Below the pieces are notes generated by a model. That model was not told the DNA's origin. It did no database searches and saw only the letters and a program-made list of their open reading frames with translations. 64,000 nt of DNA from Acidobacteriota bacterium (GTDB lineage Bacteria > Acidobacteriota > Terriglobia > Terriglobales > Acidobacteriaceae): contig JAJZBZ010000003.1 in assembly GCA_021846275.1 (NCBI GenBank), positions 310,001-374,000 of the forward strand, in the 5' to 3' direction. A program made the translations under genes and the position numbers. This document shows positions 1 through 64,000 of this stretch, in pieces. Numbering within the stretch: the first letter of the stretch is position 1; each line of letters opens with the position of its first letter.

Positions 1-46
1 CGACCAACGGCCCCATCGCAGTTGTAATTCTCAGCTAGGAGGAGCA

Positions 47-3000
47 ATGAAAAAAAACTGGGTACTCTTTGCCGCTTTCGCGTGCGCAGTCTGCGCCGCC
101 CAGACCACGCCGCAGTATCTCCCGATGAACGGGATCAAGTTGTCGCCAGTCGGTAACACGTCAAACAATGCAGCGACCGCATCCTGCTATGTCACAAACA
201 GCGGCACCATCGTTGTCTATCCGCTGTCGTATGGCAATGGCTACACTTCGGCTCCGTCCGTGACGCTGACGAACGCTCCTTCTGGAGCGACGGCGACCAT
301 CACGGCAGCAGCTCCTGTGAATGGGCAAATTACATCCTACAGCGTCACGTCCTCCGGCTGGCCGCAAGGATCGGCGGATAGTTCCGGCGCATGGGATAAT
401 TCGACGTGCCCCGCAAACATCGTGGTGGCCGTACCACCCGTTGCGCCCTCTCCTACTCCGGTCCTCAACGCGGCAAACGGGATGAGTGTGTTTCAGCCGA
501 CGATCCGCGTAGATGACTTCGGCGCAAAAGGCGACGGCGTGACGGATGATTCGGTCGCCATTCAGCAAGCTATAAATTGGGCCTATAACACCTATCCGAA
601 TAGTCACCCGGTGGTAAGTTTCACTACTGGAAAAACTTACTATCTAGGCTCTGTCAACGGCACTTATCCTGCAGCGTTTGACGACGGAACTGTGCCGGTT
701 GCGGCGACACTGAACTGCACGGCGACGAGTGGCGTGGCCACTTGCTCTTTGGCGTCGGGTCTTCAGGGATACGATCTGGCATCGTCCACGAGCTACGTTC
801 CCCTAGTTGTGCCGTCGTCTGTCTCCGGTTCGGGTCTGTCAATCACACCCACCTTGTCGCCGTGCACCGCCGCCGCGTGCGGAGCGAATACAAACGTCGG
901 ACACTATGTGAGCGCCATCACAGTAAACAGTGGCGGGTCCGGCTACCCCAGCACCTTCACCGCGTATCTTGGACCCACTTGCAGCAGCGCCCCATGCACA
1001 TGGCTTGCTCCCGAACCACCGGCTCAGATTGGTTACAGTGTGTATGTTCCTAGTGGAGTGAGCATCGCAGGAAACGGGGCTACAATTGTGGGGGGGTACA
1101 CGGGCGCGGCGCAGACTGCGAGCAGCTATAGCACAGCGTTTCCTTATGTTGCCGCGTTCTCGGTTGGAGGTTACAGCACAATTTCTGATCTTGTTTTGAG
1201 CGGCACTTTCATTGGCTTTGGAAACATCGGACCGTACGTCACCATCCACGACGTACTTGGCTTTGGTCTTGGAATTATGATGCAAAGCCAGAACTCGCAA
1301 TTCGACACCTTCTACAACATCAACAAACCGAATCAAGGCGGCGGTCCCGGTTCCATGATCGTGCTTGGAGGGCAGTGGGCCTCGCGCTCATGGAAGTATT
1401 CGCCTGAAAGCGCTCCTGTTTTGAATGATTTCAATCTCGCCGACAATCTTATCGTCAACAATGCGAATTGGTGGGGGGCGAGTTCTTACATGAATATCCA
1501 GAAGCCTCTGGACTGCTGGTTTGACCAGAACTTCTATCATTTGGAAGACCAGGGGTACACGACTTCTCTGGGATGCTACACCCCTCCGGGCGGAGTTACG
1601 CGAGCGACCGATCAGGATAATGCTTCTTTGGGTGTAGACCCATCTATGTACTACCGAGGCGTCTTTGGAAATGTGATCGCTCTTTACACGCGGTACGGAA
1701 GACCGCTGAATTCGATATTGCTCAAGAGCATCGTATCCAAGTTCAACTCTGGCTACGACGTGATTTTGGGCGGAGCCAACAACGCTACTTCCATCAGCGG
1801 CATTTCGGAGGAAGCTACAGGACAGTGCGTGATGAGCGGGACGACTTACCCCTACGGAGCAGCGGCGTGCCCTAATCCGTACGAGCCGTGGGCGACAACG
1901 AGCAACGCATCCATCCTCGGGGACGGCGCGGGGACGATCCGTAACATACAAACATCAAACCGAAATTTCATATATTCAGATTCGCTGTTTAACACAGTTT
2001 CGTGGACGCCTTTTACAACGGCTCAAGCTTTTGCGGCTACCTCGGACTCCACCACACCGCTTAACAGCAATTCTGCTTCGGCATCGAGTTCTTCTCGAAT
2101 GGTTTTGGGGCACGAGCCAGAAACCGTCACTCCGCAAGGAAAGGTGCTAGCGTCTTCCCAAAAATTGCTTTTTCAAACCTCCGCAGTGCATAGCTCAAAC
2201 GGTCCGAGTATCTGGACAATGCAAGCTGCCGGTGGCAACCAGTTCTTCAACTGGCCTGAGCGGTTTGACTTTTCTTTGTGGAACAGCGGAGTCTCCTCGA
2301 ACGGCTTTGGGTCAGGATACGCCGAGGTCAAGATGCCGGGGCTGCTGATTGACTCCAGAGCAAGCACCACCGGGCAAGTGATTACAGCGTCTGTAACATC
2401 TGGAGGGTCCGGGTACGCGCCGAGCAGCGTTGTGGGTTGCACCGTGTCCCAGTCCACAAACACGAGTGTCCTGGTGCCTGGCACTTCCAATCCATATCAG
2501 GCCACATGCTATGCGACGACGAATGTTCTTGGCGCGGTGACTGCGGTAAAGATTGTCTCACCGGGACTCGGCTACCTGAGCGCACCCACTGTGACGATTG
2601 CAGCCCCGCCGAGCGGCGGAACGCAGGCGACCGCGACCGCAACAATTTCTCCGATCTCGAACGAAATGGCCGATGGGCACCTCATCAACGAACCAGTCTA
2701 CTTCGGATCAGGCGGAACGGTTGCGCCGTATTCGTCCGTGACTCTTTCGGATATTTCGTGCCCAGATATTTACACCATCGACGGTAGCGGTCCTGGAGCA
2801 GGCGACTATCTGACGGTGAATGGCTTTGGATCATCAACGCTGCCTCCGCAAACGGTGACTTTTGTGGCAAGGTCGAGTCGATTCGGGGGTTGCATTCTGA
2901 CCATCAACAATAACGGAAGCTCTTCGTACACCTACAGCGCGGGAAGTTCCAGCGCGCCGTGGATGATACACGCGGAAGGCGCGGGAGCCACCACTAACGC

Positions 3001-3316
3001 CAGCACCGGACCTCAAGCCATCTACACGGCGTCTCCGACAGTGTCAACGGCTGGCTTGCCGACGCCGAATTTTTCAGCAACTTCTGGATCGATTGGCGGG
3101 TCTGCTTTGTCGGCTGGCTGTACTTCCGAGGGGACTCTCACGGTCAGCGGAGCGACGACTTCTATGGTGTGCCTCATGAGCGGAACAGGCGGCAACCCAG
3201 CAAACATCCAGCCGCAATGCTCAGTGACTGCGGCAAACACAGTGACGCTCCAGCTTTGCACGGCGGTGTCGGTGACGCCGACTGCTCAAACATACAATGT
3301 GCGGGTAATTCAGTAG
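47..3316 (+). CDS. Secreted or tailspike-like beta-helix protein with pectate-lyase-type domain
   Basis: A 1089-residue protein with a signal peptide (residues 1-19) and a strong AGGAGG-type ribosome binding site just upstream. From about residue 155 it carries the VDDFGAKGDGVTDD signature of the Pectate_lyase_3 / glycoside hydrolase 28-like right-handed beta-helix fold. Before and after the helix there are four modules resembling GxGYxSAPxVT, near residues 64, 300, 785 and 840, a module often seen in phage tail fibres and acidobacterial secreted fibres. The C-terminus (about the last 75 residues, beginning SIGGSALSAG and ending TYNVRVIQ) resembles terminal domains of such fibres. It probably binds or cleaves polysaccharide. 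Its position next to an integrase and att-like sequence suggests element cargo, either a prophage tailspike or a surface enzyme; the signal peptide favours export. Catalytic residues were not identified. The stop overlaps the convergent next gene by 7 bases. Confidence 0.75.
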   Translation: MKKNWVLFAAFACAVCAAQTTPQYLPMNGIKLSPVGNTSNNAATASCYVTNSGTIVVYPLSYGNGYTSAPSVTLTNAPSGATATITAAAPVNGQITSYSVTSSGWPQGSADSSGAWDNSTCPANIVVAVPPVAPSPTPVLNAANGMSVFQPTIRVDDFGAKGDGVTDDSVAIQQAINWAYNTYPNSHPVVSFTTGKTYYLGSVNGTYPAAFDDGTVPVAATLNCTATSGVATCSLASGLQGYDLASSTSYVPLVVPSSVSGSGLSITPTLSPCTAAACGANTNVGHYVSAITVNSGGSGYPSTFTAYLGPTCSSAPCTWLAPEPPAQIGYSVYVPSGVSIAGNGATIVGGYTGAAQTASSYSTAFPYVAAFSVGGYSTISDLVLSGTFIGFGNIGPYVTIHDVLGFGLGIMMQSQNSQFDTFYNINKPNQGGGPGSMIVLGGQWASRSWKYSPESAPVLNDFNLADNLIVNNANWWGASSYMNIQKPLDCWFDQNFYHLEDQGYTTSLGCYTPPGGVTRATDQDNASLGVDPSMYYRGVFGNVIALYTRYGRPLNSILLKSIVSKFNSGYDVILGGANNATSISGISEEATGQCVMSGTTYPYGAAACPNPYEPWATTSNASILGDGAGTIRNIQTSNRNFIYSDSLFNTVSWTPFTTAQAFAATSDSTTPLNSNSASASSSSRMVLGHEPETVTPQGKVLASSQKLLFQTSAVHSSNGPSIWTMQAAGGNQFFNWPERFDFSLWNSGVSSNGFGSGYAEVKMPGLLIDSRASTTGQVITASVTSGGSGYAPSSVVGCTVSQSTNTSVLVPGTSNPYQATCYATTNVLGAVTAVKIVSPGLGYLSAPTVTIAAPPSGGTQATATATISPISNEMADGHLINEPVYFGSGGTVAPYSSVTLSDISCPDIYTIDGSGPGAGDYLTVNGFGSSTLPPQTVTFVARSSRFGGCILTINNNGSSSYTYSAGSSSAPWMIHAEGAGATTNASTGPQAIYTASPTVSTAGLPTPNFSATSGSIGGSALSAGCTSEGTLTVSGATTSMVCLMSGTGGNPANIQPQCSVTAANTVTLQLCTAVSVTPTAQTYNVRVIQ

Positions 3317-3519
3317 GGCGGCTGTGCGCCTGCGCGACGGCGCTCCAGGTATTCAGCGATCGCGCGCTGGATATGCGCGGATCGCTGAACTCCATCGAGA
3401 CGCTCTAGCACAGAAAGCTCGGCGAGGTGGGTATCGCTGACGCGGAGTGAGATCGGAGTCGTCTTCAGCTTGCTCCGCGCGCGCGTCGGTCCCGGAGCGA
3501 GCTTCTTCGGCTTTCCCAT
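3310..3519 (-). CDS. Small ribbon-helix-helix (CopG/Arc-type) regulator
   Basis: A 69-residue basic protein. After a Lys/Arg-rich N-terminal arm comes a ribbon-helix-helix pattern: strand TPISLRVSD, helix HLAELSVLERLDG, then a second helix ending EYLERRR. It is divergent from the integrase gene, and a 17-bp palindrome lies between them, so it may repress the integrase and itself. The ATG at 3519 is preferred over an in-frame TTG at 3549, because the TTG lies between the -35 and -10 boxes of the likely promoter. It could instead be an orphan antitoxin or element partition-type protein; no partner toxin is visible. Confidence 0.65.
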   Translation of the reverse strand: MGKPKKLAPGPTRARSKLKTTPISLRVSDTHLAELSVLERLDGVQRSAHIQRAIAEYLERRRAGAQPPY

Positions 3520-3528
3520 ATTGAAAAC

Positions 3529-3556
3529 TTTATTCGGAAATTCGACCAAATGTCAA
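3529..3556 (-). promoter_or_regulatory. Promoter for the ribbon-helix-helix gene
   Basis: On the minus strand TTGACA (3556-3551) is followed after 16 bases by AATAAA (3534-3529). The predicted transcript start falls within a few bases of the ATG at 3519, so the message would have almost no leader. Confidence 0.45.
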
Positions 3557-3576
3557 AAAAAGTTGAGTATGGTATT

Positions 3577-3593
3577 GAATTGAAATTCAATTC
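3577..3593. promoter_or_regulatory. Palindromic operator candidate between regulator and integrase
   Basis: GAATTGAA-A-TTCAATTC is a perfect 8-bp inverted repeat around one central base. It sits 8 bases before the integrase start and about 20 bases upstream of the regulator promoter -35 box. An AT-rich perfect palindrome between a ribbon-helix-helix gene and an integrase is a natural operator. Binding by this regulator is inferred. Confidence 0.45.
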
Positions 3594-3601
3594 GATACAG
3601 A

Positions 3602-4765
3602 ATGGAGAGGCACCCCGGGAATTTGCGCGCGGGACATAGGAGACGCCAGGTTCGAGTGCAGCATACGGCTGGTCACATTTTGTGCAAGGCCTGCGAGTTG
3701 TCCGACCCGCGGCGTCTGAGGCTGAACGCCGAGATCGTCTTTCCGTCGGCGTTTGAAGAATGGATGCGCCTGCGGATGGTGGGCCACGGCGTCTCAGGCT
3801 CTCCACGCTTCCTCGCCTCGAAGACGGTCAAGGATTATCGGGCCTGCGCCGATGCGCTTTCGCGATTCTTTGGGCGTCTTCGGTTGTGTGAGATTCATCC
3901 GGGCCACATCGCAGAGTATCAACGTGGTCGAGCTGCCTGCGACGGTTCTTTGGCGTCCTGGGCAAAGCCATGCGGCTCCAACCGTATTCGCAAGGAAGTG
4001 GATCTTCTGCTCAGGGTTCTCCGGGATGCGGGAACATGGGGAGAGGAGGAGGAAAGCCGGTTCATTCCGCTTCGCAGAACCGAGCGGGACGTGCGACGAG
4101 CGCTGCAGCCAGACGAACAGGAAAGGTTCCTCAGCGCCGCTGGATCGCGCGAGGAGTGGGCCGTCGTTTACTGCTACTCAGTCGTCGGCATACAGACGAC
4201 TGCCAGCACCTACGAGCTGAGGTCGCTCCGGTTGGGCGACGTTGATCTTTCGCTAGGCACAATCAGCATCCGGGCTGCGAACGCGAAGAACCAGTACCGA
4301 GTAAGGACGATTCCGCTGGTGACGGACGAGGTGCGGAAGGCGATTGAGTGGCTTCTTAATCGCGCCTCAAATCTGGGGGCAAACTGTCGCGAGCATTTTC
4401 TCTTTCCGGCGCGGGTTGTGCGAAACAGATACGACCCGAAGCGGCCGATGGGCGACACGGGAATCTACAAGCGGTGGAGCGAAGTGCGAAAGGCGGCCGG
4501 CGTCGAGTGGCTCAGGCCGTACGACCTGCGCCACACGGCTATCACGCGCATGGCCGAGGCCGGGGTGCCGATCCAGGTGATCATGTCCTTCGCGGGACAC
4601 ATGACCCTGCAGATGCAGCAGCACTACACGGCTATCTCCATGGCCAGCAAAAGAAGCTGGGCCGAGGCGGCATGGGCGAATGACTCCAGAAAAATCGGGC
4701 CCCGATCAGACTATGGGGACCAGAATGGTTATCACGAACGAAAATTTTTCCGATTTCGGGCTTGA
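3602..4765 (+). CDS. Tyrosine recombinase / integrase
   Basis: A 387-residue phage-type integrase. The catalytic domain shows the expected residues in order: Arg in ELRSLRLGD, Lys near NAKNQYR, the HxxR box in DLRHTAITR, the second His in FAGHMTLQ, and the nucleophile Tyr in QHYTAISM. An N-terminal SAM-like arm-binding region spans roughly residues 45-150; before it there is a short HILCKACE segment that may bind metal. It would catalyse site-specific integration and excision of the element. The gene lies 85 bases before a 3' tRNA-Met fragment, the usual position for an integrase beside its attachment site. No clear ribosome binding site precedes the ATG, so a later start is possible. Confidence 0.85.
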   Translation: MERHPGNLRAGHRRRQVRVQHTAGHILCKACELSDPRRLRLNAEIVFPSAFEEWMRLRMVGHGVSGSPRFLASKTVKDYRACADALSRFFGRLRLCEIHPGHIAEYQRGRAACDGSLASWAKPCGSNRIRKEVDLLLRVLRDAGTWGEEEESRFIPLRRTERDVRRALQPDEQERFLSAAGSREEWAVVYCYSVVGIQTTASTYELRSLRLGDVDLSLGTISIRAANAKNQYRVRTIPLVTDEVRKAIEWLLNRASNLGANCREHFLFPARVVRNRYDPKRPMGDTGIYKRWSEVRKAAGVEWLRPYDLRHTAITRMAEAGVPIQVIMSFAGHMTLQMQQHYTAISMASKRSWAEAAWANDSRKIGPRSDYGDQNGYHERKFFRFRA

Positions 4766-4850
4766 CAAAGGAAAGACCGGACCGCAGTATTGGCTACAGT
4801 CACATTGAAGCTGCCCCGTGACGAGACAGTGGTTGCCGAGCGCGCCAGCG

Positions 4851-4909
4851 CTTAGAGCGACGGATTCATAACCCGTAGGTCGGCGGTTCGATCCCGCCCT
4901 CCGCCACCA
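4851..4909 (+). tRNA. 3' part of tRNA-Met(CAT): probable attachment site
   Basis: The sequence matches a tRNA from the D-loop onward: end of D-stem GAGC, anticodon CAT at 4867-4869, T-arm GGCGG/CCGCC (4882-4898), acceptor strand CTCCGCC (4899-4905) and encoded CCA (4907-4909). The 5' half is missing: no GGCGGAG that could pair with the acceptor strand and no GCTC for the D-stem occur in the 40 bases upstream. It is therefore best read as the distal attachment site left when the element on the left integrated into a tRNA-Met gene. The intact tRNA should lie beyond the left edge, in the same orientation. A highly divergent complete tRNA is much less likely. Confidence 0.65.
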
Positions 4910-4998
4910 AAAAAACAGAGCGATCAGATAGTCGTTTCATCAAGATTTCGCCGCAGATGGGAATATCCTTAGTTGCCGACAGAAAACATTCTTTCGGA

Positions 4999-5012
4999 GG
5001 TTCCCCGGAACC
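4999..5012 (+). promoter_or_regulatory. Hairpin between Shine-Dalgarno and start codon
   Basis: GGTTCC-CC-GGAACC is a perfect 6-bp inverted repeat whose last base touches the ATG at 5013. Its first two G residues belong to the GGAGG Shine-Dalgarno (4996-5000). Folding would hide part of the Shine-Dalgarno or shorten a 12-base spacer, so it could tune translation of the outer-membrane gene. Confidence 0.35.
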
Positions 5013-6221
5013 ATGAGGAAATACTGTCTGCTCCATCTTGCGTTGCTCTGTCCGGTCCTTTATGCCGCCGCCCCGGTCAATTCCCCTCCGCCATTTGAAA
5101 TCTACGCCGGATACTCCTGGCTCTCCAACTCGTTCAATTCCGTCACCGGCTCACCCCAGCCGTTGAACGGAATCTTCGCCGGCCTCGCTTTTCCCGAGTG
5201 GCATCACCTGCGCATTCGGCTCGACTACTCCATGTACCGCGGAACCAACCTCGGCGACCCTCAGAACTCCTTCTTCATCATGAGCGGCGGCCAGTACGGC
5301 CGAACCTTTCATCGCGAGCGATTCTACCTCGAAGCCCTGGCTGGCGAAGGCAGCGTGAACGGCACCTGGTTCGGCACCGCCAACTCCGGCTACAAAAACG
5401 GCAACACCGGCACCATCGCTTCCTTTGCCGAGTTCCTCGGCGGAGGTTTCGACACTCCCCTCAGTTCTCACACCGCCTTTCGCATCGAAGGCGGCATGCA
5501 GCACAGCAACTTTGACCCCATCACTCCAGACACTGCGGGAAGCGTCCCCTACCATCTCGCCGGCATCCCCGATTACTTTGGACGCATCTCCGCCGGCATC
5601 GTCTGGATACCGCGTCTCGGATCGCCAATCCAGCCGTCGTCCGAGCACGCGCCCCGTCGCCCGGTGGAAAGCGAATTCATCGCCGAAAGCCTCAACTCCT
5701 TTGGCCACATTCACCTCTTCTCCGACGCCTGGTACAGCTACCTCAACGTCGGTGGCGTCGAATACGACCGCCACTCCTGGGGCAGAGTCCTCGGTGCCGA
5801 CGTGGACTACTCCGCCGAGTTCCTGCCCATCATCATCCTGCGCCAGCCCAGCAAGACCGACATCTGGGGTGACAGGCTATCGCATTCCTACGAAACCATC
5901 CCCGGCATTGGCATCCTGCCCATCGGCACCCGACTCATGTGGTTCAGCCACGCCCGCGTCAAGCCCTACTATGTCATCAAGGCAGGCATGACCGGTTACA
6001 CGAAGAAGGCGTTCTCGCAATACGCCACGTACCAGAACTTCGCGCTCGATCAGAGTGTCGGCTTCCAGTTTCGCCTCAACAACCGCTTTGACTTCCGCAC
6101 CGCCTTCGGCTTCCTCCACCAGTCCAACGGCTTCGTTGTTCCATCCAATCCGGGTCTCGACGAAATGAACTGGAACATCGGCCTGAGCTATCATCTCGGC
6201 CGTCCCAAGCCCGTGGTGTAA
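5013..6221 (+). CDS. Outer-membrane barrel with C-terminal PagL-like (lipid A 3-O-deacylase) domain
   Basis: A 402-residue exported protein with a signal peptide (residues 1-19, ending YAA). The first half (about 25-205) has the aromatic, alternating strands of an OmpA-type outer-membrane barrel, beginning YAGYSWLSNS. The second half (about 225-402) resembles PagL, the outer-membrane esterase that removes the 3-O acyl chain from lipid A. The HxS motif is present as HQSNG (His369, Ser371), with an acidic pair Asp383-Glu384 about where PagL has its third catalytic residue. PagL proteins are normally single barrels of under 200 residues, so this looks like a two-barrel fusion. It stands alone, downstream of the attachment-like site and transcribed away from it. 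Deacylase activity is inferred from the motif only. Confidence 0.7.
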   Translation: MRKYCLLHLALLCPVLYAAAPVNSPPPFEIYAGYSWLSNSFNSVTGSPQPLNGIFAGLAFPEWHHLRIRLDYSMYRGTNLGDPQNSFFIMSGGQYGRTFHRERFYLEALAGEGSVNGTWFGTANSGYKNGNTGTIASFAEFLGGGFDTPLSSHTAFRIEGGMQHSNFDPITPDTAGSVPYHLAGIPDYFGRISAGIVWIPRLGSPIQPSSEHAPRRPVESEFIAESLNSFGHIHLFSDAWYSYLNVGGVEYDRHSWGRVLGADVDYSAEFLPIIILRQPSKTDIWGDRLSHSYETIPGIGILPIGTRLMWFSHARVKPYYVIKAGMTGYTKKAFSQYATYQNFALDQSVGFQFRLNNRFDFRTAFGFLHQSNGFVVPSNPGLDEMNWNIGLSYHLGRPKPVV

Positions 6222-6362
6222 CGCAAAACTCACTCTCTGTCACCATCTTCCGTCGCTCACTGCCGTACGTGCTCCGCGACCAGCGAAAGCGATCACAAGC
6301 GTCCGTGGCGCGTGAAGCGCGCGCCTGCCTTGCGCAGTGTTCGGCTACACTCGATAGCGAAA

Positions 6363-8156
6363 ATGTTTTTCCCCGTCCTGTTGCGTCGAACACTTCCGCT
6401 GCTCGTCCTCCTCGCGCCAGCCGCGCTGGCACGCGCCCAATCGACTTCCCTTCACCAGGCCGACTCAGCCTACCGCGCCGGTCTCGCCGCGCTCAGCCGT
6501 GGCGACCTCCACGCCGCACAATCCAGCTTCGCCCAGGTCGTCCGTCTCGATCCCGCCGCCGAACAGGGCCACAGCGCGCTCGGTGCCGTCCTCGTCCGTC
6601 TCGGCCAGCTTCCATCTGGAATTCGCGAGCTGCAAACCGCCCTGCGCGCCAACCCCGCCGACCACTCCGCCCAGGAAAATCTCGCCCTCGCTTACCAGCA
6701 ATCCGGCGACAGTGCCCGCGCCATCCCGCTCTTCCGCGCCGACCTCGCCGCCGCCCGCGCGGCTCATCGCACGCTCCCACCCGGCATTCTGGAATCCTAC
6801 GCGCGCTCACTTGCCTCCACCGGCCAGCTCGCCGCCGCCACGCCCATCCTCGCCGAGGCCGCGCGCGCCCGCCCATCCGACGCCCATCTGCAGGACGAAC
6901 TCGGCACCCTCTGCGCGCTCCGCCACAACTGGCCCGCAGCCGAAGCCAGCTTCCGCGCCGCCATCACCGCTCAGCCCGATCTCGCCGTCGCCCATCTCCA
7001 CCTCGGCTCCGTCCTCGCCGCCGAAACGCGCCCCGACGCAGCTGCTGAGTGGCTCGAAGCCGCGCAGCTTGCCCCCGACAACGGAGCCATTCAGTTTGAA
7101 GTTGGCAGTTCGCTCGCGCAATCGGGTCAGGATGCGCAGGCTCTGCCCATCCTTCAGCGCGCACACACGCTGCTCCCCGCGTCCCCTCAGGCAGCCTCGC
7201 AACTCGCCGCCGTCCTCCAGCGCCAGGGCCAGCTCGCCGCCGCCATTCCGCTCTTTCAGCAGGCGCTCGCCGCCCGTCCCGACGACCCCGACACGCTCAT
7301 TAACCTCGGCATGGCCTACACCCAGCAGCAGCAGGCCAAATCCGGCATTCCCTACCTGCGCCGCGCCATCGCCCTCGCGCCCACCAACGCCATGGCTCAC
7401 CAGAACCTCGCCGCCGCCTTTATTCAACTCAACCAGATCGACGACGCCGTCACCGAACTCAAAGCCGCCCTGGTCCTCAATCCCGACTCGCCCGAACTGC
7501 ACTACAACCTCGGCCTCGCCTACAAAATGCAGGACAACGCCGACGCCGCCATCCCCGAACTCGCCGCCGCCGAAAAGCTCAACCCGCAAGCCTGGGAGCC
7601 GGCCTACGTCCTTGGACTGCTCGATCTTCAGGAGGGCCGCTACACTGACGCCGAGCCGCAGCTCGAACTCGCCCTCAAGGCCCATCCCGACAACGGCGAA
7701 GGCTGGTCCATGCTCGGCAGCGTCTACAGCAAGCTCAACCAGCTCCCACAGGCACAATCCGCGCTCGAGGAGGCCATCCGCCAGATGCCCGACGCCTCCG
7801 ACGCTCACCTGCTCCTGGCCACCGTCTACATGGACGAGCACAAACCCGACCTTGCCATCGCCCAGCGCAAACTCGCCGCCGCGCTCATGCGCGCCCACAT
7901 GAATGAGCAGCGCGCCCTCGTCGCCACTCACTCCGGCAACGCCCTGCTCGCTCAGGGCAAGCTCGACCAGGCCGCCACCGAATTCCGCAACGCAATCGGC
8001 TTCGATTCCACCTACGCCGACGCCCATCGCGGCCTCGCCGCCGTCTACCAGCGCCAGGGAAACATCACACAGGCCGCCATCGAAGCCTCGCTCGCCACCC
8101 GAGCCGCCAACACAGCAGCCAGCCCGGCCACCAATTCCGCTTCGCCTCAACCGTAA
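6363..8156 (+). CDS. Exported tetratricopeptide-repeat protein
   Basis: A 597-residue protein. Start chosen at the ATG that opens a good signal peptide (MFFPVLLRRTLPLLVLLAP, cleavage near ARAQ); an upstream in-frame ATG at 6312 would bury it. The rest is a continuous array of about 14-15 TPR units of 34 residues, with recurring patterns such as LGxAYxxxGxxxxAIP and AxxLNPxxxxAHxNLA. TPR arrays are protein-binding scaffolds, and an exported one acts in the periplasm or at the outer membrane. No enzymatic domain is present. The sugar isomerase gene follows after 21 bases, so the two may be co-transcribed. Confidence 0.85.
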   Translation: MFFPVLLRRTLPLLVLLAPAALARAQSTSLHQADSAYRAGLAALSRGDLHAAQSSFAQVVRLDPAAEQGHSALGAVLVRLGQLPSGIRELQTALRANPADHSAQENLALAYQQSGDSARAIPLFRADLAAARAAHRTLPPGILESYARSLASTGQLAAATPILAEAARARPSDAHLQDELGTLCALRHNWPAAEASFRAAITAQPDLAVAHLHLGSVLAAETRPDAAAEWLEAAQLAPDNGAIQFEVGSSLAQSGQDAQALPILQRAHTLLPASPQAASQLAAVLQRQGQLAAAIPLFQQALAARPDDPDTLINLGMAYTQQQQAKSGIPYLRRAIALAPTNAMAHQNLAAAFIQLNQIDDAVTELKAALVLNPDSPELHYNLGLAYKMQDNADAAIPELAAAEKLNPQAWEPAYVLGLLDLQEGRYTDAEPQLELALKAHPDNGEGWSMLGSVYSKLNQLPQAQSALEEAIRQMPDASDAHLLLATVYMDEHKPDLAIAQRKLAAALMRAHMNEQRALVATHSGNALLAQGKLDQAATEFRNAIGFDSTYADAHRGLAAVYQRQGNITQAAIEASLATRAANTAASPATNSASPQP

Positions 8157-8177
8157 CTCTTCCGCAGGAGCAGCCTC

Positions 8178-9242
8178 ATGCGCACCATTCAGGGACCGGC
8201 CATCTTCCTCGCGCAGTTCGTCCAGGACCAGCCGCCATTCGACACTCTCGACTCGCTCGCCGCCTGGGCCGCCAGCCTCGGCTACCGCGCCGTCCAGCTA
8301 CCCACCTGGCTGCCGCATATCTTCGATCTCACCCAGGCCGCCGAAAGCACCAGCTACTGCGACGATCTCCGCGCCCGGCTCGCCACGCACAATCTGGTCA
8401 TCAGCGAACTGTCCACTCACCTCCAGGGTCAGCTCGTCGCCGTCCACCCCGCCTACGACCCACTCTTTGACGCCTTTGCGCCCGTCGCCCTGCATGGCCG
8501 TCCCGCCGAACGCCAACGCTGGGCCGTCACCCAGCTTCAGCTTGCCGCGCGCGCCAGCCGCAACCTCGGCCTCACCGCCCACGCCAGCTTTTCCGGCGCG
8601 CTCGCCTGGCCCTTTTTCTACCCCTGGCCGCAGCGCCCATCCGGCCTCGTCGAAGAGGCATTCGCCGAGCTTGCCCGCCGCTGGCTGCCCATCCTCCACG
8701 CCTTCGACGATTCCGGCATCGATCTCTGCTTCGAGCTTCACCCCGGCGAAGACCTACACGACGGCGTCACCTTCGAGCGATTCCTCGCAGCCGTCCACCA
8801 CCACCCCCGCGCCGCCATCCTCTACGACCCCAGCCACATGCTCCTTCAGCAGATGGACCCCGTCCTTTTCCTCGACCACTACCACTCCCGCGTCCGCGCC
8901 TTCCACGTCAAAGACGCCGAGTTCCAGCCCAACGGTCGCAGCGGCGTCTACGGCGGCTACCAGCCCTGGATCGACCGCCCCGGCCGCTTCCGCACACCCG
9001 GAGCCGGACAGATCGATTTCCGCCGCATCTTCAGCAAACTCGCTCAGTACGACTACCCCGGCTGGGCCGTCCTCGAGTGGGAAGACCCGCTGGAATCCGC
9101 CGCCGAAGGCGCGCGCAAAGGTGCCACCTTCATCCGCGACCACATCGTCCGCGTCACCAGCCACGCCTTCGACGACTTCGCCGCCGCCAACCCAGAGCCG
9201 GGCACCGACGCCACCCGCAACCGCCGCATCCTCGGCCTCTGA
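8178..9242 (+). CDS. Sugar phosphate isomerase/epimerase (xylose isomerase-like TIM barrel)
   Basis: A 354-residue cytoplasmic TIM-barrel protein of the AP endonuclease 2 / IolE-like superfamily. Likely metal ligands are the Glu in CFELHPGED, the Asp-His of YDPSHML, the His of FHVKDAEF, and the Glu of LEWEDPLE. An AGGAG Shine-Dalgarno 8 bases before the ATG supports the start. Family members isomerise or epimerise keto-sugars and inositol derivatives; the substrate cannot be read here. It follows the TPR gene by 21 bases. The 3' end runs into a short CTGAC repeat. Confidence 0.8.
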   Translation: MRTIQGPAIFLAQFVQDQPPFDTLDSLAAWAASLGYRAVQLPTWLPHIFDLTQAAESTSYCDDLRARLATHNLVISELSTHLQGQLVAVHPAYDPLFDAFAPVALHGRPAERQRWAVTQLQLAARASRNLGLTAHASFSGALAWPFFYPWPQRPSGLVEEAFAELARRWLPILHAFDDSGIDLCFELHPGEDLHDGVTFERFLAAVHHHPRAAILYDPSHMLLQQMDPVLFLDHYHSRVRAFHVKDAEFQPNGRSGVYGGYQPWIDRPGRFRTPGAGQIDFRRIFSKLAQYDYPGWAVLEWEDPLESAAEGARKGATFIRDHIVRVTSHAFDDFAAANPEPGTDATRNRRILGL

Positions 9243-9244
9243 AA

Positions 9245-9270
9245 ACTGACGACTGACCCCTGACCCCGTG
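9245..9270. repeat. Degenerate CTGAC tandem repeat
   Basis: Three units of about 8 bases (CTGACGA, CTGACCC, CTGACCC) lie between convergent genes. Related repeats occur at 19335-19366 and 57221-57248. Confidence 0.5.
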
Positions 9271-9278
9271 ACGACCGA

Positions 9279-9935
9279 CTACTGCCCCTTGCCAATATCC
9301 ATCGAAGCCGCCATCGGATTCCGCTCGTCGATATACGCCTCAATCACCTCGTCCAGCAAGCCCTTGGCCGCCAGAATAAACTCCACCGCATCGCGTCCCG
9401 CGCCGTGCCCACCCGCATGCGGCGTCACCCAATGCGCCGCGGCCTTCACCTGTTCCCGCGCATTCGCCACCGCAATCGCCAGCCCGCACTCGCGCAACAC
9501 CGGCAGGTCGATCACGTCATCGCCCACAAACGCAATCTCCTCCAGCGTCACCTGCTCCGCGGCCATGATCTCGCGCACCGCCTCCATCTTGTACGACTGG
9601 CCCATGTAAAGAAACTCCAGCTTCAGGTCGCGCGCCCGCAGCGCCACCGTCTCCGAAATCCGCTTGGTAATAAACCCGCACTTCATCCCGCCCAGCCGCG
9701 CCAGTGAAAACGCCGTCCCGTCATGCGCGTGGAATCCCTTCGCCTCGACCATCGTCGTCGATTGAATCCCATACCCGGCCTCGCCATCCTGCCGACTCAG
9801 GTGCTCGTGCGTCTCCGCATTCGGCCTCGCCGCCGCAGGAAAAATCCATATCCCGCCATCAGTCATCACGCCGTCCACGTCAAAGAGCACAATCCTGATC
9901 CGCCGCGCCCGATCCTCTGCCGTCATCTCTGCCAT
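9279..9935 (-). CDS. kdsC: KDO-8-phosphate phosphatase-like HAD hydrolase
   Basis: A 218-residue HAD-superfamily phosphatase of the KdsC family. Motif I is LFDVDGVMTDG (nucleophile Asp and second Asp), followed by the KdsC-typical GIWIFP strand; motif III/IV is FVGDDVIDLPVL. There is no cap domain, as expected for KdsC tetramers. KdsC releases KDO from KDO-8-phosphate for lipopolysaccharide synthesis. E. coli KdsC is 188 residues; this one has a longer N-terminus and a hydrophobic insert after motif I. The ATG at 9935 is preferred because earlier in-frame codons encode non-conserved sequence. It is divergent from the small Cys-rich gene. Related phosphatases acting on other sugar acids cannot be excluded. 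Confidence 0.75.
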   Translation of the reverse strand: MAEMTAEDRARRIRIVLFDVDGVMTDGGIWIFPAAARPNAETHEHLSRQDGEAGYGIQSTTMVEAKGFHAHDGTAFSLARLGGMKCGFITKRISETVALRARDLKLEFLYMGQSYKMEAVREIMAAEQVTLEEIAFVGDDVIDLPVLRECGLAIAVANAREQVKAAAHWVTPHAGGHGAGRDAVEFILAAKGLLDEVIEAYIDERNPMAASMDIGKGQ

Positions 9936-10016
9936 GGTCTGATTGTAGCTTCGCCCATGCAAACTACCTCGCCCGCCGTCATTGGTTTCTCCACTCTTCT
10001 GCGCGACAATCAGAGT

Positions 10017-10223
10017 ATGCCGGATCGCGAAATCACTGCCGCACCAGCCCCCGCAGCTTCCGACTGGTCCTCCACGCCGCGCGAAGGCGAGTTCTACTAC
10101 GACGGCCCGTACATGGTCTTCACCGCCGCCTACCACCTCCGTCGCGGCTCCTGCTGCCAATCCGGCTGCCGTCACTGCCCGTGGGAGTTCCAGCGCGCCA
10201 GCCCGCCGGCCAAATCTCCCTGA
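10017..10223 (+). CDS. Small Cys-rich protein (DUF5522-like)
   Basis: A 68-residue protein whose core, YYDGPYMVFTAAYHLRRG followed by the Cys cluster CCxxxCxxC, matches the small DUF5522-type family. Four Cys and two His in about 20 residues suggest a metal- or Fe-S-binding site; the biochemical function is unknown. An in-frame ATG at 9957 would add 20 unconserved residues. It is divergent from kdsC and ends 113 bases before lutA, so it may share the lut transcript. Confidence 0.65.
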   Translation: MPDREITAAPAPAASDWSSTPREGEFYYDGPYMVFTAAYHLRRGSCCQSGCRHCPWEFQRASPPAKSP

Positions 10224-10336
10224 CCGCGCTCCAAACCCGGCACCCGCTGCAATTTCAACCGATAAACTGTATCCTGATTGCAAACAGCACCGCGATCCGC
10301 ATTCTCACTCTCGACTCCACGCCCAGGAACTCTCAA

Positions 10337-11125
10337 GTGCGCCTCTCGCTCTTCATCACCTGCTACAACGACGCGCTCTTCCCCCAAACCGGCAAAGCCG
10401 TCGTGCGCGTGCTGGAGCGGCTCGGCCACACGGTCGAGTTCCGTCCCGCGCAAACCTGCTGCGGACAGATGCACTGGAACACCGGCTACCTCCGCGAATC
10501 CCTGCCCATCCTGCGCCACTTCGTCCACGTCTTCGCCGATGCCGAAACCATCGTCGTCCCCTCGTCCTCCTGCGTCGCCATGATGCGCGACCACTACACC
10601 AAAGCCGCTCAGATGGACAACGATCCCGCGCTCGCCCGCGAAGTGGAATTGCTGCTCCCGCGTGTCTTCGAGTTTTCCGAACTGCTCGTCCGCCGTCTCC
10701 GAGTCGAAGACGTTGGCGCGCGCTTCACCCACAAGGTCGCCTACCACCCCAGTTGCCACTCCGCGCGCAGCCTCCATCTCGACGAAATCCCGCTGCACCT
10801 GCTGCGCCGCGTGCGCGGCCTCGATCTCGTTCCCCTCGCAAACTCTCAGGAGTGCTGCGGCTTCGGCGGAACCTTCGCCATCAAAAACGCCGACGTCTCC
10901 TCGGCCATGCTCGCCGACAAGGTCCGCTGCGTCCTCAACAGCGGCACCGAAGTCCTCACCGCCGTCGATAACAGTTGCCTCATGCACATCCACGGCTCGC
11001 TCCATCGCCAGCGCACACACGTTCGTGCTGTTCACCTCGCGGAGATTCTCGCCTGCTCCGAAGACGAATCTGCTCTCGCCGCCGACCAGCACTTCACATT
11101 CGCCTCCTCGGAGTTGCCGCGATGA
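10337..11125 (+). CDS. lutA: Lactate utilization protein LutA (Fe-S oxidoreductase)
   Basis: A 262-residue protein with two CCG domains: TCCGQMHWNTG in the first half, ECCGFGGTFAIK in the second, plus single Cys in YHPSCHS and DNSCLMH. These are the Cys ligands for Fe-S clusters in GlpC/LutA-type subunits. LutABC oxidises L-lactate to pyruvate at the membrane. The GTG at 10337 has an AGGAA Shine-Dalgarno and places SLFITCYND at the N-terminus, as in the family; an ATG at 10181 would add 52 residues overlapping the previous gene. Its stop overlaps the lutB start (ATGA). Confidence 0.88.
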   Translation: MRLSLFITCYNDALFPQTGKAVVRVLERLGHTVEFRPAQTCCGQMHWNTGYLRESLPILRHFVHVFADAETIVVPSSSCVAMMRDHYTKAAQMDNDPALAREVELLLPRVFEFSELLVRRLRVEDVGARFTHKVAYHPSCHSARSLHLDEIPLHLLRRVRGLDLVPLANSQECCGFGGTFAIKNADVSSAMLADKVRCVLNSGTEVLTAVDNSCLMHIHGSLHRQRTHVRAVHLAEILACSEDESALAADQHFTFASSELPR

Positions 11126-12669
11126 AGCGCGAAACCCAGCCCGGCCAGCAAAACCAACACTGGAACCGCCGCGATTTTCCCGAAGCCGCGCGCCAGGCGC
11201 TCGCCGCGCAGCCCGCAGCCGACTCACCCTTCGAGCACTCGCAGACGCGCCGCAACGTCCGCCACGCGACCGACGTCATTCAGGCGAAGCGCAACGCCGT
11301 CACCGCCGAGCTGCACGAGTGGCAAGCGCTGCGCCGCGCCGGAGCCGCCATCCGCGCCCACACCCTGGAACACCTCGACCACTACCTGCTCGAATTTGAG
11401 GCCAACTACACCCGTCGCGGCGGCCGCGTCCACTGGGCCTCTGACGCCGCCGAAGCCCGCCGCCTCGTGCTCGAAATCCTCGCTCCGCACGCCCCGCGCG
11501 AGGTCATCAAAGTCAAAACCATGACCTCGGAAGAGATCGGCCTCAACGCCTGCCTCGAAGACCACGGCATCCGCCCCATCGAAACCGACCTCGCCGAACT
11601 CATCGTCCAGCTTGGCCACGACCGCCCATCCCACTTCGTCGCGCCCGCGCTCCACATCAGCCGTGGCCAGGTCCGCGACCTCTTCGCACGCGCCATGCGC
11701 CAGCCCAACCTCACCGACTCGCCCGACGATCTCGTTGCCGCCGCGCGCGGCTATCTCCGCCAGAAATTTCTGACCACCCCCGTCGCCATCTCCGGCGCAA
11801 ACTTCCTCCTCGCCGATACCGGCGGCGTCTGCATCGTCGAGTCCGAAGGCAACGGACGCATGTGCCTCACGCTGCCCGACGTGCTCATCTCCATCGTCGG
11901 CATCGAAAAAGTTCTCCCGCGTTTCCAGGACCTCGAAGTCTTCCTGCAAACCCTCCCGCGCTCGGCCACTGGCGAACGCATGAACCCCTACAACTCCATC
12001 TGGTCCGGCACGCCCACCGGCGACGGCCCGCGCGAGTTCCACGTCATCCTGCTCGACAACGGTCGCTCGCCCATCCTCGCTGACGAGGAATCCCGCCAGA
12101 CCCTCCGCTGCATCCGCTGCGCCGCCTGCCTCAACGCCTGCCCCGTCTATCACCAGACCGGTGGCCACGCCTACGAATCCGTCTACGCCGGCCCCATCGG
12201 AGCCATCCTCACGCCCCAGCTCCACTCCATGCACGCGGCCCAGTCCCTGCCCTACGCATCCTCGCTCTGCGGAGCCTGCTACGAAGTCTGTCCCGTCGAA
12301 ATCAACATCCCTGAAGTCCTCATCCATCTCCGCAGCCAGGTCGTCCAGCAGCAGCAATCCACGCTCACCGGCTCGCTCGGCCTCTGGAATCTCGCCATGC
12401 AGTCCGCCGCCTTCCTCATGCGCGACAGCCACCGTCTTCCCGCCGCCGTCCATCTCGCACAGCGCCTGCAATCGGCGCTCGTCTCCCGCAACGGCTTCAT
12501 CGAGTGGCTGCCCGGCCCGCTCAGCGGCTGGACCAAAACCCGCGACCTGCCCGCTCTGCCCGCCGAATCCTTCCGCGACTGGTGGCAACGCACCCGCTCT
12601 GCAAATTCCCCATCGTCGCCAGGCGCGCACCCGAATCCGGAGTCGAGTACGGAGCAGCGCCATGACTAA
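11122..12669 (+). CDS. lutB: Lactate utilization protein LutB (LUD and 4Fe-4S domains)
   Basis: A 515-residue iron-sulphur protein. Residues about 60-310 form the LUD domain, including the KVKTMTSEEIGLN segment. Two ferredoxin motifs follow, CIRCAACLNACPVY and CGACYEVCPVE, each with a 4Fe-4S Cys set. LutB is the electron-transfer subunit of the LutABC lactate oxidase. Start overlaps the lutA stop by 4 bases, so translation is probably coupled. The final 40 residues are variable and overlap lutC. Confidence 0.92.
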   Translation: MKRETQPGQQNQHWNRRDFPEAARQALAAQPAADSPFEHSQTRRNVRHATDVIQAKRNAVTAELHEWQALRRAGAAIRAHTLEHLDHYLLEFEANYTRRGGRVHWASDAAEARRLVLEILAPHAPREVIKVKTMTSEEIGLNACLEDHGIRPIETDLAELIVQLGHDRPSHFVAPALHISRGQVRDLFARAMRQPNLTDSPDDLVAAARGYLRQKFLTTPVAISGANFLLADTGGVCIVESEGNGRMCLTLPDVLISIVGIEKVLPRFQDLEVFLQTLPRSATGERMNPYNSIWSGTPTGDGPREFHVILLDNGRSPILADEESRQTLRCIRCAACLNACPVYHQTGGHAYESVYAGPIGAILTPQLHSMHAAQSLPYASSLCGACYEVCPVEINIPEVLIHLRSQVVQQQQSTLTGSLGLWNLAMQSAAFLMRDSHRLPAAVHLAQRLQSALVSRNGFIEWLPGPLSGWTKTRDLPALPAESFRDWWQRTRSANSPSSPGAHPNPESSTEQRHD

Positions 12670-13339
12670 CCCCCAATCCAACTCCCGCCAGCTCATCCTC
12701 GACCGCATCGCCGCCGCGCTCGGCCGCGACACCGCCGCAGCAGCATCTGCCGCGCCCGCCGACTACGCCGCGCTCCCGCGTGACTACCAGACCGCCACAC
12801 CCGCCCAGCCTGCGCAGCGCATCCAGAAATTCCTCGATCGCCTCCACGAATACAACGCGGAATGCATGCGCGTCGGCTCTGAATCTGAAATCGCACCGGC
12901 CATAGCCGCCACGCTCACGACACGCAGCCAGTCCTCACCCACTCCATTCTGGCTCGCCGTCCCCTCCGGTATTCCCCCGCACTGGCTTCCCGCCAGCTTT
13001 GATTTCCCGCTCGCCGACCCGCTCACCCTCGACGAACTCAACCGCCAGCCCGGCATCCTCACCGCCTGCTCGGTCGCCATCGCCGAAACCGGCTCGCTCG
13101 TCCTGCAATCCGCCCCGAGCCAGGGCCTACGCCGCCTCACGCTCGTCCCCGACTTCCACCTCTGCGTCGTCTTCGAGTCGCAGCTCGTCTCCGCCGTCCC
13201 GGAGGCCTTCGCGCGGCTCAACCCCGATCTGCCCACCACCTTCATCTCCGGACCATCCGCCACTGCGGATATTGAGATGACCCGCATCAAAGGCGTCCAC
13301 GGCCCGCGCTCGCTCCACGTCCTGCTCGTCGCCGACTGA
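12662..13339 (+). CDS. lutC: Lactate utilization protein LutC (LUD domain)
   Basis: A 225-residue LUD-domain protein with the typical C-terminal core ACSVAIAETGSLVLQS, LVPDFHLCVV and the ending IEMTRIKGVHGPRSLHVLLV. It is the third subunit of the LutABC complex. The ATG overlaps the lutB stop by 8 bases in a different frame. With lutA and lutB it forms a compact operon. It ends 30 bases from the convergent uxuA. Confidence 0.9.
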   Translation: MTNPQSNSRQLILDRIAAALGRDTAAAASAAPADYAALPRDYQTATPAQPAQRIQKFLDRLHEYNAECMRVGSESEIAPAIAATLTTRSQSSPTPFWLAVPSGIPPHWLPASFDFPLADPLTLDELNRQPGILTACSVAIAETGSLVLQSAPSQGLRRLTLVPDFHLCVVFESQLVSAVPEAFARLNPDLPTTFISGPSATADIEMTRIKGVHGPRSLHVLLVAD

Positions 13340-13369
13340 CTCAAACCAAACGCGCGCCCAGCGCCGTCT

Positions 13370-14545
13370 CTACGTCATCCGCTCCACCGCCGCCAGCGCC
13401 CCGCGCAGCTCCGCCAATCCCTTCAGCCTTCCCACGGCCGGATACCCCGGCACGCACTCCCGGTCCAGGTCCGTCAGAATCTTCAACCCATGATCCGCGC
13501 GAAACGGAATCGGCCTCTCGTCGCCTGCCGCGCGCCGTCGCCGTTCCTCGCCCACCAGAATCCGCAGCAGCTCGACAATATCCACATCCCCCTCCAGATG
13601 CGGAGCCTCGTGAAAATTCCTCGGATTCTCTTCCCGCCTGGTCGCCCGCAGATGCACAAACCACACCCGCTCGGCAAACTCGCTCAGCATCGCAGGCAGA
13701 TCGTTCTCCGCCCTCACGCCCAGCGAACCCGAGCAGAACGTCACCCCATTCGCACTCTCCGGCGTCGCCGCCATCAGCGCCCGCAAATCCTCCGCCGTGC
13801 TGCATATCCGCGGCAGCCCCAGCAGCGAGCGCGGCGGATCATCCGGGTGTATGCACAATCGAACGCCCAGTTCCTCGGCCACCGGAGCCACCGCCCGCAG
13901 AAACTCCCTCACATTCTCCCGAAATCCATCCCGCCCCAGCTCCCGATAGACCGCAATCGACTCCCGCACATACTCCAGCGTATACACACCCTTTGACCCC
14001 GGCAGCCCCGCCAGCACAATCCCCATCAGCCGCTCGCGATCTCCGTCCGTCATCGCCTGCAATCGCTGCTCCGCCGCCGTGCGCGTCTCCTCGCTCCAGT
14101 CCGCCTCCGCACCCTCGCGCCGCAGCACAAACAGATCAAACGCCGCCATCGCCGTCTCATCCAGCCGCATCGTCACCGACCCGTCCTCAAGCACCCATCC
14201 CAGGTCCGTCCGCAGCCAGTCCAGCACCGGCATCGCGTTGTAGCAAACCACCCCGATCCCGGCCCGCGCCAGCCTCCGCAGCGTCGTCGTGTACGCCTCA
14301 ATATGCGCGCGCCAATCCCCCGCGCGCCGCTTGATCGCCTCGCTCACGTTCACGCTCTCCACCACGCTCCACTCGAGGCCCGCGGCCTCAATCCCCCGCC
14401 TGCGCTCCTCAATCGCCTCCACCGGCCACGCCACGCCCGGCGCAAACTCGTGCAGCGCGCTCACAATCCCGCGCGCGCCCGCCTGCCTCGCCTCGCTCAG
14501 CGAAACCGGATCCTGCGGTCCAAACCATCTCCACGTCGCCAGCAT
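13370..14545 (-). CDS. uxuA: Mannonate dehydratase UxuA
   Basis: A 391-residue enzyme that converts D-mannonate to 2-keto-3-deoxygluconate in glucuronate breakdown. The N-terminus TWRWFGPQDPVSL, the LCIHPDDPPRSLLG segment carrying metal-binding His/Asp, and the FRADHGL His near the C-terminus are diagnostic. Length matches the family. uxaA lies 27 bases upstream in the same orientation, so the two form an operon for both hexuronate branches. The N-terminal half has normal family features, so the gene appears intact. Confidence 0.93.
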   Translation of the reverse strand: MLATWRWFGPQDPVSLSEARQAGARGIVSALHEFAPGVAWPVEAIEERRRGIEAAGLEWSVVESVNVSEAIKRRAGDWRAHIEAYTTTLRRLARAGIGVVCYNAMPVLDWLRTDLGWVLEDGSVTMRLDETAMAAFDLFVLRREGAEADWSEETRTAAEQRLQAMTDGDRERLMGIVLAGLPGSKGVYTLEYVRESIAVYRELGRDGFRENVREFLRAVAPVAEELGVRLCIHPDDPPRSLLGLPRICSTAEDLRALMAATPESANGVTFCSGSLGVRAENDLPAMLSEFAERVWFVHLRATRREENPRNFHEAPHLEGDVDIVELLRILVGEERRRRAAGDERPIPFRADHGLKILTDLDRECVPGYPAVGRLKGLAELRGALAAVERMT

Positions 14546-14572
14546 TCCACCGTCCTCATTCCTGTCTTTCGT

Positions 14573-16282
14573 TCACAGCGAAACGCCGCGCTTCCAAGGA
14601 ATGAAATCCTCCTGCCGCAGCCGCTCCGCGCACGTCTCCCGCCGTCCGCTCGCCACCTCGATCACCTCGGCCAGAATCCGCTCGCCCATCTCCTCCACCG
14701 TCGCCTCGCCGCGCAGAATCGCGCTCGTATCCACGTCGATAATGTCCGGCATATGCTCGGCCAGCCGCGCATTCGTCGCCAGCTTCATCACCGGCGCAAT
14801 CGGATTGCCCGTCGGCGTTCCCAGTCCCGTCGTGAACAGCACCACCGTCGCGCCCGCGCCCACCTGCCCCGTCACCGCCTCCACGTCGTTGCCCGGCGTA
14901 CACAGCAGCGTCAGCCCGTCGCGTCTCAGATACTCCGGATAATCCAGCACATCCGCCACCGGAGCCGTCCCGCCCTTGCGCGCCGCACCCGCTGACTTCA
15001 TCGCATCCGTCACCAGCCCGTCGCGAATGTTGCCCGGCGAGGGATTCATCTCAAACCCCGAATTGACCGCCCGCGCCCGCGCCTCATAAGCCCGCATCAG
15101 CCCCGCAAACCGCTCCGCCGCTTCCGCCGTCTCGCAGCGGTCAATCAGCTCCTGCTCCACCCCGCAAAGCTCCGGAAACTCCGACAACACCGTCCGCCCG
15201 CCCAGCTCCACCACCATGTCCGACAGATGCCCGATCGCCGGATTCGCCGAAATCCCGCTGAACCCATCCGACCCGCCGCACTTCAGCCCCACCGCCAGCG
15301 CGCTCAGCGGAGCAGGCTCACGCCTCACTTCATTCGCCTTCACCAGCGCGGCAAACGTCTCGGCAATCGCACGCTCCAGCAGCGCCTGCTCCGTGCCCGC
15401 CTCCTGCTGCGTAAACACCAGCACCGGCTTCGTCCGCTCGCCGCGCTTTTCCATCTCCTCGCGCAACATCGCCGACTGCGCATTCTGGCAACCCAGGCTC
15501 AGCACCGTCGCGCCTGCCACATTCGGATGGTGTATGTAGCCCGCCAGCAGCCCACACAGCGCACGCGCATCCTCCCGCGTCCCGCCACAACCGCCCTGAT
15601 GCGTCAAAAACCGTATCCCGTCCAGATTCTTAAAAACACGATCTTCAAAGCCGCCCCGCGAACTCCCCGCGCCCGTCGCGCTCCCGTCGCCGCCGCGCTC
15701 GCCGCCGCGCCAGTCCGCCACCAGACCACTCACCTGCCCCCGATACTGCCGCGTCCGCGCATACCCCAGCTCTTCTTCAAAAGCCTCGCGCAGCGCCTCC
15801 ACATTCCGGTTCTCGCAGAAGACCAGCGGAATCACCAGCCAGTAATTCCGCGTTCCCACCTGCCCATCCGCGCGCCGGTAGCCATCAAACGTCGCCCCGC
15901 GCCATCGCTCCACATCCGGCTTCGTCCACGCATGCCAGCCGCACCTGCCTGCCGAAAATCCCGCCGACTCATGCGCCAGATTCGCCGTCGTCAACAGCCC
16001 GCCCGCCGCAATCTCCACCCGCGCACGCCCCACCAGCACGCCATACATCGTCACCGCCGCGCCCGCCGCCAGCGGCTCCAGCGCAAACTTGTGCTTCGCC
16101 GGCACCGCATCCACCGTCCGCACCCGCGCGCCGTCCACCGCAATCTCCTCACCGGCCCGCAAATCCTCCAGCGCCACGACCACATTGTCGCGCGCGTCCA
16201 GTTTCAGAATCCTCCGCTTCAGAATCTCCGTCGATCCCGTCCCCATCTCGTTGGCTCTTTGCTCTCTCATCGGCCCTGTCAT
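14573..16282 (-). CDS. uxaA: Altronate dehydratase UxaA
   Basis: A 569-residue enzyme converting D-altronate to 2-keto-3-deoxygluconate (galacturonate branch). It has the small N-terminal SAF domain (about 20-110), then the large UxaA domain with HQGGCGGTREDA, GLKCGGSDGFSGISANP and the C-terminal FTTGLGTPTGNPIAP. Starts at 16282, 16270 and 16246 are all possible; 16282 has GGAG close upstream. It is first in a uxaA-uxuA operon and divergent from the dehydrogenase at 16473; the 190-bp gap must hold both promoters, but no clear boxes were found. Confidence 0.93.
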   Translation of the reverse strand: MTGPMREQRANEMGTGSTEILKRRILKLDARDNVVVALEDLRAGEEIAVDGARVRTVDAVPAKHKFALEPLAAGAAVTMYGVLVGRARVEIAAGGLLTTANLAHESAGFSAGRCGWHAWTKPDVERWRGATFDGYRRADGQVGTRNYWLVIPLVFCENRNVEALREAFEEELGYARTRQYRGQVSGLVADWRGGERGGDGSATGAGSSRGGFEDRVFKNLDGIRFLTHQGGCGGTREDARALCGLLAGYIHHPNVAGATVLSLGCQNAQSAMLREEMEKRGERTKPVLVFTQQEAGTEQALLERAIAETFAALVKANEVRREPAPLSALAVGLKCGGSDGFSGISANPAIGHLSDMVVELGGRTVLSEFPELCGVEQELIDRCETAEAAERFAGLMRAYEARARAVNSGFEMNPSPGNIRDGLVTDAMKSAGAARKGGTAPVADVLDYPEYLRRDGLTLLCTPGNDVEAVTGQVGAGATVVLFTTGLGTPTGNPIAPVMKLATNARLAEHMPDIIDVDTSAILRGEATVEEMGERILAEVIEVASGRRETCAERLRQEDFIPWKRGVSL

Positions 16283-16472
16283 CGGCTCCGCCGTCGGCTC
16301 TGGAACTGGCTCCGCGCTTCCCTTCGCGCCGTTCCACTCTGCGCGTAAATCGTTTCCGAAAGCATCCTCATCCTACCAGAATCAACGCTTCATTTCGCCG
16401 CGCCGCCGCGCCTCAATTGGCATCCGCGATTGGTATCATGAGCCAGAGTTTTTCTCTTCGGAGTCTCCCACC

Positions 16473-17444
16473 ATGCGCGTCGGCTATCCCGCTTCTTTCA
16501 CTCCCGATCTGCTCGCCCTGCTCCCGCGCGAAGTCGAGCTTGTTCCCATCCCTTCTCACCCGGAACAAACCTTCGAGATCGACCTCTGGATTCCGCCGCC
16601 CGCACCCGCCATCGGCCAGCGCATCTGGCCCCATCTCCGCGGCGTCCGCACCATCCTCAGCCTCATGGCCGGCACCGACTGGCTCATCGCCCTCGCGCCC
16701 ACCGGCGTCACCATCTGCAACGCACAGGATGCCCACAACATCCCCACCGCCGAGTGGACCCTCACCGCCATCCTCGCCATGCTCAAGTATTTCCCGTGGT
16801 ACATCGACATGCAGCGCCACGCCGACTGGAAGAGCCGCGCCACCATCCCCGACATCCACGCGCGCATCCACGCCGACCCCAGCCCAACCTTCCCGCCACT
16901 CCAGCAGGAAGAGCTGCACGGCAAGCGCGTCCTGCTCGTCGGCTACGGCTCCATCGGCAAAACCATCGAAAGCCTCATCCTTCCCTTCGGCGTCACGCTC
17001 ACCCGTGTCGCACGCTCGGCCCGCACCGAACCCGTCCCTGTCCACGCCGTCAGCGAACTCCACACGCTCCTTCCACAGGCCGAAATTCTCATCCTCATCC
17101 TGCCGCTCACCCCGGCCACCCACCACCTCATCGCCGCGCCTCAACTCGCTCTGCTCCCACAGGGCGCGCTCCTCGTCAACGCCGCGCGCGGCCCCGTCGT
17201 CCACACCGACTCCCTCGTCGAAGCCTTGAACGCCGGACGCATCCGCGCCGCCCTCGACGTCACCGACCCCGAACCGCTCCCACCCGACCACCCCCTCTGG
17301 CGCTGTCCCAACACGCTCATCACGCCCCACATCGCCGGCATCACCCCGCGCTCAGCCCCGCGCGCCGTCGGCCTCGCCGCCGAGCAAATCCGCCGCCTGC
17401 TGCGCAACGAACCACTCCGCCACGTCGTCCACACCGGCCACTGA
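16473..17444 (+). CDS. D-isomer-specific 2-hydroxyacid dehydrogenase
   Basis: A 323-residue NAD(P)-dependent dehydrogenase. The Rossmann glycine motif is VGYGSIGKT; the catalytic triad is Arg in NAARGPVV, Glu in DVTDPEPLP and His in TPHIAG. It reduces or oxidises a 2-keto/2-hydroxyacid; with lactate and hexuronate genes alongside, a hydroxypyruvate- or lactate-type substrate is plausible but not readable. ATG at 16473 has a GGAG Shine-Dalgarno 9 bases upstream. Divergent from uxaA. Confidence 0.85.
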   Translation: MRVGYPASFTPDLLALLPREVELVPIPSHPEQTFEIDLWIPPPAPAIGQRIWPHLRGVRTILSLMAGTDWLIALAPTGVTICNAQDAHNIPTAEWTLTAILAMLKYFPWYIDMQRHADWKSRATIPDIHARIHADPSPTFPPLQQEELHGKRVLLVGYGSIGKTIESLILPFGVTLTRVARSARTEPVPVHAVSELHTLLPQAEILILILPLTPATHHLIAAPQLALLPQGALLVNAARGPVVHTDSLVEALNAGRIRAALDVTDPEPLPPDHPLWRCPNTLITPHIAGITPRSAPRAVGLAAEQIRRLLRNEPLRHVVHTGH

Positions 17445-17534
17445 CAGGCCAATCCTGCTTATCCGGTTGTTTCAGCAAGGCCCAACCTGATTGAAGATGA
17501 TCGGAAAAGCAGAGGCAACCGCGCGGCGCTGCGC

Positions 17535-17900
17535 TCAGGAGAGCAGGGAGTGGGCAGCGCGAGCGGCGAAATGGGCCAGGAGAGTAATGGCCAGCAATAA
17601 CTGCATGAGCTTCGCGGCGCGTGCCCATCGGTTCGGACGCTCGTCCCAGCCGGGGATGGCGGGGTCGAGCGCGTTGCGGCTGGCCAGGAAAAGAAGCGTG
17701 GACTGGAGCAGGATGACGGCCAGAGTGACGAGCGCGGATTGCAGGCGCGTGAGGACGCCTTCGGTTAGAAATTGAGGCACCAGATAGCAGAGGAGCAGGC
17801 TGCCGATCTGTTCATTTCTGAGAGTGCGGTAGAGGGATCTGCGTTCCTGCAACTTTGGGCGGAGACGGTAGCGGCGCGGGTTCTGGATTTCGGTGAGCAT
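17535..17900 (-). CDS. Small membrane protein, unknown
   Basis: A 121-residue protein with a basic N-terminus and three predicted membrane-spanning stretches: around LLLCYLVPQFL, TLAVILLQSTLLFLAS and LMQLLLAITLLAHFAA. A strong AAGGAGG Shine-Dalgarno 7 bases before the ATG at 17900 supports it as a real gene. No family was recognised. It ends near the convergent dehydrogenase gene and follows the propeller gene (same strand) by about 118 bases. Confidence 0.6.
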   Translation of the reverse strand: MLTEIQNPRRYRLRPKLQERRSLYRTLRNEQIGSLLLCYLVPQFLTEGVLTRLQSALVTLAVILLQSTLLFLASRNALDPAIPGWDERPNRWARAAKLMQLLLAITLLAHFAARAAHSLLS

Positions 17901-18018
17901 GGCGCGTCCTCCTTTGCCAGGGAACTGAGCGGCTACGTGCGAATCCTGAAACCAGCATCGCATGCAATCGGTTGGTTTTTGCTGCTGTAGATGAAAAATC
18001 AAGGCCAGGCACAGAACT

Positions 18019-19134
18019 TTACGGCAGGGTCTGGACTTCGACGGAAAGGACGGCGGGAAGGTTTTCGACGATGGGGTTCCAGTGGTCGCCGCCGTCGGGG
18101 GAGACGTAGACCTGTCCGCCGGTGGTGCCGAAGTAGATGCCGCAGTCGTCGAGGCGATCGACGGCCATGGCGTCGCGGAGGACGTTGACGTAGCAGTTGG
18201 ACTGGGGCAGGCCGGCTGTGAGCGGCTCCCATTCATTGCCGCCGGTGCGGCTGCGGAAGACGCGAAGCTGGCCGTCGAGCGGGAAGTGCTGGTGGTCGCT
18301 TTTGATGGGGACGACGTAGATGGTCTCCGGCTCATGGGCGTGTACGTCGATGACGAAGCCGAAGTCGGTGGGCAGGTTGCCGCTGACCTCGGTCCAGTGG
18401 TCGCCGGCGTTGTCGGAGCGCATGACGTCCCAGTGCTTCTGCATGAAGAGCGTGTCAGGCCGCGAGGGGTGGTGGGCGATGTGGTGGACGCAGTGGCCGA
18501 CCTCGGCGTTGGGGTCGGGGATGAACTCCGAGCGCAGGCCGCGATTGATGGGCTTCCAGGTGAGGCCGCCGTCGTCGGTGCGGAAGGCTCCGGCGGCGGA
18601 GATGGCGATGACGATGCGGCGGGGATCGGTGGGGTGAAGAAGGATCGTGTGGAGGCACATGCCGCCGGCTCCGGGCTGCCAGTTGGGGCCGGTGCCGTGT
18701 TTGCGCAGGCCGCTCAGTTCGCGCCAGGTGGCTCCGCCGTCAGAGGAGTGAAAGAGCGCTGCGTCCTCGGCTCCGGCGTAGACGGAATCCGGGTCGGTGA
18801 GCGAGGGTTCGAGGTGCCAGACGCGCTTGAACTCCCAGGGGTGCGGTGTGCCGTCGTACCACTGATGCGTGCCGGCGTCGCCGTCGTAGAGGAAGCTGTT
18901 GCCGGTGGTCTGCCAGGTGAGGCCGCCGTCGTCGGAGCGCTGCATGGTCTGGCCGAACCACGACGAAGACTGCGAGGCGTAGATGCGGCTGGGGTCGGCG
19001 GGCGAACCTTTGACGTGGTATGTCTCCCAGCCGGGGAAGTGCGGGCCATCCACCGACCACTGGCGGCGCGCACCGTCAGAGGTGAGAATAAACGCACCCT
19101 TGCGCGTGCCGACGAGAACACGGACCCTGCTCAT
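18019..19134 (-). CDS. BNR/Asp-box propeller protein (sortilin-/sialidase-like fold)
   Basis: A 371-residue protein with repeated Asp-box motifs: [32 protein letters not shown] and SPDGGDHW. These mark a multi-bladed beta-propeller of the exo-alpha-sialidase/VPS10 type. It has no signal peptide, so it is cytoplasmic. The sialidase active site (Arg triad, Asp, Glu, Tyr) is not evident, so it is more likely a binding or structural propeller. Confidence 0.75.
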
Positions 19135-19194
19135 GGCACCTCCGATGGTTGGGAAAGAGTTGATGGAACTCTATCGCACACTGGCATCGTATGC

Positions 19195-19418
19195 AAGGCA
19201 TTGCATGCAGCAGCCGCGACCTTCGGTCGCCACGGACGACTGTGGCGCTTCCGTTGGTCGCGGGTGGGCTTTCGCTGAGGACGATGGGAAAAGCAGATTC
19301 TGTGCGGGAATGACAACAAAAAGGCAAAGGCTTTACTGACGACTGACGGCTGACCACTGACGGCTCTGAAGCCGATTCCCTGCGGGAATGACAACTGGAA
19401 AAGCAAGAGCGGGAACAA
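19195..19418. repeat. Cluster of REP-like palindromes and CTGAC repeats
   Basis: This intergenic block contains GCGACC-TTC-GGTCGC (19216-19230), a degenerate copy of the ATTCCC palindrome (19295-19317), a CTGAC tandem array (19335-19366) and ATTCCC-TGC-GGGAAT followed by TGACAAC and a GGAAAAGCAAG tail (19374-19418). The same two palindromes recur at 25902-26071, with their relative order and orientation changed. Confidence 0.65.
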
Positions 19419-19433
19419 TAGCTACAACGGAGT

Positions 19434-20600
19434 TCAGTGGGTGGTCGGTGGTGGGGTGGTCGAACTGGCCGGGGCGTGTTCGGTGGGGAAGTAGCCGGTG
19501 CGGGTGCGAACGAAGAGTTTGCCGTGGCCTTTCGCCTGAGCAGTCACGGTAATGCGGCGAAAGCCGGGAACACTGCTCGGAAGCGTGGAGTGGTAGTCGA
19601 GGGTGTATTGGCTGCGGATGTCGCGTGCGACTTCGGCGGCGATCTCGTCGACCTCTTCGAGTGAGCCGGGGAAGTAGGCGATGCCGCCGGTTTCGTCGGA
19701 GAGCAGCTCAAGCGCGCGCTGGGCGCGGTGGGCTTCGGAGCGGGACATTTCGTCGCCGAAGAGCAGGCCGATGGAGTAGATGACGGGGCCGGAGAGCTGC
19801 TGGACGCGGCGGATGGTCTGTTCAAGGTTGAGCGTGGAGGCGTTGTCTTCGCCGTCGGTGATGAGGATGATGACCTGCTTGGGGTGTTTGGCGTCGGTCG
19901 CGAGCTTGTCGGCGGAGGCAACCACAGCGTCATAGAGCGCGGTGCCGCCGCGGGCTTCGATGTGGGAGAGTCCCTGGCGGAGCTGACTGACCTGAGAGGT
20001 GAAGTCCTGGTCGATGTAGGCTTCATCGGCGAAGTTGACGACGAAGGCTTCGTCTTTGGGGTTGGAGGCTTCAATGAGGTCAAGCGCTGCTTTGTTGACG
20101 GCCGGTCGCTTCTTGTACATGGAGCCGGAGTTGTCGACGATGATGCCGATGGAGACGGGAACATCGGCGTGCTGGAAGCTGATGAGGGTTTGCGGCTTGT
20201 CGTTTTCGAGGACGCGGAAATCGGGTTTCTGAAGATCCTGGACGATGCGGCCCTTGCTGTCGAGGACGGTGACGTTCAGGGAGACCTCTTCGACGTTCTG
20301 CTGGAGCAGGAATCCCGATCCGTTGCGCGTGACCTGTTGCGCGGTCGCTGCGGGCGGAGTGGGCGCGTCGGGCGAGCGGATGGGGTCAATATCGGCTGTT
20401 GGCGCGGGTGCCTGGGCTGCGGCGGACGCCGACGCTGTTGCAGGCGCTGCCGCCGCGGGCGATTGCACTGCGGATAAGGGAGCCACTGCGGCGGTCGGTG
20501 TGGTGGCGGGCTGCTGAGCGTCGAGGGAACAGGGAACAAACGCCAGGAGCAGGATGAGCGTGAGCGCGCGACGGAGGGATGCACGAAGATGAGAAGTCAT
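19434..20600 (-). CDS. Exported VWFA-domain protein (acidobacterial VWFA-related family)
   Basis: A 388-residue protein with a signal peptide (cleavage near SLDAQQ), a Pro/Ala-rich linker, then the acidobacterial VWFA-related domain: EVSLNVTVLDSKGR, PDFRVLENDKPQ, and a von Willebrand A domain from about residue 155 with an intact metal-ion-dependent adhesion site DNSGS, a Thr in GGTALYDA and Asp in TDGEDN. Such proteins are secreted and abundant in Acidobacteria; ligands are unknown. ATG at 20600 is preferred to an upstream TTG. The C-terminus is Pro/Thr-rich. Confidence 0.88.
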   Translation of the reverse strand: MTSHLRASLRRALTLILLLAFVPCSLDAQQPATTPTAAVAPLSAVQSPAAAAPATASASAAAQAPAPTADIDPIRSPDAPTPPAATAQQVTRNGSGFLLQQNVEEVSLNVTVLDSKGRIVQDLQKPDFRVLENDKPQTLISFQHADVPVSIGIIVDNSGSMYKKRPAVNKAALDLIEASNPKDEAFVVNFADEAYIDQDFTSQVSQLRQGLSHIEARGGTALYDAVVASADKLATDAKHPKQVIILITDGEDNASTLNLEQTIRRVQQLSGPVIYSIGLLFGDEMSRSEAHRAQRALELLSDETGGIAYFPGSLEEVDEIAAEVARDIRSQYTLDYHSTLPSSVPGFRRITVTAQAKGHGKLFVRTRTGYFPTEHAPASSTTPPPTTH

Positions 20601-20792
20601 CGGGAATGAGACGCGACGCAAGACCGGATAGCTCCTGTGCGGGAGAACGCTATCTCCACTTTACGCCACGCGGCGCGAAAACCGCGGCGGAGCGAGTCGG
20701 GAATTCATGACGGTCGGATGGCGGAGAAAGCACGGCGTGCAGCAGCGATGAGGCAAAGGGAGGCGCAGGCGCGGCTGGGATACAATCGTCGA

Positions 20793-21662
20793 GTGAAAAC
20801 GGCGGCAGATGAGGTCACGAGCAGGCGCGACGGCGGCGGGTGGACGCGCTGGCTGCGGTGGGCGTGGTGGCTGCGGCCGATGGCGCGGGTGAGAGTGTCG
20901 CGCGGTGCGGCGGTCTGCGCGCTGGGGCTGGTGGTGGCGGGTTGCGCGCCGACGGGCTGGGCGCAGAATGCGCAGGCGAACGATACGCAGGCTGCGGCGC
21001 GGAGGTTTGTGGTGGTGGTGGATGCAGCGCATGGCGGGGCGGATGGTGGGGCTGCGCTGGCGGGAGCGGGCGCTGCGGGAGCGGGGAATGGGACTGCGGA
21101 TGGCGGCATGGCGGCCGGGACGCAGGAGAAGGATGTGACGCTTCAGATGAGCCAGGCGCTGCGGGCGCTGCTGGTGGCGCGCGGGTTTGCCGTGGTGGAG
21201 ACGCGGGCGGGCGATGTGGCGATGGATGGCGATGCGCGGGCGACGGTGGCCAATCGCGCGACGGCGCAGGCGTGCGTGGTGTTGCATGCGACGGAGGCTG
21301 GCGCGGGAGTGCATCTGTTTGTGAGTTCGCTGGCACCGGGGCAGCGGGCGATGCTGATGCCGTGGAAGACGGCGCAGGCGGCGTGGGTGGCCGAGAGCCT
21401 GAAGCTGAGCAGCGCGCTGAACGGGGCGCTGAGCGCGATGGGCAGGGATGACGGCGCGGGGATTCCAGTGACGATGGGAAGGACGACGCTGCCGGGGATT
21501 GACAGCATGGCTTGCCCGGCGGTGGCGGTGGAGGTGGCTCCGCTGCGGGATGGCGCGCGGCGGGTGGTCAGCGATGTGACGGACCGCGAGTACGAGACGC
21601 GCGTGATGCAGGCGGTGGCGGCGGCGCTGCTGGAGTGGCGCGGCGAAGCGGGTGAGCCATGA
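20793..21662 (+). CDS. N-acetylmuramoyl-L-alanine amidase (Amidase_3), probable lipoprotein
   Basis: A 289-residue zinc amidase that cuts the lactyl-peptide bond of peptidoglycan. Zinc ligands are His in VVDAAHGG, Glu in TQEKDVTL and His in VVLHATEAG; the catalytic Glu is in VAVEVAPL. A lipobox VVAGC follows a hydrophobic stretch, suggesting outer- or inner-membrane anchoring. The start is uncertain: GTG 20793 gives a long basic N-terminus, ATG 20880 gives a compact lipoprotein signal. It overlaps the next gene by 4 bases (ATGA), starting a three-gene wall operon. Confidence 0.8.
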   Translation: MKTAADEVTSRRDGGGWTRWLRWAWWLRPMARVRVSRGAAVCALGLVVAGCAPTGWAQNAQANDTQAAARRFVVVVDAAHGGADGGAALAGAGAAGAGNGTADGGMAAGTQEKDVTLQMSQALRALLVARGFAVVETRAGDVAMDGDARATVANRATAQACVVLHATEAGAGVHLFVSSLAPGQRAMLMPWKTAQAAWVAESLKLSSALNGALSAMGRDDGAGIPVTMGRTTLPGIDSMACPAVAVEVAPLRDGARRVVSDVTDREYETRVMQAVAAALLEWRGEAGEP

Positions 21663-22342
21663 CGCCGCGTTATCAGAAAATCCTGTTCGCGGTCTTGTTT
21701 GTGGCGTCGGTGGGGATGACGGCGGCGCTGGTCAGGCTGCGCGAGCGGGCGCATGAGCAGATGCTGCGCGGCGGCGCGGAGGTGGGAACGACGGCTCCGG
21801 CGACGGCTCCGGCGGAGACGGTGACGCTGATGGTGGCCGATGACGGGACGAGCACGCTGCGGGCGGAGTCGATGGCGTTTCCGCTGCCGACGGAGCCGGA
21901 GGCGCGGGCGCGCGCGGTGCTGAATCGGCTGCTGGGGCAGTATGCGGGACCGGAGTCGCTGCATCCGCTGCCGGCGATGGCGGAGGCGGTGGATGCGGTG
22001 TATCTGATGCCGGTGAAGACGGGTGCGGCGGACCAGGCCGCGAGTGGGGCGCAGGGTGCGGCGGCTGGCGCGGGGGTGAATACGGATCGGATTGCGGTTG
22101 TGGACCTCGCGCAGGGGTTTGCAGCCGCGCATCCGTCGGGGCTGGAGACGGAGACGCTGACGGTGCTGTCGATCTGCGCGACGCTGCATGCGAATCTGCC
22201 ACAGGTCGTGGAGGTGCGGTTTCTGGTGGGTGGCCAGCAGCAGGCGACGCTGCATGGGCATGCCGACCTGACGCAGACCTATCTGACGGCGGCGAGCGCC
22301 GCAGCCAGCGCGGCGGCCAGTGCGAGTGAGGACCAGCAATGA
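21659..22342 (+). CDS. GerMN-domain membrane-anchored protein
   Basis: A 227-residue protein with an N-terminal membrane anchor (residues 8-25), a linker, and a GerMN domain: AVLNRLLGQYAGPESLHPLP, a V.A.Y.....VDL pattern (IAVVDLAQGF), ETLTVLSICATLH and VRFLVGGQ. GerMN domains bind peptidoglycan-related ligands and often neighbour amidases and murI. The middle has an Ala/Gly-rich insertion. It overlaps both neighbours by 4 bases (ATGA), indicating coupled translation. Confidence 0.85.
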   Translation: MTPRYQKILFAVLFVASVGMTAALVRLRERAHEQMLRGGAEVGTTAPATAPAETVTLMVADDGTSTLRAESMAFPLPTEPEARARAVLNRLLGQYAGPESLHPLPAMAEAVDAVYLMPVKTGAADQAASGAQGAAAGAGVNTDRIAVVDLAQGFAAAHPSGLETETLTVLSICATLHANLPQVVEVRFLVGGQQQATLHGHADLTQTYLTAASAAASAAASASEDQQ

Positions 22343-23163
22343 GCGGGCCGGTGATCGGGGTGTTTGATTCCGGCTTTGGCGGGCTGACGGTCTTGCGCGC
22401 GCTGCTGGAGCGGATGCCGCAGGCGGAGTTTGTCTTTCTGGGCGACACGGCGCGGCTGCCGTATGGGTCCAAGTCGCAGCGGACGATTGCGCGGTATGCG
22501 GCCGAGAGCGCGCGGTTTCTGGTGGAGCGGCAGGCGGCGGAGTATCTGGTGATCGCCTGCAATACCGCGAGCGCGCTGGCGCTGGAGGCGATTCAGGAGG
22601 CTGTCGCCGTGCCGGTCATGGGAGTGATCGAGCCGGGCGCGGAGGCTGCTGCGGCGGCGACAAAGACGGGCGCGGTGATGGTGATGGCGACCGAGGCGAC
22701 GGTGGCCAGTCACGCGTATGCGGCTGCGTGCCGACGGCGCGGGTTGCGCGGGGTGGAAAAAGCCTGTCCGCTTCTGGTGCCGCTGGTGGAAGAAGGATGG
22801 ACGGATCACGCGGTCACGGAGCAGGTGGTGCGGATTTATCTGGACGAGATGCTGGCCGAGTCTTCCGCTGCCGGGCTGCGGCCGGATGCGCTGGTGCTGG
22901 GGTGTACGCATTATCCGCTGCTGCGTCCGGTGCTGGAACGCGCGGTGCCGTCGGGCGTGGCGGTGATTGATTCGGCGGAGGCGACCGCAGAGCGGGTGTT
23001 TTTGAGTCTGGCGGAGCGCGTGGCTGCGGCTGGTGCTTCTGAGTGTGACGCGGCGCAGATTCGCTGCTTCGCGACCGATTCAGTGGCGAAGTTCGAGCGG
23101 CTGGGGTCGCGGTTTCTGGGGCAGGCGGTGGGGAGCGTGGAGTTGGTGGATCTGGGTGGCTAG
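22339..23163 (+). CDS. murI: Glutamate racemase
   Basis: A 274-residue enzyme making D-glutamate for peptidoglycan. The two catalytic Cys are present in ACNTAS and GCTHYPLL, with acid partners in GVFDSGFGG and the LGDTARLPYG substrate loop. Length is typical. It is last in the amidase-GerMN-murI operon and starts within the GerMN stop codon. Confidence 0.95.
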   Translation: MSGPVIGVFDSGFGGLTVLRALLERMPQAEFVFLGDTARLPYGSKSQRTIARYAAESARFLVERQAAEYLVIACNTASALALEAIQEAVAVPVMGVIEPGAEAAAAATKTGAVMVMATEATVASHAYAAACRRRGLRGVEKACPLLVPLVEEGWTDHAVTEQVVRIYLDEMLAESSAAGLRPDALVLGCTHYPLLRPVLERAVPSGVAVIDSAEATAERVFLSLAERVAAAGASECDAAQIRCFATDSVAKFERLGSRFLGQAVGSVELVDLGG

Positions 23164-23220
23164 GCATTACATCGAGCGGATGCATTGCGTCGGAGTGGTC
23201 AGGGGTCACAGAACGCTGGT

Positions 23221-23244
23221 GCCGCGCGGCTTGCGCCGCGCGGC
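23221..23244. repeat. GC-rich palindrome after murI
   Basis: GCCGCGCGGC-TTGC-GCCGCGCGGC: each 10-bp arm is itself self-complementary, so the pair is both direct and inverted. There is no T-run, so it is not a classical terminator. Confidence 0.4.
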
Positions 23245-23332
23245 GGATGTGCGGTTCACGACAGCCTCTGGCGGGCGTTGAGCGAAACAGCCGAGCGAGG
23301 ATGGAGTGCGGATTGCAGCGGGCTGCGGTCTG

Positions 23333-24778
23333 TCAGCGTTCTGACTCGGCTCCTGTAATCGATTGCAGGGGAAGTGCGTTGACCCAGCCGTAAACGTTGG
23401 AGACGTAGAGTGTTCCTCCTACAATGACCGGCGAGGAGGGTCCGAAAGAGCCGCCAATATGCTTTTTCCCGAGCAGCTTGCCATCGCGGATGCGAATTGC
23501 TGCGATATCCCCGGAGTGGTAAGGGACGTAGGCTACGCCATCGAGCACGGCTGCACCGGCTCGTATCTGGCTCCCCAGATGAACGGTCCAGAGCATGTGT
23601 CCGGTCTTCAGGTCAAAGGCGTGGTAGTTGCCGCTGACGGGACTGCCTTCGTAAACCACTCCGTTATCGATCATGGGAGTGGCGGTCTTCATCGCGGGTG
23701 GAACAGGACCATTTGCCATTCGGTACTGCCAGAGGATTTTTCCGGTCTTCGCATCCATGGCCAGCAGGAGATTGGCGACAGGATTGGACGGCTCACCGGA
23801 TTCAATGGTCGCTTCCTGAACAACGATTCCCGCAGCGTAGGCCGGCGTGCAGTCGCTGATGCCGGTGGCGACTAGGCCCGGGATGGTGGCCTTCCAGACA
23901 ATTGCTCCGGTCTGCTGGTCAATCGCGTAGAAGTAGTTCGGATAGGTGCCACCGAGGAAGATGTTCCCGCTGCCAGCGACTGGTGAGGACATGCTGACAA
24001 AGGATTGAATGTCGGTCTTCCAGATCAGCTTGCCTGTGGCTGTCTCCAGTTTGTATACATGCCCGTCGCCGGTGCCGACGAACAAGGCACCATCCACATC
24101 GACGGGTGTCGGCATGACCTCGCCGGGCGTGTGGTAGGTCCAGATTTCTTTGCCCGTTGTGCGATCCAGCGCGTAGATGGAATTCAACCCCGGACCGCGT
24201 ACTGTTCGCTTGCCCTTCACGTACTGCATGGTCTTCGCGTAGTTGAAGTACGCATTTCCAGTGGAGACGATGACCAGATCGCCATCGATGAGGGGATTGC
24301 TCATGTTCATGTTCCAGCCGTAGTGCGCCCATATCAGCTTTCCGGTCAGGGCATTCAGCGCGTAAGTATAGCCATTGTCATCGCCCGCGTAGATGATGCC
24401 CTGCGCAGCGGAAACGCCGACAGGCATGCCAATGGTGTAGGCCGTGGTCTTGAAATTGTTATCCAGCGGCGGCCCGTCCAGCGGAATTGCGCCGGCACCG
24501 GCGAACGACCACTCAACACCGCTTCTCAGAATCTGCGGAGCGGAATCAGGAAGCGGAAACACCGGGTTCCTGCCGGAAGACGATCCATAGGTATTCCACT
24601 CCTTCGGAAACCAGGAGGCGGTTTCGCTGTCGGGCATGTTCTGTGCAAAATGCTGATTGGGAAACTCCAGCACAACGAAGCTGGTTTGTGCGTGCGCTGA
24701 GATTGTGAATGGCATTGATGCGACCACCGCCGCGGCAGCCAGAACCATTCCATGGATTCGATGCTCTCTGTGCTTCAT
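23333..24778 (-). CDS. Exported PQQ-type beta-propeller protein
   Basis: A 481-residue protein with a signal peptide (cleavage near SAHAQ) and repeated tryptophan-docking motifs of the quinoprotein alcohol dehydrogenase fold: ALNALTGKLIW, ALDRTTGKEIW, KLETATGKLIW, AIDQQTGAIVW, AMDAKTGKILW and AFDLKTGHMLW. There is no CxxCH haem motif, and the usual catalytic Asp/Glu pair could not be placed, so it may be a propeller without dehydrogenase activity. AGGAG Shine-Dalgarno supports the ATG. Its promoter lies about 220 bases upstream and carries the same operator as the neighbouring TetR gene, which points to regulation by that repressor. Confidence 0.82.
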   Translation of the reverse strand: MKHREHRIHGMVLAAAAVVASMPFTISAHAQTSFVVLEFPNQHFAQNMPDSETASWFPKEWNTYGSSSGRNPVFPLPDSAPQILRSGVEWSFAGAGAIPLDGPPLDNNFKTTAYTIGMPVGVSAAQGIIYAGDDNGYTYALNALTGKLIWAHYGWNMNMSNPLIDGDLVIVSTGNAYFNYAKTMQYVKGKRTVRGPGLNSIYALDRTTGKEIWTYHTPGEVMPTPVDVDGALFVGTGDGHVYKLETATGKLIWKTDIQSFVSMSSPVAGSGNIFLGGTYPNYFYAIDQQTGAIVWKATIPGLVATGISDCTPAYAAGIVVQEATIESGEPSNPVANLLLAMDAKTGKILWQYRMANGPVPPAMKTATPMIDNGVVYEGSPVSGNYHAFDLKTGHMLWTVHLGSQIRAGAAVLDGVAYVPYHSGDIAAIRIRDGKLLGKKHIGGSFGPSSPVIVGGTLYVSNVYGWVNALPLQSITGAESER

Positions 24779-25004
24779 CTTTTCTCCTGTTTGGGGTAAG
24801 GGTCGGAACCGTGATTGTTGCTGAATGCTTCGTTCTTCGGCATTCGTATCTGGTTTTGTATCTGGCCTGTCAGAACTCTGCCCCGGCTCATCCGGAAACA
24901 GGTAAAGGATTCCTCGCGAATAGAGTGGAGGAGCCGAGAACCCGTCGCGGGTGCGGAGTTCCGGTCAGCATTCCACGGTGAATTCAGATCGTTCTCCTGA
25001 AACT

Positions 25005-25034
25005 ATACTTACTGGTAAGTATATTATATGTCAA
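25005..25034 (-). promoter_or_regulatory. Promoter and TetR-type operator for the PQQ-propeller gene
   Basis: On the minus strand TTGACA (25034-25029), 17 bases, TAAGTA (25011-25006). The palindrome ATACTTAC-TG-GTAAGTAT (25005-25022) covers the -10 box, so binding would block RNA polymerase. The transcript would begin near 24999 and have a leader of about 220 nt. Confidence 0.7.
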
Positions 25035-25167
25035 GGCGAAACTACTCCTTCTGGTACCAGAAATCTATTGGGCCGAAGGGGTTTTCTGAGAGAATTTATT
25101 ATGTAAAGTATTTTTAATATTATGTTTAATTCAATTCCGGTGATGCAATTTGGTTTACGGGAACAGA

Positions 25168-25197
25168 TTGACATTTTTTATACTTTCCGGTAAGTAT
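25168..25197 (+). promoter_or_regulatory. Promoter and operator for the TetR gene
   Basis: TTGACA (25168-25173), 17 bases, TAAGTA (25191-25196), with the palindrome ATACTTTC-CG-GTAAGTAT (25180-25197) over the -10. The operator-to-minus-10 offset equals that of the divergent promoter. Transcription would start at about the ATG at 25203, giving a leaderless message. Confidence 0.7.
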
Positions 25198-25202
25198 GCT
25201 CT

Positions 25203-25766
25203 ATGGCGCGACGAAAAGAGGCTACTTCGGAAAGAATTGTGGATGCCGCTGTCGCCGTTTTCTCGAAGATTTCTTACGGGACGGCCTCGGTGGAGGATAT
25301 TGCTCGGGATGCCGGAGTCACCAAGGTCACCGTCTACCAGCACTACAAGTCTAAGGAAGAACTGTTCGTCGCTTGCCTGCAACGTCGACTGGAGCGGCGA
25401 GAGGCAGTGCTGGATGAGTTCATTCACAATCTGGCTCCCGATGTCGATCCGCTCCTGGCGGTTTTTGACTGGCTGGAAGACTGGCTGGACCCCGGAAAGT
25501 TCAGCGGTTGCGCCTTCGCGAAAGCGGCCAACGAGCTAGGCTCTTCGATGCCGATTGTGCGCGTGATCGCGGCAGTAGCCAAGATGAAGATCACGCAGCG
25601 CTTTGCGGAATTGGCGGAAAAATCGGGAAGGCAACACCCAATCCAGTTGGGCCAGGAACTGGCGTTGATCTTCGAGGGTGCGCAGTCGCTGGCGTTCATT
25701 GAGGAAAGCGCTCGGCCTGCTCAATTGGCGCGAAAAATAGCTTCGGCGCTGGTCAAGCATGACTAA
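25203..25766 (+). CDS. TetR/AcrR family repressor
   Basis: A 187-residue regulator. The N-terminal helix-turn-helix (about residues 8-55) shows RIVDAAVAVFSKISY, TASVEDIARDAGVTKVTVY and QHYKSKEELF. The C-terminal ligand-binding domain is all-helical and family-specific. The same 18-bp operator occurs at its own promoter and at the PQQ-propeller promoter, so it probably represses both until a ligand binds. No Shine-Dalgarno is visible. The ligand is unknown. Confidence 0.92.
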   Translation: MARRKEATSERIVDAAVAVFSKISYGTASVEDIARDAGVTKVTVYQHYKSKEELFVACLQRRLERREAVLDEFIHNLAPDVDPLLAVFDWLEDWLDPGKFSGCAFAKAANELGSSMPIVRVIAAVAKMKITQRFAELAEKSGRQHPIQLGQELALIFEGAQSLAFIEESARPAQLARKIASALVKHD

Positions 25767-25901
25767 TAGTGCGAGCCGCAGAGCGTTGCATTGATGTGAC
25801 GCTTCATGGCCCGGTCCAATGCCTCGCAGGTGGCATTTGTGGCCCCCTGACGCTTGTTGTCGATTGGCGTCGTTAGAGAACGCTGGCAAAAGTCAACAAC
25901 A

Positions 25902-26071
25902 GATTCCCTTCGGGAATGACAACAGGAAAAGCAAGGACTGGAACAAAAGCTGCGGCGGCGAAATGAGGCACGGCGGGTTTGGGGAGAACTCCGCTCTGGT
26001 TGGAGCGCGACCATCGGGAGCGGGCACGGCTGTCGGTGGCGACCGGAGGTCGCGGCTGCTCCATGCAATGG
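25902..26071. repeat. REP-like palindromes upstream of fabI
   Basis: The 365-bp gap between the TetR gene and fabI contains ATTCCC-TTC-GGGAAT with its TGACAACAGGAAAAGCAAG tail (25902-25945) and GCGACC-GGA-GGTCGC followed by GGCTGCTCCATGCAATG (26039-26071). The second unit is the reverse complement of the copy at 19199-19230. No gene is seen in the gap. Confidence 0.65.
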
Positions 26072-26131
26072 CTGGTAGACTGATGTACGTTGTTGGCAGG
26101 GCGGAAGTGATGGAAGTGAGAGGCGCGTGCG

Positions 26132-26908
26132 ATGAGCGATCTGTGGAATCTGAGCGGGAAAACTGCGGTGGTCTTCGGGCTGGCGAACAAGCGCTCGATT
26201 GCGTGGGGGATTGCGCAGCGGCTGCATGAGGCTGGGGCGCGGCTGGCGATCTGTTACCAGAACGAGCGGATGAAGGCTGAGGCCGAGGGATTGATTACGG
26301 AGTTGGTCGGCGCCGAGGGTTTTCAGTGCGATGTGTCGAGCGACGCGGAGATTGAGGCGCTGTTTGCGCAGTTGAAGCAACGGTACGGAAAGCTGGACGT
26401 GGTGGTGCATGCCGTGGCGTATGCTCCGGCGGAGGATTTGCGCGGGGATTTCCTGGACACGAGCCGCGAGGGATTCCGGATTGCGCATGATGTGAGCGTG
26501 TACTCGCTGATTGCGGTGACGCGGGCGGCGGCTCCGCTGATGACCGAGGGCGGATCGGTGATTACGCTGACGTATTTTGGCGCGGAGAAGGTGGTGCCGC
26601 ACTACAACGTGATGGGCGTGGCGAAGGCATCGCTGGAGGCGACGGTGCGGTATCTGGCGTCGAGCGCGGGGCCGATGGGGATTCGCGTGAATGCGATCTC
26701 GGCGGGACCGATCAAGACGCTGGCGGCGCGGGGAGTGGGTGCGCTGGGCGACATGCTGAAGGCGCATGCCGAGAAGGCTCCGCTGCGGCGGAATGTGGAC
26801 CAGATTGAGGTGGGTGGAGCGGCGCTGTGGCTGGCCAGCAGCTTGTCGAGCGCGGTGACGGGCGAGACGATCTATGTGGATTGCGGCTACAACATCATGG
26901 GATTCTGA
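26132..26908 (+). CDS. fabI: Enoyl-ACP reductase (NADH) FabI
   Basis: A 258-residue short-chain reductase that performs the last step of fatty-acid elongation. The FabI-type N-terminal nucleotide motif is GLANKRSIAWG, and the catalytic Tyr-x6-Lys is YNVMGVAK after the FabI-typical TLTYFGAEKVVP. Length and the ISAGPIKTLAA loop fit. The glycosyltransferase follows after about 107 bases on the same strand. Confidence 0.95.
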   Translation: MSDLWNLSGKTAVVFGLANKRSIAWGIAQRLHEAGARLAICYQNERMKAEAEGLITELVGAEGFQCDVSSDAEIEALFAQLKQRYGKLDVVVHAVAYAPAEDLRGDFLDTSREGFRIAHDVSVYSLIAVTRAAAPLMTEGGSVITLTYFGAEKVVPHYNVMGVAKASLEATVRYLASSAGPMGIRVNAISAGPIKTLAARGVGALGDMLKAHAEKAPLRRNVDQIEVGGAALWLASSLSSAVTGETIYVDCGYNIMGF

Positions 26909-27015
26909 GCCGACAATTGCGCCCGAAGTTGCGCCCGAATTCTGAGCGCGAATGGCGCATCGGCGCGACGGAATGCGCGGGGCTGAGCGCGCAGAGGTGG
27001 CAGGCAATCGAGACC

Positions 27016-28035
27016 ATGGCCGCGACGAGGGAACGACATCTGGCGCTGGTGACCGACGCCTGGCAGCCGCAGGTGAATGGCGTGGTGCGCACCTGGCAGG
27101 AGATGGTCACGCGGCTCCGGCACCGCGGCTGGCGCGTGACGGTGATTCATCCGGGCGAATTTCGCTGCCGTCCGCTGCCAAGCGATCCGGAGATTGCGTA
27201 TGCGTGGAATGTGTGGCCGGAGCTGCCGCGACGGCTGCGCGCGCTGCGGCCCGACGCGCTGCATCTGGTGACGGAGGGTCCGCTGGGGATGACGGCGCGC
27301 ATCTGGTGCGGGCTGCATGGGTATCGGTTCACCAGCTCGTATCACACGCGGTTTCCAGAGTTCATCGAGGAGCGGATGGGAATTCCGCTATGGAGCACGT
27401 ATGGGCTGGCGCGGTGGTTTCACAATCGCGCGGAGCGGACGCTCGTGCCGACCGAGAGCCTCCAGCGGGCGCTGGTGGCGCGGGGATTTCAGAAGTGCGT
27501 GCCGTGGACGCATGGCGTCGATACGGCGCGGTTTCGTCCCGAGCTGCGCGGCGAATTGCCGTATGCGCGGCCGGTGGCGCTCTATGTGGGGCGCGTGTCG
27601 GTCGAAAAGAATCTGGAAGCGTTTCTCAGGCTGAATACAGCGGGGACGAAGGTGATTGTGGGGGATGGTCCGGCGCGCGCGGATCTGATGGCGCGGTATC
27701 CGCAGGCGCATTTTCTGGGCGTGCGAGAGGGCGAGGCGCTGGCGCAGCTGTTTGCCAGCGCGGACGTGTTTGTGTTTCCGAGCAGAACGGATACCTTTGG
27801 GCTGGTGCTGCTGGAGGCGCTGGCATCGGGGACGCCGGTGGCGTGCTATCCGGTGACGGGGCCAGTGGATGTGGTGAACGACGCGTCGGTGGCGGGGCTG
27901 GATGAGAATCTGGGCCGGGCGATTGAGCATGCGCTCAACTGCTCGCGCGTGCGGTGTCGGGAGTATGCCGAGGCCAGAAGCTGGGACGCGGCGGAGCGGA
28001 TCCTGGAGTGTGCGCTGGTGCCGATGGGGTTGTAG
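27016..28035 (+). CDS. GT4-family glycosyltransferase (MgtA/SqdX-like mannosyltransferase)
   Basis: A 339-residue GT-B glycosyltransferase. The N-terminal signature DAWQPQVNGVVRT and SYHTRFPEF, plus the C-terminal FVFPSRTDTFGLVLLEALAS donor-site motif (EX7E region), match bacterial alpha-mannosyltransferases of the MgtA/PimB and sulfoquinovosyl-transferase SqdX group. It likely glycosylates a membrane lipid at the cytoplasmic face. ATG 27016 aligns with the conserved N-terminus. It may be co-transcribed with fabI. The following 288 bp to 28323 hold no recognisable feature. Confidence 0.85.
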   Translation: MAATRERHLALVTDAWQPQVNGVVRTWQEMVTRLRHRGWRVTVIHPGEFRCRPLPSDPEIAYAWNVWPELPRRLRALRPDALHLVTEGPLGMTARIWCGLHGYRFTSSYHTRFPEFIEERMGIPLWSTYGLARWFHNRAERTLVPTESLQRALVARGFQKCVPWTHGVDTARFRPELRGELPYARPVALYVGRVSVEKNLEAFLRLNTAGTKVIVGDGPARADLMARYPQAHFLGVREGEALAQLFASADVFVFPSRTDTFGLVLLEALASGTPVACYPVTGPVDVVNDASVAGLDENLGRAIEHALNCSRVRCREYAEARSWDAAERILECALVPMGL

Positions 28036-28323
28036 GGGATGGACAGCGGCAAGAAGAACAACTAATCAGACTCTCAGATCAAGTCCACGATGCGCGTCGG
28101 ATGCGTCAAATCGAGAAGAGGATCGAGAAACGCGATCCGCCAGATAACCATTGCCACGCAGCCGAGCTGTGAGAGGTACGCTCGCAACAGGCGCAGGAAT
28201 CGCACCCGTTCGCGTGTGCGGGCCAGCATCGCAGGCCGCTGCTGAAGATGCTGCCCGCGCTGGCTCCGTGCGCCGGAACCCACGTGAACAGCCATCCGCG
28301 TCGCGGCAATTTATCCTGCTTCT

Positions 28324-28974
28324 ATGATCTCTTCGTCTCATCTTTCGTTTGACCCGGCCACGCTCCCCACGCAGGACAGCTACAAGCTCATGACCGGCCT
28401 CATCGTTCCGCGCCCCGTCGCGCTTGTCTCCACGGTCGATCCTGCCGGCGTGCGCAATCTCGCTCCCTACAGCTTCTTCGCCGGCGTCGGCTCCAATCCG
28501 CCCACCGTGCTCTTCTGCCCGTCGCTGACCAGGCCACCGGAGACGCCGACGCCCGACCACCCCGACGACCGCAAGGACACGCTCCGCAACGTCGAAGAGA
28601 CGGGCGAGTTCGTCATCAACATCGTCTCCGAGACCATCGCCAACGCGGCCAACCTCAGTGCGGCCACCGTTCCGCCCTCGGTCGACGAGTTCGCGCTCGC
28701 CGGACTCACGCCCATTCCCAGCGAAGTCGTCCGCGCGCCGCGCGTGGCCGAGTCTCCCGCTCAGCTTGAGTGCAAGCTGATGCAGATCGTCTTCACCGGC
28801 CAGGGCACCGGAGCCGGCGTCGTCGTACTCGGCCAGATCGTCCGCTTCCACATCCGCCCCGACCTCGTCGAGAACTTCCGCGTCGATCCCGAACGGCTCG
28901 ACGCCGTCGGTCGCATGGCCGGCAACACCTGGTCCACCACGCGCGACCGCTTCGAACTGATTCGCCCGAAGTAG
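28324..28974 (+). CDS. Flavin reductase-like FMN-binding split-barrel protein
   Basis: A 216-residue protein of the flavoprotein oxygenase/DIM6-NTAB family. The typical core is LIVPRPVALVSTVDPAG.RNLAPYSFF, then the TGEFVINIV segment and a VVVLGQIVRFHI strand. It binds FMN; the reaction is not defined. Ends 10 bases from the convergent MFS gene. Confidence 0.82.
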   Translation: MISSSHLSFDPATLPTQDSYKLMTGLIVPRPVALVSTVDPAGVRNLAPYSFFAGVGSNPPTVLFCPSLTRPPETPTPDHPDDRKDTLRNVEETGEFVINIVSETIANAANLSAATVPPSVDEFALAGLTPIPSEVVRAPRVAESPAQLECKLMQIVFTGQGTGAGVVVLGQIVRFHIRPDLVENFRVDPERLDAVGRMAGNTWSTTRDRFELIRPK

Positions 28975-28984
28975 CCGCGCTGAT

Positions 28985-30217
28985 TCATTCGGCGCCGATT
29001 CTCGCGCCTCGGCTCTCGCGTCCCAGCGCCGTCACGGCAGCCAGCGCCAGTCCGGCCACAACCACCGTCCCGGCCAGCACCGGACGGAAGCTGCCCAGCC
29101 GCTCGGCCAGCCGCGTCTGCAAAACCAGATTGCGCGAGGTCAGCAGATTGCCCAGTTGATAGGCCACGCCCGGCAGCACGGCGCGCAGCGAGGCCGGCGA
29201 AAGCTCCGTCAGATACGCCGGCACCACGCCCCACGCGCCCTGCACCATGAACTGCATCAGAAACGCGCCCGCCCCCAGCGCCAGCGCCGAGCGCCCATAG
29301 GCGAACAGCGGCACAATCGGCATCGCCAGCAGCGCCGCGGCCATGATCGCACGCCGCCGTCCCCAGCGCTCGCTCAGGCTGCCAAAGACCATTCCCCCGG
29401 CCAGCGAGCCGACGTTGTAGACCACGCCAATCACGCCCACCAGCGCCGCCGTGAAGCCCGCGCCCTTCAGCAGAAACGTCGGATACATATCCTGCGTCCC
29501 GTGCGAGAAGCTGGTGAAGGCCGTCATCAGCAGAATCAGAAACACAAACACCGGCAAGTGCCCGCGCAGCTCGCGCACGCGCTCGCGCCATCCAGTCTTC
29601 GCGGCCCTCCGGCTCCTGCGCTCCAGCCACACCGGCGACTCGCTCACCCCGCGCACCACAAACGGCACCAGCAGCACCGGCACCGCGCCCAGCGCAAACA
29701 ATCCCCGCCAGCCCAGCCAGTGAAACCCCGCGCCAAAGGCTCCGGCGGCCAGCAGATAGCCAATCGCGTAGCCTTCCTGCAACAGCCCGGAAAAAAATCC
29801 CCGACCCTCCGTCGGCAGCGTCTCAAACGCCAGCGCCGCGCCCACGCCCCACACCCCGCCCATGGCCACGCCAAAGACCGCCCGCAACGCCAGCAGCGCG
29901 CCCAGTGACGGCGCAAACGCACAACCCAGCTCCGCCGCCGAGTAGCAGAGAATGTTCACCACCAGCGTCGGCTTGCGCCCCCACTTGTCCGCCGCCGCGC
30001 CAAAGACCAGCGCGCCCACCGGACGCAGCGCCAGCGTCAGAAACACCGCCTCGGCCACGCGCGCCACGTCGGCGTGAAAACCACTCGCAATCGCCGGCAT
30101 GCAGAAGATCAGCAGAAAAAAATCCAGCGCGTCCAGCGTCCAGCTCAGCATCGCCGCCAGAAAGGCATTCCTCTGCCCCGCCGTCAGCGCGCTCCATCGC
30201 TTCCCTCGTTCCGCCAT
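28985..30217 (-). CDS. MFS transporter (metabolite/H+ symporter type)
   Basis: A 410-residue twelve-helix major facilitator. The TM1 signature LDALDFFLLIFCMPAIA and the loop 2-3 motif GAAADKWGRKPT resemble aromatic-acid and sialic-acid/lactate symporters; the equivalent GSLSERWGRRRA sits in the second half. The ATG at 30217 precedes a conserved start of the first helix; an ATG at 30229 is also possible. The substrate cannot be read. Convergent with the flavin reductase-like gene. Confidence 0.82.
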   Translation of the reverse strand: MAERGKRWSALTAGQRNAFLAAMLSWTLDALDFFLLIFCMPAIASGFHADVARVAEAVFLTLALRPVGALVFGAAADKWGRKPTLVVNILCYSAAELGCAFAPSLGALLALRAVFGVAMGGVWGVGAALAFETLPTEGRGFFSGLLQEGYAIGYLLAAGAFGAGFHWLGWRGLFALGAVPVLLVPFVVRGVSESPVWLERRSRRAAKTGWRERVRELRGHLPVFVFLILLMTAFTSFSHGTQDMYPTFLLKGAGFTAALVGVIGVVYNVGSLAGGMVFGSLSERWGRRRAIMAAALLAMPIVPLFAYGRSALALGAGAFLMQFMVQGAWGVVPAYLTELSPASLRAVLPGVAYQLGNLLTSRNLVLQTRLAERLGSFRPVLAGTVVVAGLALAAVTALGRESRGARIGAE

Positions 30218-30413
30218 TGCCCGGAGCATACCAGACGCACATCCCCGCTCGCCGCCCGTCGCGGTCGTCACTCCCGGTTGTCCTGCGCCGCAAAAAATAA
30301 ATTATTTGTTGCAACGACTATTTTCCTCGTGCATCCTATTTTCAAGCGATCCGTCTCTCGCCCCACGCGGGAAACTCCGGAATCGCAACCCGATTTGTCC
30401 TGAAAGGAATCTC

Positions 30414-31010
30414 ATGAAACGCAGTTTTTCCGCCGCACTTGCCCTCGTACTGGCCGCTCCGCTGGCCCTCGTCGCTGCTCCGTCTGCGCGTGCGCAGGCC
30501 ACCATCTGGAAGTCCGACCCCGTTCACTCCGAGGTCGATTTCTCCATCAAGCACCTGACGCTGACCAATGTTCATGGCCGCTTCGGCGCCGTGAATGCAA
30601 CCGTCGTCTATGACCCGTCGAACCTGGCCAAATCCAGCGTCACCGCCACCATCGACGTCGCCGGCGTGGACACCGGCGAGGCCGCGCGCGACAACCACCT
30701 GAAGACCGACGCCTTCTTTGACGTCAGCAAATACGCGACCGCAACCTTCCAGAGCACCAATGTCGCGAAGGCAGCGGACGGCCTCACCATCACCGGCAAC
30801 CTGACCATTCGCGGCGTCACCAAGCCGGTCGTGCTCCACGTCGTCGGACCCACGGCTCCCGTCACCGGCATGGACAAGAAGCAGCACGTCGGCTTCTCGG
30901 CCACCACCACCATCCGCCGCCAGGACTGGGGCATCGGCACCAGCTTCCCATCATCCATCCTCGGCGACGATGTCTCGCTTGAGATCGACCTCGACGTGGC
31001 CCAGCAGTAA
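30414..31010 (+). CDS. Exported YceI-family lipid-binding protein
   Basis: A 198-residue protein with a signal peptide (cleavage ARAQA) and the YceI lipocalin-like barrel: WKSDPVHSEVDFSIKHL, VHGRFGAV, DNHLKTDAFFDVSKYATATF and NLTIRGVTKPVV. YceI proteins bind amphiphilic or isoprenoid molecules in the periplasm. Shine-Dalgarno AAAGGA lies 7 bases before the ATG. The MarR gene follows 78 bases later on the same strand and may be co-transcribed and regulate it. Confidence 0.92.
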   Translation: MKRSFSAALALVLAAPLALVAAPSARAQATIWKSDPVHSEVDFSIKHLTLTNVHGRFGAVNATVVYDPSNLAKSSVTATIDVAGVDTGEAARDNHLKTDAFFDVSKYATATFQSTNVAKAADGLTITGNLTIRGVTKPVVLHVVGPTAPVTGMDKKQHVGFSATTTIRRQDWGIGTSFPSSILGDDVSLEIDLDVAQQ

Positions 31011-31088
31011 CAGCCAGCGCGCAGGCGGCGAAGGCCGTTTCGTCTCCTGCGCGCACCGCCCACGCAACAGGAAGAAGCCGCAAGGCGC

Positions 31089-31667
31089 ATGAACCAGAAA
31101 TCGCAGCCCGGATTCTCCAGCCCGCAGACGGAACTCTTCCTGCGCCTGCTGCGCACCGCCGACCAACTGGAACGCGCTTTTCAGCAGCGGCTGCGCCCCT
31201 GGAAGCTCACTCACCCGCAATACAACGTGCTGCGCATCCTGCGCGGAGCCGGTCCAGCCGGACTCACCTGCTCGGCCATCGGTCGCAGCATGATCACCGC
31301 CGTGCCGGACATCACGCGCCTGCTCGCCCGTCTTCAGGCGCGACGACTCGTCACGCAGCATCGCGATGCGGCCGACCGCCGCGTCGTCTGGACGCGCATC
31401 ACCGCGCGCGGCCTCGATCTGCTCGGCTCGCTCGACTCACTCGTCGAGCAGGCTCCACCCTCGCTGCTCCACTCGCTCACCGCGCACGAGGTGCGGGAGA
31501 TCAATCAGCTTTTGCAGAAAATCGTCGTGCCCACAGTCGATAAGCCGGACAAACCGAATCCAAAAAAATCCGCCGCAAATCAGGCGGCCACCGATCCGCT
31601 CGCCTGCCCGTCGGCTCGCGTTACGCGCCCGCGTCGCTCTGCGCGCCAGCGTCGTCAGCCGGAATGA
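31089..31667 (+). CDS. MarR-family transcriptional regulator with long basic tail
   Basis: A 192-residue regulator. The winged helix is seen in LTHPQYNVLRILRGAG, SAIGRSMITAVPDITRLLARL and the wing RDAADRRVVWTRIT. MarR proteins are usually about 150 residues; this one has a 40-residue Lys/Arg/Pro-rich tail whose last 47 bases overlap the convergent response-regulator gene. The YceI gene upstream is a likely target. The ligand is unknown. Confidence 0.88.
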   Translation: MNQKSQPGFSSPQTELFLRLLRTADQLERAFQQRLRPWKLTHPQYNVLRILRGAGPAGLTCSAIGRSMITAVPDITRLLARLQARRLVTQHRDAADRRVVWTRITARGLDLLGSLDSLVEQAPPSLLHSLTAHEVREINQLLQKIVVPTVDKPDKPNPKKSAANQAATDPLACPSARVTRPRRSARQRRQPE

Positions 31668-32388
31668 TCTTGTTGTGCAGGCAATAGAGCGCCAGTTCCA
31701 GCCTGTCGGAGACGCCGAGCTTGTCATAAATCTTGCGCAGATAATTCTTCACCACCTGATCGGACGTGCCCAGCATGTAGGCAATCTCCTTGTTCCGCTT
31801 GCCCTGCGTGATCCCGGTGATGATGGCGATCTCTCGCGCCGACAGCTTTGTCTGCGTCCTCGGATTCACCAGCGACTGCGCCTGCGAGCGATAGGCCTCG
31901 ATCACTCGATTCACCGACTGATTGTCGATCCACGTTTCGCCATGCGCAATCTTGCGCACACACTTCACCAGCAGGTCCGGCGAAATCGATCGCGAGATCA
32001 CCCCGCGCACGCCGCGCCGATACATCTCCACCGTTCCCGTCTCGTCCGTCTGCGCCGCCTGCACAATAATCTTCAACTCCGGCGCAAGCTCCAGAATGCG
32101 GGGAATCACATCCACGGTGCCCGCCAGCAGGCCCGCCTCCATCAGCAGCACATCGCTCGGAAACCGCTCCACCGCCGCATACAGATTCTCAATCGTATCC
32201 GCCTGCGCCACCACGCGCAGATCGTCCTCCAGGGCAAATATCTTGCGGATGCCCACGCGATAAATCGCCTGTGAATCCGCCAGGAGAATGCGAATCGCAT
32301 TCGGATTCACGCCAGTCTCTTCTTCCAGCTCCGCCTCGACTGCTTTCTTCTTCGCTGTCATCGTCTTCCCCGTCTCGTGCTTCTCCAT
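31621..32388 (-). CDS. NarL/LuxR-type response regulator with degenerate receiver
   Basis: A 255-residue protein: receiver-like domain (about 31-150) and LuxR-type helix-turn-helix (about 185-245, KLSAREIAIITGITQGKRNKEIAYM in two halves). The receiver lacks its phosphorylation chemistry: the phospho-acceptor Asp position reads LLMEAG (Glu84), the acidic pair reads ADSQ (one Asp lost), and the conserved Lys reads ISRSIS (Arg). Glu can mimic phospho-Asp, so the protein may be always active or controlled otherwise. No histidine kinase is adjacent. Starts at 32388 or 32361 are possible. It precedes nothing on its strand except the tail of MarR. Confidence 0.85.
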   Translation of the reverse strand: MEKHETGKTMTAKKKAVEAELEEETGVNPNAIRILLADSQAIYRVGIRKIFALEDDLRVVAQADTIENLYAAVERFPSDVLLMEAGLLAGTVDVIPRILELAPELKIIVQAAQTDETGTVEMYRRGVRGVISRSISPDLLVKCVRKIAHGETWIDNQSVNRVIEAYRSQAQSLVNPRTQTKLSAREIAIITGITQGKRNKEIAYMLGTSDQVVKNYLRKIYDKLGVSDRLELALYCLHNKIIPADDAGAQSDAGA

Positions 32389-32419
32389 CCCGGATGGAAG
32401 CTATTTCTTGAAATCATCT

Positions 32420-32830
32420 CTATGGTTCCGCAAACCTGTATGCGTCAATCGTCGCCGCAACCTGATAACTGCCCTCGAAAGCCCTGCATCGCACCACGCG
32501 ACCCTCGCAGTCAATCTGCACATCCTTCGCCGTGCCCATCACCTCGCCCGGCATGCGCAACTGAAACCGAATCCGTTTTCCCGGTTTCACCGACGCGCTC
32601 GTCACCAGCGAAATTCCGCTCGCCGACACATTCTCCGTCCTCGCCTCCAGCGTCCTGCCGTCCACGGCCAACTCCACCGCAAGCTGCAGCGGAAACCGCA
32701 CCGCCGCACGCACTCCCGGAGTCTTCTCCGCCTGAGCGATCTTCAGAACATCCTTAAACCACGGTTTCGTTTCATCCATAGCTGATCTCAGCGCCTCCCA
32801 GGTTCTGAAGACACTGTACCGAATCTCCAT
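32420..32830 (-). CDS. PilZ-domain c-di-GMP-binding protein
   Basis: A 136-residue protein with a single PilZ domain. Both c-di-GMP motifs are intact: RxxxR as RAAVR and (D/N)xSxxG as NVSASG. It should bind cyclic di-GMP and pass the signal to a partner. The start is uncertain (32830, or 32779 which removes 17 residues). It lies just upstream of the degenerate response regulator, 31 bases apart, and may share its transcript. A GAF-EAL phosphodiesterase is encoded at 46762-48237. Confidence 0.8.
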   Translation of the reverse strand: MEIRYSVFRTWEALRSAMDETKPWFKDVLKIAQAEKTPGVRAAVRFPLQLAVELAVDGRTLEARTENVSASGISLVTSASVKPGKRIRFQLRMPGEVMGTAKDVQIDCEGRVVRCRAFEGSYQVAATIDAYRFAEP

Positions 32831-32961
32831 GTTGCCGCGCAGAAACCGAAGTTTTCCCGCAGCCACCCAAAAGTACTGTATCCAAGGTACCGAAAACAAT
32901 GCGTCTTTTGGGGCAAAAGCTCACCGAAAAGATGCACTATTTCGCGCCAGCAGGCGGAGAC

Positions 32962-34278
32962 TCAGACGCCAAAGGCCGCCGAAGCACCCACCCACTCCAT
33001 CTCGCGGTTGTGATCGACGCCCATCATCTTCCCGCGACCCAGCCGCACCAGGCTCATCGCCGCCGTCATCGGCCCGTCGTCCGGCCACGCATACAGAATC
33101 CGAATCTCCGCCTGCGTCCGCCCGTGCGGCGTCTCAATCGTCGGCTCAAATCGCATCCGCTGCTGCACCAGATACTGCCAGCGCTCGCCCGCCGGAATCG
33201 CCGCCAGCTCGGCATCGCTCGGCGCAAAGACAATCCCCTTGCCCGCAAAGGAAAACAGCGGCTTCAGCAGCAACTCGTCATACACCGCGCCCGGCGACCG
33301 ATGCTCCGGCAGCGGCACACCGGCCAGTCGCAGCGCCTCATAGCCCGGCCCAACTCCCGGACCCACCCCCGGCCCGTCCAGAAAATCCGACAGAAACGCC
33401 GCCGGTGGCACCGCCCGGTGCGCCCGCATCGCGCTGCCCCCCACCGTCCCGCTCAGATACGGCAGCGCAAACTTACTCACGCGAAAATACCAGTTCGGAT
33501 GCCCGGCCCACTCCACCTCCCAGTCCGCCTCCAGATCAAACGGCAGCCTCACGCACTTCGCCATCATCTCGTCGGCAATCGCGCGATTGTAAATCCGCCG
33601 AATCTCCACCCGCCTGCCCGTCGCATCGCGATACGCCAGCCGCCGACCCACCGGCTCCAGCCGCGAGATGTCCACCACGGCAATCCCCAGCCGCTCGGCC
33701 GTCACGCGAAAATCCGGCAGCGTCTTCTGCCGCTCCGGATCGACCTCCGTGAGCACCACCTGCTCCGGCCTGTGCCCGTCCACAATCGTCCGCCGCAGCA
33801 GCTCCCAGTAGCCAGCCTCGTCCAACCCACTCAGATACATCCGCAGCTCACCATAACGTTCGCCGCCCAGCCCATACGCGCCACGGTATTCCTCGGCCAG
33901 AACCGCCTGATAACCGAAGACCGACGGGAAGGCCTGCAACTCGACCAGGCGCGGCGTCAGCTCTCCATCCTCGCCGCGCACCAGCGCAAAATCCGCCGTC
34001 ATGAAGTGCGGATGCGCGCTCTCGCCCGCCACGCGATACCCGGCGGGAATCGACTGCTCGGCCGCCGCCAGATACCCCGCATCGCCCAGCAAACGCTCCG
34101 TCAGTTCGCGGCCCGTCTCCGCCAGCTCGTCCAGCAGCCCCTGCGGCAGAAAGACCGGCGTCTCCGCCACGCGAAACCCGATCGGCATGCCGCAGCGCCG
34201 CTCCAGCGCCGCCAGCAGCCCCCTGTAAGCCGCGTCGCTGTACCGCTCGTTGAACTCCCGCCGCAGCCGCTCGATCAC
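32962..34278 (-). CDS. ATP-grasp-like protein, unknown substrate
   Basis: A 438-residue cytoplasmic protein. It was not matched to a named enzyme. Features reminiscent of ATP-grasp ligases are a Lys-loop LLKPLFSFAGKGI, a late acidic stretch QAEIRILYAW and a C-terminal MSLVRLGRGKMMGVDHNRE with Arg/Asn, the order in which such enzymes bind ATP-Mg. Early conserved-looking motifs are HPHFMTADFALVR and LVELQAFPSVFGYQAVL. A Gly-Pro-Val repeat (GPGVGPGVGPG) forms a flexible loop near residue 300. ATP-grasp enzymes join a carboxylate to an amine or thiol. The gene is flanked on both sides by copies of an ACCCAAAAG-type element. Confidence 0.55.
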   Translation of the reverse strand: MIERLRREFNERYSDAAYRGLLAALERRCGMPIGFRVAETPVFLPQGLLDELAETGRELTERLLGDAGYLAAAEQSIPAGYRVAGESAHPHFMTADFALVRGEDGELTPRLVELQAFPSVFGYQAVLAEEYRGAYGLGGERYGELRMYLSGLDEAGYWELLRRTIVDGHRPEQVVLTEVDPERQKTLPDFRVTAERLGIAVVDISRLEPVGRRLAYRDATGRRVEIRRIYNRAIADEMMAKCVRLPFDLEADWEVEWAGHPNWYFRVSKFALPYLSGTVGGSAMRAHRAVPPAAFLSDFLDGPGVGPGVGPGYEALRLAGVPLPEHRSPGAVYDELLLKPLFSFAGKGIVFAPSDAELAAIPAGERWQYLVQQRMRFEPTIETPHGRTQAEIRILYAWPDDGPMTAAMSLVRLGRGKMMGVDHNREMEWVGASAAFGV

Positions 34279-34435
34279 GCTCGCCTCCGTTCCGGTCGGA
34301 TTTTCCGTCCGGCTTCAACCCCGCCCAACCCACTGCGTTCAAAGAGTTTACTCGACCGCCACGGGATTGTATCGCGAAAACCGCCCCCCGTGCCGCAAAA
34401 AGGCGCTGAAACGTCACCAAAAGTACAAAAAAATT

Positions 34436-34470
34436 ACCCAAAAGCAGTATCTTGGTTACCACTTTTGGGT
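34436..34470. promoter_or_regulatory. Inverted repeat upstream of the repeat-protein gene
   Basis: ACCCAAAAG (34436-34444) and CTTTTGGGT (34462-34470) are perfect 9-bp inverted arms around 17 bases. The left half, together with CAGTATCTTGGTTACC, resembles 32865-32891 upstream of the PilZ gene. Operator or RNA hairpin. Confidence 0.4.
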
Positions 34471-34482
34471 TACCCTTGCCTT

Positions 34483-34548
34483 AGTTTGGCCCAGTTTGGC
34501 CAGACAATTTCCAATTTTGATCCAAATTTGATCCAAATTCGATCCAGG
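34483..34548 (+). repeat. Short direct repeats in the leader of the repeat-protein gene
   Basis: Two copies of a 10-mer, AGTTTGGCCC and AGTTTGGCCA (34483-34502), then three copies of an 11-mer, TTTGATCCAAA, TTTGATCCAAA and TTCGATCCAGG (34516-34548). The last copy runs into the AGGAG Shine-Dalgarno. Near one helical turn per unit, so they may be stacked regulator sites. Confidence 0.5.
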
Positions 34549-34557
34549 AGAACCCCC

Positions 34558-35016
34558 ATGAAATCGACCTTTGTCCGCCTCGCCGCCGTCGCCGCCCTCA
34601 CCGTCTCCACCTCCGCCGCCTTCGCCGCACCCTCATTCGGCCCTGGAATTCCATTCCCTTGCCCTACAACCGACTGCCCCACCGTTGCATCCACCAGCTT
34701 CGGCCCCGGAATCCCCTTTCCTGACCCAACCACCGGCTCGTTTACCAGTGCATCTGTGAAGAGCTTCGGCCCTGGAATTCCCTTCCCTGACCCAACCACC
34801 GGCTCCTTTACCAGTGCATCTGTGAAGAGCTTCGGCCCTGGAATTCCCTTCCCTGACCCAACCACCGGCTCCTTTACCAGTGCATCTGTGAAGAGCTTCG
34901 GCCCCGGAATTCCCTTCCCTGACCCAACCACCGGCTCCTTTACCAGTGCATCTGTGAAGAGCTTCGGCCCCGGAATTCCCTTCCCTGACCCGACCACCGG
35001 CTCGTCAATTTTGTAA
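34558..35016 (+). CDS. Secreted protein of near-identical 22-residue repeats
   Basis: A 152-residue protein with a signal peptide (residues 1-23, ending AFA) and an AGGAG Shine-Dalgarno 7 bases upstream. The mature part is six repeats: a divergent first unit of 21 residues, four units of exactly 22 residues with the core SFGPGIPFPDPTTGSFTSAS followed by VK, and a final shortened unit ending GSSIL. Lys occurs only at the end of each repeat, so cleavage after Lys would release identical peptides. No Cys in the repeats apart from two in the first unit; no membrane span. No family was recognised. Either a repetitive, Pro-rich extracellular structural protein or a multi-copy peptide precursor. Two unknown genes, the first coding for a membrane protein, follow downstream. 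Confidence 0.75.
   Translation: MKSTFVRLAAVAALTVSTSAAFAAPSFGPGIPFPCPTTDCPTVASTSFGPGIPFPDPTTGSFTSASVKSFGPGIPFPDPTTGSFTSASVKSFGPGIPFPDPTTGSFTSASVKSFGPGIPFPDPTTGSFTSASVKSFGPGIPFPDPTTGSSIL
34696..35016 (+). repeat. 66-bp in-frame tandem repeat
   Basis: Four complete 66-bp units (34696-34761, 34762-34827, 34828-34893, 34894-34959) and a partial fifth to the stop. The units differ by only a few, mostly synonymous, bases, indicating recent expansion or gene conversion. A more diverged copy precedes them at 34633-34695. Confidence 0.9.
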
Positions 35017-35120
35017 GTTCTTAATGTTTTGCACGAGGGTGACGAAGACTGACGATAGTACGAATGCGTTTTAGGGAATTTTTGCGTCGGGGCGCGTTTG
35101 GAGCATAATCATGTTCTGGG

Positions 35121-35918
35121 GTGTTTCCGTTGAGTTTAGAACTCACATCCATCGGCTCAACAGCATTAGCTGAGATGGTTCTTGTCGCAGTTTTTGCTTC
35201 TAAAAGGGCATGGGCAGGGAGGAGCATTTTTTTTGCTTACATCGTCTGGTCTCTTCTCAGCGATATCGTCTTCCTATATCTCGACGCAACGAATCGCAAT
35301 GTAACGCTGACTCCGTACATTGTTGAACTCGCCATCGACTCCGCGCTCCAATTCTGCGTCATTGCGGAGATCGCATGGTCAACCATCAAGCCCTTGCGCA
35401 ATTCTCTGCCGAAGGGACTGGTTTTCTTCCTGCCGCTGCTGCTCCTCGCGATTGCAGCCCTTTGCTGGCCGTTTGCCACCTTGGTGGTTCCGACACACCT
35501 CAGAGCGCACGGTTACGCGAGTCTGGTCCTCAACCAGACGGTCGCCATCCTGCGCATCGCGTTCTTTCTTCTGCTTGCCAGCTTCAGCCAGTTCTTCTCC
35601 ATCGGCTGGCGGGACCGCGAGATGCAGATTGCCTCAGGACTCGGTTTTTACGCTGCCATCTCGCTCGTCGTGGCCATCATTCACTCGCACGGCATGGTCG
35701 GACCACAGTACCATTGGCTCGATCTCGTGACCTCCTTTGGTTACCTTGGTACATTGGCCTATTGGGTCGTCTGTTTCGCACAAAAAGAGCCGGAAGCACG
35801 AAAAATCAGCCCACAGATGGTACGTTTTCTGGTATCAATAGGGGGAACGGTTCAGGCAGAAAGACTCGCGCTTGAAACCGCCGTGAAGAAGAAACCGGGC
35901 AATCACAATCACTTTTAG
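35121..35918 (+). CDS. Multi-span membrane protein, unknown
   Basis: A 265-residue protein with about seven hydrophobic segments, including IFFAYIVWSLLSDIVFLYL, GLVFFLPLLLLAIAALCW, ILRIAFFLLLASFSQFF and LVTSFGYLGTLAYWVVCF, and a basic cytoplasmic tail ending KKKPGNHNHF. No family was recognised, though similar seven-helix proteins are frequent in Acidobacteria. A GTG start is assumed; ATG 35175 is possible. The next gene begins 11 bases after the stop, so they form an operon. Confidence 0.7.
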   Translation: MFPLSLELTSIGSTALAEMVLVAVFASKRAWAGRSIFFAYIVWSLLSDIVFLYLDATNRNVTLTPYIVELAIDSALQFCVIAEIAWSTIKPLRNSLPKGLVFFLPLLLLAIAALCWPFATLVVPTHLRAHGYASLVLNQTVAILRIAFFLLLASFSQFFSIGWRDREMQIASGLGFYAAISLVVAIIHSHGMVGPQYHWLDLVTSFGYLGTLAYWVVCFAQKEPEARKISPQMVRFLVSIGGTVQAERLALETAVKKKPGNHNHF

Positions 35919-35929
35919 GGGATTTGGTA

Positions 35930-36457
35930 ATGTTGCTTCCGTTACTTCAGGTCATCTTCCTCGGTGCCTTGCTCCTTTATCTCGCCAAGTGGCGAGGCAG
36001 CATGCGCCGTCGCAGCATCAAAAGCTGGGACCAGCTCTTCTGCCAGCTTCGCACCGACTGGAGCGCGCACGCCGTCTGCGATCAGCTTCTCTGGAGCGAG
36101 GGCATGAGCGCGACCCACGAAAATATCTGGGACAAGGTGAACGGTCCTTACGGCCTGTGGGTCATGTATCAGAATGCCCGCGTGCTGCTGGAGATGGCCG
36201 ACTTCGCCGCCAAACACGCTTCTCCCGATTCCCCGGTCGATCCCCTGCTGCTGGAGTCCATCCGCACCGACGCCATGCAGATTCGCCTCTACGTGCTGAT
36301 GGCCATCATGCAGTACGGCCTGCACGCGATCACTGCCGGTGCGCGCATCAATGCCTGGCGCGCCGCTGAAACTTACGTCCTGATGTCAGCTCGTCTCACA
36401 CGGATCATGCAGGAGCACGCCGCATTGCAGCTTCCCACCTTCGTCGCCGCGATGTAG
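35930..36457 (+). CDS. Hypothetical protein with N-terminal membrane anchor
   Basis: A 175-residue protein: an N-terminal hydrophobic segment (LPLLQVIFLGALLLYLA), a basic stop-transfer (KWRGSMRRR), then a helical domain with HENIWDKVNGPYGLWVMYQNA. No family was recognised. It starts 11 bases after the upstream membrane gene (AGGGG Shine-Dalgarno inside the gap) and is followed by a strong terminator, closing a two-gene unit. Confidence 0.7.
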   Translation: MLLPLLQVIFLGALLLYLAKWRGSMRRRSIKSWDQLFCQLRTDWSAHAVCDQLLWSEGMSATHENIWDKVNGPYGLWVMYQNARVLLEMADFAAKHASPDSPVDPLLLESIRTDAMQIRLYVLMAIMQYGLHAITAGARINAWRAAETYVLMSARLTRIMQEHAALQLPTFVAAM

Positions 36458-36489
36458 TCCCGCTGTTCGAGTCCTGATCCGCAGAAACC

Positions 36490-36526
36490 AACAACAAAGC
36501 CCCGGCGAGCCGGGGCTTTGTTGTTT
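36490..36526. terminator. Bidirectional rho-independent terminator
   Basis: AACAACAAAGCCCCGG and CCGGGGCTTTGTTGTT form a 16-bp stem around CGAG, ending in T-rich sequence on the plus strand and mirrored on the minus strand. It separates the convergent gene at 35930-36457 from the aldo/keto reductase. Confidence 0.85.
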
Positions 36527-36542
36527 CCCTCAGAAGAAATCC

Positions 36543-37523
36543 TTACGCCACGGGATTCTCCGCAAGAAACGCCTGAATCCGCGCGTACTCCTCATCGCCA
36601 ATCCGGAAGCTCAGCGCCGGAGCCAGACCCTTCACCTGCTCCGGGCTGCGTCCGCCCACAATGGCCGCGGTAATCGCGGGGTTGTGCAGCGTCCAGGCAA
36701 CGGCCACCACGCCCGGCTCCACGTTGTGCGGCCTGCCGATCTCGCGCAGCAGTTCCACCAGGCGCAGATTGCGGCTCAGGCGCGGCTCGTTGAACTCAAC
36801 CGCCCGCCGCCGCCAGTCGTCTGCCGGCATTGCGGCCACGCGCTCGGCCGTCATCCGCCCCGTCAGCAGCCCGCTCACCATCGGCGAGTAGTTGATCACG
36901 CCGATCCCCTGCTCCAGGCAGTAGGGCAGAATCGCCTCACCCACCGCCGGGCGCAGCATCGAGTACGGCGGCTGCAGGCTCGTCACCGGCGCAATCGCCT
37001 GCGCGCGCTTGAGCTGCTCCACGTTGAAGTTCGAGACGCCGATCCAGCGAATCTTCCCCGCCTTCTGTTGCCGCGCCAGCTCGCCCCAGCCTTCTTCAAT
37101 TTCAGCTTCAGGATTGGGCCAGTGAATCTGGCACAGGTCAATCGTCTCCGCGCCCAGCCGCCGCAGCGACTCGTCCACTTCCTCGGCCACGCTCGCCGCC
37201 CGCAGCGAACGATAAATCTTCCGCTCGCCATCCCAGCGCATCGAGCACTTGGTGAAGAGCAGCGGCCGCTCGCTCATGCCCTTCACCGCGCGGCCCACAA
37301 TCGTCTCCGAGTGGCCCAGCCCATAAACCGGCGCCGTGTCAATCCAGTTGATGCCCGCGTCCAGCGCCGCGTGAATCGCCTCGACCGAGGCGTCGTCGTC
37401 CTGCGGACCCCAGGCAAACTCCCAGTTTCCGCCGCCAATCGCCCAGGCACCAAAGCCAATCGAGGTCAACTCCAGGTCCGAGTTGCCCAGCCGTTTCTTT
37501 GCAAAAACATTCTCCGTGGTCAT
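36543..37523 (-). CDS. Aldo/keto reductase
   Basis: A 326-residue NADPH-dependent oxidoreductase. The catalytic tetrad is visible: Asp and Tyr in DTAPVYGLGHSE, Lys in LLFTKCS and His in CQIHWPNP. The GVSNFN and NYSPMVSGLLTG segments are family-typical. The ATG at 37523 is chosen since earlier in-frame codons are not conserved. Substrate unknown. The aminopeptidase gene lies upstream on the same strand, about 117 bases away. Confidence 0.9.
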   Translation of the reverse strand: MTTENVFAKKRLGNSDLELTSIGFGAWAIGGGNWEFAWGPQDDDASVEAIHAALDAGINWIDTAPVYGLGHSETIVGRAVKGMSERPLLFTKCSMRWDGERKIYRSLRAASVAEEVDESLRRLGAETIDLCQIHWPNPEAEIEEGWGELARQQKAGKIRWIGVSNFNVEQLKRAQAIAPVTSLQPPYSMLRPAVGEAILPYCLEQGIGVINYSPMVSGLLTGRMTAERVAAMPADDWRRRAVEFNEPRLSRNLRLVELLREIGRPHNVEPGVVAVAWTLHNPAITAAIVGGRSPEQVKGLAPALSFRIGDEEYARIQAFLAENPVA

Positions 37524-37639
37524 ACCAGTTGGATGCTCCCTGTCCCGTTTCGTTGCAGTAAAAACCCCTGTTTTTCGCTGCGAAAAGACCTCGGCGACAC
37601 GCTCATGCCGGAGCCGACGCACGATCCCAGGCCCTGATC

Positions 37640-38701
37640 CTATTCCTCAATGAGAAATCGCCCTTCGCGCATGATCTGTTCCTCGCGCAGCGGCTCGCCA
37701 TCTCCGTACTCGACCCAGATATTGAACCCCAGCCCCACCACGTCGATATGCGTCCCCGAGCGCCACGGCGCGCCCGTGTGCTCCCCGTAGGGATTGCCAA
37801 AGGCGATGTGGATGCCGGGAAATTTCTCGTCCTGCAGGATGTTGCCGATCACGCGCTCGACGCCGACATTGGTCCCGATGGCAAACTCGCCCACGCGATC
37901 CGAGTTCTCGTCCGTCGCAATGTAGGCGCGAAAATCGGCCTCCAACGCCTTGTTCGCGCTCTCGCAGCTCACCACGCGGTTCCCGGCGATCTTCAGCGTC
38001 AGCGGCGCGTCGGCCAGCAGCCCGTAACGCGCGCACAGCCAGTCGCCCACCACGCCATCGACCACGAACCGCCCATTCACCTCGCCCGGCGTCGTGAAGC
38101 ACTCGCCGCCCGGCAGGTTGCCCCACTTGTCGCGGCTGATGATCCCGCTCGTCTTCAGCCACTTGTACTCCGGATTCAGCTCGGCGGTGATCGCAGTGCC
38201 CGCCGCCGTCGTCGCGCGAATCCGCCGCGCGCGCGTCACCCGCTCCATCACGCGCTCCGAGAGCCGGTCCACGCGCGCATAATCGGCGCGCATCCCCTGG
38301 CACATGATCTCCGGCGTAATGTTCACCATGTGCGCATGGCGCATGCGGCGGCGATTCACCACGTCGGTCATCTGCATCCGGCTCTTCAGCTCGTTGCGCT
38401 GCACCGTGACGGCAAAGATCGAGACATCGGAGGTCTCCATATCGGCCAGCACGGGCAGGGGCATCTCCACCAGCGGACGCGCCGCCAGATCCTCCAGCAG
38501 AAACGCGTTCCAGCCGCAGCCCACGCGATCCAGCGCCTCCGCCAGGGAGGCGGCAATCGGCTCCGTCACGCGATCATGAATCAGCGTCACTTTTTCGCCC
38601 GCCTCCACGCGCAGGCAGGTCTCAACCGCCTGTCGCGCGCCCGGCGCAAAGGCCTCGGGAAACTCTGTCCGCCGCAATCGCTCTGCCTGCTCGTTCGCCA
38701 T
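37640..38701 (-). CDS. M29-family (thermophilic) metallo-aminopeptidase
   Basis: A 353-residue cytoplasmic aminopeptidase. The M29 metal ligands appear in order: Glu in LPGGECFTTPGEVNG, Glu in VGEFAIGTN, His in IHIAFGNPYGEHTG, and His-x-Asp in SGTHIDVV. It trims N-terminal amino acids from peptides using two metal ions. It is somewhat shorter than the 400-residue typical members. Confidence 0.85.
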   Translation of the reverse strand: MANEQAERLRRTEFPEAFAPGARQAVETCLRVEAGEKVTLIHDRVTEPIAASLAEALDRVGCGWNAFLLEDLAARPLVEMPLPVLADMETSDVSIFAVTVQRNELKSRMQMTDVVNRRRMRHAHMVNITPEIMCQGMRADYARVDRLSERVMERVTRARRIRATTAAGTAITAELNPEYKWLKTSGIISRDKWGNLPGGECFTTPGEVNGRFVVDGVVGDWLCARYGLLADAPLTLKIAGNRVVSCESANKALEADFRAYIATDENSDRVGEFAIGTNVGVERVIGNILQDEKFPGIHIAFGNPYGEHTGAPWRSGTHIDVVGLGFNIWVEYGDGEPLREEQIMREGRFLIEE

Positions 38702-38900
38702 CCTCGTCTCTTTCCGTCCTATCGCTTCTGCGCTGCGCCCGACCTTGCGCCCGGCCTGCGGCTCACTCTCCTGATCTTAATTGCCCGTCCACAAATCCTG
38801 AAGCCAGCGCCCGGTTTCGCGCTACAATTCCAGACATCTCCGAAACTGCTCTTTTTCGCGTCGCACGATCCAACGCCAACCGCTCCCGAGGAGACCTGCC

Positions 38901-39653
38901 TTGACCGAACCGATTGCCAACTCTGCCAACGAAGCCACCCTTTCCCCGCTCGCCTGTGTGACCGGCGTTTTTTACCGCCCCACGCGCGTCTTTGAGTCGC
39001 TCACGCGCCGTCCCTCGTGGTGGCTGCCGTTTCTGCTCTCGGTCCTCGTCATCTACGGCTTTTACTTCACCGTGACGGCCAAAGTCGGCTGGAATCAGGT
39101 CTACCAGAACAACCTGCGCCTGGCCCCGAAGCAGGCGCAGCAACTGGAGTCGCTCCAGCCCGAGCAGCGCGCCAGCGCCGAGAAATTCGGCGCCCTCGCC
39201 ATCCAGTACACCTTCCTCGGGATGCCCCTGCTGTTCCTGCTCTTCACCGCCATTGAAGCCGCCGTTCTGCTCGGCACCATGAACTTCGTCTTCGGCGGTC
39301 GCGCCACCTTCTGGAAGGTCTACGCCGTCGCCTGGTACGCCGGACTGCCCGGCCTCATCAAGTTCCTGCTCTCGATTCTCGCCCTGCTCGTCGGCCTCGA
39401 CCCGGAGAGCCTGCAGATCAACAATCCCGCCGGCACCAACCTCGCCTACTACCTCAGCCCCACCGACACGCCGAAGGCCTTTTACGCACTGGCCACGCAG
39501 GTGGACGCGACCATGCTCTGGACGCTCGTGCTGCTCGGCATCGGCGTCTCCATCGTCGCCGGCACCAAACGCAGCAGCGGCCTCACCGCCGTCTTCGCCT
39601 GGTGGATCGTCATCGTGCTCCTCAGCGTCGGCTCAGCCGTCGCGTTCTCCTGA
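38901..39653 (+). CDS. Yip1-domain membrane protein
   Basis: A 250-residue integral membrane protein of the Yip1/YIP1-like family. Five hydrophobic spans occur, starting with WWLPFLLSVLVIYGFYF, preceded by the conserved RPTRVFESLTRRPSWW amphipathic lead. A TTG start has a GAGGAG Shine-Dalgarno 7 bases upstream and no ATG is suitably placed, so TTG initiation is likely. Function unknown. A terminator follows. Confidence 0.8.
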   Translation: MTEPIANSANEATLSPLACVTGVFYRPTRVFESLTRRPSWWLPFLLSVLVIYGFYFTVTAKVGWNQVYQNNLRLAPKQAQQLESLQPEQRASAEKFGALAIQYTFLGMPLLFLLFTAIEAAVLLGTMNFVFGGRATFWKVYAVAWYAGLPGLIKFLLSILALLVGLDPESLQINNPAGTNLAYYLSPTDTPKAFYALATQVDATMLWTLVLLGIGVSIVAGTKRSSGLTAVFAWWIVIVLLSVGSAVAFS

Positions 39654-39676
39654 GCCAGATTAGTCTCTCAATACAA

Positions 39677-39706
39677 AAGCAGGCCGGAATCGCTCCCGGC
39701 CTGCTT
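39677..39706. terminator. Stem-loop terminator between convergent genes
   Basis: AAGCAGGCCGG and CCGGCCTGCTT pair over 11 bp around an 8-base loop, between the Yip1 gene and fabF, which converge. A short T/A-rich flank is present on both sides. Confidence 0.7.
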
Positions 39707-39743
39707 ACTTGGTTTCTTCTGTCTTCTGACCGCTCGCGCGCCA

Positions 39744-40991
39744 TCACTCCGTCCATCGGCGCATCACCAGCGAAGCATTGATGCCGCCAAAGCCAAACGA
39801 GTTCGACAGCGCCACGTCGATCTTCGCGTCGATGGCCTTGTTGGCCACGTAATCCAGCACGCAATCCTCGCCCGGCGTGCCCAGATTGATTGTTGGCGGC
39901 AGCTTCTGCTTCACCAGCGCCATCGCCGTGATACCGGCTTCCAATCCCCCAGCCGCGCCCAGCAGATGCCCGGTCATCGACTTCGTGCTGCTCACCTTCA
40001 GCCGGTGGCTCGTCGCGTGCTCGCCAAAGACCAGCTCAATCGCGCGCGACTCGTTGCCGTCGCCGGCCGGCGTCGAAGTGGCATGCGCGTTCACATAGCC
40101 TACCTCATGCGGGGCAATCCCGGCGTCCTTCAGCGCGGCTCTCATGCTGCGCTGCGCGCCCGCACCCTCCGGCGCAATTCCGGTCATGTGATACGCATCC
40201 GCGCTCATCCCGTAGCCGATGATCTCGCCCAGAATCTTCGCGCCGCGCGCCCGTGCAAACTCCAGTTCTTCCAGAACCAGAATCCCCGCGCCCTCGCCCA
40301 GCACAAACCCATCGCGATCCCGGTCAAATGGGCGGCTCGCGGCCTTCGGATCGTCGTTGCGCGTCGAGAGAGCGCGCATCGCGGCAAATCCGCCCACCGA
40401 AAGCGGCGTCACCGCTGCCTCCGATCCGCCGGCGATCATCACGTCCGCCTCGCCGTGCTGAATCATGTGAAAGGAGTCGCCAATCGAGTTGGCCGAGGTC
40501 GCGCAGGCCGTCGCCGTCGCCGAGATCGGTCCCTTCGCGTTGTAGCGGATGCTCACGTGACCCGCCGCCATATTCACAATCGCCGCCGGAATGAAGAACG
40601 GCGAAATCTTCCGCGGGCCGCCCGCCAGCAGGCTCGCGTGCTCGCGCTCGATGATCTCGAATCCGCCGATGCCGGAGCCAATGAAGACGCCAACGCGCTC
40701 CTCGATCTCCGGCGTCACCACCAGTCCGGACTGCTTCATCGCTTCTTCCGTGGCCGCAATCGCCAGATGGATGAACCTTCCCATCTTGCGCGATTCCTTC
40801 TTGTCCACGAAGTTCAGCGCGTCGAAGTTCTTCACCTCGGCGGCAAATGTCACCGGATACTCGCTGGCGTCAAAGCCCTGTATGGCTTCCACGCCGCTCA
40901 CTCCGGCCACAAGCTGATCCCACACCGCATCCGTCGTATTCCCGACGCCGCAGATGAGTCCCACTCCGGTGATGACGACCCGTCGCTTCAC
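39744..40991 (-). CDS. fabF: Beta-ketoacyl-ACP synthase II FabF
   Basis: A 415-residue condensing enzyme of fatty-acid elongation. The active-site Cys lies in ATACATSANSIGDSF, the two His in VNAHATSTPAGD and KSMTGHLLGAAG, and the C-terminal SNSFGFGGINAS is conserved. Start is 3 bases after the acpP stop in the same operon. Confidence 0.96.
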   Translation of the reverse strand: MKRRVVITGVGLICGVGNTTDAVWDQLVAGVSGVEAIQGFDASEYPVTFAAEVKNFDALNFVDKKESRKMGRFIHLAIAATEEAMKQSGLVVTPEIEERVGVFIGSGIGGFEIIEREHASLLAGGPRKISPFFIPAAIVNMAAGHVSIRYNAKGPISATATACATSANSIGDSFHMIQHGEADVMIAGGSEAAVTPLSVGGFAAMRALSTRNDDPKAASRPFDRDRDGFVLGEGAGILVLEELEFARARGAKILGEIIGYGMSADAYHMTGIAPEGAGAQRSMRAALKDAGIAPHEVGYVNAHATSTPAGDGNESRAIELVFGEHATSHRLKVSSTKSMTGHLLGAAGGLEAGITAMALVKQKLPPTINLGTPGEDCVLDYVANKAIDAKIDVALSNSFGFGGINASLVMRRWTE

Positions 40992-40994
40992 GCG

Positions 40995-41237
40995 CTACTT
41001 GCCTGCCTTCGCGTTCTTCTCGATGTACTCGATCGCGTCCTTCACGGTCTTGATCTTCTCGGCATCCTCGTCAGGAATCTCCATATCGAAGGCCTCTTCA
41101 AACTGCATCACCAGTTCGACCACATCCAGCGAATCCGCGCCGAGGTCTTCCTGGAAGCTCGCGCCCGGTGTCACTTCTGCTTCGTCCACCTGGAGCTGTT
41201 CCACAATAATCTGCTTGACTTTTTCTTCCACTGCCAT
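40995..41237 (-). CDS. acpP: Acyl carrier protein
   Basis: An 80-residue acidic protein with the phosphopantetheine-binding Ser in [11 protein letters not shown]. It carries acyl chains for FabF, FabI and other steps. AAGGAG Shine-Dalgarno 8 bases before the ATG. First gene of acpP-fabF; fabI is separate at 26132. Confidence 0.96.
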
Positions 41238-41579
41238 CTTGGCTTCTCCTTGTTTCGGTTAGAGCTTTTGAATCCCGCTTCTGAAACTCCGTAGGCAATC
41301 CATTCAAGACCGTGCTTGTTCCGCGCGTCTCCCATGCCGCAGGGCGCGCAGACCACCGCATCGCAGGCTACCACACTTTCCGCTCCCGGCGCGCCAATTT
41401 TCGAGCAACAGGTGCGCTGCGCGCGCACTGAGCCGTAATCGAGTCTATCGGCCCCTGCGCCGCCGTGTAAAGCAGCCGACTCCGTCGCCCCGTCCGACTT
41501 TCCATCGCCGCCGACACATGCTCACACCCCCAGCCGCATACAATGGAGCCATCCGCCCGCACAGCGCCGGAGTCCGCTC

Positions 41580-43070
41580 ATGCTCACCCTCGTCGTCGGC
41601 ATCGCCGCCCTGTTTCTCGCCCTGCTGCTCGGCTACGCGCTCGGCCAGCGCATGAGCCGCGCCGCGCAGTCCGCCACAGCCGCTGAACTGGCTCGCGCCA
41701 ACACCGCGCTCGACGCCGCTCTGACGGAAAAATCCTCCGCCATCGCTGAAAAATCCGCAGCCGAAATCGCGCTGGCCGCTGCAAAGGCACGCGACGAGGA
41801 ACGCGCCAGTGCGCTCGCTCTCATCACCACCGAACGCGACCGCCTGCACAGCGAACTCTCCGCTCTGCGCGAGGAAAAATCCACTCTCGAAACCAGCCTC
41901 ACCGCGCGCATCAGCTCGCTGCGCGAAGCGCTCGACGCCGAGCGGACGAAGACAGCGGAAAAGCTCGCCGTGATGGAAAAAGCCGAGCAGACGCTCACCG
42001 CGCAGTTCCAGTCACTCGCCGCAAAAGTGCTCGACGAGCGCGCGAAAACCTACTCCGAATCCAGCCGCAAGGAACTCGGCGACCTGCTCCAGCCGCTGCG
42101 CGAACAGCTCACCGGCTTCCGCGAAAAAGTCGAGCAATCGCAGCTTCACTCCGCCGCGAGCGTCGCCGGGCTGCGCGAACTGATCGGCAACCTGACCGGC
42201 ATGAACAAGCAACTGGCCGACCGCACCACCGCGCTCACCGAGGCGCTGCGCGGCTCGGCCAAAGCACAGGGCGACTGGGGCGAGTTCATCCTGCTCGACC
42301 TGCTGGAAAAAGTCGGCCTGCGCAGAGACGAGCAGTACAGTTTCCAGCAGCCGTTTGCAGCTGCCGAAACCGCCACCGGACAGGCCGCGCGCACCGACGT
42401 GATTCTCCGCCTGCCCGGCGACCGCCATCTAGTCGTCGACTCGAAGGTCTCGCTCACCGCCTGGACCGACTACACCAGCGCCGCTGACGAACCAACGCGA
42501 GAAGACGCGCTGCGCCGCCATCTGGCCAGCGTTCGCACCCACGTCAAGGGACTGGCCGACAAAAAATATCACGACCTCAACGGCCTCGCAACGCCGGATT
42601 TCGTCGTGCTCTTCATTCCCATCGAGCCAGCCGCGCTGCTCGCGCTCCAGTCCGACGCCGACCTCTGGCAGGACGCCTATCGCTCGAACGTTCTCATCGC
42701 CGGACCCACCACGCTGCTCTTCGTCATCCGCATCGTCGACAACCTCTGGCGACAGGAGCAGCAGGCGCGGAACGTCCGCGAGATCGCCGACCGCGGCGCA
42801 AAACTTTACGAAAAATTCGTCGGCTTCGTCGAGGATATGCAATCGCTCGGCGACCGGCTCGCACAGGCGCGCAAGAGCTACGATGCCGCCTTTGGCAAGC
42901 TCAGCGCCGGCTCCGGCAACCTGATCGGCCAGGTGGAAAAACTCCAGCAACTTGGCGTCAAGCCATCCAAACAACTGCCCGCGACGCTCGTCACGCGCGC
43001 GCTGGAATCCGCAGACGCGCCACCGCTGCTCGCGCTCGCCGCCGAAGCAAACTCCGAGACAGATCGCTGA
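41580..43070 (+). CDS. rmuC: DNA recombination protein RmuC
   Basis: A 496-residue protein with an N-terminal membrane anchor (residues 1-22), a long coiled coil (about 40-160) rich in Ala/Glu/Arg, and the RmuC nuclease-like domain: QGDWGEFILLDLLEKVGL, VDSKVSLTAW and DFVVLFIPIEPA. It limits DNA inversions and acts with recombination. GGAG Shine-Dalgarno is 6 bases upstream. Ends 3 bases from a convergent gene. Confidence 0.93.
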   Translation: MLTLVVGIAALFLALLLGYALGQRMSRAAQSATAAELARANTALDAALTEKSSAIAEKSAAEIALAAAKARDEERASALALITTERDRLHSELSALREEKSTLETSLTARISSLREALDAERTKTAEKLAVMEKAEQTLTAQFQSLAAKVLDERAKTYSESSRKELGDLLQPLREQLTGFREKVEQSQLHSAASVAGLRELIGNLTGMNKQLADRTTALTEALRGSAKAQGDWGEFILLDLLEKVGLRRDEQYSFQQPFAAAETATGQAARTDVILRLPGDRHLVVDSKVSLTAWTDYTSAADEPTREDALRRHLASVRTHVKGLADKKYHDLNGLATPDFVVLFIPIEPAALLALQSDADLWQDAYRSNVLIAGPTTLLFVIRIVDNLWRQEQQARNVREIADRGAKLYEKFVGFVEDMQSLGDRLAQARKSYDAAFGKLSAGSGNLIGQVEKLQQLGVKPSKQLPATLVTRALESADAPPLLALAAEANSETDR

Positions 43071-43073
43071 GCC

Positions 43074-43778
43074 TCACCACTCCACGCCCACCGTCACGGG
43101 AATCACCTGGACATTCCGATATGGCGCCAGATCTGAGTTTTCCATCAGGTCTTCATACCGCGCCTCGGCATACGCGCGCCAGCGATGCCCGCGCCAGGGC
43201 CGCATCGTAAATCCAAGCCCGCCATCGTAAACCGGCTGATTGCTTGAGTAGTGATACATGAAACCGCCCGGCCCCGGCGTGTTTGAGCAGAAAAAATAGC
43301 ACTGTGCGCCGGAACTCGGCCAGTTGAATGTCGTCAGTATGCGCGAATACCCTCCGCCGCCCGTCACATATCCGCTGTATTTTCCGCGCTGCCAATACGT
43401 GAAGACCGGATCGAGTGTCCCCGTCCACATCCGGTAATTCCCATTGGGAATCAGATCGAACGTCAGCACGTTGCTTCCAATTCCCGCCTGCTGAAACTGC
43501 CCGTTCAGCATGAGTCCGATCCGATGCGTGAATCGAAAGCCAACGCCGCCTCCGACATTCCATCCCTGGTCCATGATGCCGCCCGTGCCGCCCACCGGCG
43601 CGGTCCAGCCGCCGCCTGCGCGCAACTCCAGATGATGGAGCGGCTCCGTCTTTGTCGCCAAAGCGCCGGTCGCGTTCTGCCCATGCGCCGGGACCATCGC
43701 GCAGCCAACCGCCGCCACCAGGCAAACCCCAATCCGGTTCACAACCCTCCGCCGTGCTTCTCCAGACAAACCAGGCAT
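43074..43778 (-). CDS. Outer-membrane beta-barrel protein
   Basis: A 234-residue exported protein: signal peptide ending VPAHGQ, then alternating aromatic/glycine strands (ELRAGGGWTAPVGG, NVGGGVGFRFTHRIG, GYVTGGGGYSRILTTF), ending with a terminal aromatic strand VIPVTVGVEW. This is an OmpA-like or OmpW-like barrel; partner unknown. ATG at 43778 has GGAGGAG 11-13 bases upstream. Confidence 0.75.
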   Translation of the reverse strand: MPGLSGEARRRVVNRIGVCLVAAVGCAMVPAHGQNATGALATKTEPLHHLELRAGGGWTAPVGGTGGIMDQGWNVGGGVGFRFTHRIGLMLNGQFQQAGIGSNVLTFDLIPNGNYRMWTGTLDPVFTYWQRGKYSGYVTGGGGYSRILTTFNWPSSGAQCYFFCSNTPGPGGFMYHYSSNQPVYDGGLGFTMRPWRGHRWRAYAEARYEDLMENSDLAPYRNVQVIPVTVGVEW

Positions 43779-43854
43779 CCCAGTCTCACTCCTCCCTGAT
43801 GCATCGAACACACTCGTCATCGCAGCACCGCGCGCTGCAAACCGGCTGCGCGGA

Positions 43855-45195
43855 TCAGTCCGTATCGGGTGGCATATTCGAGGGTTTCTCGTTGATGAAT
43901 TTCACCGTCGGCACGGGCTGCGGCACCGGCACAAACACGCTCGGCGACTGGCTGAAATCGAAGCAGTCATTCAAATTTGTCGAGCGACTGTCGGCGGCGC
44001 CCAGCGTCGGCAGCCCAAAAATGCTCTCGATAAACTTCGCCACGCTCGCGCTCTCATACTGCACATGCGAAACGTATCCATGCTTCGCATAGGGCGAGAT
44101 CACCATCATCGGCACTCGCACGCCCAGCCCCCACACGTCCAGTTGCGGCGGCGGAACATGGTCGTAAAACCCTCCCCAGTCGTCCCAGTAGACAATGATC
44201 GCCGTCGAATCCCAGAACTGGCTGTTTCCTATCGCATTCACAATCGAAGCCACCCAGGACGGGCCATTGGCGATACCCGATGCCGGATGATCCGAGTTCT
44301 CAAACTTCGGCACCACCCACGTCACCGGAGCCAGATTCCCGCTCTGAATATCGGTCAGCACCGTCGTCTCCGGCGAGACAACTTTCGTACTCCAGTCCGG
44401 CCCGTAACGAATCTGTGAAAACGAATCGTAAGACGACCAGATTTCGCCCAGATTCCCGCCAATCGAAGGCGCATAGAACCGCCAGTCAATGCCCTTGGCA
44501 TCCAGTTCGCTGCCCAGCGTCGGATCATCGTAGCAGGGAAAAATTCCCGGTCCCACCGTGCGGTTCGGCATCATCAGAGGAACCGTCGTCCCGCTCGGCG
44601 CATCACATCCCCACGGCAAGGCGTTTGGATTGTTCACAATTCGAGATCTCGCCGCCACCAGAAACACGTGCGCGTCATAGCTGGAATCGACCTGCGAGGT
44701 GAAGAAGTTATCGGCCAGCGTGTACTGGCTGGCCATCGTGAAGTAGGGCACAATCTCAGAGTGCTCGACGTAGCTGAACTCCGCATTGGCCGGAACAGCC
44801 TCCGGACAGGGAACTCCATCCTTGGCCGAATAACAGTTCGGCAGCGGGCCGCCGTCCTGGTCAAAGCCGTTCATGCGGCCCGTATTCCAGTCGACGATAA
44901 AATCCTCCAGTCCATGACCCAGATCGTAAGCCGACTCCAGCGGCAGCGACTGCAACGGCATCGTGCTCCCGTTCGACAACTGCGCCACCGTCGCCGTGTT
45001 CGCGCCCGGATACCCATAAAACATGTTGTCGAAGCTGCGATTCTCCTGCACGATCACAACCACATGCTTGATGTAGTTGGACGCCTGAGGCGCCGCCGCC
45101 GGAGCCTGCGTACTGCCGGAACTGCCACAACCGAGGATCAATCCGCTGCACGAGCATGCCACTGCAAGACACGCAACACCGATGTATTTCCGCAC
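43855..45195 (-). CDS. Lipoprotein phosphoesterase (phospholipase C/acid phosphatase family)
   Basis: A 446-residue protein with a lipobox LILGC (Cys23). The phosphoesterase domain shows the metal-site motif [15 protein letters not shown], a HGLEDF segment, and the late [17 protein letters not shown] Asp/His cluster of the phospholipase C/acid phosphatase AcpA superfamily. It hydrolyses phosphomonoesters or phospholipids outside the cell. It is intact, with no neighbours that define the substrate. Confidence 0.85.
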
Positions 45196-45584
45196 GATTT
45201 CGCCCGCTCCCTCACTTCAGACTCACGTGCGAATCAGAGCAACAGGGACGATACGCATCTGTCACATCGCGTCTGCGAACGGCAGGCACACTGCACCCGC
45301 CTGCCTCCACGCGCTGCTTTTTCCCGGATCGAATCCCCTGTGGACCGCGACGAACCTGCCCCTGGCGAAATCAGCCTTCAACGCGTTTACCAGCCGAAAA
45401 CACTACCCAAATTACTGCACGTCTCCATCGTAGACGACAGATGCGCCTTTGGGTTGACAGCTTGTTAACAAAAATTTCATCCAGGCGAGGAAAACCGATG
45501 GAAGGGGCAAAGCAAGACACTGTCTGGAAGCTGAATCCGTCCGCTCCCGCCCGGGCCGCATATGCCGACCGGACGCATCTGTCC
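45196..45584. other. Intergenic region, no gene seen
   Basis: This 389-bp gap lies between two minus-strand genes and must hold the promoter of the phosphoesterase. It contains a self-complementary TTGTTAACAA (45462-45471) next to TTGACA (45454-45459, plus strand). No gene or RNA was supported. Confidence 0.4.
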
Positions 45585-46646
45585 TCAGCGATGGCTGGGC
45601 ATGGGCTGTCGTGCCGGGCTGGGCATGGGCTGCGCCAGCCGCAGCGCGGCCAGCCAGCGCCGCCAGCGCCGCTCCCGCCAGGACGACTCCGCCCGTAAAG
45701 GCTCTGCCGCGCCCACGGCGCTTGCCTGCGCTTCGGGCCTGCGCGTGCGCACCTCTGCCAGCACCTGCTTCACCTGCGCCCGCAGTTGATCGGCCTCCAG
45801 CACGCACGAGCGCAGATAGTCCGAGACCGACAACTCCGATTCATCCGCGCGTCGGCGCAGCGTCTTCGCCTCCGCCGCGCTCAGGCGCACGGAGATCGTC
45901 ACGCACTTCCGCCTTGGTCCGGGCCAGCGCCGGGCAGAAGCCGCCGGCGCGGCAGCCTGCTCGGTCGCCGCTGCCAACTCTGCATCCAATAGCGGCGGAG
46001 CCGACGCGCCGATGGCCACCGTATCCTCGCCCAGCAACTCTTCAAGCAGCGCAGCCTCCGTCCGCAGTTGAGCCTCACTCGGCTCGACCGCCGAGGCCTG
46101 CCATGAACTGTTCCCCACGCGCAGAGACTTCGGCGGCTTCTTCCTCGCCGGGGTCGGCTCCGTCAATTCAGACTCGCGAACGTCAGGCTCACGAACGCTG
46201 CGCAGCGCGGACATGGCCCGCTGTTTCGCCGCTGAAAGCGGCTCCGCCCGTCGAAGCTCCTGTTCCACGGCAGGTTTCGTCGCCGGGAACGCAACCGCCT
46301 CGCCACTTGCCCCGCTCGCGCGATCCCGCGCCGAGCGAGCCGGGGAAAGTTTTGGAATCTGCGTTTCTGCCTGCCCGGCTCCAGAGAGTCTCGTCCTGCC
46401 AAATCCAGTCCCATCCGCCCGATTTGCTGCGGGCTGCGAAACGGACGTCGGCATGGGGGAGGGCCGAGCCGCAGGGAGTTTCGCCGCAGACGCCGCAGAC
46501 GCGCGCCCTCCGTTCGACCGCGCTGCCTTGCCCAGCACGGCCTCCGGATCAAGCGCCACAGCCTCCAGCAGCGCGGCAAAATCCATCCCCGCCGACGATG
46601 GCGGGACGGTGCCCTGCGCTGCGCTTGCCTGCGTCAGACTGCCCAT
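45585..46646 (-). CDS. Protein with C-terminal ribbon-helix-helix domain and disordered N-terminus
   Basis: A 353-residue protein. The first 250 residues are low-complexity, rich in Ala, Pro, Ser, Arg, with no domain. Residues about 255-305, VTISVRLSAAEAKTLRRRA then SELSVSDYLRSCVLEADQ, form a ribbon-helix-helix like those of MobC/plasmid-mobilization and CopG proteins. A basic tail follows. It may be a DNA-binding regulator; no relaxase or plasmid genes are nearby. Codon use and position favour this strand over the Pro/Arg-rich reading on the other. Confidence 0.6.
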   Translation of the reverse strand: MGSLTQASAAQGTVPPSSAGMDFAALLEAVALDPEAVLGKAARSNGGRASAASAAKLPAARPSPMPTSVSQPAANRADGTGFGRTRLSGAGQAETQIPKLSPARSARDRASGASGEAVAFPATKPAVEQELRRAEPLSAAKQRAMSALRSVREPDVRESELTEPTPARKKPPKSLRVGNSSWQASAVEPSEAQLRTEAALLEELLGEDTVAIGASAPPLLDAELAAATEQAAAPAASARRWPGPRRKCVTISVRLSAAEAKTLRRRADESELSVSDYLRSCVLEADQLRAQVKQVLAEVRTRRPEAQASAVGAAEPLRAESSWRERRWRRWLAALRLAQPMPSPARQPMPSHR

Positions 46647-46761
46647 ACCCGCAGCCTACGCGCGATTCGAATCAAACTTGAGCGATTTCTCACCCGCTGT
46701 TCCGGCCTGCGTTTCAGACTGGGAATCACGCCCCGCGCTGTCCCGATTCAGGCAACCCGCC

Positions 46762-48237
46762 TCAAGACGCAACTTCGCGCGGCACCGCCGCCTCGCGCCC
46801 AAATCCAATCCGCGTCTCCGGCGAGGCCAGCAGAATCCCCATCGCATCCGCATCAAGCGGCTTCGCAAACAGGTATCCCTGTCCATAGCGGCAGCCCAGC
46901 TTTTCCAGCATCGCGCGCTGCTCCTCGGTCTCAATCCCCTCGGCCACCACGTCCATGCCCAGCACGCGCGCCAGCTCTAAAATCGTTTTCACAATCTGCA
47001 GCGGCTGCGCGCCCATCGTCATACGCTTCACAAACGAGCGATCCACCTTCAGCACGTCAAACGGAAACCGATGCAGATGGCTCAGCGAGCTGTATCCGGT
47101 TCCAAAATCATCCATGTGCAGCGAAACGCCCAGCCGTTGCAGGCTGTTCAGCACCCCCAGCGTGCTCGAAATCGATGGAATCAGCGTCGATTCCGTCATC
47201 TCCAGCCCCAGATGATGACCGCGCAGCCCCGTCGTCATCAGCAGCGACTGAATCTGATCCGCCAGCCCGGTTCGCGTAAACTGCCGCGCTGACAGATTCA
47301 CGCAGACGCGCAACGGCTCCAGCCACGGGCGATCCCGCTTCCACGCCTGCAACTGCCGACAGGCATGCGCCAATCCCCAGTCGCCGATGGGCAGGATCAT
47401 TCCGTTGTCTTCCGCCTGCGGAATAAAGCTCTGCGGAGCCAGCATTCCCCGTCGCGGATGCCGCCAGCGAATCAGCGCCTCCAGCCCGACGATGCGCCCC
47501 GTTGCAATCTCCACCTCCGGCTGATAATGCAGCACAAACTGATCCCGCTCCAGCGCATACTCCAGCTCTTCCACCGTCGGCCACGCGGCTTCCTCGGCGG
47601 GCGACTCCACCGGACCGCTGTCCGTCTCCGCCGCGCGCTCCGGCTGCGCGACGCGATTCGGCTCCGCGGCACTGCCCTGCCGCTGCCTCAAATGTCGCAG
47701 TTCCAGTTGGTCCGTCACCAGGCTGGCCAGATTCTCCAGCGCCAGCAACTCCTCCGGCTGCATCTGCGCGCGCGGCTCATACCCGGCCACGCACAGCGCT
47801 CCCAGCACCGTTCCATTCGAGCAGCGAATCGGCACCCCGGCGAAAAACCGCACACGCGCCACCATATCCGGCCGATACAGTCCGCGCTGCCGCCCGGCGG
47901 CCTGCATATCGCGCACCACCAGCATCTGGCCCGTCTCAACAATCCACTCGGCAAAGGATTCCGTCCGGGGAAACTCCCGCGGCCTCGCATTCCAGACAGA
48001 TTTGGACCAGACCCGCGTCGCGTCCACAAAATCAATCGAGGCCACGTCGGCCTGCAACTGCGCCGCCGCCATCCGCGTGATCGCGTCGAAGCGATCCTCC
48101 GGCTCCGTATCCAGAATTTGCAGAGCCTGCAAAACGTACATCCGGGTCGGATCCGCCGAGCAGGCCGCGTGCTCCTCACTCCGCAGGGCGCTGTCCGCCG
48201 TGGGCGTCAACCTCTGCCTGGACATCGCGTCTGCCAT
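46762..48237 (-). CDS. GAF-EAL cyclic di-GMP phosphodiesterase
   Basis: A 491-residue cytoplasmic signalling protein. A GAF domain (about 30-185) senses a small ligand; after a charged linker comes an EAL domain (about 230-475). All catalytic positions are kept: EALIRW, VNLSARQF, EMTES, MDDFGTGYSS, VLKVDRSF, EGIETEEQ and Gln in YGQGYLFAKPL. It should degrade cyclic di-GMP. The PilZ protein at 32420-32830 is a possible downstream reader. Confidence 0.92.
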   Translation of the reverse strand: MADAMSRQRLTPTADSALRSEEHAACSADPTRMYVLQALQILDTEPEDRFDAITRMAAAQLQADVASIDFVDATRVWSKSVWNARPREFPRTESFAEWIVETGQMLVVRDMQAAGRQRGLYRPDMVARVRFFAGVPIRCSNGTVLGALCVAGYEPRAQMQPEELLALENLASLVTDQLELRHLRQRQGSAAEPNRVAQPERAAETDSGPVESPAEEAAWPTVEELEYALERDQFVLHYQPEVEIATGRIVGLEALIRWRHPRRGMLAPQSFIPQAEDNGMILPIGDWGLAHACRQLQAWKRDRPWLEPLRVCVNLSARQFTRTGLADQIQSLLMTTGLRGHHLGLEMTESTLIPSISSTLGVLNSLQRLGVSLHMDDFGTGYSSLSHLHRFPFDVLKVDRSFVKRMTMGAQPLQIVKTILELARVLGMDVVAEGIETEEQRAMLEKLGCRYGQGYLFAKPLDADAMGILLASPETRIGFGREAAVPREVAS

Positions 48238-48378
48238 CGGTTCTCCGGAGGTTCCATGTGCGTAAACTCACACTTCGCGAAGAACGGATGCACTCCATCC
48301 CCGCCTCCCGTTTATCGACCTTCCGGCGGCAAACTTCAAAAACGCCCCACTGTCTCGAATCGATTCATTTTCGGGGGA

Positions 48379-49434
48379 TCACCGCGCGGGTTGCGTCGGC
48401 GGCAGCATCTCGATCGTCCCCAGCCACTGCTCCACCAGGCCCGGCCACCGCGTCACCGGCAGGCTCGTCCGCCGCAGCCCGTAGCCATGCACGCCGTTCG
48501 TAAAAATATGCATCTCCGCCGGAACCTCGGCAGCCTTCAGCGCCATGAAGTAGGCAATCGAACTCTCCACATGCGCCACATGGTCGTCCTCGGTCTGCAA
48601 CAGAAACGTCGGCGGCGTCTGCGAGTTCACAGGCAGGTCCGGATTGAAAGCAAACCGATCCTCGGCCAGCGCCAGATACCCCGGATACAGCACCACGGCA
48701 AAATCCGGCGCGCAGCTCTGCCGGTCCGCAGCGTCCACCGCCGGGTACATCCGCTCCGTGTAATGCGTGCTCACCGCCGCCGCCAGATGTCCTCCCGCCG
48801 AAAACCCCAGCACCCCCACCTTGTCCGGATCAATCCCCCACTCCCCGGCATGCGCGCGCACCAGCCCCATCGCCCGCTGTGCATCCTGCAGCGCCGACGA
48901 CGAGCGCGGGTACGGCCCTGAATCCGGCACGCGATACTTCACCAGCACGCAGTTCACGCCAATCGAATTCAGCCACTCGCAAACCTCAGTCCCCTCCAGG
49001 TCGATGGCCAGAATCTGGTAACCGCCGCCCGGAAACACCACCACCGCCACGTGCGTGTTCCCAGCTTTCGGCGCGTAGAGCGTCAGCGTCGGCGTCGAAA
49101 CATTCCCCAGCCGCACCACCGGCCTGCCCGCAATCAACTCGTCGCTCGGCCGCGTCGTGTCGCGCTCCGGCCCTCGCGCCGGATTGCGCGGCCGCCCCGG
49201 CTGCGTGCGTCCATCCGGCGGCTCACCCGGCCACAGCGGCAGCGTCACCGTGCCCGGCGCAGGCTGCCAGGCTGGCTTCCCGCTCGCGGTCGGCGCGGTC
49301 GGCGCGGTCGGCGCGCTCTGCGCGATTGCGCCGCGAACTACCGCCGCGGCAAACAGCGCAAAGAGCAGAGTCATAAAAATCCCGTGCGCACAACTCCGCG
49401 CAGAGAACAAAACCGGAAAACGCAGACGTGCCAT
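48379..49434 (-). CDS. Exported alpha/beta-hydrolase esterase (acetylxylan-esterase-like)
   Basis: A 351-residue protein with an N-terminal signal/hydrophobic segment (FMTLLFALFAAAVV) and an alpha/beta-hydrolase domain: oxyanion loop VVFPGGGYQ, nucleophile GFSAGGHLAA, acid in LLQTEDDHV and His in NGVHGYG. It resembles feruloyl/acetylxylan esterases of plant-polysaccharide decay. AGGAG Shine-Dalgarno 7 bases before ATG 49434. Just after the signal region a 9-bp tandem repeat encodes TAPTAPTA (49285-49317). Confidence 0.85.
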   Translation of the reverse strand: MARLRFPVLFSARSCAHGIFMTLLFALFAAAVVRGAIAQSAPTAPTAPTASGKPAWQPAPGTVTLPLWPGEPPDGRTQPGRPRNPARGPERDTTRPSDELIAGRPVVRLGNVSTPTLTLYAPKAGNTHVAVVVFPGGGYQILAIDLEGTEVCEWLNSIGVNCVLVKYRVPDSGPYPRSSSALQDAQRAMGLVRAHAGEWGIDPDKVGVLGFSAGGHLAAAVSTHYTERMYPAVDAADRQSCAPDFAVVLYPGYLALAEDRFAFNPDLPVNSQTPPTFLLQTEDDHVAHVESSIAYFMALKAAEVPAEMHIFTNGVHGYGLRRTSLPVTRWPGLVEQWLGTIEMLPPTQPAR

Positions 49435-49556
49435 CGATTCTCTCCTGTCATGCGCTTGCCTTCGGTCTGTCTTCGGCAAGCCGTGACGGATACAATCTTC
49501 TGCGAAGCATTCAGAAGCCTGTATTTGCTGCGAGCATACTGCCAGGGAGATACACA

Positions 49557-51254
49557 ATGCAAAGAAAAACCGTCCTCAAACTTCGCCGCGCGCTGCCCGC
49601 GCTGCTGGCCGTCACCTGCCTCGGCGCAGCCATCGCCCCCACGATTGCCCAAACCACCGCGACCAGCGCAAGGAACACGCCCGCAGCCCTGCGCACCGCC
49701 GAAGACTCCGTCAGCGCCGCCCGCATCCGCGCCCACGTCAAATTCCTCTCCGACGATCTGCTCGAAGGCCGCTATCCCGGCCTGCGCGGCGGCCAGCTTG
49801 CCGCCAAATACATTGCCACCCAGTTCGCCCTCGACGGCCTCAAACCCGCCGGCGACAACGGGAGCTACTTTCAGCAGGTCCGCTTCGTCGGCATGACCGT
49901 CAAGCCTGCCGAAACCTCGATGCAGTTCGTCCCGCTCGGCGGCGCGCCCATCCCGCTCCGCTTCGGCGACGACTACGTCGTCAGCAACCGCGCCCTCACG
50001 CCGGAGGCCGTCCTCAACGCGCCCATGGTCTTCGTCGGCTACGGCGTCACCGCGCCGGAGTTCCACTGGAACGACTACCAGGGCGTCGATGTCAAAGGCA
50101 AGGTCATCGTCTGCATCGTCGGCGATCCGCCCTCCGACGATCCCGCATTCTTCGCCGGCAAGGCCATGACCTACTACGGCCGCTGGACCTACAAATTCGA
50201 GCAGGCCGCGCGCATGGGAGCCGTCGGCGCGCTCATCATCCATCGCACCGACCTCGCCAGCTACGGCTGGGCCGTCGTCAAAAACTCCGGCGCAGGCGAA
50301 CAGTCCTCGCTGCGTGACGATCCCGCGCCCAAGCTCCAGGCCGCCGGCTGGATCCAGCTCGACATCGCGCGCAAGCTCTTCGCCGCCGCCGGTCTTGACT
50401 TCGACCAGCAGTTCGCCGCCGCCGGTCGCCCCGGCTTCCGCGCCGTCCCGCTCCACGTCCGCCTGCGCGCCCATGTCTCCAGCACCGTCCGCGACTACGA
50501 GTCGCCCAACGTCGTCGCCGAAATTCCCGGCACGCAAACCAGTCCCGACCAGGCCGTCCTCTACACCGCCCACTACGACCATCTCGGCTTCGTCCCCGGC
50601 ATGCCCGGCGACAACATCTACAACGGCGCCGCCGACAACTCCACCGGCGTCGGCATGATCCTCGAAATGGCGCACGCCTGGTCCGGCATCCATCCGCCGC
50701 ACTCGATCCTCTTCGCCGCCGTCACCGCCGAGGAACAGGGCCTGCTCGGCTCGCAGTATCTCGGCGAACACCCGCCCATCCCCGCCGGCCAGATCACCCT
50801 CGACATCAACTACGACATGATCCTGCCCATCGGCACTCCCCTCGAGGCTAACGTCAACGGCGCGCAGCGCACCAGCTTCTACCCCACCGTCCAGCGCGTC
50901 GCCCGCCAGTTCGACCTCGCTCTCGTGCCCGACCCGCGTCCGGAAGCCGGCAGCTACTACCGCTCCGATCACTTCTCGCTTTCGCGCGTCGGCATCCCGG
51001 CCTTTTCCATCGACTCCGGCACGCTCTACGCCGGGCACGACCGCGCCTGGGGCGTCGAAAAATTCCGCCAGTTCGAGGAGCACGATTACCACAACTTCAC
51101 CGACAACTTTCACGAAGACTGGGACTTCGCCGGCAACGCCAAACTCGTCCGCTTCGGCATGGCGCTCGGCTGGCAGGCGCTCACCCGTCCCACTCCCATC
51201 GAGTGGAATCCCGGCGACGAGTTCGAGGCCGCGCGCCGCAAAACCCAGCAGTGA
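49557..51254 (+). CDS. Exported M28-family zinc peptidase
   Basis: A 565-residue protein with a signal peptide (cleavage near PTIAQ). A PA-type insert (about 145-280, MVFVGYGVTAPEF) interrupts the zinc domain. Zinc ligands are His in TAHYDHLG, Asp in GAADNSTGV, Glu pair in VTAEEQGLLGS, Asp in INYDMI and His in YYRSDHFS. It removes N-terminal residues from peptides outside the cytoplasm. Divergent from the esterase; the ATG at 49557 has GGGAG upstream. Confidence 0.92.
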   Translation: MQRKTVLKLRRALPALLAVTCLGAAIAPTIAQTTATSARNTPAALRTAEDSVSAARIRAHVKFLSDDLLEGRYPGLRGGQLAAKYIATQFALDGLKPAGDNGSYFQQVRFVGMTVKPAETSMQFVPLGGAPIPLRFGDDYVVSNRALTPEAVLNAPMVFVGYGVTAPEFHWNDYQGVDVKGKVIVCIVGDPPSDDPAFFAGKAMTYYGRWTYKFEQAARMGAVGALIIHRTDLASYGWAVVKNSGAGEQSSLRDDPAPKLQAAGWIQLDIARKLFAAAGLDFDQQFAAAGRPGFRAVPLHVRLRAHVSSTVRDYESPNVVAEIPGTQTSPDQAVLYTAHYDHLGFVPGMPGDNIYNGAADNSTGVGMILEMAHAWSGIHPPHSILFAAVTAEEQGLLGSQYLGEHPPIPAGQITLDINYDMILPIGTPLEANVNGAQRTSFYPTVQRVARQFDLALVPDPRPEAGSYYRSDHFSLSRVGIPAFSIDSGTLYAGHDRAWGVEKFRQFEEHDYHNFTDNFHEDWDFAGNAKLVRFGMALGWQALTRPTPIEWNPGDEFEAARRKTQQ

Positions 51255-51435
51255 CGCCCACGCAAACCGCATCCTGAGCGCGAGCTTCAAAACAATTCCG
51301 AACCGAACGGGCCAGCTGTTGCCCGTTTCGGTTCGCCATTCCTCTTCGGCAAAAATTCACGCGCCAACCGTATTCTCCTGCCATTGCACTTGCGTTATGC
51401 TCTCCCTAAGAGAGACCGGGAAATCTCCCCCAACC

Positions 51436-51960
51436 ATGCAACATCTCGCACAGACCGCGCAGTGGACAGCGTTGATCGCCATTCTGCTGCTCGCCGTCGG
51501 CGCGCTCGTCTGGCTGCTCGGCCATCGTCGGCCCACCCCGGAAGAGATCGAGCGCGAACGCCGTCTGCGCCTCGTCAGCTACGGTCGTCTCGTCGATGGC
51601 ATCCTGCTTGACCTCATGGAGACAGACCGCATCGGGACAGATCGAACCGCCGCCCAGTCCATCGCCTCCACCGGCGGCACCGCGCGCCTCATGCTGCTCT
51701 ACCAGTACGAGATCGCCGGCGTGAACTACGAGTGCGCTCAGGAGATCACCGCTCTGCGCGACAACCTGCTGCCCGGCCAGATTCAGGTCGGCCTTCCCTG
51801 CTCCGTGCGCTACCAGCCCGGCAGCCCGGAAAACAGCATCGTCCTGGCCGAAACCTGGAGCGGCCTGCGCTCGCTCGCCGCGCCACGCCCCGCGCAGCCG
51901 GAGAGTCCCTTCCATCGCGAGCGCAGGCGTCTCGCGCGCCCCACGCGCGCCCTCGGCTGA
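51436..51960 (+). CDS. DUF3592-like single-span membrane protein
   Basis: A 174-residue protein with one transmembrane helix (residues 10-30, ALIAILLLAVGALVWLLG) and a soluble domain with YQYEIAGVNYECAQEIT and a YQPGSPENSIVLAE motif resembling DUF3592 beta folds. Function unknown. ATG 51397 is an alternative. A TTCTCC/TATGCT promoter-like pair precedes it (51374-51402). Confidence 0.65.
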   Translation: MQHLAQTAQWTALIAILLLAVGALVWLLGHRRPTPEEIERERRLRLVSYGRLVDGILLDLMETDRIGTDRTAAQSIASTGGTARLMLLYQYEIAGVNYECAQEITALRDNLLPGQIQVGLPCSVRYQPGSPENSIVLAETWSGLRSLAAPRPAQPESPFHRERRRLARPTRALG

Positions 51961-52088
51961 TTCCCGCCCACGCGCGTCCAGCTTCCGCACAAGAGAATCG
52001 CAGCTTCGACAAGCAGCCTTCGCACACGCGTCCACTCCCGCCCGCACTGCGGCATCGCGCGTTCGCCCCTCATTTACACTGGTCCTGT

Positions 52089-53021
52089 ATGCACATGCAT
52101 GCCTCCCCGCGCACCAGCCGCGTTCTGTGGTTCTCGATGGCCGCCACGCTGGCCTACGTCGGCCTCACGCTCTACGTCGGCTGGCGCGCCCACTCGCTCG
52201 CGCTCGTCTCTGAGGCCGGCCACAACGCCTCCGACTTCCTCGCGCTCGCGCTCTCCTTCGTCGCCGTCTACTTCCAGCTTCGCCCCGCCAACGACCTCAA
52301 AACCTTCGGCTACCAGCGCGCCGGCGTCCTCGCCGCATTCCTCAACGCCTCCACGCTCGTCGTCCTCTCGCTCTGGATCGCCGTCGAAGCCATCCACCGC
52401 ATCGGCTCGCCCGTCGTCGTCCAGCCGCGCCTCATGATGGAGGTCGCCGCCATCGGCGTCCTCATGAACGGCATCGTCGCCGCGCTGCTCTGGGGCGTCG
52501 CCCGCGACGTCAACCTCCGCAGCGCCTTCCTTCACATGGCCGGCGACACGCTCTCGACCGCCGCCGTCATCGCCGGCGGTTTCGCCATCCATCTCACCGG
52601 GCAAAACTGGATCGATCCCGCGCTCTCGCTCGTCATCGCCGCGCTCATCCTCTGGAGTTCCGTCGCGATCGTCCGCGAAACCCTCAACATCCTGCTCGAA
52701 GGCGCGCCGAGCGGCCTCGCCGTCGCCCAAATCCGCTCCCGCATGCAGCGCGTCGAGGGCGTCCTCGATGTCCACGATCTCCACGTCTGGAGCCTCGGCT
52801 CGCAATCCCGCGCCCTCGCCTGCCACGTCCGCATCGCCGACATTCCCCCGTCCGAGAGCCACTGCATCCTGCTCGCCCTGCAATCGCTCGTCCGCCGCGA
52901 GTTCCACATCGCCCACTCCACCATCCAGTTCGAGCACGAAGGCTGCCACGCAAGCGAAGGCTGCGTCGTCCCCGCCGAAGAGATGACCACCGACTGCGGC
53001 GGCCACCACCACGCCCACTAG
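52089..53021 (+). CDS. Cation diffusion facilitator (CzcD-like) metal exporter
   Basis: A 310-residue six-helix transporter. The zinc sites are HNASD in helix 2 and HMAGD in helix 5; a cytoplasmic domain follows with the typical HDLHVWSLG and the His-rich end GGHHHAH. CDF proteins export Zn2+, Co2+ or Cd2+ by proton exchange. ATG 52089 gives an N-terminal MHMH. Ends 81 bases before the CocE gene. Confidence 0.9.
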   Translation: MHMHASPRTSRVLWFSMAATLAYVGLTLYVGWRAHSLALVSEAGHNASDFLALALSFVAVYFQLRPANDLKTFGYQRAGVLAAFLNASTLVVLSLWIAVEAIHRIGSPVVVQPRLMMEVAAIGVLMNGIVAALLWGVARDVNLRSAFLHMAGDTLSTAAVIAGGFAIHLTGQNWIDPALSLVIAALILWSSVAIVRETLNILLEGAPSGLAVAQIRSRMQRVEGVLDVHDLHVWSLGSQSRALACHVRIADIPPSESHCILLALQSLVRREFHIAHSTIQFEHEGCHASEGCVVPAEEMTTDCGGHHHAH

Positions 53022-53102
53022 CCGCGATTCAAGCCGCTGCGCCGCCGCGCGCGCGTGATACCCTGCCTCCATCGCATTTCTTCCCCGCGCTCAGGAGACA
53101 TC

Positions 53103-55325
53103 GTGGACAACCCCCTCACGCATCGCTCGCAGAAACTCGCCCGCATCGCCCCCCTGCTCCCACGCAGCGGTCGCGCTCCATCGCTCGTTCTCTGTCTTCG
53201 GATGCTCAGCCCGCTCTTGCTCAGCCTGCTCCTGCTCGCGCTCGCCGCGCCCGCCGCCCTTGCCCGCCGCCACCAGGACTACCCCTTTGCCGGAGCCTAC
53301 GCCACCTCCGACGAGCCGGACACCCCGCTCAGCTTCTACGCCGACCACGGCAAGCTCGGCAAGCTCATCCTGGAAAGCGAGCGTCACCTGCCCACCGCGC
53401 TCCACGCCGTCTCATCGGACACCTTCCGCACCGACGACAACGCCGTCTACCGCTTCCAGCATCTGCCCGCCGGATGGGCCGTCACACGCACCGCGCCCAA
53501 CACCGAGCCGCTCACGCTCCAGCGCATCGGCGACGCCCAGCATCATCTCTTTCACCACTACATCCGCACCGAAGCCATGATCCCCATGCGCGACGGCATC
53601 CGCCTCCACGCCGTCATCCTCACGCCCGCCGACATGCACCAGAAGCTGCCCATCCTGCTCACCCGCACTCCCTACGGCGTCGCCGGACTCACGCCCGCAT
53701 CCTTCGTCGGCGCGCAGCCCCAGCTTGCCCGCGACGGCTACATCCGCGTCGAAGAGGACATTCGCGGCCGCTACGGTTCTGAAGGCACATTCCGCATGAT
53801 GCGACCGCTGGCCGACCACTCGAACCCCAAAGCCACCGACGAAAGCACCGACGCCTTCGACACCGTCGCCTGGCTCGTCAAAAACCTGCCCGACAACAAC
53901 GGTCGCGTCGGTGTCATGGGCATCAGCTATCCCGGCTTCCTCACCACCATGGCCGGCATCGACCCCAACCCAGCCGTCAAAGCCATCTCCCCGCAGGCGC
54001 CCATGATCGACGTCTGGCGCGGCGATGACTTCTTCCACAACGGAGCCTTCCGCCAGACCTACGGCTACGACTACGGCTTCATGCTCGAAACCAGCAAGGA
54101 AAACGCCCAGGTCGATTACGGCAAGGACTCCGCCGGCCAGCCCCGCGACGGCTTCGATTTCTTCCTCTCACGCGGCAGCTTCGCCCAGGATGTCGCCCAG
54201 TCCGGCGTCAAACAACAGCTCCCCACCTGGCAGGATTTCCTCAACCATCCCGCCTACGACGAGGTCTGGCGCTCGCGCGGCGTCGAGTATCACCTCAACG
54301 CCGTCACCGTCCCCACGCTCACCGTCGGCGGCTACTACGATCAGGAAGACATGTGGGGTCCGCAGGAGGAGTACAAGCGTCTTCAGCCGCACGACGCCCG
54401 CCACCAGAACTTCCTCGTCCTCGGCCCCTGGCGTCACGGATCGTGGTCCGCCACCACGCGCCACATCGGCGCGCTCCAGTACGGCGCAGCCATCGGCGAG
54501 CAGTACCGCGAACAGATCGAGGCGCGCTTCTTCGCCCACTACCTCAAGGACGCACCCGGCAGCAACGCCACCCACTTCACCCTCCAGAACACCGCCAGCT
54601 TCCAGACCGGCTCCAACACCTGGCAGTATTACCCGCAGTTCCCGCCGCCAGCCTCGCGTCTCACCGACTTCTGCCTCGGCCCTGACCACGCCATCCAGCC
54701 CGGCGACCACTGCGCCGCCGGCAGCGTCTCCTACGTCTCCGACCCCGCCAACCCCGTCCCCTACCGCCACCGGCCCATCCAGCCCACCTACGGCAAAGGC
54801 TCCCAGTGGTACACCTGGATGGTCGAGGACCAGCGCTTCGTCACCGGACGCAGCGATGTCGCCCTCTGGCGCATGCCGCTCGACCACAACCTCACCCTCA
54901 CCGGCGAGGTCTTCGCCGACCTCTTCGCGCGCACCACCGGCTCCGACGGCGACTTCGTCGTCAAGCTCATCGATCAATATCCCGACAACGATCCCGACCC
55001 GGCCATGCGCGGCTACCAGCTCATGACCAACATGGAAATCTTCCGCGGACGCTACCGCAACGGCTTCGACCACCCCGAAGCGATTACGCCGGGCCAGACC
55101 ACCGAATTCCGCTGGAGCCTCCACGACGTCGATCACGTCTTCCTCCAGGGCCACACCCTCCTGGTCGAGGTCCAGAGCACATGGTTCCCGCTCTACGACC
55201 GCAATCCCCAGACCTTCGTGCCCAACATCATGACCGCGCCACCCTCGGCCTACCAGCCCGCCACCATCACCATCGTCTCCGACCCCACCCACCCCTCCCA
55301 CCTCGAACTCCCCGTCATGCCCTGA
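53103..55325 (+). CDS. Exported CocE/NonD-family hydrolase
   Basis: A 740-residue serine hydrolase. The exported N-terminus contains a strong hydrophobic segment LSPLLLSLLLLALAAP, cleaved near ALARR. The alpha/beta domain shows MRDGIRLHAVILTP, the nucleophile GISYPGF, and the His in LGPWRHGSW; a C-terminal jelly-roll follows (X-Pro dipeptidyl-peptidase C-terminal domain). Family members hydrolyse acyl esters or amides such as cocaine or glutaryl-cephalosporins; substrate here unknown. GTG 53103 has an AGGAG Shine-Dalgarno; ATG 53202 is an alternative start right at the signal peptide. Confidence 0.87.
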   Translation: MDNPLTHRSQKLARIAPLLPRSGRAPSLVLCLRMLSPLLLSLLLLALAAPAALARRHQDYPFAGAYATSDEPDTPLSFYADHGKLGKLILESERHLPTALHAVSSDTFRTDDNAVYRFQHLPAGWAVTRTAPNTEPLTLQRIGDAQHHLFHHYIRTEAMIPMRDGIRLHAVILTPADMHQKLPILLTRTPYGVAGLTPASFVGAQPQLARDGYIRVEEDIRGRYGSEGTFRMMRPLADHSNPKATDESTDAFDTVAWLVKNLPDNNGRVGVMGISYPGFLTTMAGIDPNPAVKAISPQAPMIDVWRGDDFFHNGAFRQTYGYDYGFMLETSKENAQVDYGKDSAGQPRDGFDFFLSRGSFAQDVAQSGVKQQLPTWQDFLNHPAYDEVWRSRGVEYHLNAVTVPTLTVGGYYDQEDMWGPQEEYKRLQPHDARHQNFLVLGPWRHGSWSATTRHIGALQYGAAIGEQYREQIEARFFAHYLKDAPGSNATHFTLQNTASFQTGSNTWQYYPQFPPPASRLTDFCLGPDHAIQPGDHCAAGSVSYVSDPANPVPYRHRPIQPTYGKGSQWYTWMVEDQRFVTGRSDVALWRMPLDHNLTLTGEVFADLFARTTGSDGDFVVKLIDQYPDNDPDPAMRGYQLMTNMEIFRGRYRNGFDHPEAITPGQTTEFRWSLHDVDHVFLQGHTLLVEVQSTWFPLYDRNPQTFVPNIMTAPPSAYQPATITIVSDPTHPSHLELPVMP

Positions 55326-55462
55326 GACAGATTGGCAGGCAGTCAGGTATTTGTGCAATTCAATTTATTTGGGATTACGGTTTGGCAATGACATTGGTGC
55401 CAGTCATAGCGGAAGTGACATGCTGACCCCGTAATGGAACGCGGCAATGGAACGAGCCGCAC

Positions 55463-55723
55463 ATGGCAACTTTTTCGATAGAATTTTACTTGACAATGAG
55501 TCACACGGTTCACCGCATGATGACAGAGAAAACAATAGGACCGTTTGATTGGTTGGAAGCGAGGCTTGCCGATCCCGTGTGGAGTATGGAAGAGCTGGCT
55601 TCTATTTTGCCGATGCCTGAAGTGCGGAAGCGCGGACCTTACAAGAAGAAAGCAGCCGAATTTCAAGCTGCACCACTACCCCACAATCGCGCAGATTTAC
55701 ACTCTCCTGCGCAGAGCCTATAA
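55463..55723 (+). CDS. Small hypothetical protein
   Basis: An 86-residue open frame in lower-GC accessory DNA. It has a helical middle (GPFDWLEARLADPVWSMEELAS) and a basic stretch KRGPYKKK. No family was recognised and no clear Shine-Dalgarno is seen. Its end overlaps the promoter of the broken methyltransferase. Possibly a remnant. Confidence 0.35.
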   Translation: MATFSIEFYLTMSHTVHRMMTEKTIGPFDWLEARLADPVWSMEELASILPMPEVRKRGPYKKKAAEFQAAPLPHNRADLHSPAQSL

Positions 55724-55724
55724 T
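55696..55724 (+). promoter_or_regulatory. Consensus-like promoter before the broken FkbM gene
   Basis: TTTACA (55696-55701), 17 bases, TATAAT (55719-55724). The transcript start is predicted at about the ATG at 55731, so again a leaderless message. Confidence 0.6.
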
Positions 55725-55730
55725 GCAACG

Positions 55731-56022
55731 ATGACGCATAGCGCCCGCCAGAATGTTATCTGTCGTTTTCGGCGCTGGAGATTGCGGACATTTACCGCGT
55801 ACGGTTCCGTATCTGCGGTTGTCTACCGGCTACGAGGCGGGTGGAAATCTGTCGCGCACCCAAACAATCGCCTCTCGGAGCAAACAGCAGGTGACCGGTG
55901 CCATGAGCCGCTCGAAAGCCGGGTTGTTGCGTGCATACTCACACCGAGCGATGTTGCGATAGATATTGGGGCGAACCTTGGCCACTTCAGCGCCTTGTGT
56001 TCGACTCGCGTTGGGCCGATGA
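55731..56022 (+). pseudogene. Truncated FkbM-type methyltransferase
   Basis: An open N-terminal fragment of about 97 residues: an Arg-rich helix typical of FkbM starts (RRWRLRTFTAYGSV), a gap where the usual 50-60 residues are missing, then LESRVVACILTPSDVAIDIG leading into GANLGHFSALC, the SAM-binding motif I, after which the similarity stops at VGP. The break coincides with a dispersed repeat (56024-56108). The rest of the methyltransferase is absent, so it is non-functional. A second, intact FkbM gene lies just downstream. Confidence 0.6.
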
Positions 56023-56023
56023 G

Positions 56024-56108
56024 CCGGCTGAAGAGTGTCCCACAGAGGTTAAAGCCCCCGATTCTACGCGACTGTTTTGGCGCGGCTGAAGCCGTGCCCT
56101 TTCAAGAC
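56024..56108. repeat. Dispersed acidobacterial repeat unit
   Basis: A block with GGCTGAAGAGTGTCCCAC, then AGAGGTTAAAGCCCCCG, then GGCTGAAGCCGTGCCCTTTC, of the kind found scattered in intergenic DNA of this family from general knowledge. It begins exactly where the broken FkbM reading frame loses similarity. Copy number cannot be judged from the window. Confidence 0.45.
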
Positions 56109-56188
56109 GTCATTTATGCAACCAGTTCGAGCAGGGATGTTGTACGCGTGCGATTGCAAAATGGAATCCGTCCAAGTGAGTGTATGAG

Positions 56189-57043
56189 ATGAGGAAAGTA
56201 AGCGGGCTAGGAACTGATCCGCGTTTTGGAATGTGGGGCGGTCTCAAACAGGCAATGAAAGCACTCGGAGTGAGGCGCTTCTGGCGGCAGTCGCGTCTCC
56301 AGGATTCTCGCAGCGTGGAGCGCGAACTGAAGGTGGTGCCGCTGCTTTGCGACAAAGAGAAGCTGTCTGTCGACATCGGAGCGGACCAGGGCGACTATGC
56401 ATTCGTGCTTGCAAGGGCATCCGCGGGTTGCATCGTATTTGAGCCGCGGCTGGCGGACGCAGCCAGAATCCACAACAAAGCAGATGCAGAACGTTTACCG
56501 ATTGAAGTCGAGGCTGTTGCCCTTTCAGATTGTATCGGCACTGCCAGCCTGCGCGTCCTGACCAGGGATCTAGGCAGGAGCACGATTGAAAGTGCCAATC
56601 CGTTACATGACCCTGATGGGAGTCCTCGATCCGAAATCAGGGTACCGAAGTTGCGGCTTGATGATTTTCAGTTGGACCGAGTCGGATTCATCAAGATCGA
56701 TGTTGAGGGTCACGAACTGGCCGTGCTCAAGGGCGCGGAAGCAACTCTTCGGCGCTCGATGCCGAACCTCGTGGTGGAGATTGAAGAACGCCACAACCAG
56801 GACTCCATTCGGAATGTATCAGCTTTTCTTGCTGGCTTTGGATACGCGGGCTTCTTTTTTCTGGACGACAATACAGTATTGCCTCTCGCACAGTTTGACC
56901 AATCGAAGCATCAAGACCCCGCGAATGTCGGGGGTTGGAAGGAAAATTGGGTGAGGCGTGGTGTCTACATTAATAATTTCTTTTTCCTTCCGCACGATAA
57001 GAGCTGTCTTCTAGTGTCCCGTCTCTTAAAATCATTCGCATAA
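56189..57043 (+). CDS. FkbM-family SAM-dependent methyltransferase
   Basis: A 284-residue methyltransferase. The SAM motif LSVDIGADQGDYAFVLA is near residue 50; IVFEPRLADAAR is the acidic loop, and the FkbM signature FIKIDVEGHELAVLKGAE plus PNLVVEIEERH is complete. FkbM enzymes O-methylate sugars, polyketides or glycans; often located in polysaccharide loci. The DNA is visibly less GC-rich than the surroundings, consistent with transfer. ATG 56189 is preferred over an adjacent GTG. Confidence 0.85.
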   Translation: MRKVSGLGTDPRFGMWGGLKQAMKALGVRRFWRQSRLQDSRSVERELKVVPLLCDKEKLSVDIGADQGDYAFVLARASAGCIVFEPRLADAARIHNKADAERLPIEVEAVALSDCIGTASLRVLTRDLGRSTIESANPLHDPDGSPRSEIRVPKLRLDDFQLDRVGFIKIDVEGHELAVLKGAEATLRRSMPNLVVEIEERHNQDSIRNVSAFLAGFGYAGFFFLDDNTVLPLAQFDQSKHQDPANVGGWKENWVRRGVYINNFFFLPHDKSCLLVSRLLKSFA

Positions 57044-57467
57044 GTTATGAGTGTTTGCCTCACCGGATAGAGTGGGAGAACTCCGATGCCGATGGGGCGT
57101 CCACTGCCGCCGCCGTCGATTGGGCAAGAGCAACGCAAGCAACTGGTCTCGTGGAGCCAGCGACGCCGCTGCCCCATCCGAGCTTCGCCTGGGTGGGAGA
57201 ACAGCGTCCACGCCCGGCAACTGACCCCTGAAATCTGACCCCTGAAATCGTTTTCTCCAAAAGTGCCATGCAATTATTGGCATCTGTGCCATACTGATTT
57301 TCCAGTGCAGACCCTGCGCCCGAAATCGGGGATTCAGGCAGGCACAAAGATAACCAACCAGTAAACATTTGGCTAATTTTTTGTTGGCAAGAAAAGGTAA
57401 TAATAGATTTCGCAACTCATATATGCGAGGATGATCGGGAGCGGTGGGAAGTGATCGGATTCAGCCC
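57044..57467. repeat. Intergenic repeats, no gene supported
   Basis: This 424-bp gap includes two copies of GTGGGAGAAC (near 57071 and 57192), and a 14-bp tandem CTGACCCCTGAAAT at 57221-57234 and 57235-57248. The remainder is AT-richer with no convincing gene. Confidence 0.45.
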
Positions 57468-57626
57468 TTATGGGCTATTAGGTCTTAGCTGCTCTTTCTC
57501 TTGCTTCTCCTTGGCTTCTCGTCTCAGCAATTCCTCTTTGGATACGCTGAGAACCTGCCGCATGGCATTCTCGAACCGTTCAGATTCGGTCCTGCCCGGC
57601 ACGGGTGGCGGGGGCAACGGTCTCAT
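57468..57626 (-). CDS. Small conserved-looking protein (52 residues)
   Basis: A 52-residue protein: Pro-rich start (RPLPPPPVPGRTESERFENA) and a charged helix with SKEELLRREAKEKQEKEQ. The pattern resembles a small protein often encoded in acidobacterial genomes, from general knowledge; function unknown. It is divergent from the next small gene, with starts 49 bases apart. No Shine-Dalgarno. Confidence 0.6.
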   Translation of the reverse strand: MRPLPPPPVPGRTESERFENAMRQVLSVSKEELLRREAKEKQEKEQLRPNSP

Positions 57627-57675
57627 GGCGCTATGATAGCGCAATCCGCAAAATCTCAAAGGAGGCGCGCGCCAA

Positions 57676-57933
57676 ATGGATAAATCCGATTTGACTATGC
57701 TGGTCACCCACATGTGTGAGATACAGCGCCAGCAGTTTCAGGCAGCACAGGAGCTTGTGCTTGGCATTGTGGCTCTTCAGCGCATGATGGATGAACGCTT
57801 TCCCGGTTTTGAGAAGGAGTGTCACGCAAGAATTCAAGATTTACGGCGCGGTGAACTAGGTCAAAGACTCGCTCGTGACAAAGCTGCATTTGAGCAAGTG
57901 ACTCAGCAAGTGAAGGCTTCTCTGTTGTCGTAG
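57676..57933 (+). CDS. Small helical protein, unknown (85 residues)
   Basis: An 85-residue protein, almost entirely alpha-helical with Gln/Arg-rich stretches (CEIQRQQFQAAQELVLGIV, ARIQDLRRGELGQRLARDKA), likely a small coiled coil. GGAGG lies 10 bases before the ATG. No family was recognised. It is divergent from the 52-residue gene and ends 11 bases before a long inverted repeat. Confidence 0.55.
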   Translation: MDKSDLTMLVTHMCEIQRQQFQAAQELVLGIVALQRMMDERFPGFEKECHARIQDLRRGELGQRLARDKAAFEQVTQQVKASLLS

Positions 57934-57944
57934 CAGATTCCATG

Positions 57945-57984
57945 ACGGTACGCTCCATGCGATAATGTCGCAAGAGCGTACCGT
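57945..57984. repeat. Long two-stage inverted repeat
   Basis: Outer arms ACGGTACGCTC and GAGCGTACCGT (11 bp, perfect) enclose inner arms TGCGA and TCGCA with loop TAATG; only a CA/A bulge interrupts. Could be a cruciform, terminator-like end of the small gene (no T-run), or transposon-related hairpin. Confidence 0.65.
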
Positions 57985-58066
57985 GCTCACGTCCGGGCGG
58001 ACGGAAAAATACCCAAAAGGGATCGACGGCCAGCACGCCAGCAAAGCGTCACCTTTGCCATGTGAA

Positions 58067-58110
58067 TCCGCCGCTAGGCGGAGTGTACCATATCCGCCGG
58101 AAAGGCGGAT
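58067..58110. repeat. Twin hairpins before the HEPN-motif gene
   Basis: TCCGCC-GCTA-GGCGGA (58067-58082) and ATCCGCC-GGAAA-GGCGGAT (58092-58110) have the same stem. In RNA the two could also pair with each other, giving alternative folds, like an attenuator. REP-type element is the other option. Confidence 0.55.
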
Positions 58111-58179
58111 GTGGAAAGAGGTGTAAGATCGCTGCCTGCGTATTGGGGACGCTGGTTCACGGCTGTTTCGGGAACGGAT

Positions 58180-58974
58180 ATGAAAGCCACGAATCTCAAT
58201 GTGTTTTACGGCTTGGGATCCAGCATTACCTACCTTACCGACCATGTGAATATTGGCGACAAGGCCGTAGAACTTTACATGCAGATTCAGCTTCCCTGCC
58301 AATGGCTGGTGAGATTCAGAACGGAAGCAGCCGAACTGGAGAACACCTTCAAAGACACCTGCGTGGCAGTCGATGGGTTCCTCGGGATGATTCATGGATT
58401 GATGGATAGCATCCCTCGGGATTTCGAGCGACTCGTTATCGATGACGAAGTAAGGATGCTGTACTACTGGAAAGAAAAATTTGAGGAGGCGTTCGAGCGA
58501 GAGCATCGAAATCTCGATGTGTTTACAGTGACGCCGAAAGGGACCAGAAATACCTCGCTTCTGATCAGAAGTCCAGAGAATGACTTTACGCCCACGCAAA
58601 GGCGCATCCTGCCCGCTCAATTCATCGCGGATTTAACGCAGGCTGCACGTTGCCTTGTATTCGACATCCCCACCGCGTGCGCATTCCATGTATGCCGCGC
58701 GACTGAGTCGCTGATGATCTTTTATTACGAGACATTGGCGAAGCAGAAGTGGCCGCACAAGAACAAGGATTGGAATTCGTACATAGATCACCTTGCAAAG
58801 CAGGGTGCACCGCGCACTATTACGGATCGGCTTCGCGAGATCAAGGACACCGACCGAAATGCTTACATGCACCCCGATAAGAACGTCTCCACAGACGAGG
58901 CAAAAGTTCTCTATGACCTGTGTGCGGGAGTCAACTACTACATGGCCGAGGAAATAGTTAAGCAGACACCGTGA
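58180..58974 (+). CDS. Protein with C-terminal HEPN-like RNxxxH motif
   Basis: A 264-residue helical protein. Near the C-terminus, DTDRNAYMHPDKNVS contains Arg226 and His231 in the Rx4H spacing (RNxxxH) characteristic of HEPN domains, which in many toxins and defence proteins form a metal-independent RNase site. Before it, HVCRATESLMIFYYETLA is a helix also seen in HEPN proteins. The N-terminal part is not recognised. The ATG at 58180 is preferred to a GTG at 58111, which lies directly on the end of the twin hairpins. It stands in an accessory island beside a transposase and a toxin-antitoxin pair, which fits a defence or stress role. No antitoxin partner is obvious. Moderate confidence in the domain. 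Confidence 0.7.
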   Translation: MKATNLNVFYGLGSSITYLTDHVNIGDKAVELYMQIQLPCQWLVRFRTEAAELENTFKDTCVAVDGFLGMIHGLMDSIPRDFERLVIDDEVRMLYYWKEKFEEAFEREHRNLDVFTVTPKGTRNTSLLIRSPENDFTPTQRRILPAQFIADLTQAARCLVFDIPTACAFHVCRATESLMIFYYETLAKQKWPHKNKDWNSYIDHLAKQGAPRTITDRLREIKDTDRNAYMHPDKNVSTDEAKVLYDLCAGVNYYMAEEIVKQTP

Positions 58975-58977
58975 TGA

Positions 58978-59019
58978 GGAGACAGCCTAAGATTTTGGCC
59001 GTCTCCCGCGCGGTTTTTT
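58978..59019 (+). terminator. Terminator of the HEPN-motif gene
   Basis: GGAGACAGCC and GGCCGTCTCC pair with one mismatch around a TAAGATTTT loop, starting 4 bases after the stop; a GC step and TTTTTT follow at 59014-59019. Confidence 0.55.
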
Positions 59020-59026
59020 CCATGGA

Positions 59027-60001
59027 TTAGAAGGGCGCGGTGGCTCCCTCCTTGCCGGTCAATTCAGCATACGTGAGCCTCTTGCCCACGATCTGACGGA
59101 CGGCGATGTCGAACCGATCCGCATCCTTGATTGCCATGTCTGCCATCTCCCGGTAGTTGTAACGGAATGCCTGCTCATCGATGTACCGGAACAGATGGAA
59201 CGGTTCGATGGACACGTAGGTTCCGTTGATCCCCCGCTTCAAGAGGGACCAGAAGTTTTCGATGCCGTTCGTATGCACCAGACCGTTCACGTAGGAGACC
59301 GCGTGATTGATAATTTCGTGCTGGAAATTGGTTCCCTTGTATCCGCCCCACTCATCCGTCACCAGCGTTGATCCGCCTCCGAGATGAGTTTCGATGATGG
59401 CATGGAGCACCGGCTGTGTCCGCTCCACTACCACTTCCGCGCGGACCCGGCCTTTGCGCTCAAGCATTCCCACAACGATAGCTTTCGCGGCAGTTCCCGC
59501 AACCGGCTTCCCGCTGAATCCTGGTCCCTTTGGCTTCCGGCTCTTGTGCATGTTCTTCACTTTTCCGCCGATGAACGTCTCGTCCATTTCAATCGTGCCA
59601 GTAAGCGGAGATTCCGTCTCTTGCTTCAAAGCAAGTCGGATACGGTGATCCATGAACCATGCGGTCTTTTGGGAGACTTTCAGCGCCCGATGAATCTCGT
59701 AGCTGCTGATCCCGTTTTTGCAGTTCACAACCATCCACATGGCCGTGAGCCATTTGTCGAGACCGATAGGTGAGTCCTCAAAGATCGTTCCGGTTTTGAG
59801 CGTGAACTGACGCAGGGGATGTGACGCGCCGCACTGGTAGCGGTTGTACTTCTCTTGGAAGATCACTTTCTTGCCGCCGCAACGGGGGCAGGTGACGCCA
59901 TCGGACCAGCGCCGGGCAGTCAGGTATTCGCGGCAGTTCTCGCGGTCTGCGAAGTAGAGGATTGCTTCTTGTAGCGTTTCGGGTTCTTTGATCGTTCCCA
60001 T
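59027..60001 (-). mobile_element. IS1595-family transposase (ISXO2-like)
   Basis: A 324-residue DDE transposase. An N-terminal zinc ribbon CPRCGG...C precedes the ISXO2-like domain: EMDETFIGGK (first Asp), VTDEWGGYK (second Asp) and HTNGIENFWSLLKRG (Asn/Glu of the third). Length and motif spacing fit the IS1595 family. The ends and target-site duplications were not found by eye, so intactness as an element is unknown. It lies between the HEPN gene and the vapBC pair. Confidence 0.88.
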
Positions 60002-60065
60002 GCCATAACGCTACCCGATTCGGCATGAGTTGTCAAGTCTATTATTACCCAAGAAAATTAATACC

Positions 60066-60080
60066 ACCCCCCTGGGGGGT
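60066..60080. repeat. C6-T-G6 palindrome
   Basis: ACCCCCC-T-GGGGGGT is a perfect 7-bp inverted repeat around one T, between the transposase and the toxin-antitoxin promoter. Purpose unknown; may be an insertion end or a regulator site. Confidence 0.4.
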
Positions 60081-60129
60081 AACATAGGGCGGCTCACGAA
60101 ATTAGGACAGTACCGCCAATTGCAACCAC

Positions 60130-60162
60130 TTGACACGGAATCAGCGTACACGTATTATGTGT
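60130..60162 (+). promoter_or_regulatory. Promoter and operator of the toxin-antitoxin pair
   Basis: TTGACA (60130-60135), 17 bases, TATTAT (60153-60158). The near-palindrome ACACGTATTATGTGT (60148-60162) covers the -10, the normal place for VapB-type autoregulation. The start codon at 60165 follows directly, suggesting a leaderless message. Confidence 0.7.
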
Positions 60163-60164
60163 TC

Positions 60165-60407
60165 ATGAATCTCACTCTTTCCATCGACGACCGAATTGTC
60201 GAACAGGCCCGCCGGAAGGCAGGCGAGATGGGCACAACCGTCAATCAATACGTGCGGGATCGTCTGGTTGAGCTTGTCGGCGAAGACGACACCGAAGCGA
60301 AGATCGCACGGCTCCGTGCGCTGTCTGGCACCGGAGACTCGAACGGATGGAAGTGGAACCGCGAGGAAATCTACGCCGAACGCCTCGGACGCTATGGCAA
60401 CCTCTAA
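60165..60407 (+). CDS. VapB-type ribbon-helix-helix antitoxin
   Basis: An 80-residue protein. The N-terminal strand-helix-helix MNLTLSIDDRIVEQARRKA, then GTTVNQYVRDRLVELVG, is a ribbon-helix-helix DNA-binding fold; the C-terminal tail (SNGWKWNREEIYAERL) would wrap the toxin. It overlaps the toxin gene by 14 bases, the usual type II arrangement. Confidence 0.85.
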   Translation: MNLTLSIDDRIVEQARRKAGEMGTTVNQYVRDRLVELVGEDDTEAKIARLRALSGTGDSNGWKWNREEIYAERLGRYGNL

Positions 60408-60813
60408 AGTCTTCCTCGACAGCAACCTGCTGATCTACACCGACGACGCCCGTTCACCTGCAAAGCAGACAACCGCAATGCGACTGATCGAAACACACCT
60501 GCATCAACGGTCAGCCGTTCTTTCCATACAGGTTTTGCAGGAGTATTTTTCAGTCGCCACCGGCAAACTGAAAATCAGTCCCGAAATAGCGAAAGAAAAG
60601 GTTGGAATCTTCGGTTCGTTCACAGTTTTTCAGCCTTCCACGACCGACGTTCTTGCAGCGATTGATCTTCATCGCCTGCACAAAATCTCGTTCTGGGATG
60701 CAATGATCGTTCGCGCTGCAAGCCAATCCGGATGCCGCACTCTGCTCACCGAAAACCTCCATCACGGCCAGCGCATCGACGGCGTCGAAGTTGTCAACCC
60801 GTTTCTGAGCTAA
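60394..60813 (+). CDS. VapC-type PIN-domain toxin
   Basis: A 139-residue PIN ribonuclease. Acidic active-site residues are Asp in VFLDSNLLIY, Glu in QVLQEYFSV, Asp in SFWDAMIV and the LLTENLHHG region. It should cut RNA (often initiator tRNA or rRNA) when free of antitoxin. ATG 60394 lies inside the antitoxin stop region in another frame. Confidence 0.88.
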   Translation: MATSKVFLDSNLLIYTDDARSPAKQTTAMRLIETHLHQRSAVLSIQVLQEYFSVATGKLKISPEIAKEKVGIFGSFTVFQPSTTDVLAAIDLHRLHKISFWDAMIVRAASQSGCRTLLTENLHHGQRIDGVEVVNPFLS

Positions 60814-60969
60814 ACTATCTCCAGATGCAGCAACGCGCCTCCATCTCGGCACTCCTCTAGCGGCTCCCGCCGCCGCATCGCGTTCCCCTGCCCGCTTTTC
60901 CAGCAAATTCTCACCCCGCCATCCCGCGCCGCACCTCGTCTGCCGCCGATTGCTCACCGAAGGAACCCC

Positions 60970-62029
<1,060 letters not shown>

Positions 62030-62040
<11 letters not shown>

Positions 62041-62899
62041 GTCCGTCACGGCGCTCCTGCGCCAGGCCGAGTCCGCGCTCGCCCGCAGCCCCCATCCGGA
62101 CCGCGCCCGCGCCGACGCCGAGCTGCTCCTGCGCCACGCCGTCGGCCAGAGCAGAGCCTGGCTCCTCGCCCACGCCGATGACCCGCTCGACGCCGACACC
62201 GCCGCGCGTTTCCATTCGCTCCTCCACCGCCGCATCCTCGGCGAGCCAGTCCAGTACATCCTCGGCGAAGCCGAATTCCACTCGCTCACCCTCGCCGTCA
62301 ATCCAAGCGTCCTCATCCCGCGCCCGGAGACCGAGCTGCTCGTCGAGCGCGTGCTCGCATTTCTCGCTCAGACAAAAATTCCCGCCCCGCGCCTGCTCGA
62401 CATCGGCACCGGCAGCGGAGCCATCGCCATCGCCTGCGCCGTCGCCAACCCTACAGCGCAAATCACCGCAGTCGATCTCTCGCCCGCCTCACTCGCCGTC
62501 GCCCGGCAGAATGCCGCGCGCCACCACGTCGCCGCGCGCATCACCTTCCGCGAAAGCGATCTCTTCGCCGCGCTCACCGGTGAGCGCTTCCACTGCATCG
62601 CCTCCAACCCGCCCTACGTCCCGCTCGCCGACGCCGCCACGCTCGCCGCCGAGGTCCGCGACCACGAACCAGCCCTGGCTCTCTTCGCCGGACCCGACGG
62701 ACTCGACCTCTATCGCCGCCTCATTCCCGCAGCGCGCCAGCATCTCCACCCCGGCGGCCTCCTCGCGCTCGAAATCGGCTTCGGCCAGCGCGACGCCATC
62801 GCCGCTCTGCTCGCCGACTCCCGCTTCCACCAGATCGAATTTCTCTCCGACTACCAGCAAATCCCGCGCATCGCCACCGCCATCCAGCCTCAACCCTGA
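62030..62899 (+). CDS. prmC: Release factor glutamine methyltransferase PrmC
   Basis: A 289-residue methyltransferase acting on the GGQ Gln of release factors. SAM motif [16 protein letters not shown]; catalytic NPPY in [19 protein letters not shown] in the substrate arm. Start overlaps prfA by 11 bases in another frame, so translation is probably coupled. Confidence 0.95.
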
Positions 62900-63013
62900 T
62901 TCCAGCCCGCACCCTCGATTCCGGCCCGCTGATTCGTTCCCGCCCACCGCTGCATCTAAACTTGAGTTGCAGCTTCCGCTCCGCTTCACCCACTTCCAGA
63001 TCGAGGTATTTTC

Positions 63014-64000
63014 ATGACTGCTTCCAAGGGCTACGCCGCCACCAGCGCGCAATCCCCGCTTGCTCCTTTTTCCTTCGAGCGCCGCCAGCCGCTCTCGACC
63101 GACATCGTCGTCGACATCCTCTACTGCGGCGTCTGCCACAGCGATCTCCACATGGCGCGCAACGAGTGGGGCCAGGCCGTCTACCCCATGGTTCCCGGCC
63201 ACGAAATCGTCGGTCGCGTCACGGCCGCCGGCTCCGCCGTCACCAAATTCAAAGTCGGCGACATCGCCGCCATCGGCGTCATCATTGACTCCTGCCGCGC
63301 CTGCGCTCCCTGCCACGGCGGCCAGGAGCACTACTGCGAACGCGGCGCAACCCTCACCTACGCCGCCAAGGACCGCGTCGACGGCTCCATCACCATGGGC
63401 GGCTACTCCAGCAACTACGTCGTCGACCAGCGCTTCGCACACACCGTCCCCGCCAACCTCGACCTCGCCGGAGTCGCGCCGCTGCTCTGCGCCGGCATCA
63501 CCACCTACTCACCGCTCCGTCACTGGAAGGTTGGCCCCGGCATGAAGGTCGGCATCGTCGGCCTCGGCGGCCTCGGACACATGGGCCTCAAATTCGCTCA
63601 CTCCTTCGGCGCTCACACGGTCCAGCTCACCACCTCGCTCAAGAAGAAAGACGACGCGCTCCGTCTCGGCGCTGCGGAGGTTCTGCTCTCGACCGACTCC
63701 GCGGAAATGGCCCGCCACGCGCGCAGCTTCGACTTCATCCTCGACACCGCCTCCGCACCGCACGACCTCGACCCGTACCTCTCGCTGCTCCGGCAGGACG
63801 GCACGCTCGCTCTCGTCGGACTGCCCGAAAAACCGCCCGCCGTCAGCGTCTTCTCGCTCATCACCAAACGCCTGTCCATCGCCGGCTCCATGATCGGCGG
63901 CATGCCGGAGACCCAGGAGATGCTCGACTACTGCGGCCAGCACAACATCACCGCCGATGTCGAAGTCATCCCCGTCGCGCAGATCAACGAAGCCTTCGAG
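63014..64000 (+). CDS. Zinc-dependent alcohol dehydrogenase (YahK/AdhC-like), 3' end beyond window
   Basis: At least 329 residues of a medium-chain dehydrogenase, open at the window edge. Catalytic zinc: Cys in YCGVCHSDLH and His in PGHEIVGRV; structural zinc: four Cys in DSCRACAPCHGGQEHYC. The NADP-binding turn is IVGLGGLGHMGLKFA. This matches the YahK/CAD-like aldehyde reductase group. GAGG lies 7 bases before ATG 63014. Confidence 0.88.
   Translation, partial: MTASKGYAATSAQSPLAPFSFERRQPLSTDIVVDILYCGVCHSDLHMARNEWGQAVYPMVPGHEIVGRVTAAGSAVTKFKVGDIAAIGVIIDSCRACAPCHGGQEHYCERGATLTYAAKDRVDGSITMGGYSSNYVVDQRFAHTVPANLDLAGVAPLLCAGITTYSPLRHWKVGPGMKVGIVGLGGLGHMGLKFAHSFGAHTVQLTTSLKKKDDALRLGAAEVLLSTDSAEMARHARSFDFILDTASAPHDLDPYLSLLRQDGTLALVGLPEKPPAVSVFSLITKRLSIAGSMIGGMPETQEMLDYCGQHNITADVEVIPVAQINEAFE

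Follow-up and report, generated by a model that had tools for sequence, protein, structure and literature searches.

Tandem-repeat secreted peptide genes of Acidobacteriaceae adjoin a variable seven-helix membrane protein gene and may encode pheromone precursors

In the fungal pheromone systems alpha-factor/Ste2 of S. cerevisiae and P-factor/Mam2 of S. pombe, the precursor has a signal peptide followed by tandem copies of the peptide in variable number, the receptor is a seven-helix protein with its N-terminus outside, and ligand and receptor diversify. One study of S. pombe describes 4-8 repeats in map2, the P-factor gene, and diversity of both P-factor and Mam2 (PMC6342294). In the Gram-positive pherotype loci ComQXPA and Agr, the peptide gene adjoins the gene of a polytopic membrane protein whose N-terminal part is variable, as is the ligand, and whose remainder is conserved. 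In Agr, the ligand and the N-terminal membrane part are variable and the cytosolic part is conserved. For ComP, PMC4008528 likewise describes a variable N-terminal part and a conserved cytosolic part. Acidobacteria are among the commonest soil bacteria and little is known of their communication. Acyl-homoserine lactones were the only signals found by word search in one review of these bacteria (PMC7661733), and a word search of a comparative-genomics paper did not find quorum, peptide or pheromone (PMC5900883).

The locus analyzed here lies in a stretch of acidobacterial DNA of 64 kb, referred to as the window, and comprises a secreted peptide gene (34558-35016, forward strand, 152 aa), a seven-helix protein gene (35121-35918) and the gene of a one-helix protein whose helical domain is placed in the cytosol (35924-36457). 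The two downstream genes, which the first-pass annotation did not mention, carry most of the evidence. As in the fungal systems, there is a signal peptide with tandem copies in variable number and a predicted N-out seven-helix protein, and both diversify. Unlike those systems, the module is bacterial, the window protein has no dibasic sites, the seven-helix protein has no receptor sequence match and the putative receptor gene is directly downstream of the precursor gene. Fungi have a G protein where the module has a helical third protein. As in the Gram-positive loci, the peptide gene adjoins the gene of a polytopic membrane protein, here a putative sensor, and a variable ligand and N-terminal membrane part are joined to a conserved remainder, a mosaic that is absent in two close pairs of loci and slight in one. 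Unlike ComQXPA and Agr, the module has a Sec-type signal peptide, tandem units and an Acidobacteriota host, and Pfam and NCBIfam show in its proteins neither a histidine-kinase or response-regulator domain nor one of ComQ or AgrB. Because none of these domains was found, nor a Kex2-type site, the module falls outside both known systems; by analogy it may work like either of them while belonging to neither.

The open frame at 34558-35016 begins with the segment MKSTFVRLAAVAALTVSTSAAFA, judged by eye and with a hydrophobicity script to be a signal peptide (residues 1-23, 34558..34626) that ends in AFA, in agreement with the initial prediction of a secreted protein. A divergent first unit with two Cys and no Lys, APSFGPGIPFPCPTTDCPTVAST (34627..34695), is followed by four identical 22-residue units SFGPGIPFPDPTTGSFTSASVK (34696..34959, starting at 34696, 34762, 34828 and 34894) and a shortened last unit FGPGIPFPDPTTGSSIL, also without Lys, which together with the stop codon occupies 34960..35016. 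Tandem Repeats Finder placed an array at 34696-35003 with a period of 66, 4.7 copies, 97% matches and a score of 574; the remaining 15 rows for the 64-kb window scored only 50-66. The near-identity of the 66-bp DNA units noted in the first-pass annotation was thus reproduced, but its six identical copies, each ending in Lys, are four: the outer two units differ, and Lys, which after the signal peptide occurs only in the full units, is found in 4 of the 6. The four Lys of the mature protein, one per full unit at a constant position and none elsewhere, are isolated and there is no Arg, so that dibasic (Kex2-type) sites are lacking. All 13 pairwise nucleotide differences among the four full units are synonymous third-position changes. 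Pfam and NCBIfam searches gave nothing above cut-off for this protein or for the other two of the module. Matches of the repeat protein to DUF1850 (22.2 bits, cut-off 27), WW_USP8 (10.5, cut-off 23.8) and a paeninodin lasso model (11.5, cut-off 27) were discarded, and its best match among PDB chain sequences had an E value of 0.14.

The repeat protein matched 36 of 300 genomes at E ≤0.01, most of the weak matches not being counted as relatives. Among weaker matches that were translated, G003, G002 and G101 proved to be relatives, in addition to the stronger matches within the genus; that in G248 was an unrelated Lys/Thr-rich repeat and was set aside. When the repeat protein was the query against genome contigs, no locus was confirmed by tblastn. 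On reading the DNA, the repeat gene was seen in 12 of 15 genus genomes, counting its own (G000, G001, G002, G003, G005, G006, G008, G009, G010, G011, G012 and G014). In the genus, the fast-changing repeat gene sits in a conserved locus, between a 438-aa gene of opposite orientation and the gene of the polytopic membrane protein; the contigs of G007 stop at the site, and no 438-aa gene was detected in G004 or G013. Contigs of G010 and G012 break off within the array, as would happen if short reads fail to span it.

The units share a kernel of about G/S-P-x-x-P-x-P, which in the window is GPGIPFPDP. The unit is FGPGIPAPLPQSKGYATTG in G009, FGPGIPSPLPTTKGFAASN in G005, FGPMIPPPLPTSGFVASS in G011, SPIIPMPNPTKGFVASHVEVGY in G006, FGPGVPAPLPPTTNGNKGTKVA in G014 and ENGPTLPMPNPKDIHFVA in G003, and peptides released in Terracidiphilus gabretensis S55 (L098) would contain GPMLPTPTPPGG; the units of G008, FGPAIPFPDPTTGFVASS, and L091, GPGTPVPIPQTGLIALN, contain no Lys. 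As 27 of 52 unit types lack Lys, release of the peptide by a Lys-directed protease, which had been suggested for the window protein, is not supported as a rule. The spacers showed no conserved protease site, only a tendency to Ala. Over 45 arrays, Ala stands before the kernel at -3 in 19, at -2 in 16 and at -1 in 12, against a share of about 10% of unit residues; the kernel edges, set mechanically, are in a few cases out of register. Copy number ranged from 1 to about 24 among relatives, and the units are species-specific. The longest arrays were those of L226, with 23 full units of the EGPAGTVRNPWGSVA type (about 24 in all), and L197, with 19 units GPMTPAPTPPGPTFA. At the other extreme, the single-unit relatives L112, L143 and L162 have mature chains of only 15-19 residues, the best evidence for a single unit being the active part. 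In L200, L204, L207 and L250, the seven-helix gene is preceded by a tandem set of two or three nearly identical genes for short secreted peptides, copy number being raised there by gene duplication rather than by units inside one gene.

Minimal changes between units of the same array were 344 synonymous and 80 nonsynonymous over 44 arrays, while for the window unit about 72% of changes made at random are expected to be nonsynonymous, and in 17 of the 44 all full units were identical in protein. This count covers 44 of 54 arrays; L194 and L217, for which the script took a wrong frame, and arrays without at least two full units were dropped; L149 and L211, both included, may be the two ends of one broken array. 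In L197, the 19 identical peptides are encoded by 18 distinct DNA units, so there selection, and not just recent duplication, preserves the identity. The initial interpretation of recent expansion or homogenization consequently suits the window array, with its 97% DNA identity, but not the family as a whole. Conservation of the units fits a multi-copy peptide, and would be expected of a structural repeat as well.

The 438-aa neighbor (32962..34278, reverse strand), a landmark outside the module, had one match in each of 13 of the 15 genus genomes and was without a Pfam or NCBIfam match. With its alignment as the query, 443 relatives were found in the genome-contig collection and the best 80 of these loci were fetched. 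Sixty of the best 80 of 443 extend at least 1.78 kb upstream of this gene; 24 of them carry both the peptide and the seven-helix gene, one (L095) carries the peptide on a contig cut off within the array, and the remaining 35 show neither gene. A signal-peptide scan of these 35 loci returned four ORFs (L122, L129, L147 and L157), none of them family-like by eye. Since the 35 belong mostly to other genera (Edaphobacter, Granulicella and others), the co-occurrence of the module genes is partly a clade effect. The titles of 78 of the best 80 loci name Acidobacteria, Acidobacteriaceae, Acidobacteriales or a member genus, the exceptions being L138 ('bacterium') and L155 ('Rhodanobacteraceae'), which bears out the acidobacterial origin guessed at the outset. 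L155 (JANXWZ010000084.1), a bin with an acidobacterial neighbor gene, is possibly mislabeled or mixed. Named carriers of the module include T. gabretensis S55, Acidicapsa dinghuensis 4GSKX (L100) and Occallatibacter savannae AB23 (L108).

A profile of the seven-helix protein (A3) detected relatives in 221 of 300 sampled genomes of the family, representing 69 of 79 genera. At the level of the class it matched 42 of 200 genomes, 18 of them in four other families with weak E values of 3e-11 to 1e-5, and at the level of the phylum 17 of 297, all in the same family. Forty further seven-helix loci were fetched, some of which overlap the 80 (L227, L229 and L230). An upstream secreted-peptide ORF, or its cut end, was read by eye in 39 of the 40; the peptides of L215, L224 and L232 had been missed by the script and were found on reading the translations. 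The 438-aa neighbor was within the fetched stretch in only 5 of these 40 loci. Every one of the 24 syntenic loci that extend far enough has the third gene, which a stop truncates in L093. Among the 40 further loci 38 have it, L228 and L232 being without it. Within the fetched DNA, the seven-helix gene of L228 (G249:C6:7790-8533, reverse strand) has neither a visible peptide gene upstream nor a third gene, and it possibly encodes an orphan receptor. The order differs in L206, with the third gene upstream of that for the peptide, and in L107 the seven-helix reading frame is disrupted. Outside the family, L252 (family f6) has an array DGSGPVPPFPPKPPVMLLA, and no array was seen in most of the other out-of-family loci examined. 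With a profile of the third gene (A4), matches were obtained in 58 of 300 genomes of the family and in 4 of 297 of the phylum. A second branch (profile A5) was found in 17 of 200 class genomes; since A5 also picks up the third gene of the window, at 5e-14, both branches are homologous.

Loop charges indicated that the second protein of the module has seven helices with an N-out/C-in topology. Residues 1-154 (35121..35582, forward strand) contain helices 1-5, are hypervariable and form the proposed ligand-binding part; residues 155-265 with the stop codon (35583..35918, forward strand) contain the third cytosolic loop, helices 6-7 and a tail helix and form the conserved half. An AlphaFold model from 25 sequences had seven long helices and the tail helix (pLDDT 85.7, pTM 0.78). 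The best Foldseek matches of this model were mostly GPCRs, none of them significant (no E <0.001). VIA-align gave Z scores of 10.8-12.7 over 184-219 aligned residues among the matches listed, in which the only families were GPCRs and GPCR-like bundles. The top score, 12.7 for LYCHOS, may according to the tool's own note mean only a common helical arrangement; the de novo designed GPCR-like bundle 8oyx scored 11.5, and Ste2 (7ad3_A) scored 10.9, which is under the trusted level for helical bundles. The protein had no sequence match among PDB chains, Ste2 included. The predicted seven-helix N-out/C-in bundle with its tail helix thus resembles LYCHOS, the CGRP receptor, a class T GPCR and Ste2, but differs from them in having no PDB sequence match or significant Foldseek E value, and such an arrangement shows neither homology nor function. 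The model suggests a GPCR-like arrangement and no relationship is claimed. The third gene (35924..36457, forward strand) encodes a highly conserved protein of 177 aa, with a mean column identity of 71%, and was modeled as an N-terminal helix followed by an all-helical domain (pLDDT 81.7) that had no significant match in the PDB. Pfam and NCBIfam showed neither a kinase nor a response regulator nor any other recognized output domain in the module.

The window was compared by blastn with five close relatives, G011, G009, G005, G008 and G006. The flanking DNA was 72-78% identical on the left and 76-84% on the right. In G011, G009 and G005, the mature repeats (in G005, those after unit 1) and codons 1-154 of the membrane gene could not be aligned. 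In G008, the repeats aligned weakly, in pieces of 66-86%, and the membrane gene aligned from 35523; in G006 the repeats were unalignable and the membrane gene aligned from 35305. The downstream block therefore began at 35582-35583 in three of the five comparisons and at 35523 and 35305 in the others. In G011, the edges of the blocks, 34625 and 35583, fall at the end of the signal peptide and at codon 155. In protein, the window and the same relative (as locus L084) are 88% identical in the third gene, 87% in the neighbor, 87% in residues 155-265 and 36% in residues 1-154. Residues 1-154 were less similar than residues 155-265 in 251 of 253 pairs, and the 15 pairs with a third-gene identity of at least 0.8 had mean identities of 0.87 for the third gene, 0.76 for the neighbor, 0.47 for residues 1-154 and 0.76 for residues 155-265. 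The close pairs without the mosaic are L110/L113 and L108/L115, and that with a slight one is L116/L120.

The history of the seven-helix gene also departs from that of its surroundings. In the tree of residues 1-154 (support in parentheses), the window groups with L089 (100) and L088 (97), and L084, L085 and L087 group together (94); the tree of residues 155-265 has the same six-species division (89). In the tree of the neighbor and third gene, the window goes with L084 (58), L085 (88) and L087 (80), and L088 and L089 are apart. The division of the seven-helix protein coincides with that of the kernels, P-D/N-P-T in the window, L088 and L089 versus P-L-P in L084, L085 and L087; these types were assigned by inspection once some identities were known, and the agreement is rank 1 of only 10 possible splits. 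When the neighbor and third gene were allowed for, unit similarity was correlated with the similarity of residues 1-154 (partial r 0.226, p 0.0045) and of residues 155-265 (partial r 0.404, p 0.0005) over 23 loci. These are 23 of 25 loci, with units registered by hand; L093 and L107 were left out, and no unit was entered for L102. After residues 155-265 were also allowed for, residues 1-154 had no further link (partial r 0.105, p 0.13). Because they add nothing beyond residues 155-265, the unit type is linked with the whole seven-helix gene and not specifically with helices 1-5. That helices 1-5 would bind the peptide is proposed on the basis of their variability.

The export signal, the conserved tandem units, the three-gene module, the species-specific units, the mosaic and the six-species agreement, all read from sequence, point slightly more toward than away from a multi-copy peptide pheromone precursor inherited together with a seven-helix receptor. 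Of the two functions first offered for the repeat protein, that of a multi-copy secreted peptide precursor gains from the relatives with a single peptide of 15-19 residues, the conservation of the units in protein and the adjoining seven-helix gene. The precursor would be exported by Sec by means of its own signal peptide and cut within the spacers, giving several copies of one proline-rich peptide. The free peptide would then be sensed by the variable helices 1-5 of the seven-helix protein, predicted to have its N-terminus outside and its C-terminus inside, and the signal may be relayed through the third loop, helices 6-7 and the tail to the membrane-anchored third protein, resulting in a regulated output. 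Peptide and seven-helix protein would diversify together, such that each species listens to its own peptide. It is conceivable, though we lean against it, that Acidobacteria possess a large pheromone family comparable to the fungal mating loci, with up to about 24 peptide copies, a kinase-free GPCR-like receptor, a small membrane-anchored helical relay protein and a pherotype cassette that is exchanged between species.

The possibility was considered that the Pro/Gly repeats form a filament or coat, with the seven-helix and third proteins as the assembly machinery. Conserved repeats in variable number are typical of structural proteins, and arrays as long as those of L226 and L197 exist. However, the single-unit chains encoded at the same locus cannot make a repeat protein, unit sequence and unit length differ between close species, and the window protein has no anchor domain in Pfam or NCBIfam. 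The structural or matrix role that had been the other initial suggestion is disfavored by these single-unit members and by the mosaic in the seven-helix gene, and appears quite improbable. A peptide bacteriocin with its immunity protein has a modest chance of being the correct explanation; the repeats would raise the dose, the seven-helix protein would shield the producer and an arms race would drive diversification. This would account for the linkage, the species-specific variation and the multi-copy dosage. The units, however, are short, proline-rich and of little charge (-1 to +1 in 45 of 52 types, +2 or +3 in 7), an exporter domain is found in none of the three genes, a highly conserved helical third protein is not expected in an immunity cassette, and the conserved cytosolic side of the seven-helix protein would suggest signaling rather than shielding.

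There is also a small chance that, rather than sensing the peptide, the seven-helix and third proteins act in its export, cleavage or modification. Adjacency and co-variation with the substrate are equally expected of a processing enzyme, and unit similarity follows residues 155-265 at least as strongly as residues 1-154. ComQ of ComQXPA is likewise variable, as stated in PMC4008528. Against a processing role, the peptides bear their own Sec-type signal peptide and no enzyme domain was matched in Pfam or NCBIfam. Finally, the repeat protein might be a graspetide-like RiPP precursor modified by the divergent neighbor, which by eye resembles an ATP-grasp enzyme. Graspetides can have repeated cores. 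This alternative is very improbable, as 35 of the 52 unit types have neither Asp nor Glu (the window unit has one Asp), and the neighbor occurs without the peptide at the 35 module-less loci, whereas in 35 of the 40 further module loci it does not appear in the DNA that was fetched. A Sec signal peptide is not known from graspetide leaders.

If the pheromone reading is true, the module would represent a new type of communication between cells, with its kinase-free seven-helix sensor as a bacterial counterpart of peptide GPCR signaling. The module is called new because none of its proteins is in a named family and no known bacterial signaling system is built alike; no paper on a peptide/seven-helix module was among those listed in searches of the open PMC set. 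The claim to newness would fall if the function proves different. The idea is directly testable in the named cultured strains, since the peptide of a species can be read from its genome and synthesized.

Upstream of the peptide gene, a conserved element at 34428..34490 (forward strand), which contains CCACTTTTGGGTTACCCT at 34459-34476, is a putative promoter. It aligned as separate blastn blocks with G009, G005 and G008, and a pattern TACTTTTGT-GTA ... CcacTTTTGGGTTA-TCT was seen by eye in most of 37 aligned upstream regions, those of L112, L124 and L149 being without it. When the element was used to seek a regulon in its own genome, a single site was obtained at ≤3 mismatches (reversed control, 0). 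The one Rfam match within 34200-36600, to RsmY, was dismissed at 23.1 bits versus a gathering score of 57.

Among the best 80 of 443 loci, 34 contigs end ≤7 kb upstream of the neighbor gene, 18 of them ≤0.85 kb. Many of the breaks are inside the array, and they include L091, L096, L097, L099, L101, L105, L109, L117, L124, L149 and others. Because assemblies tend to break at the peptide gene, peptides of this kind may be under-represented in annotations. Short direct repeats TCCAAATTTGA (11 bp, 3.4 copies) occupy 34510-34546 of the window, downstream of the promoter-like element and ahead of the start codon; among the 37 aligned upstream regions, a similar stretch was present only in L084.
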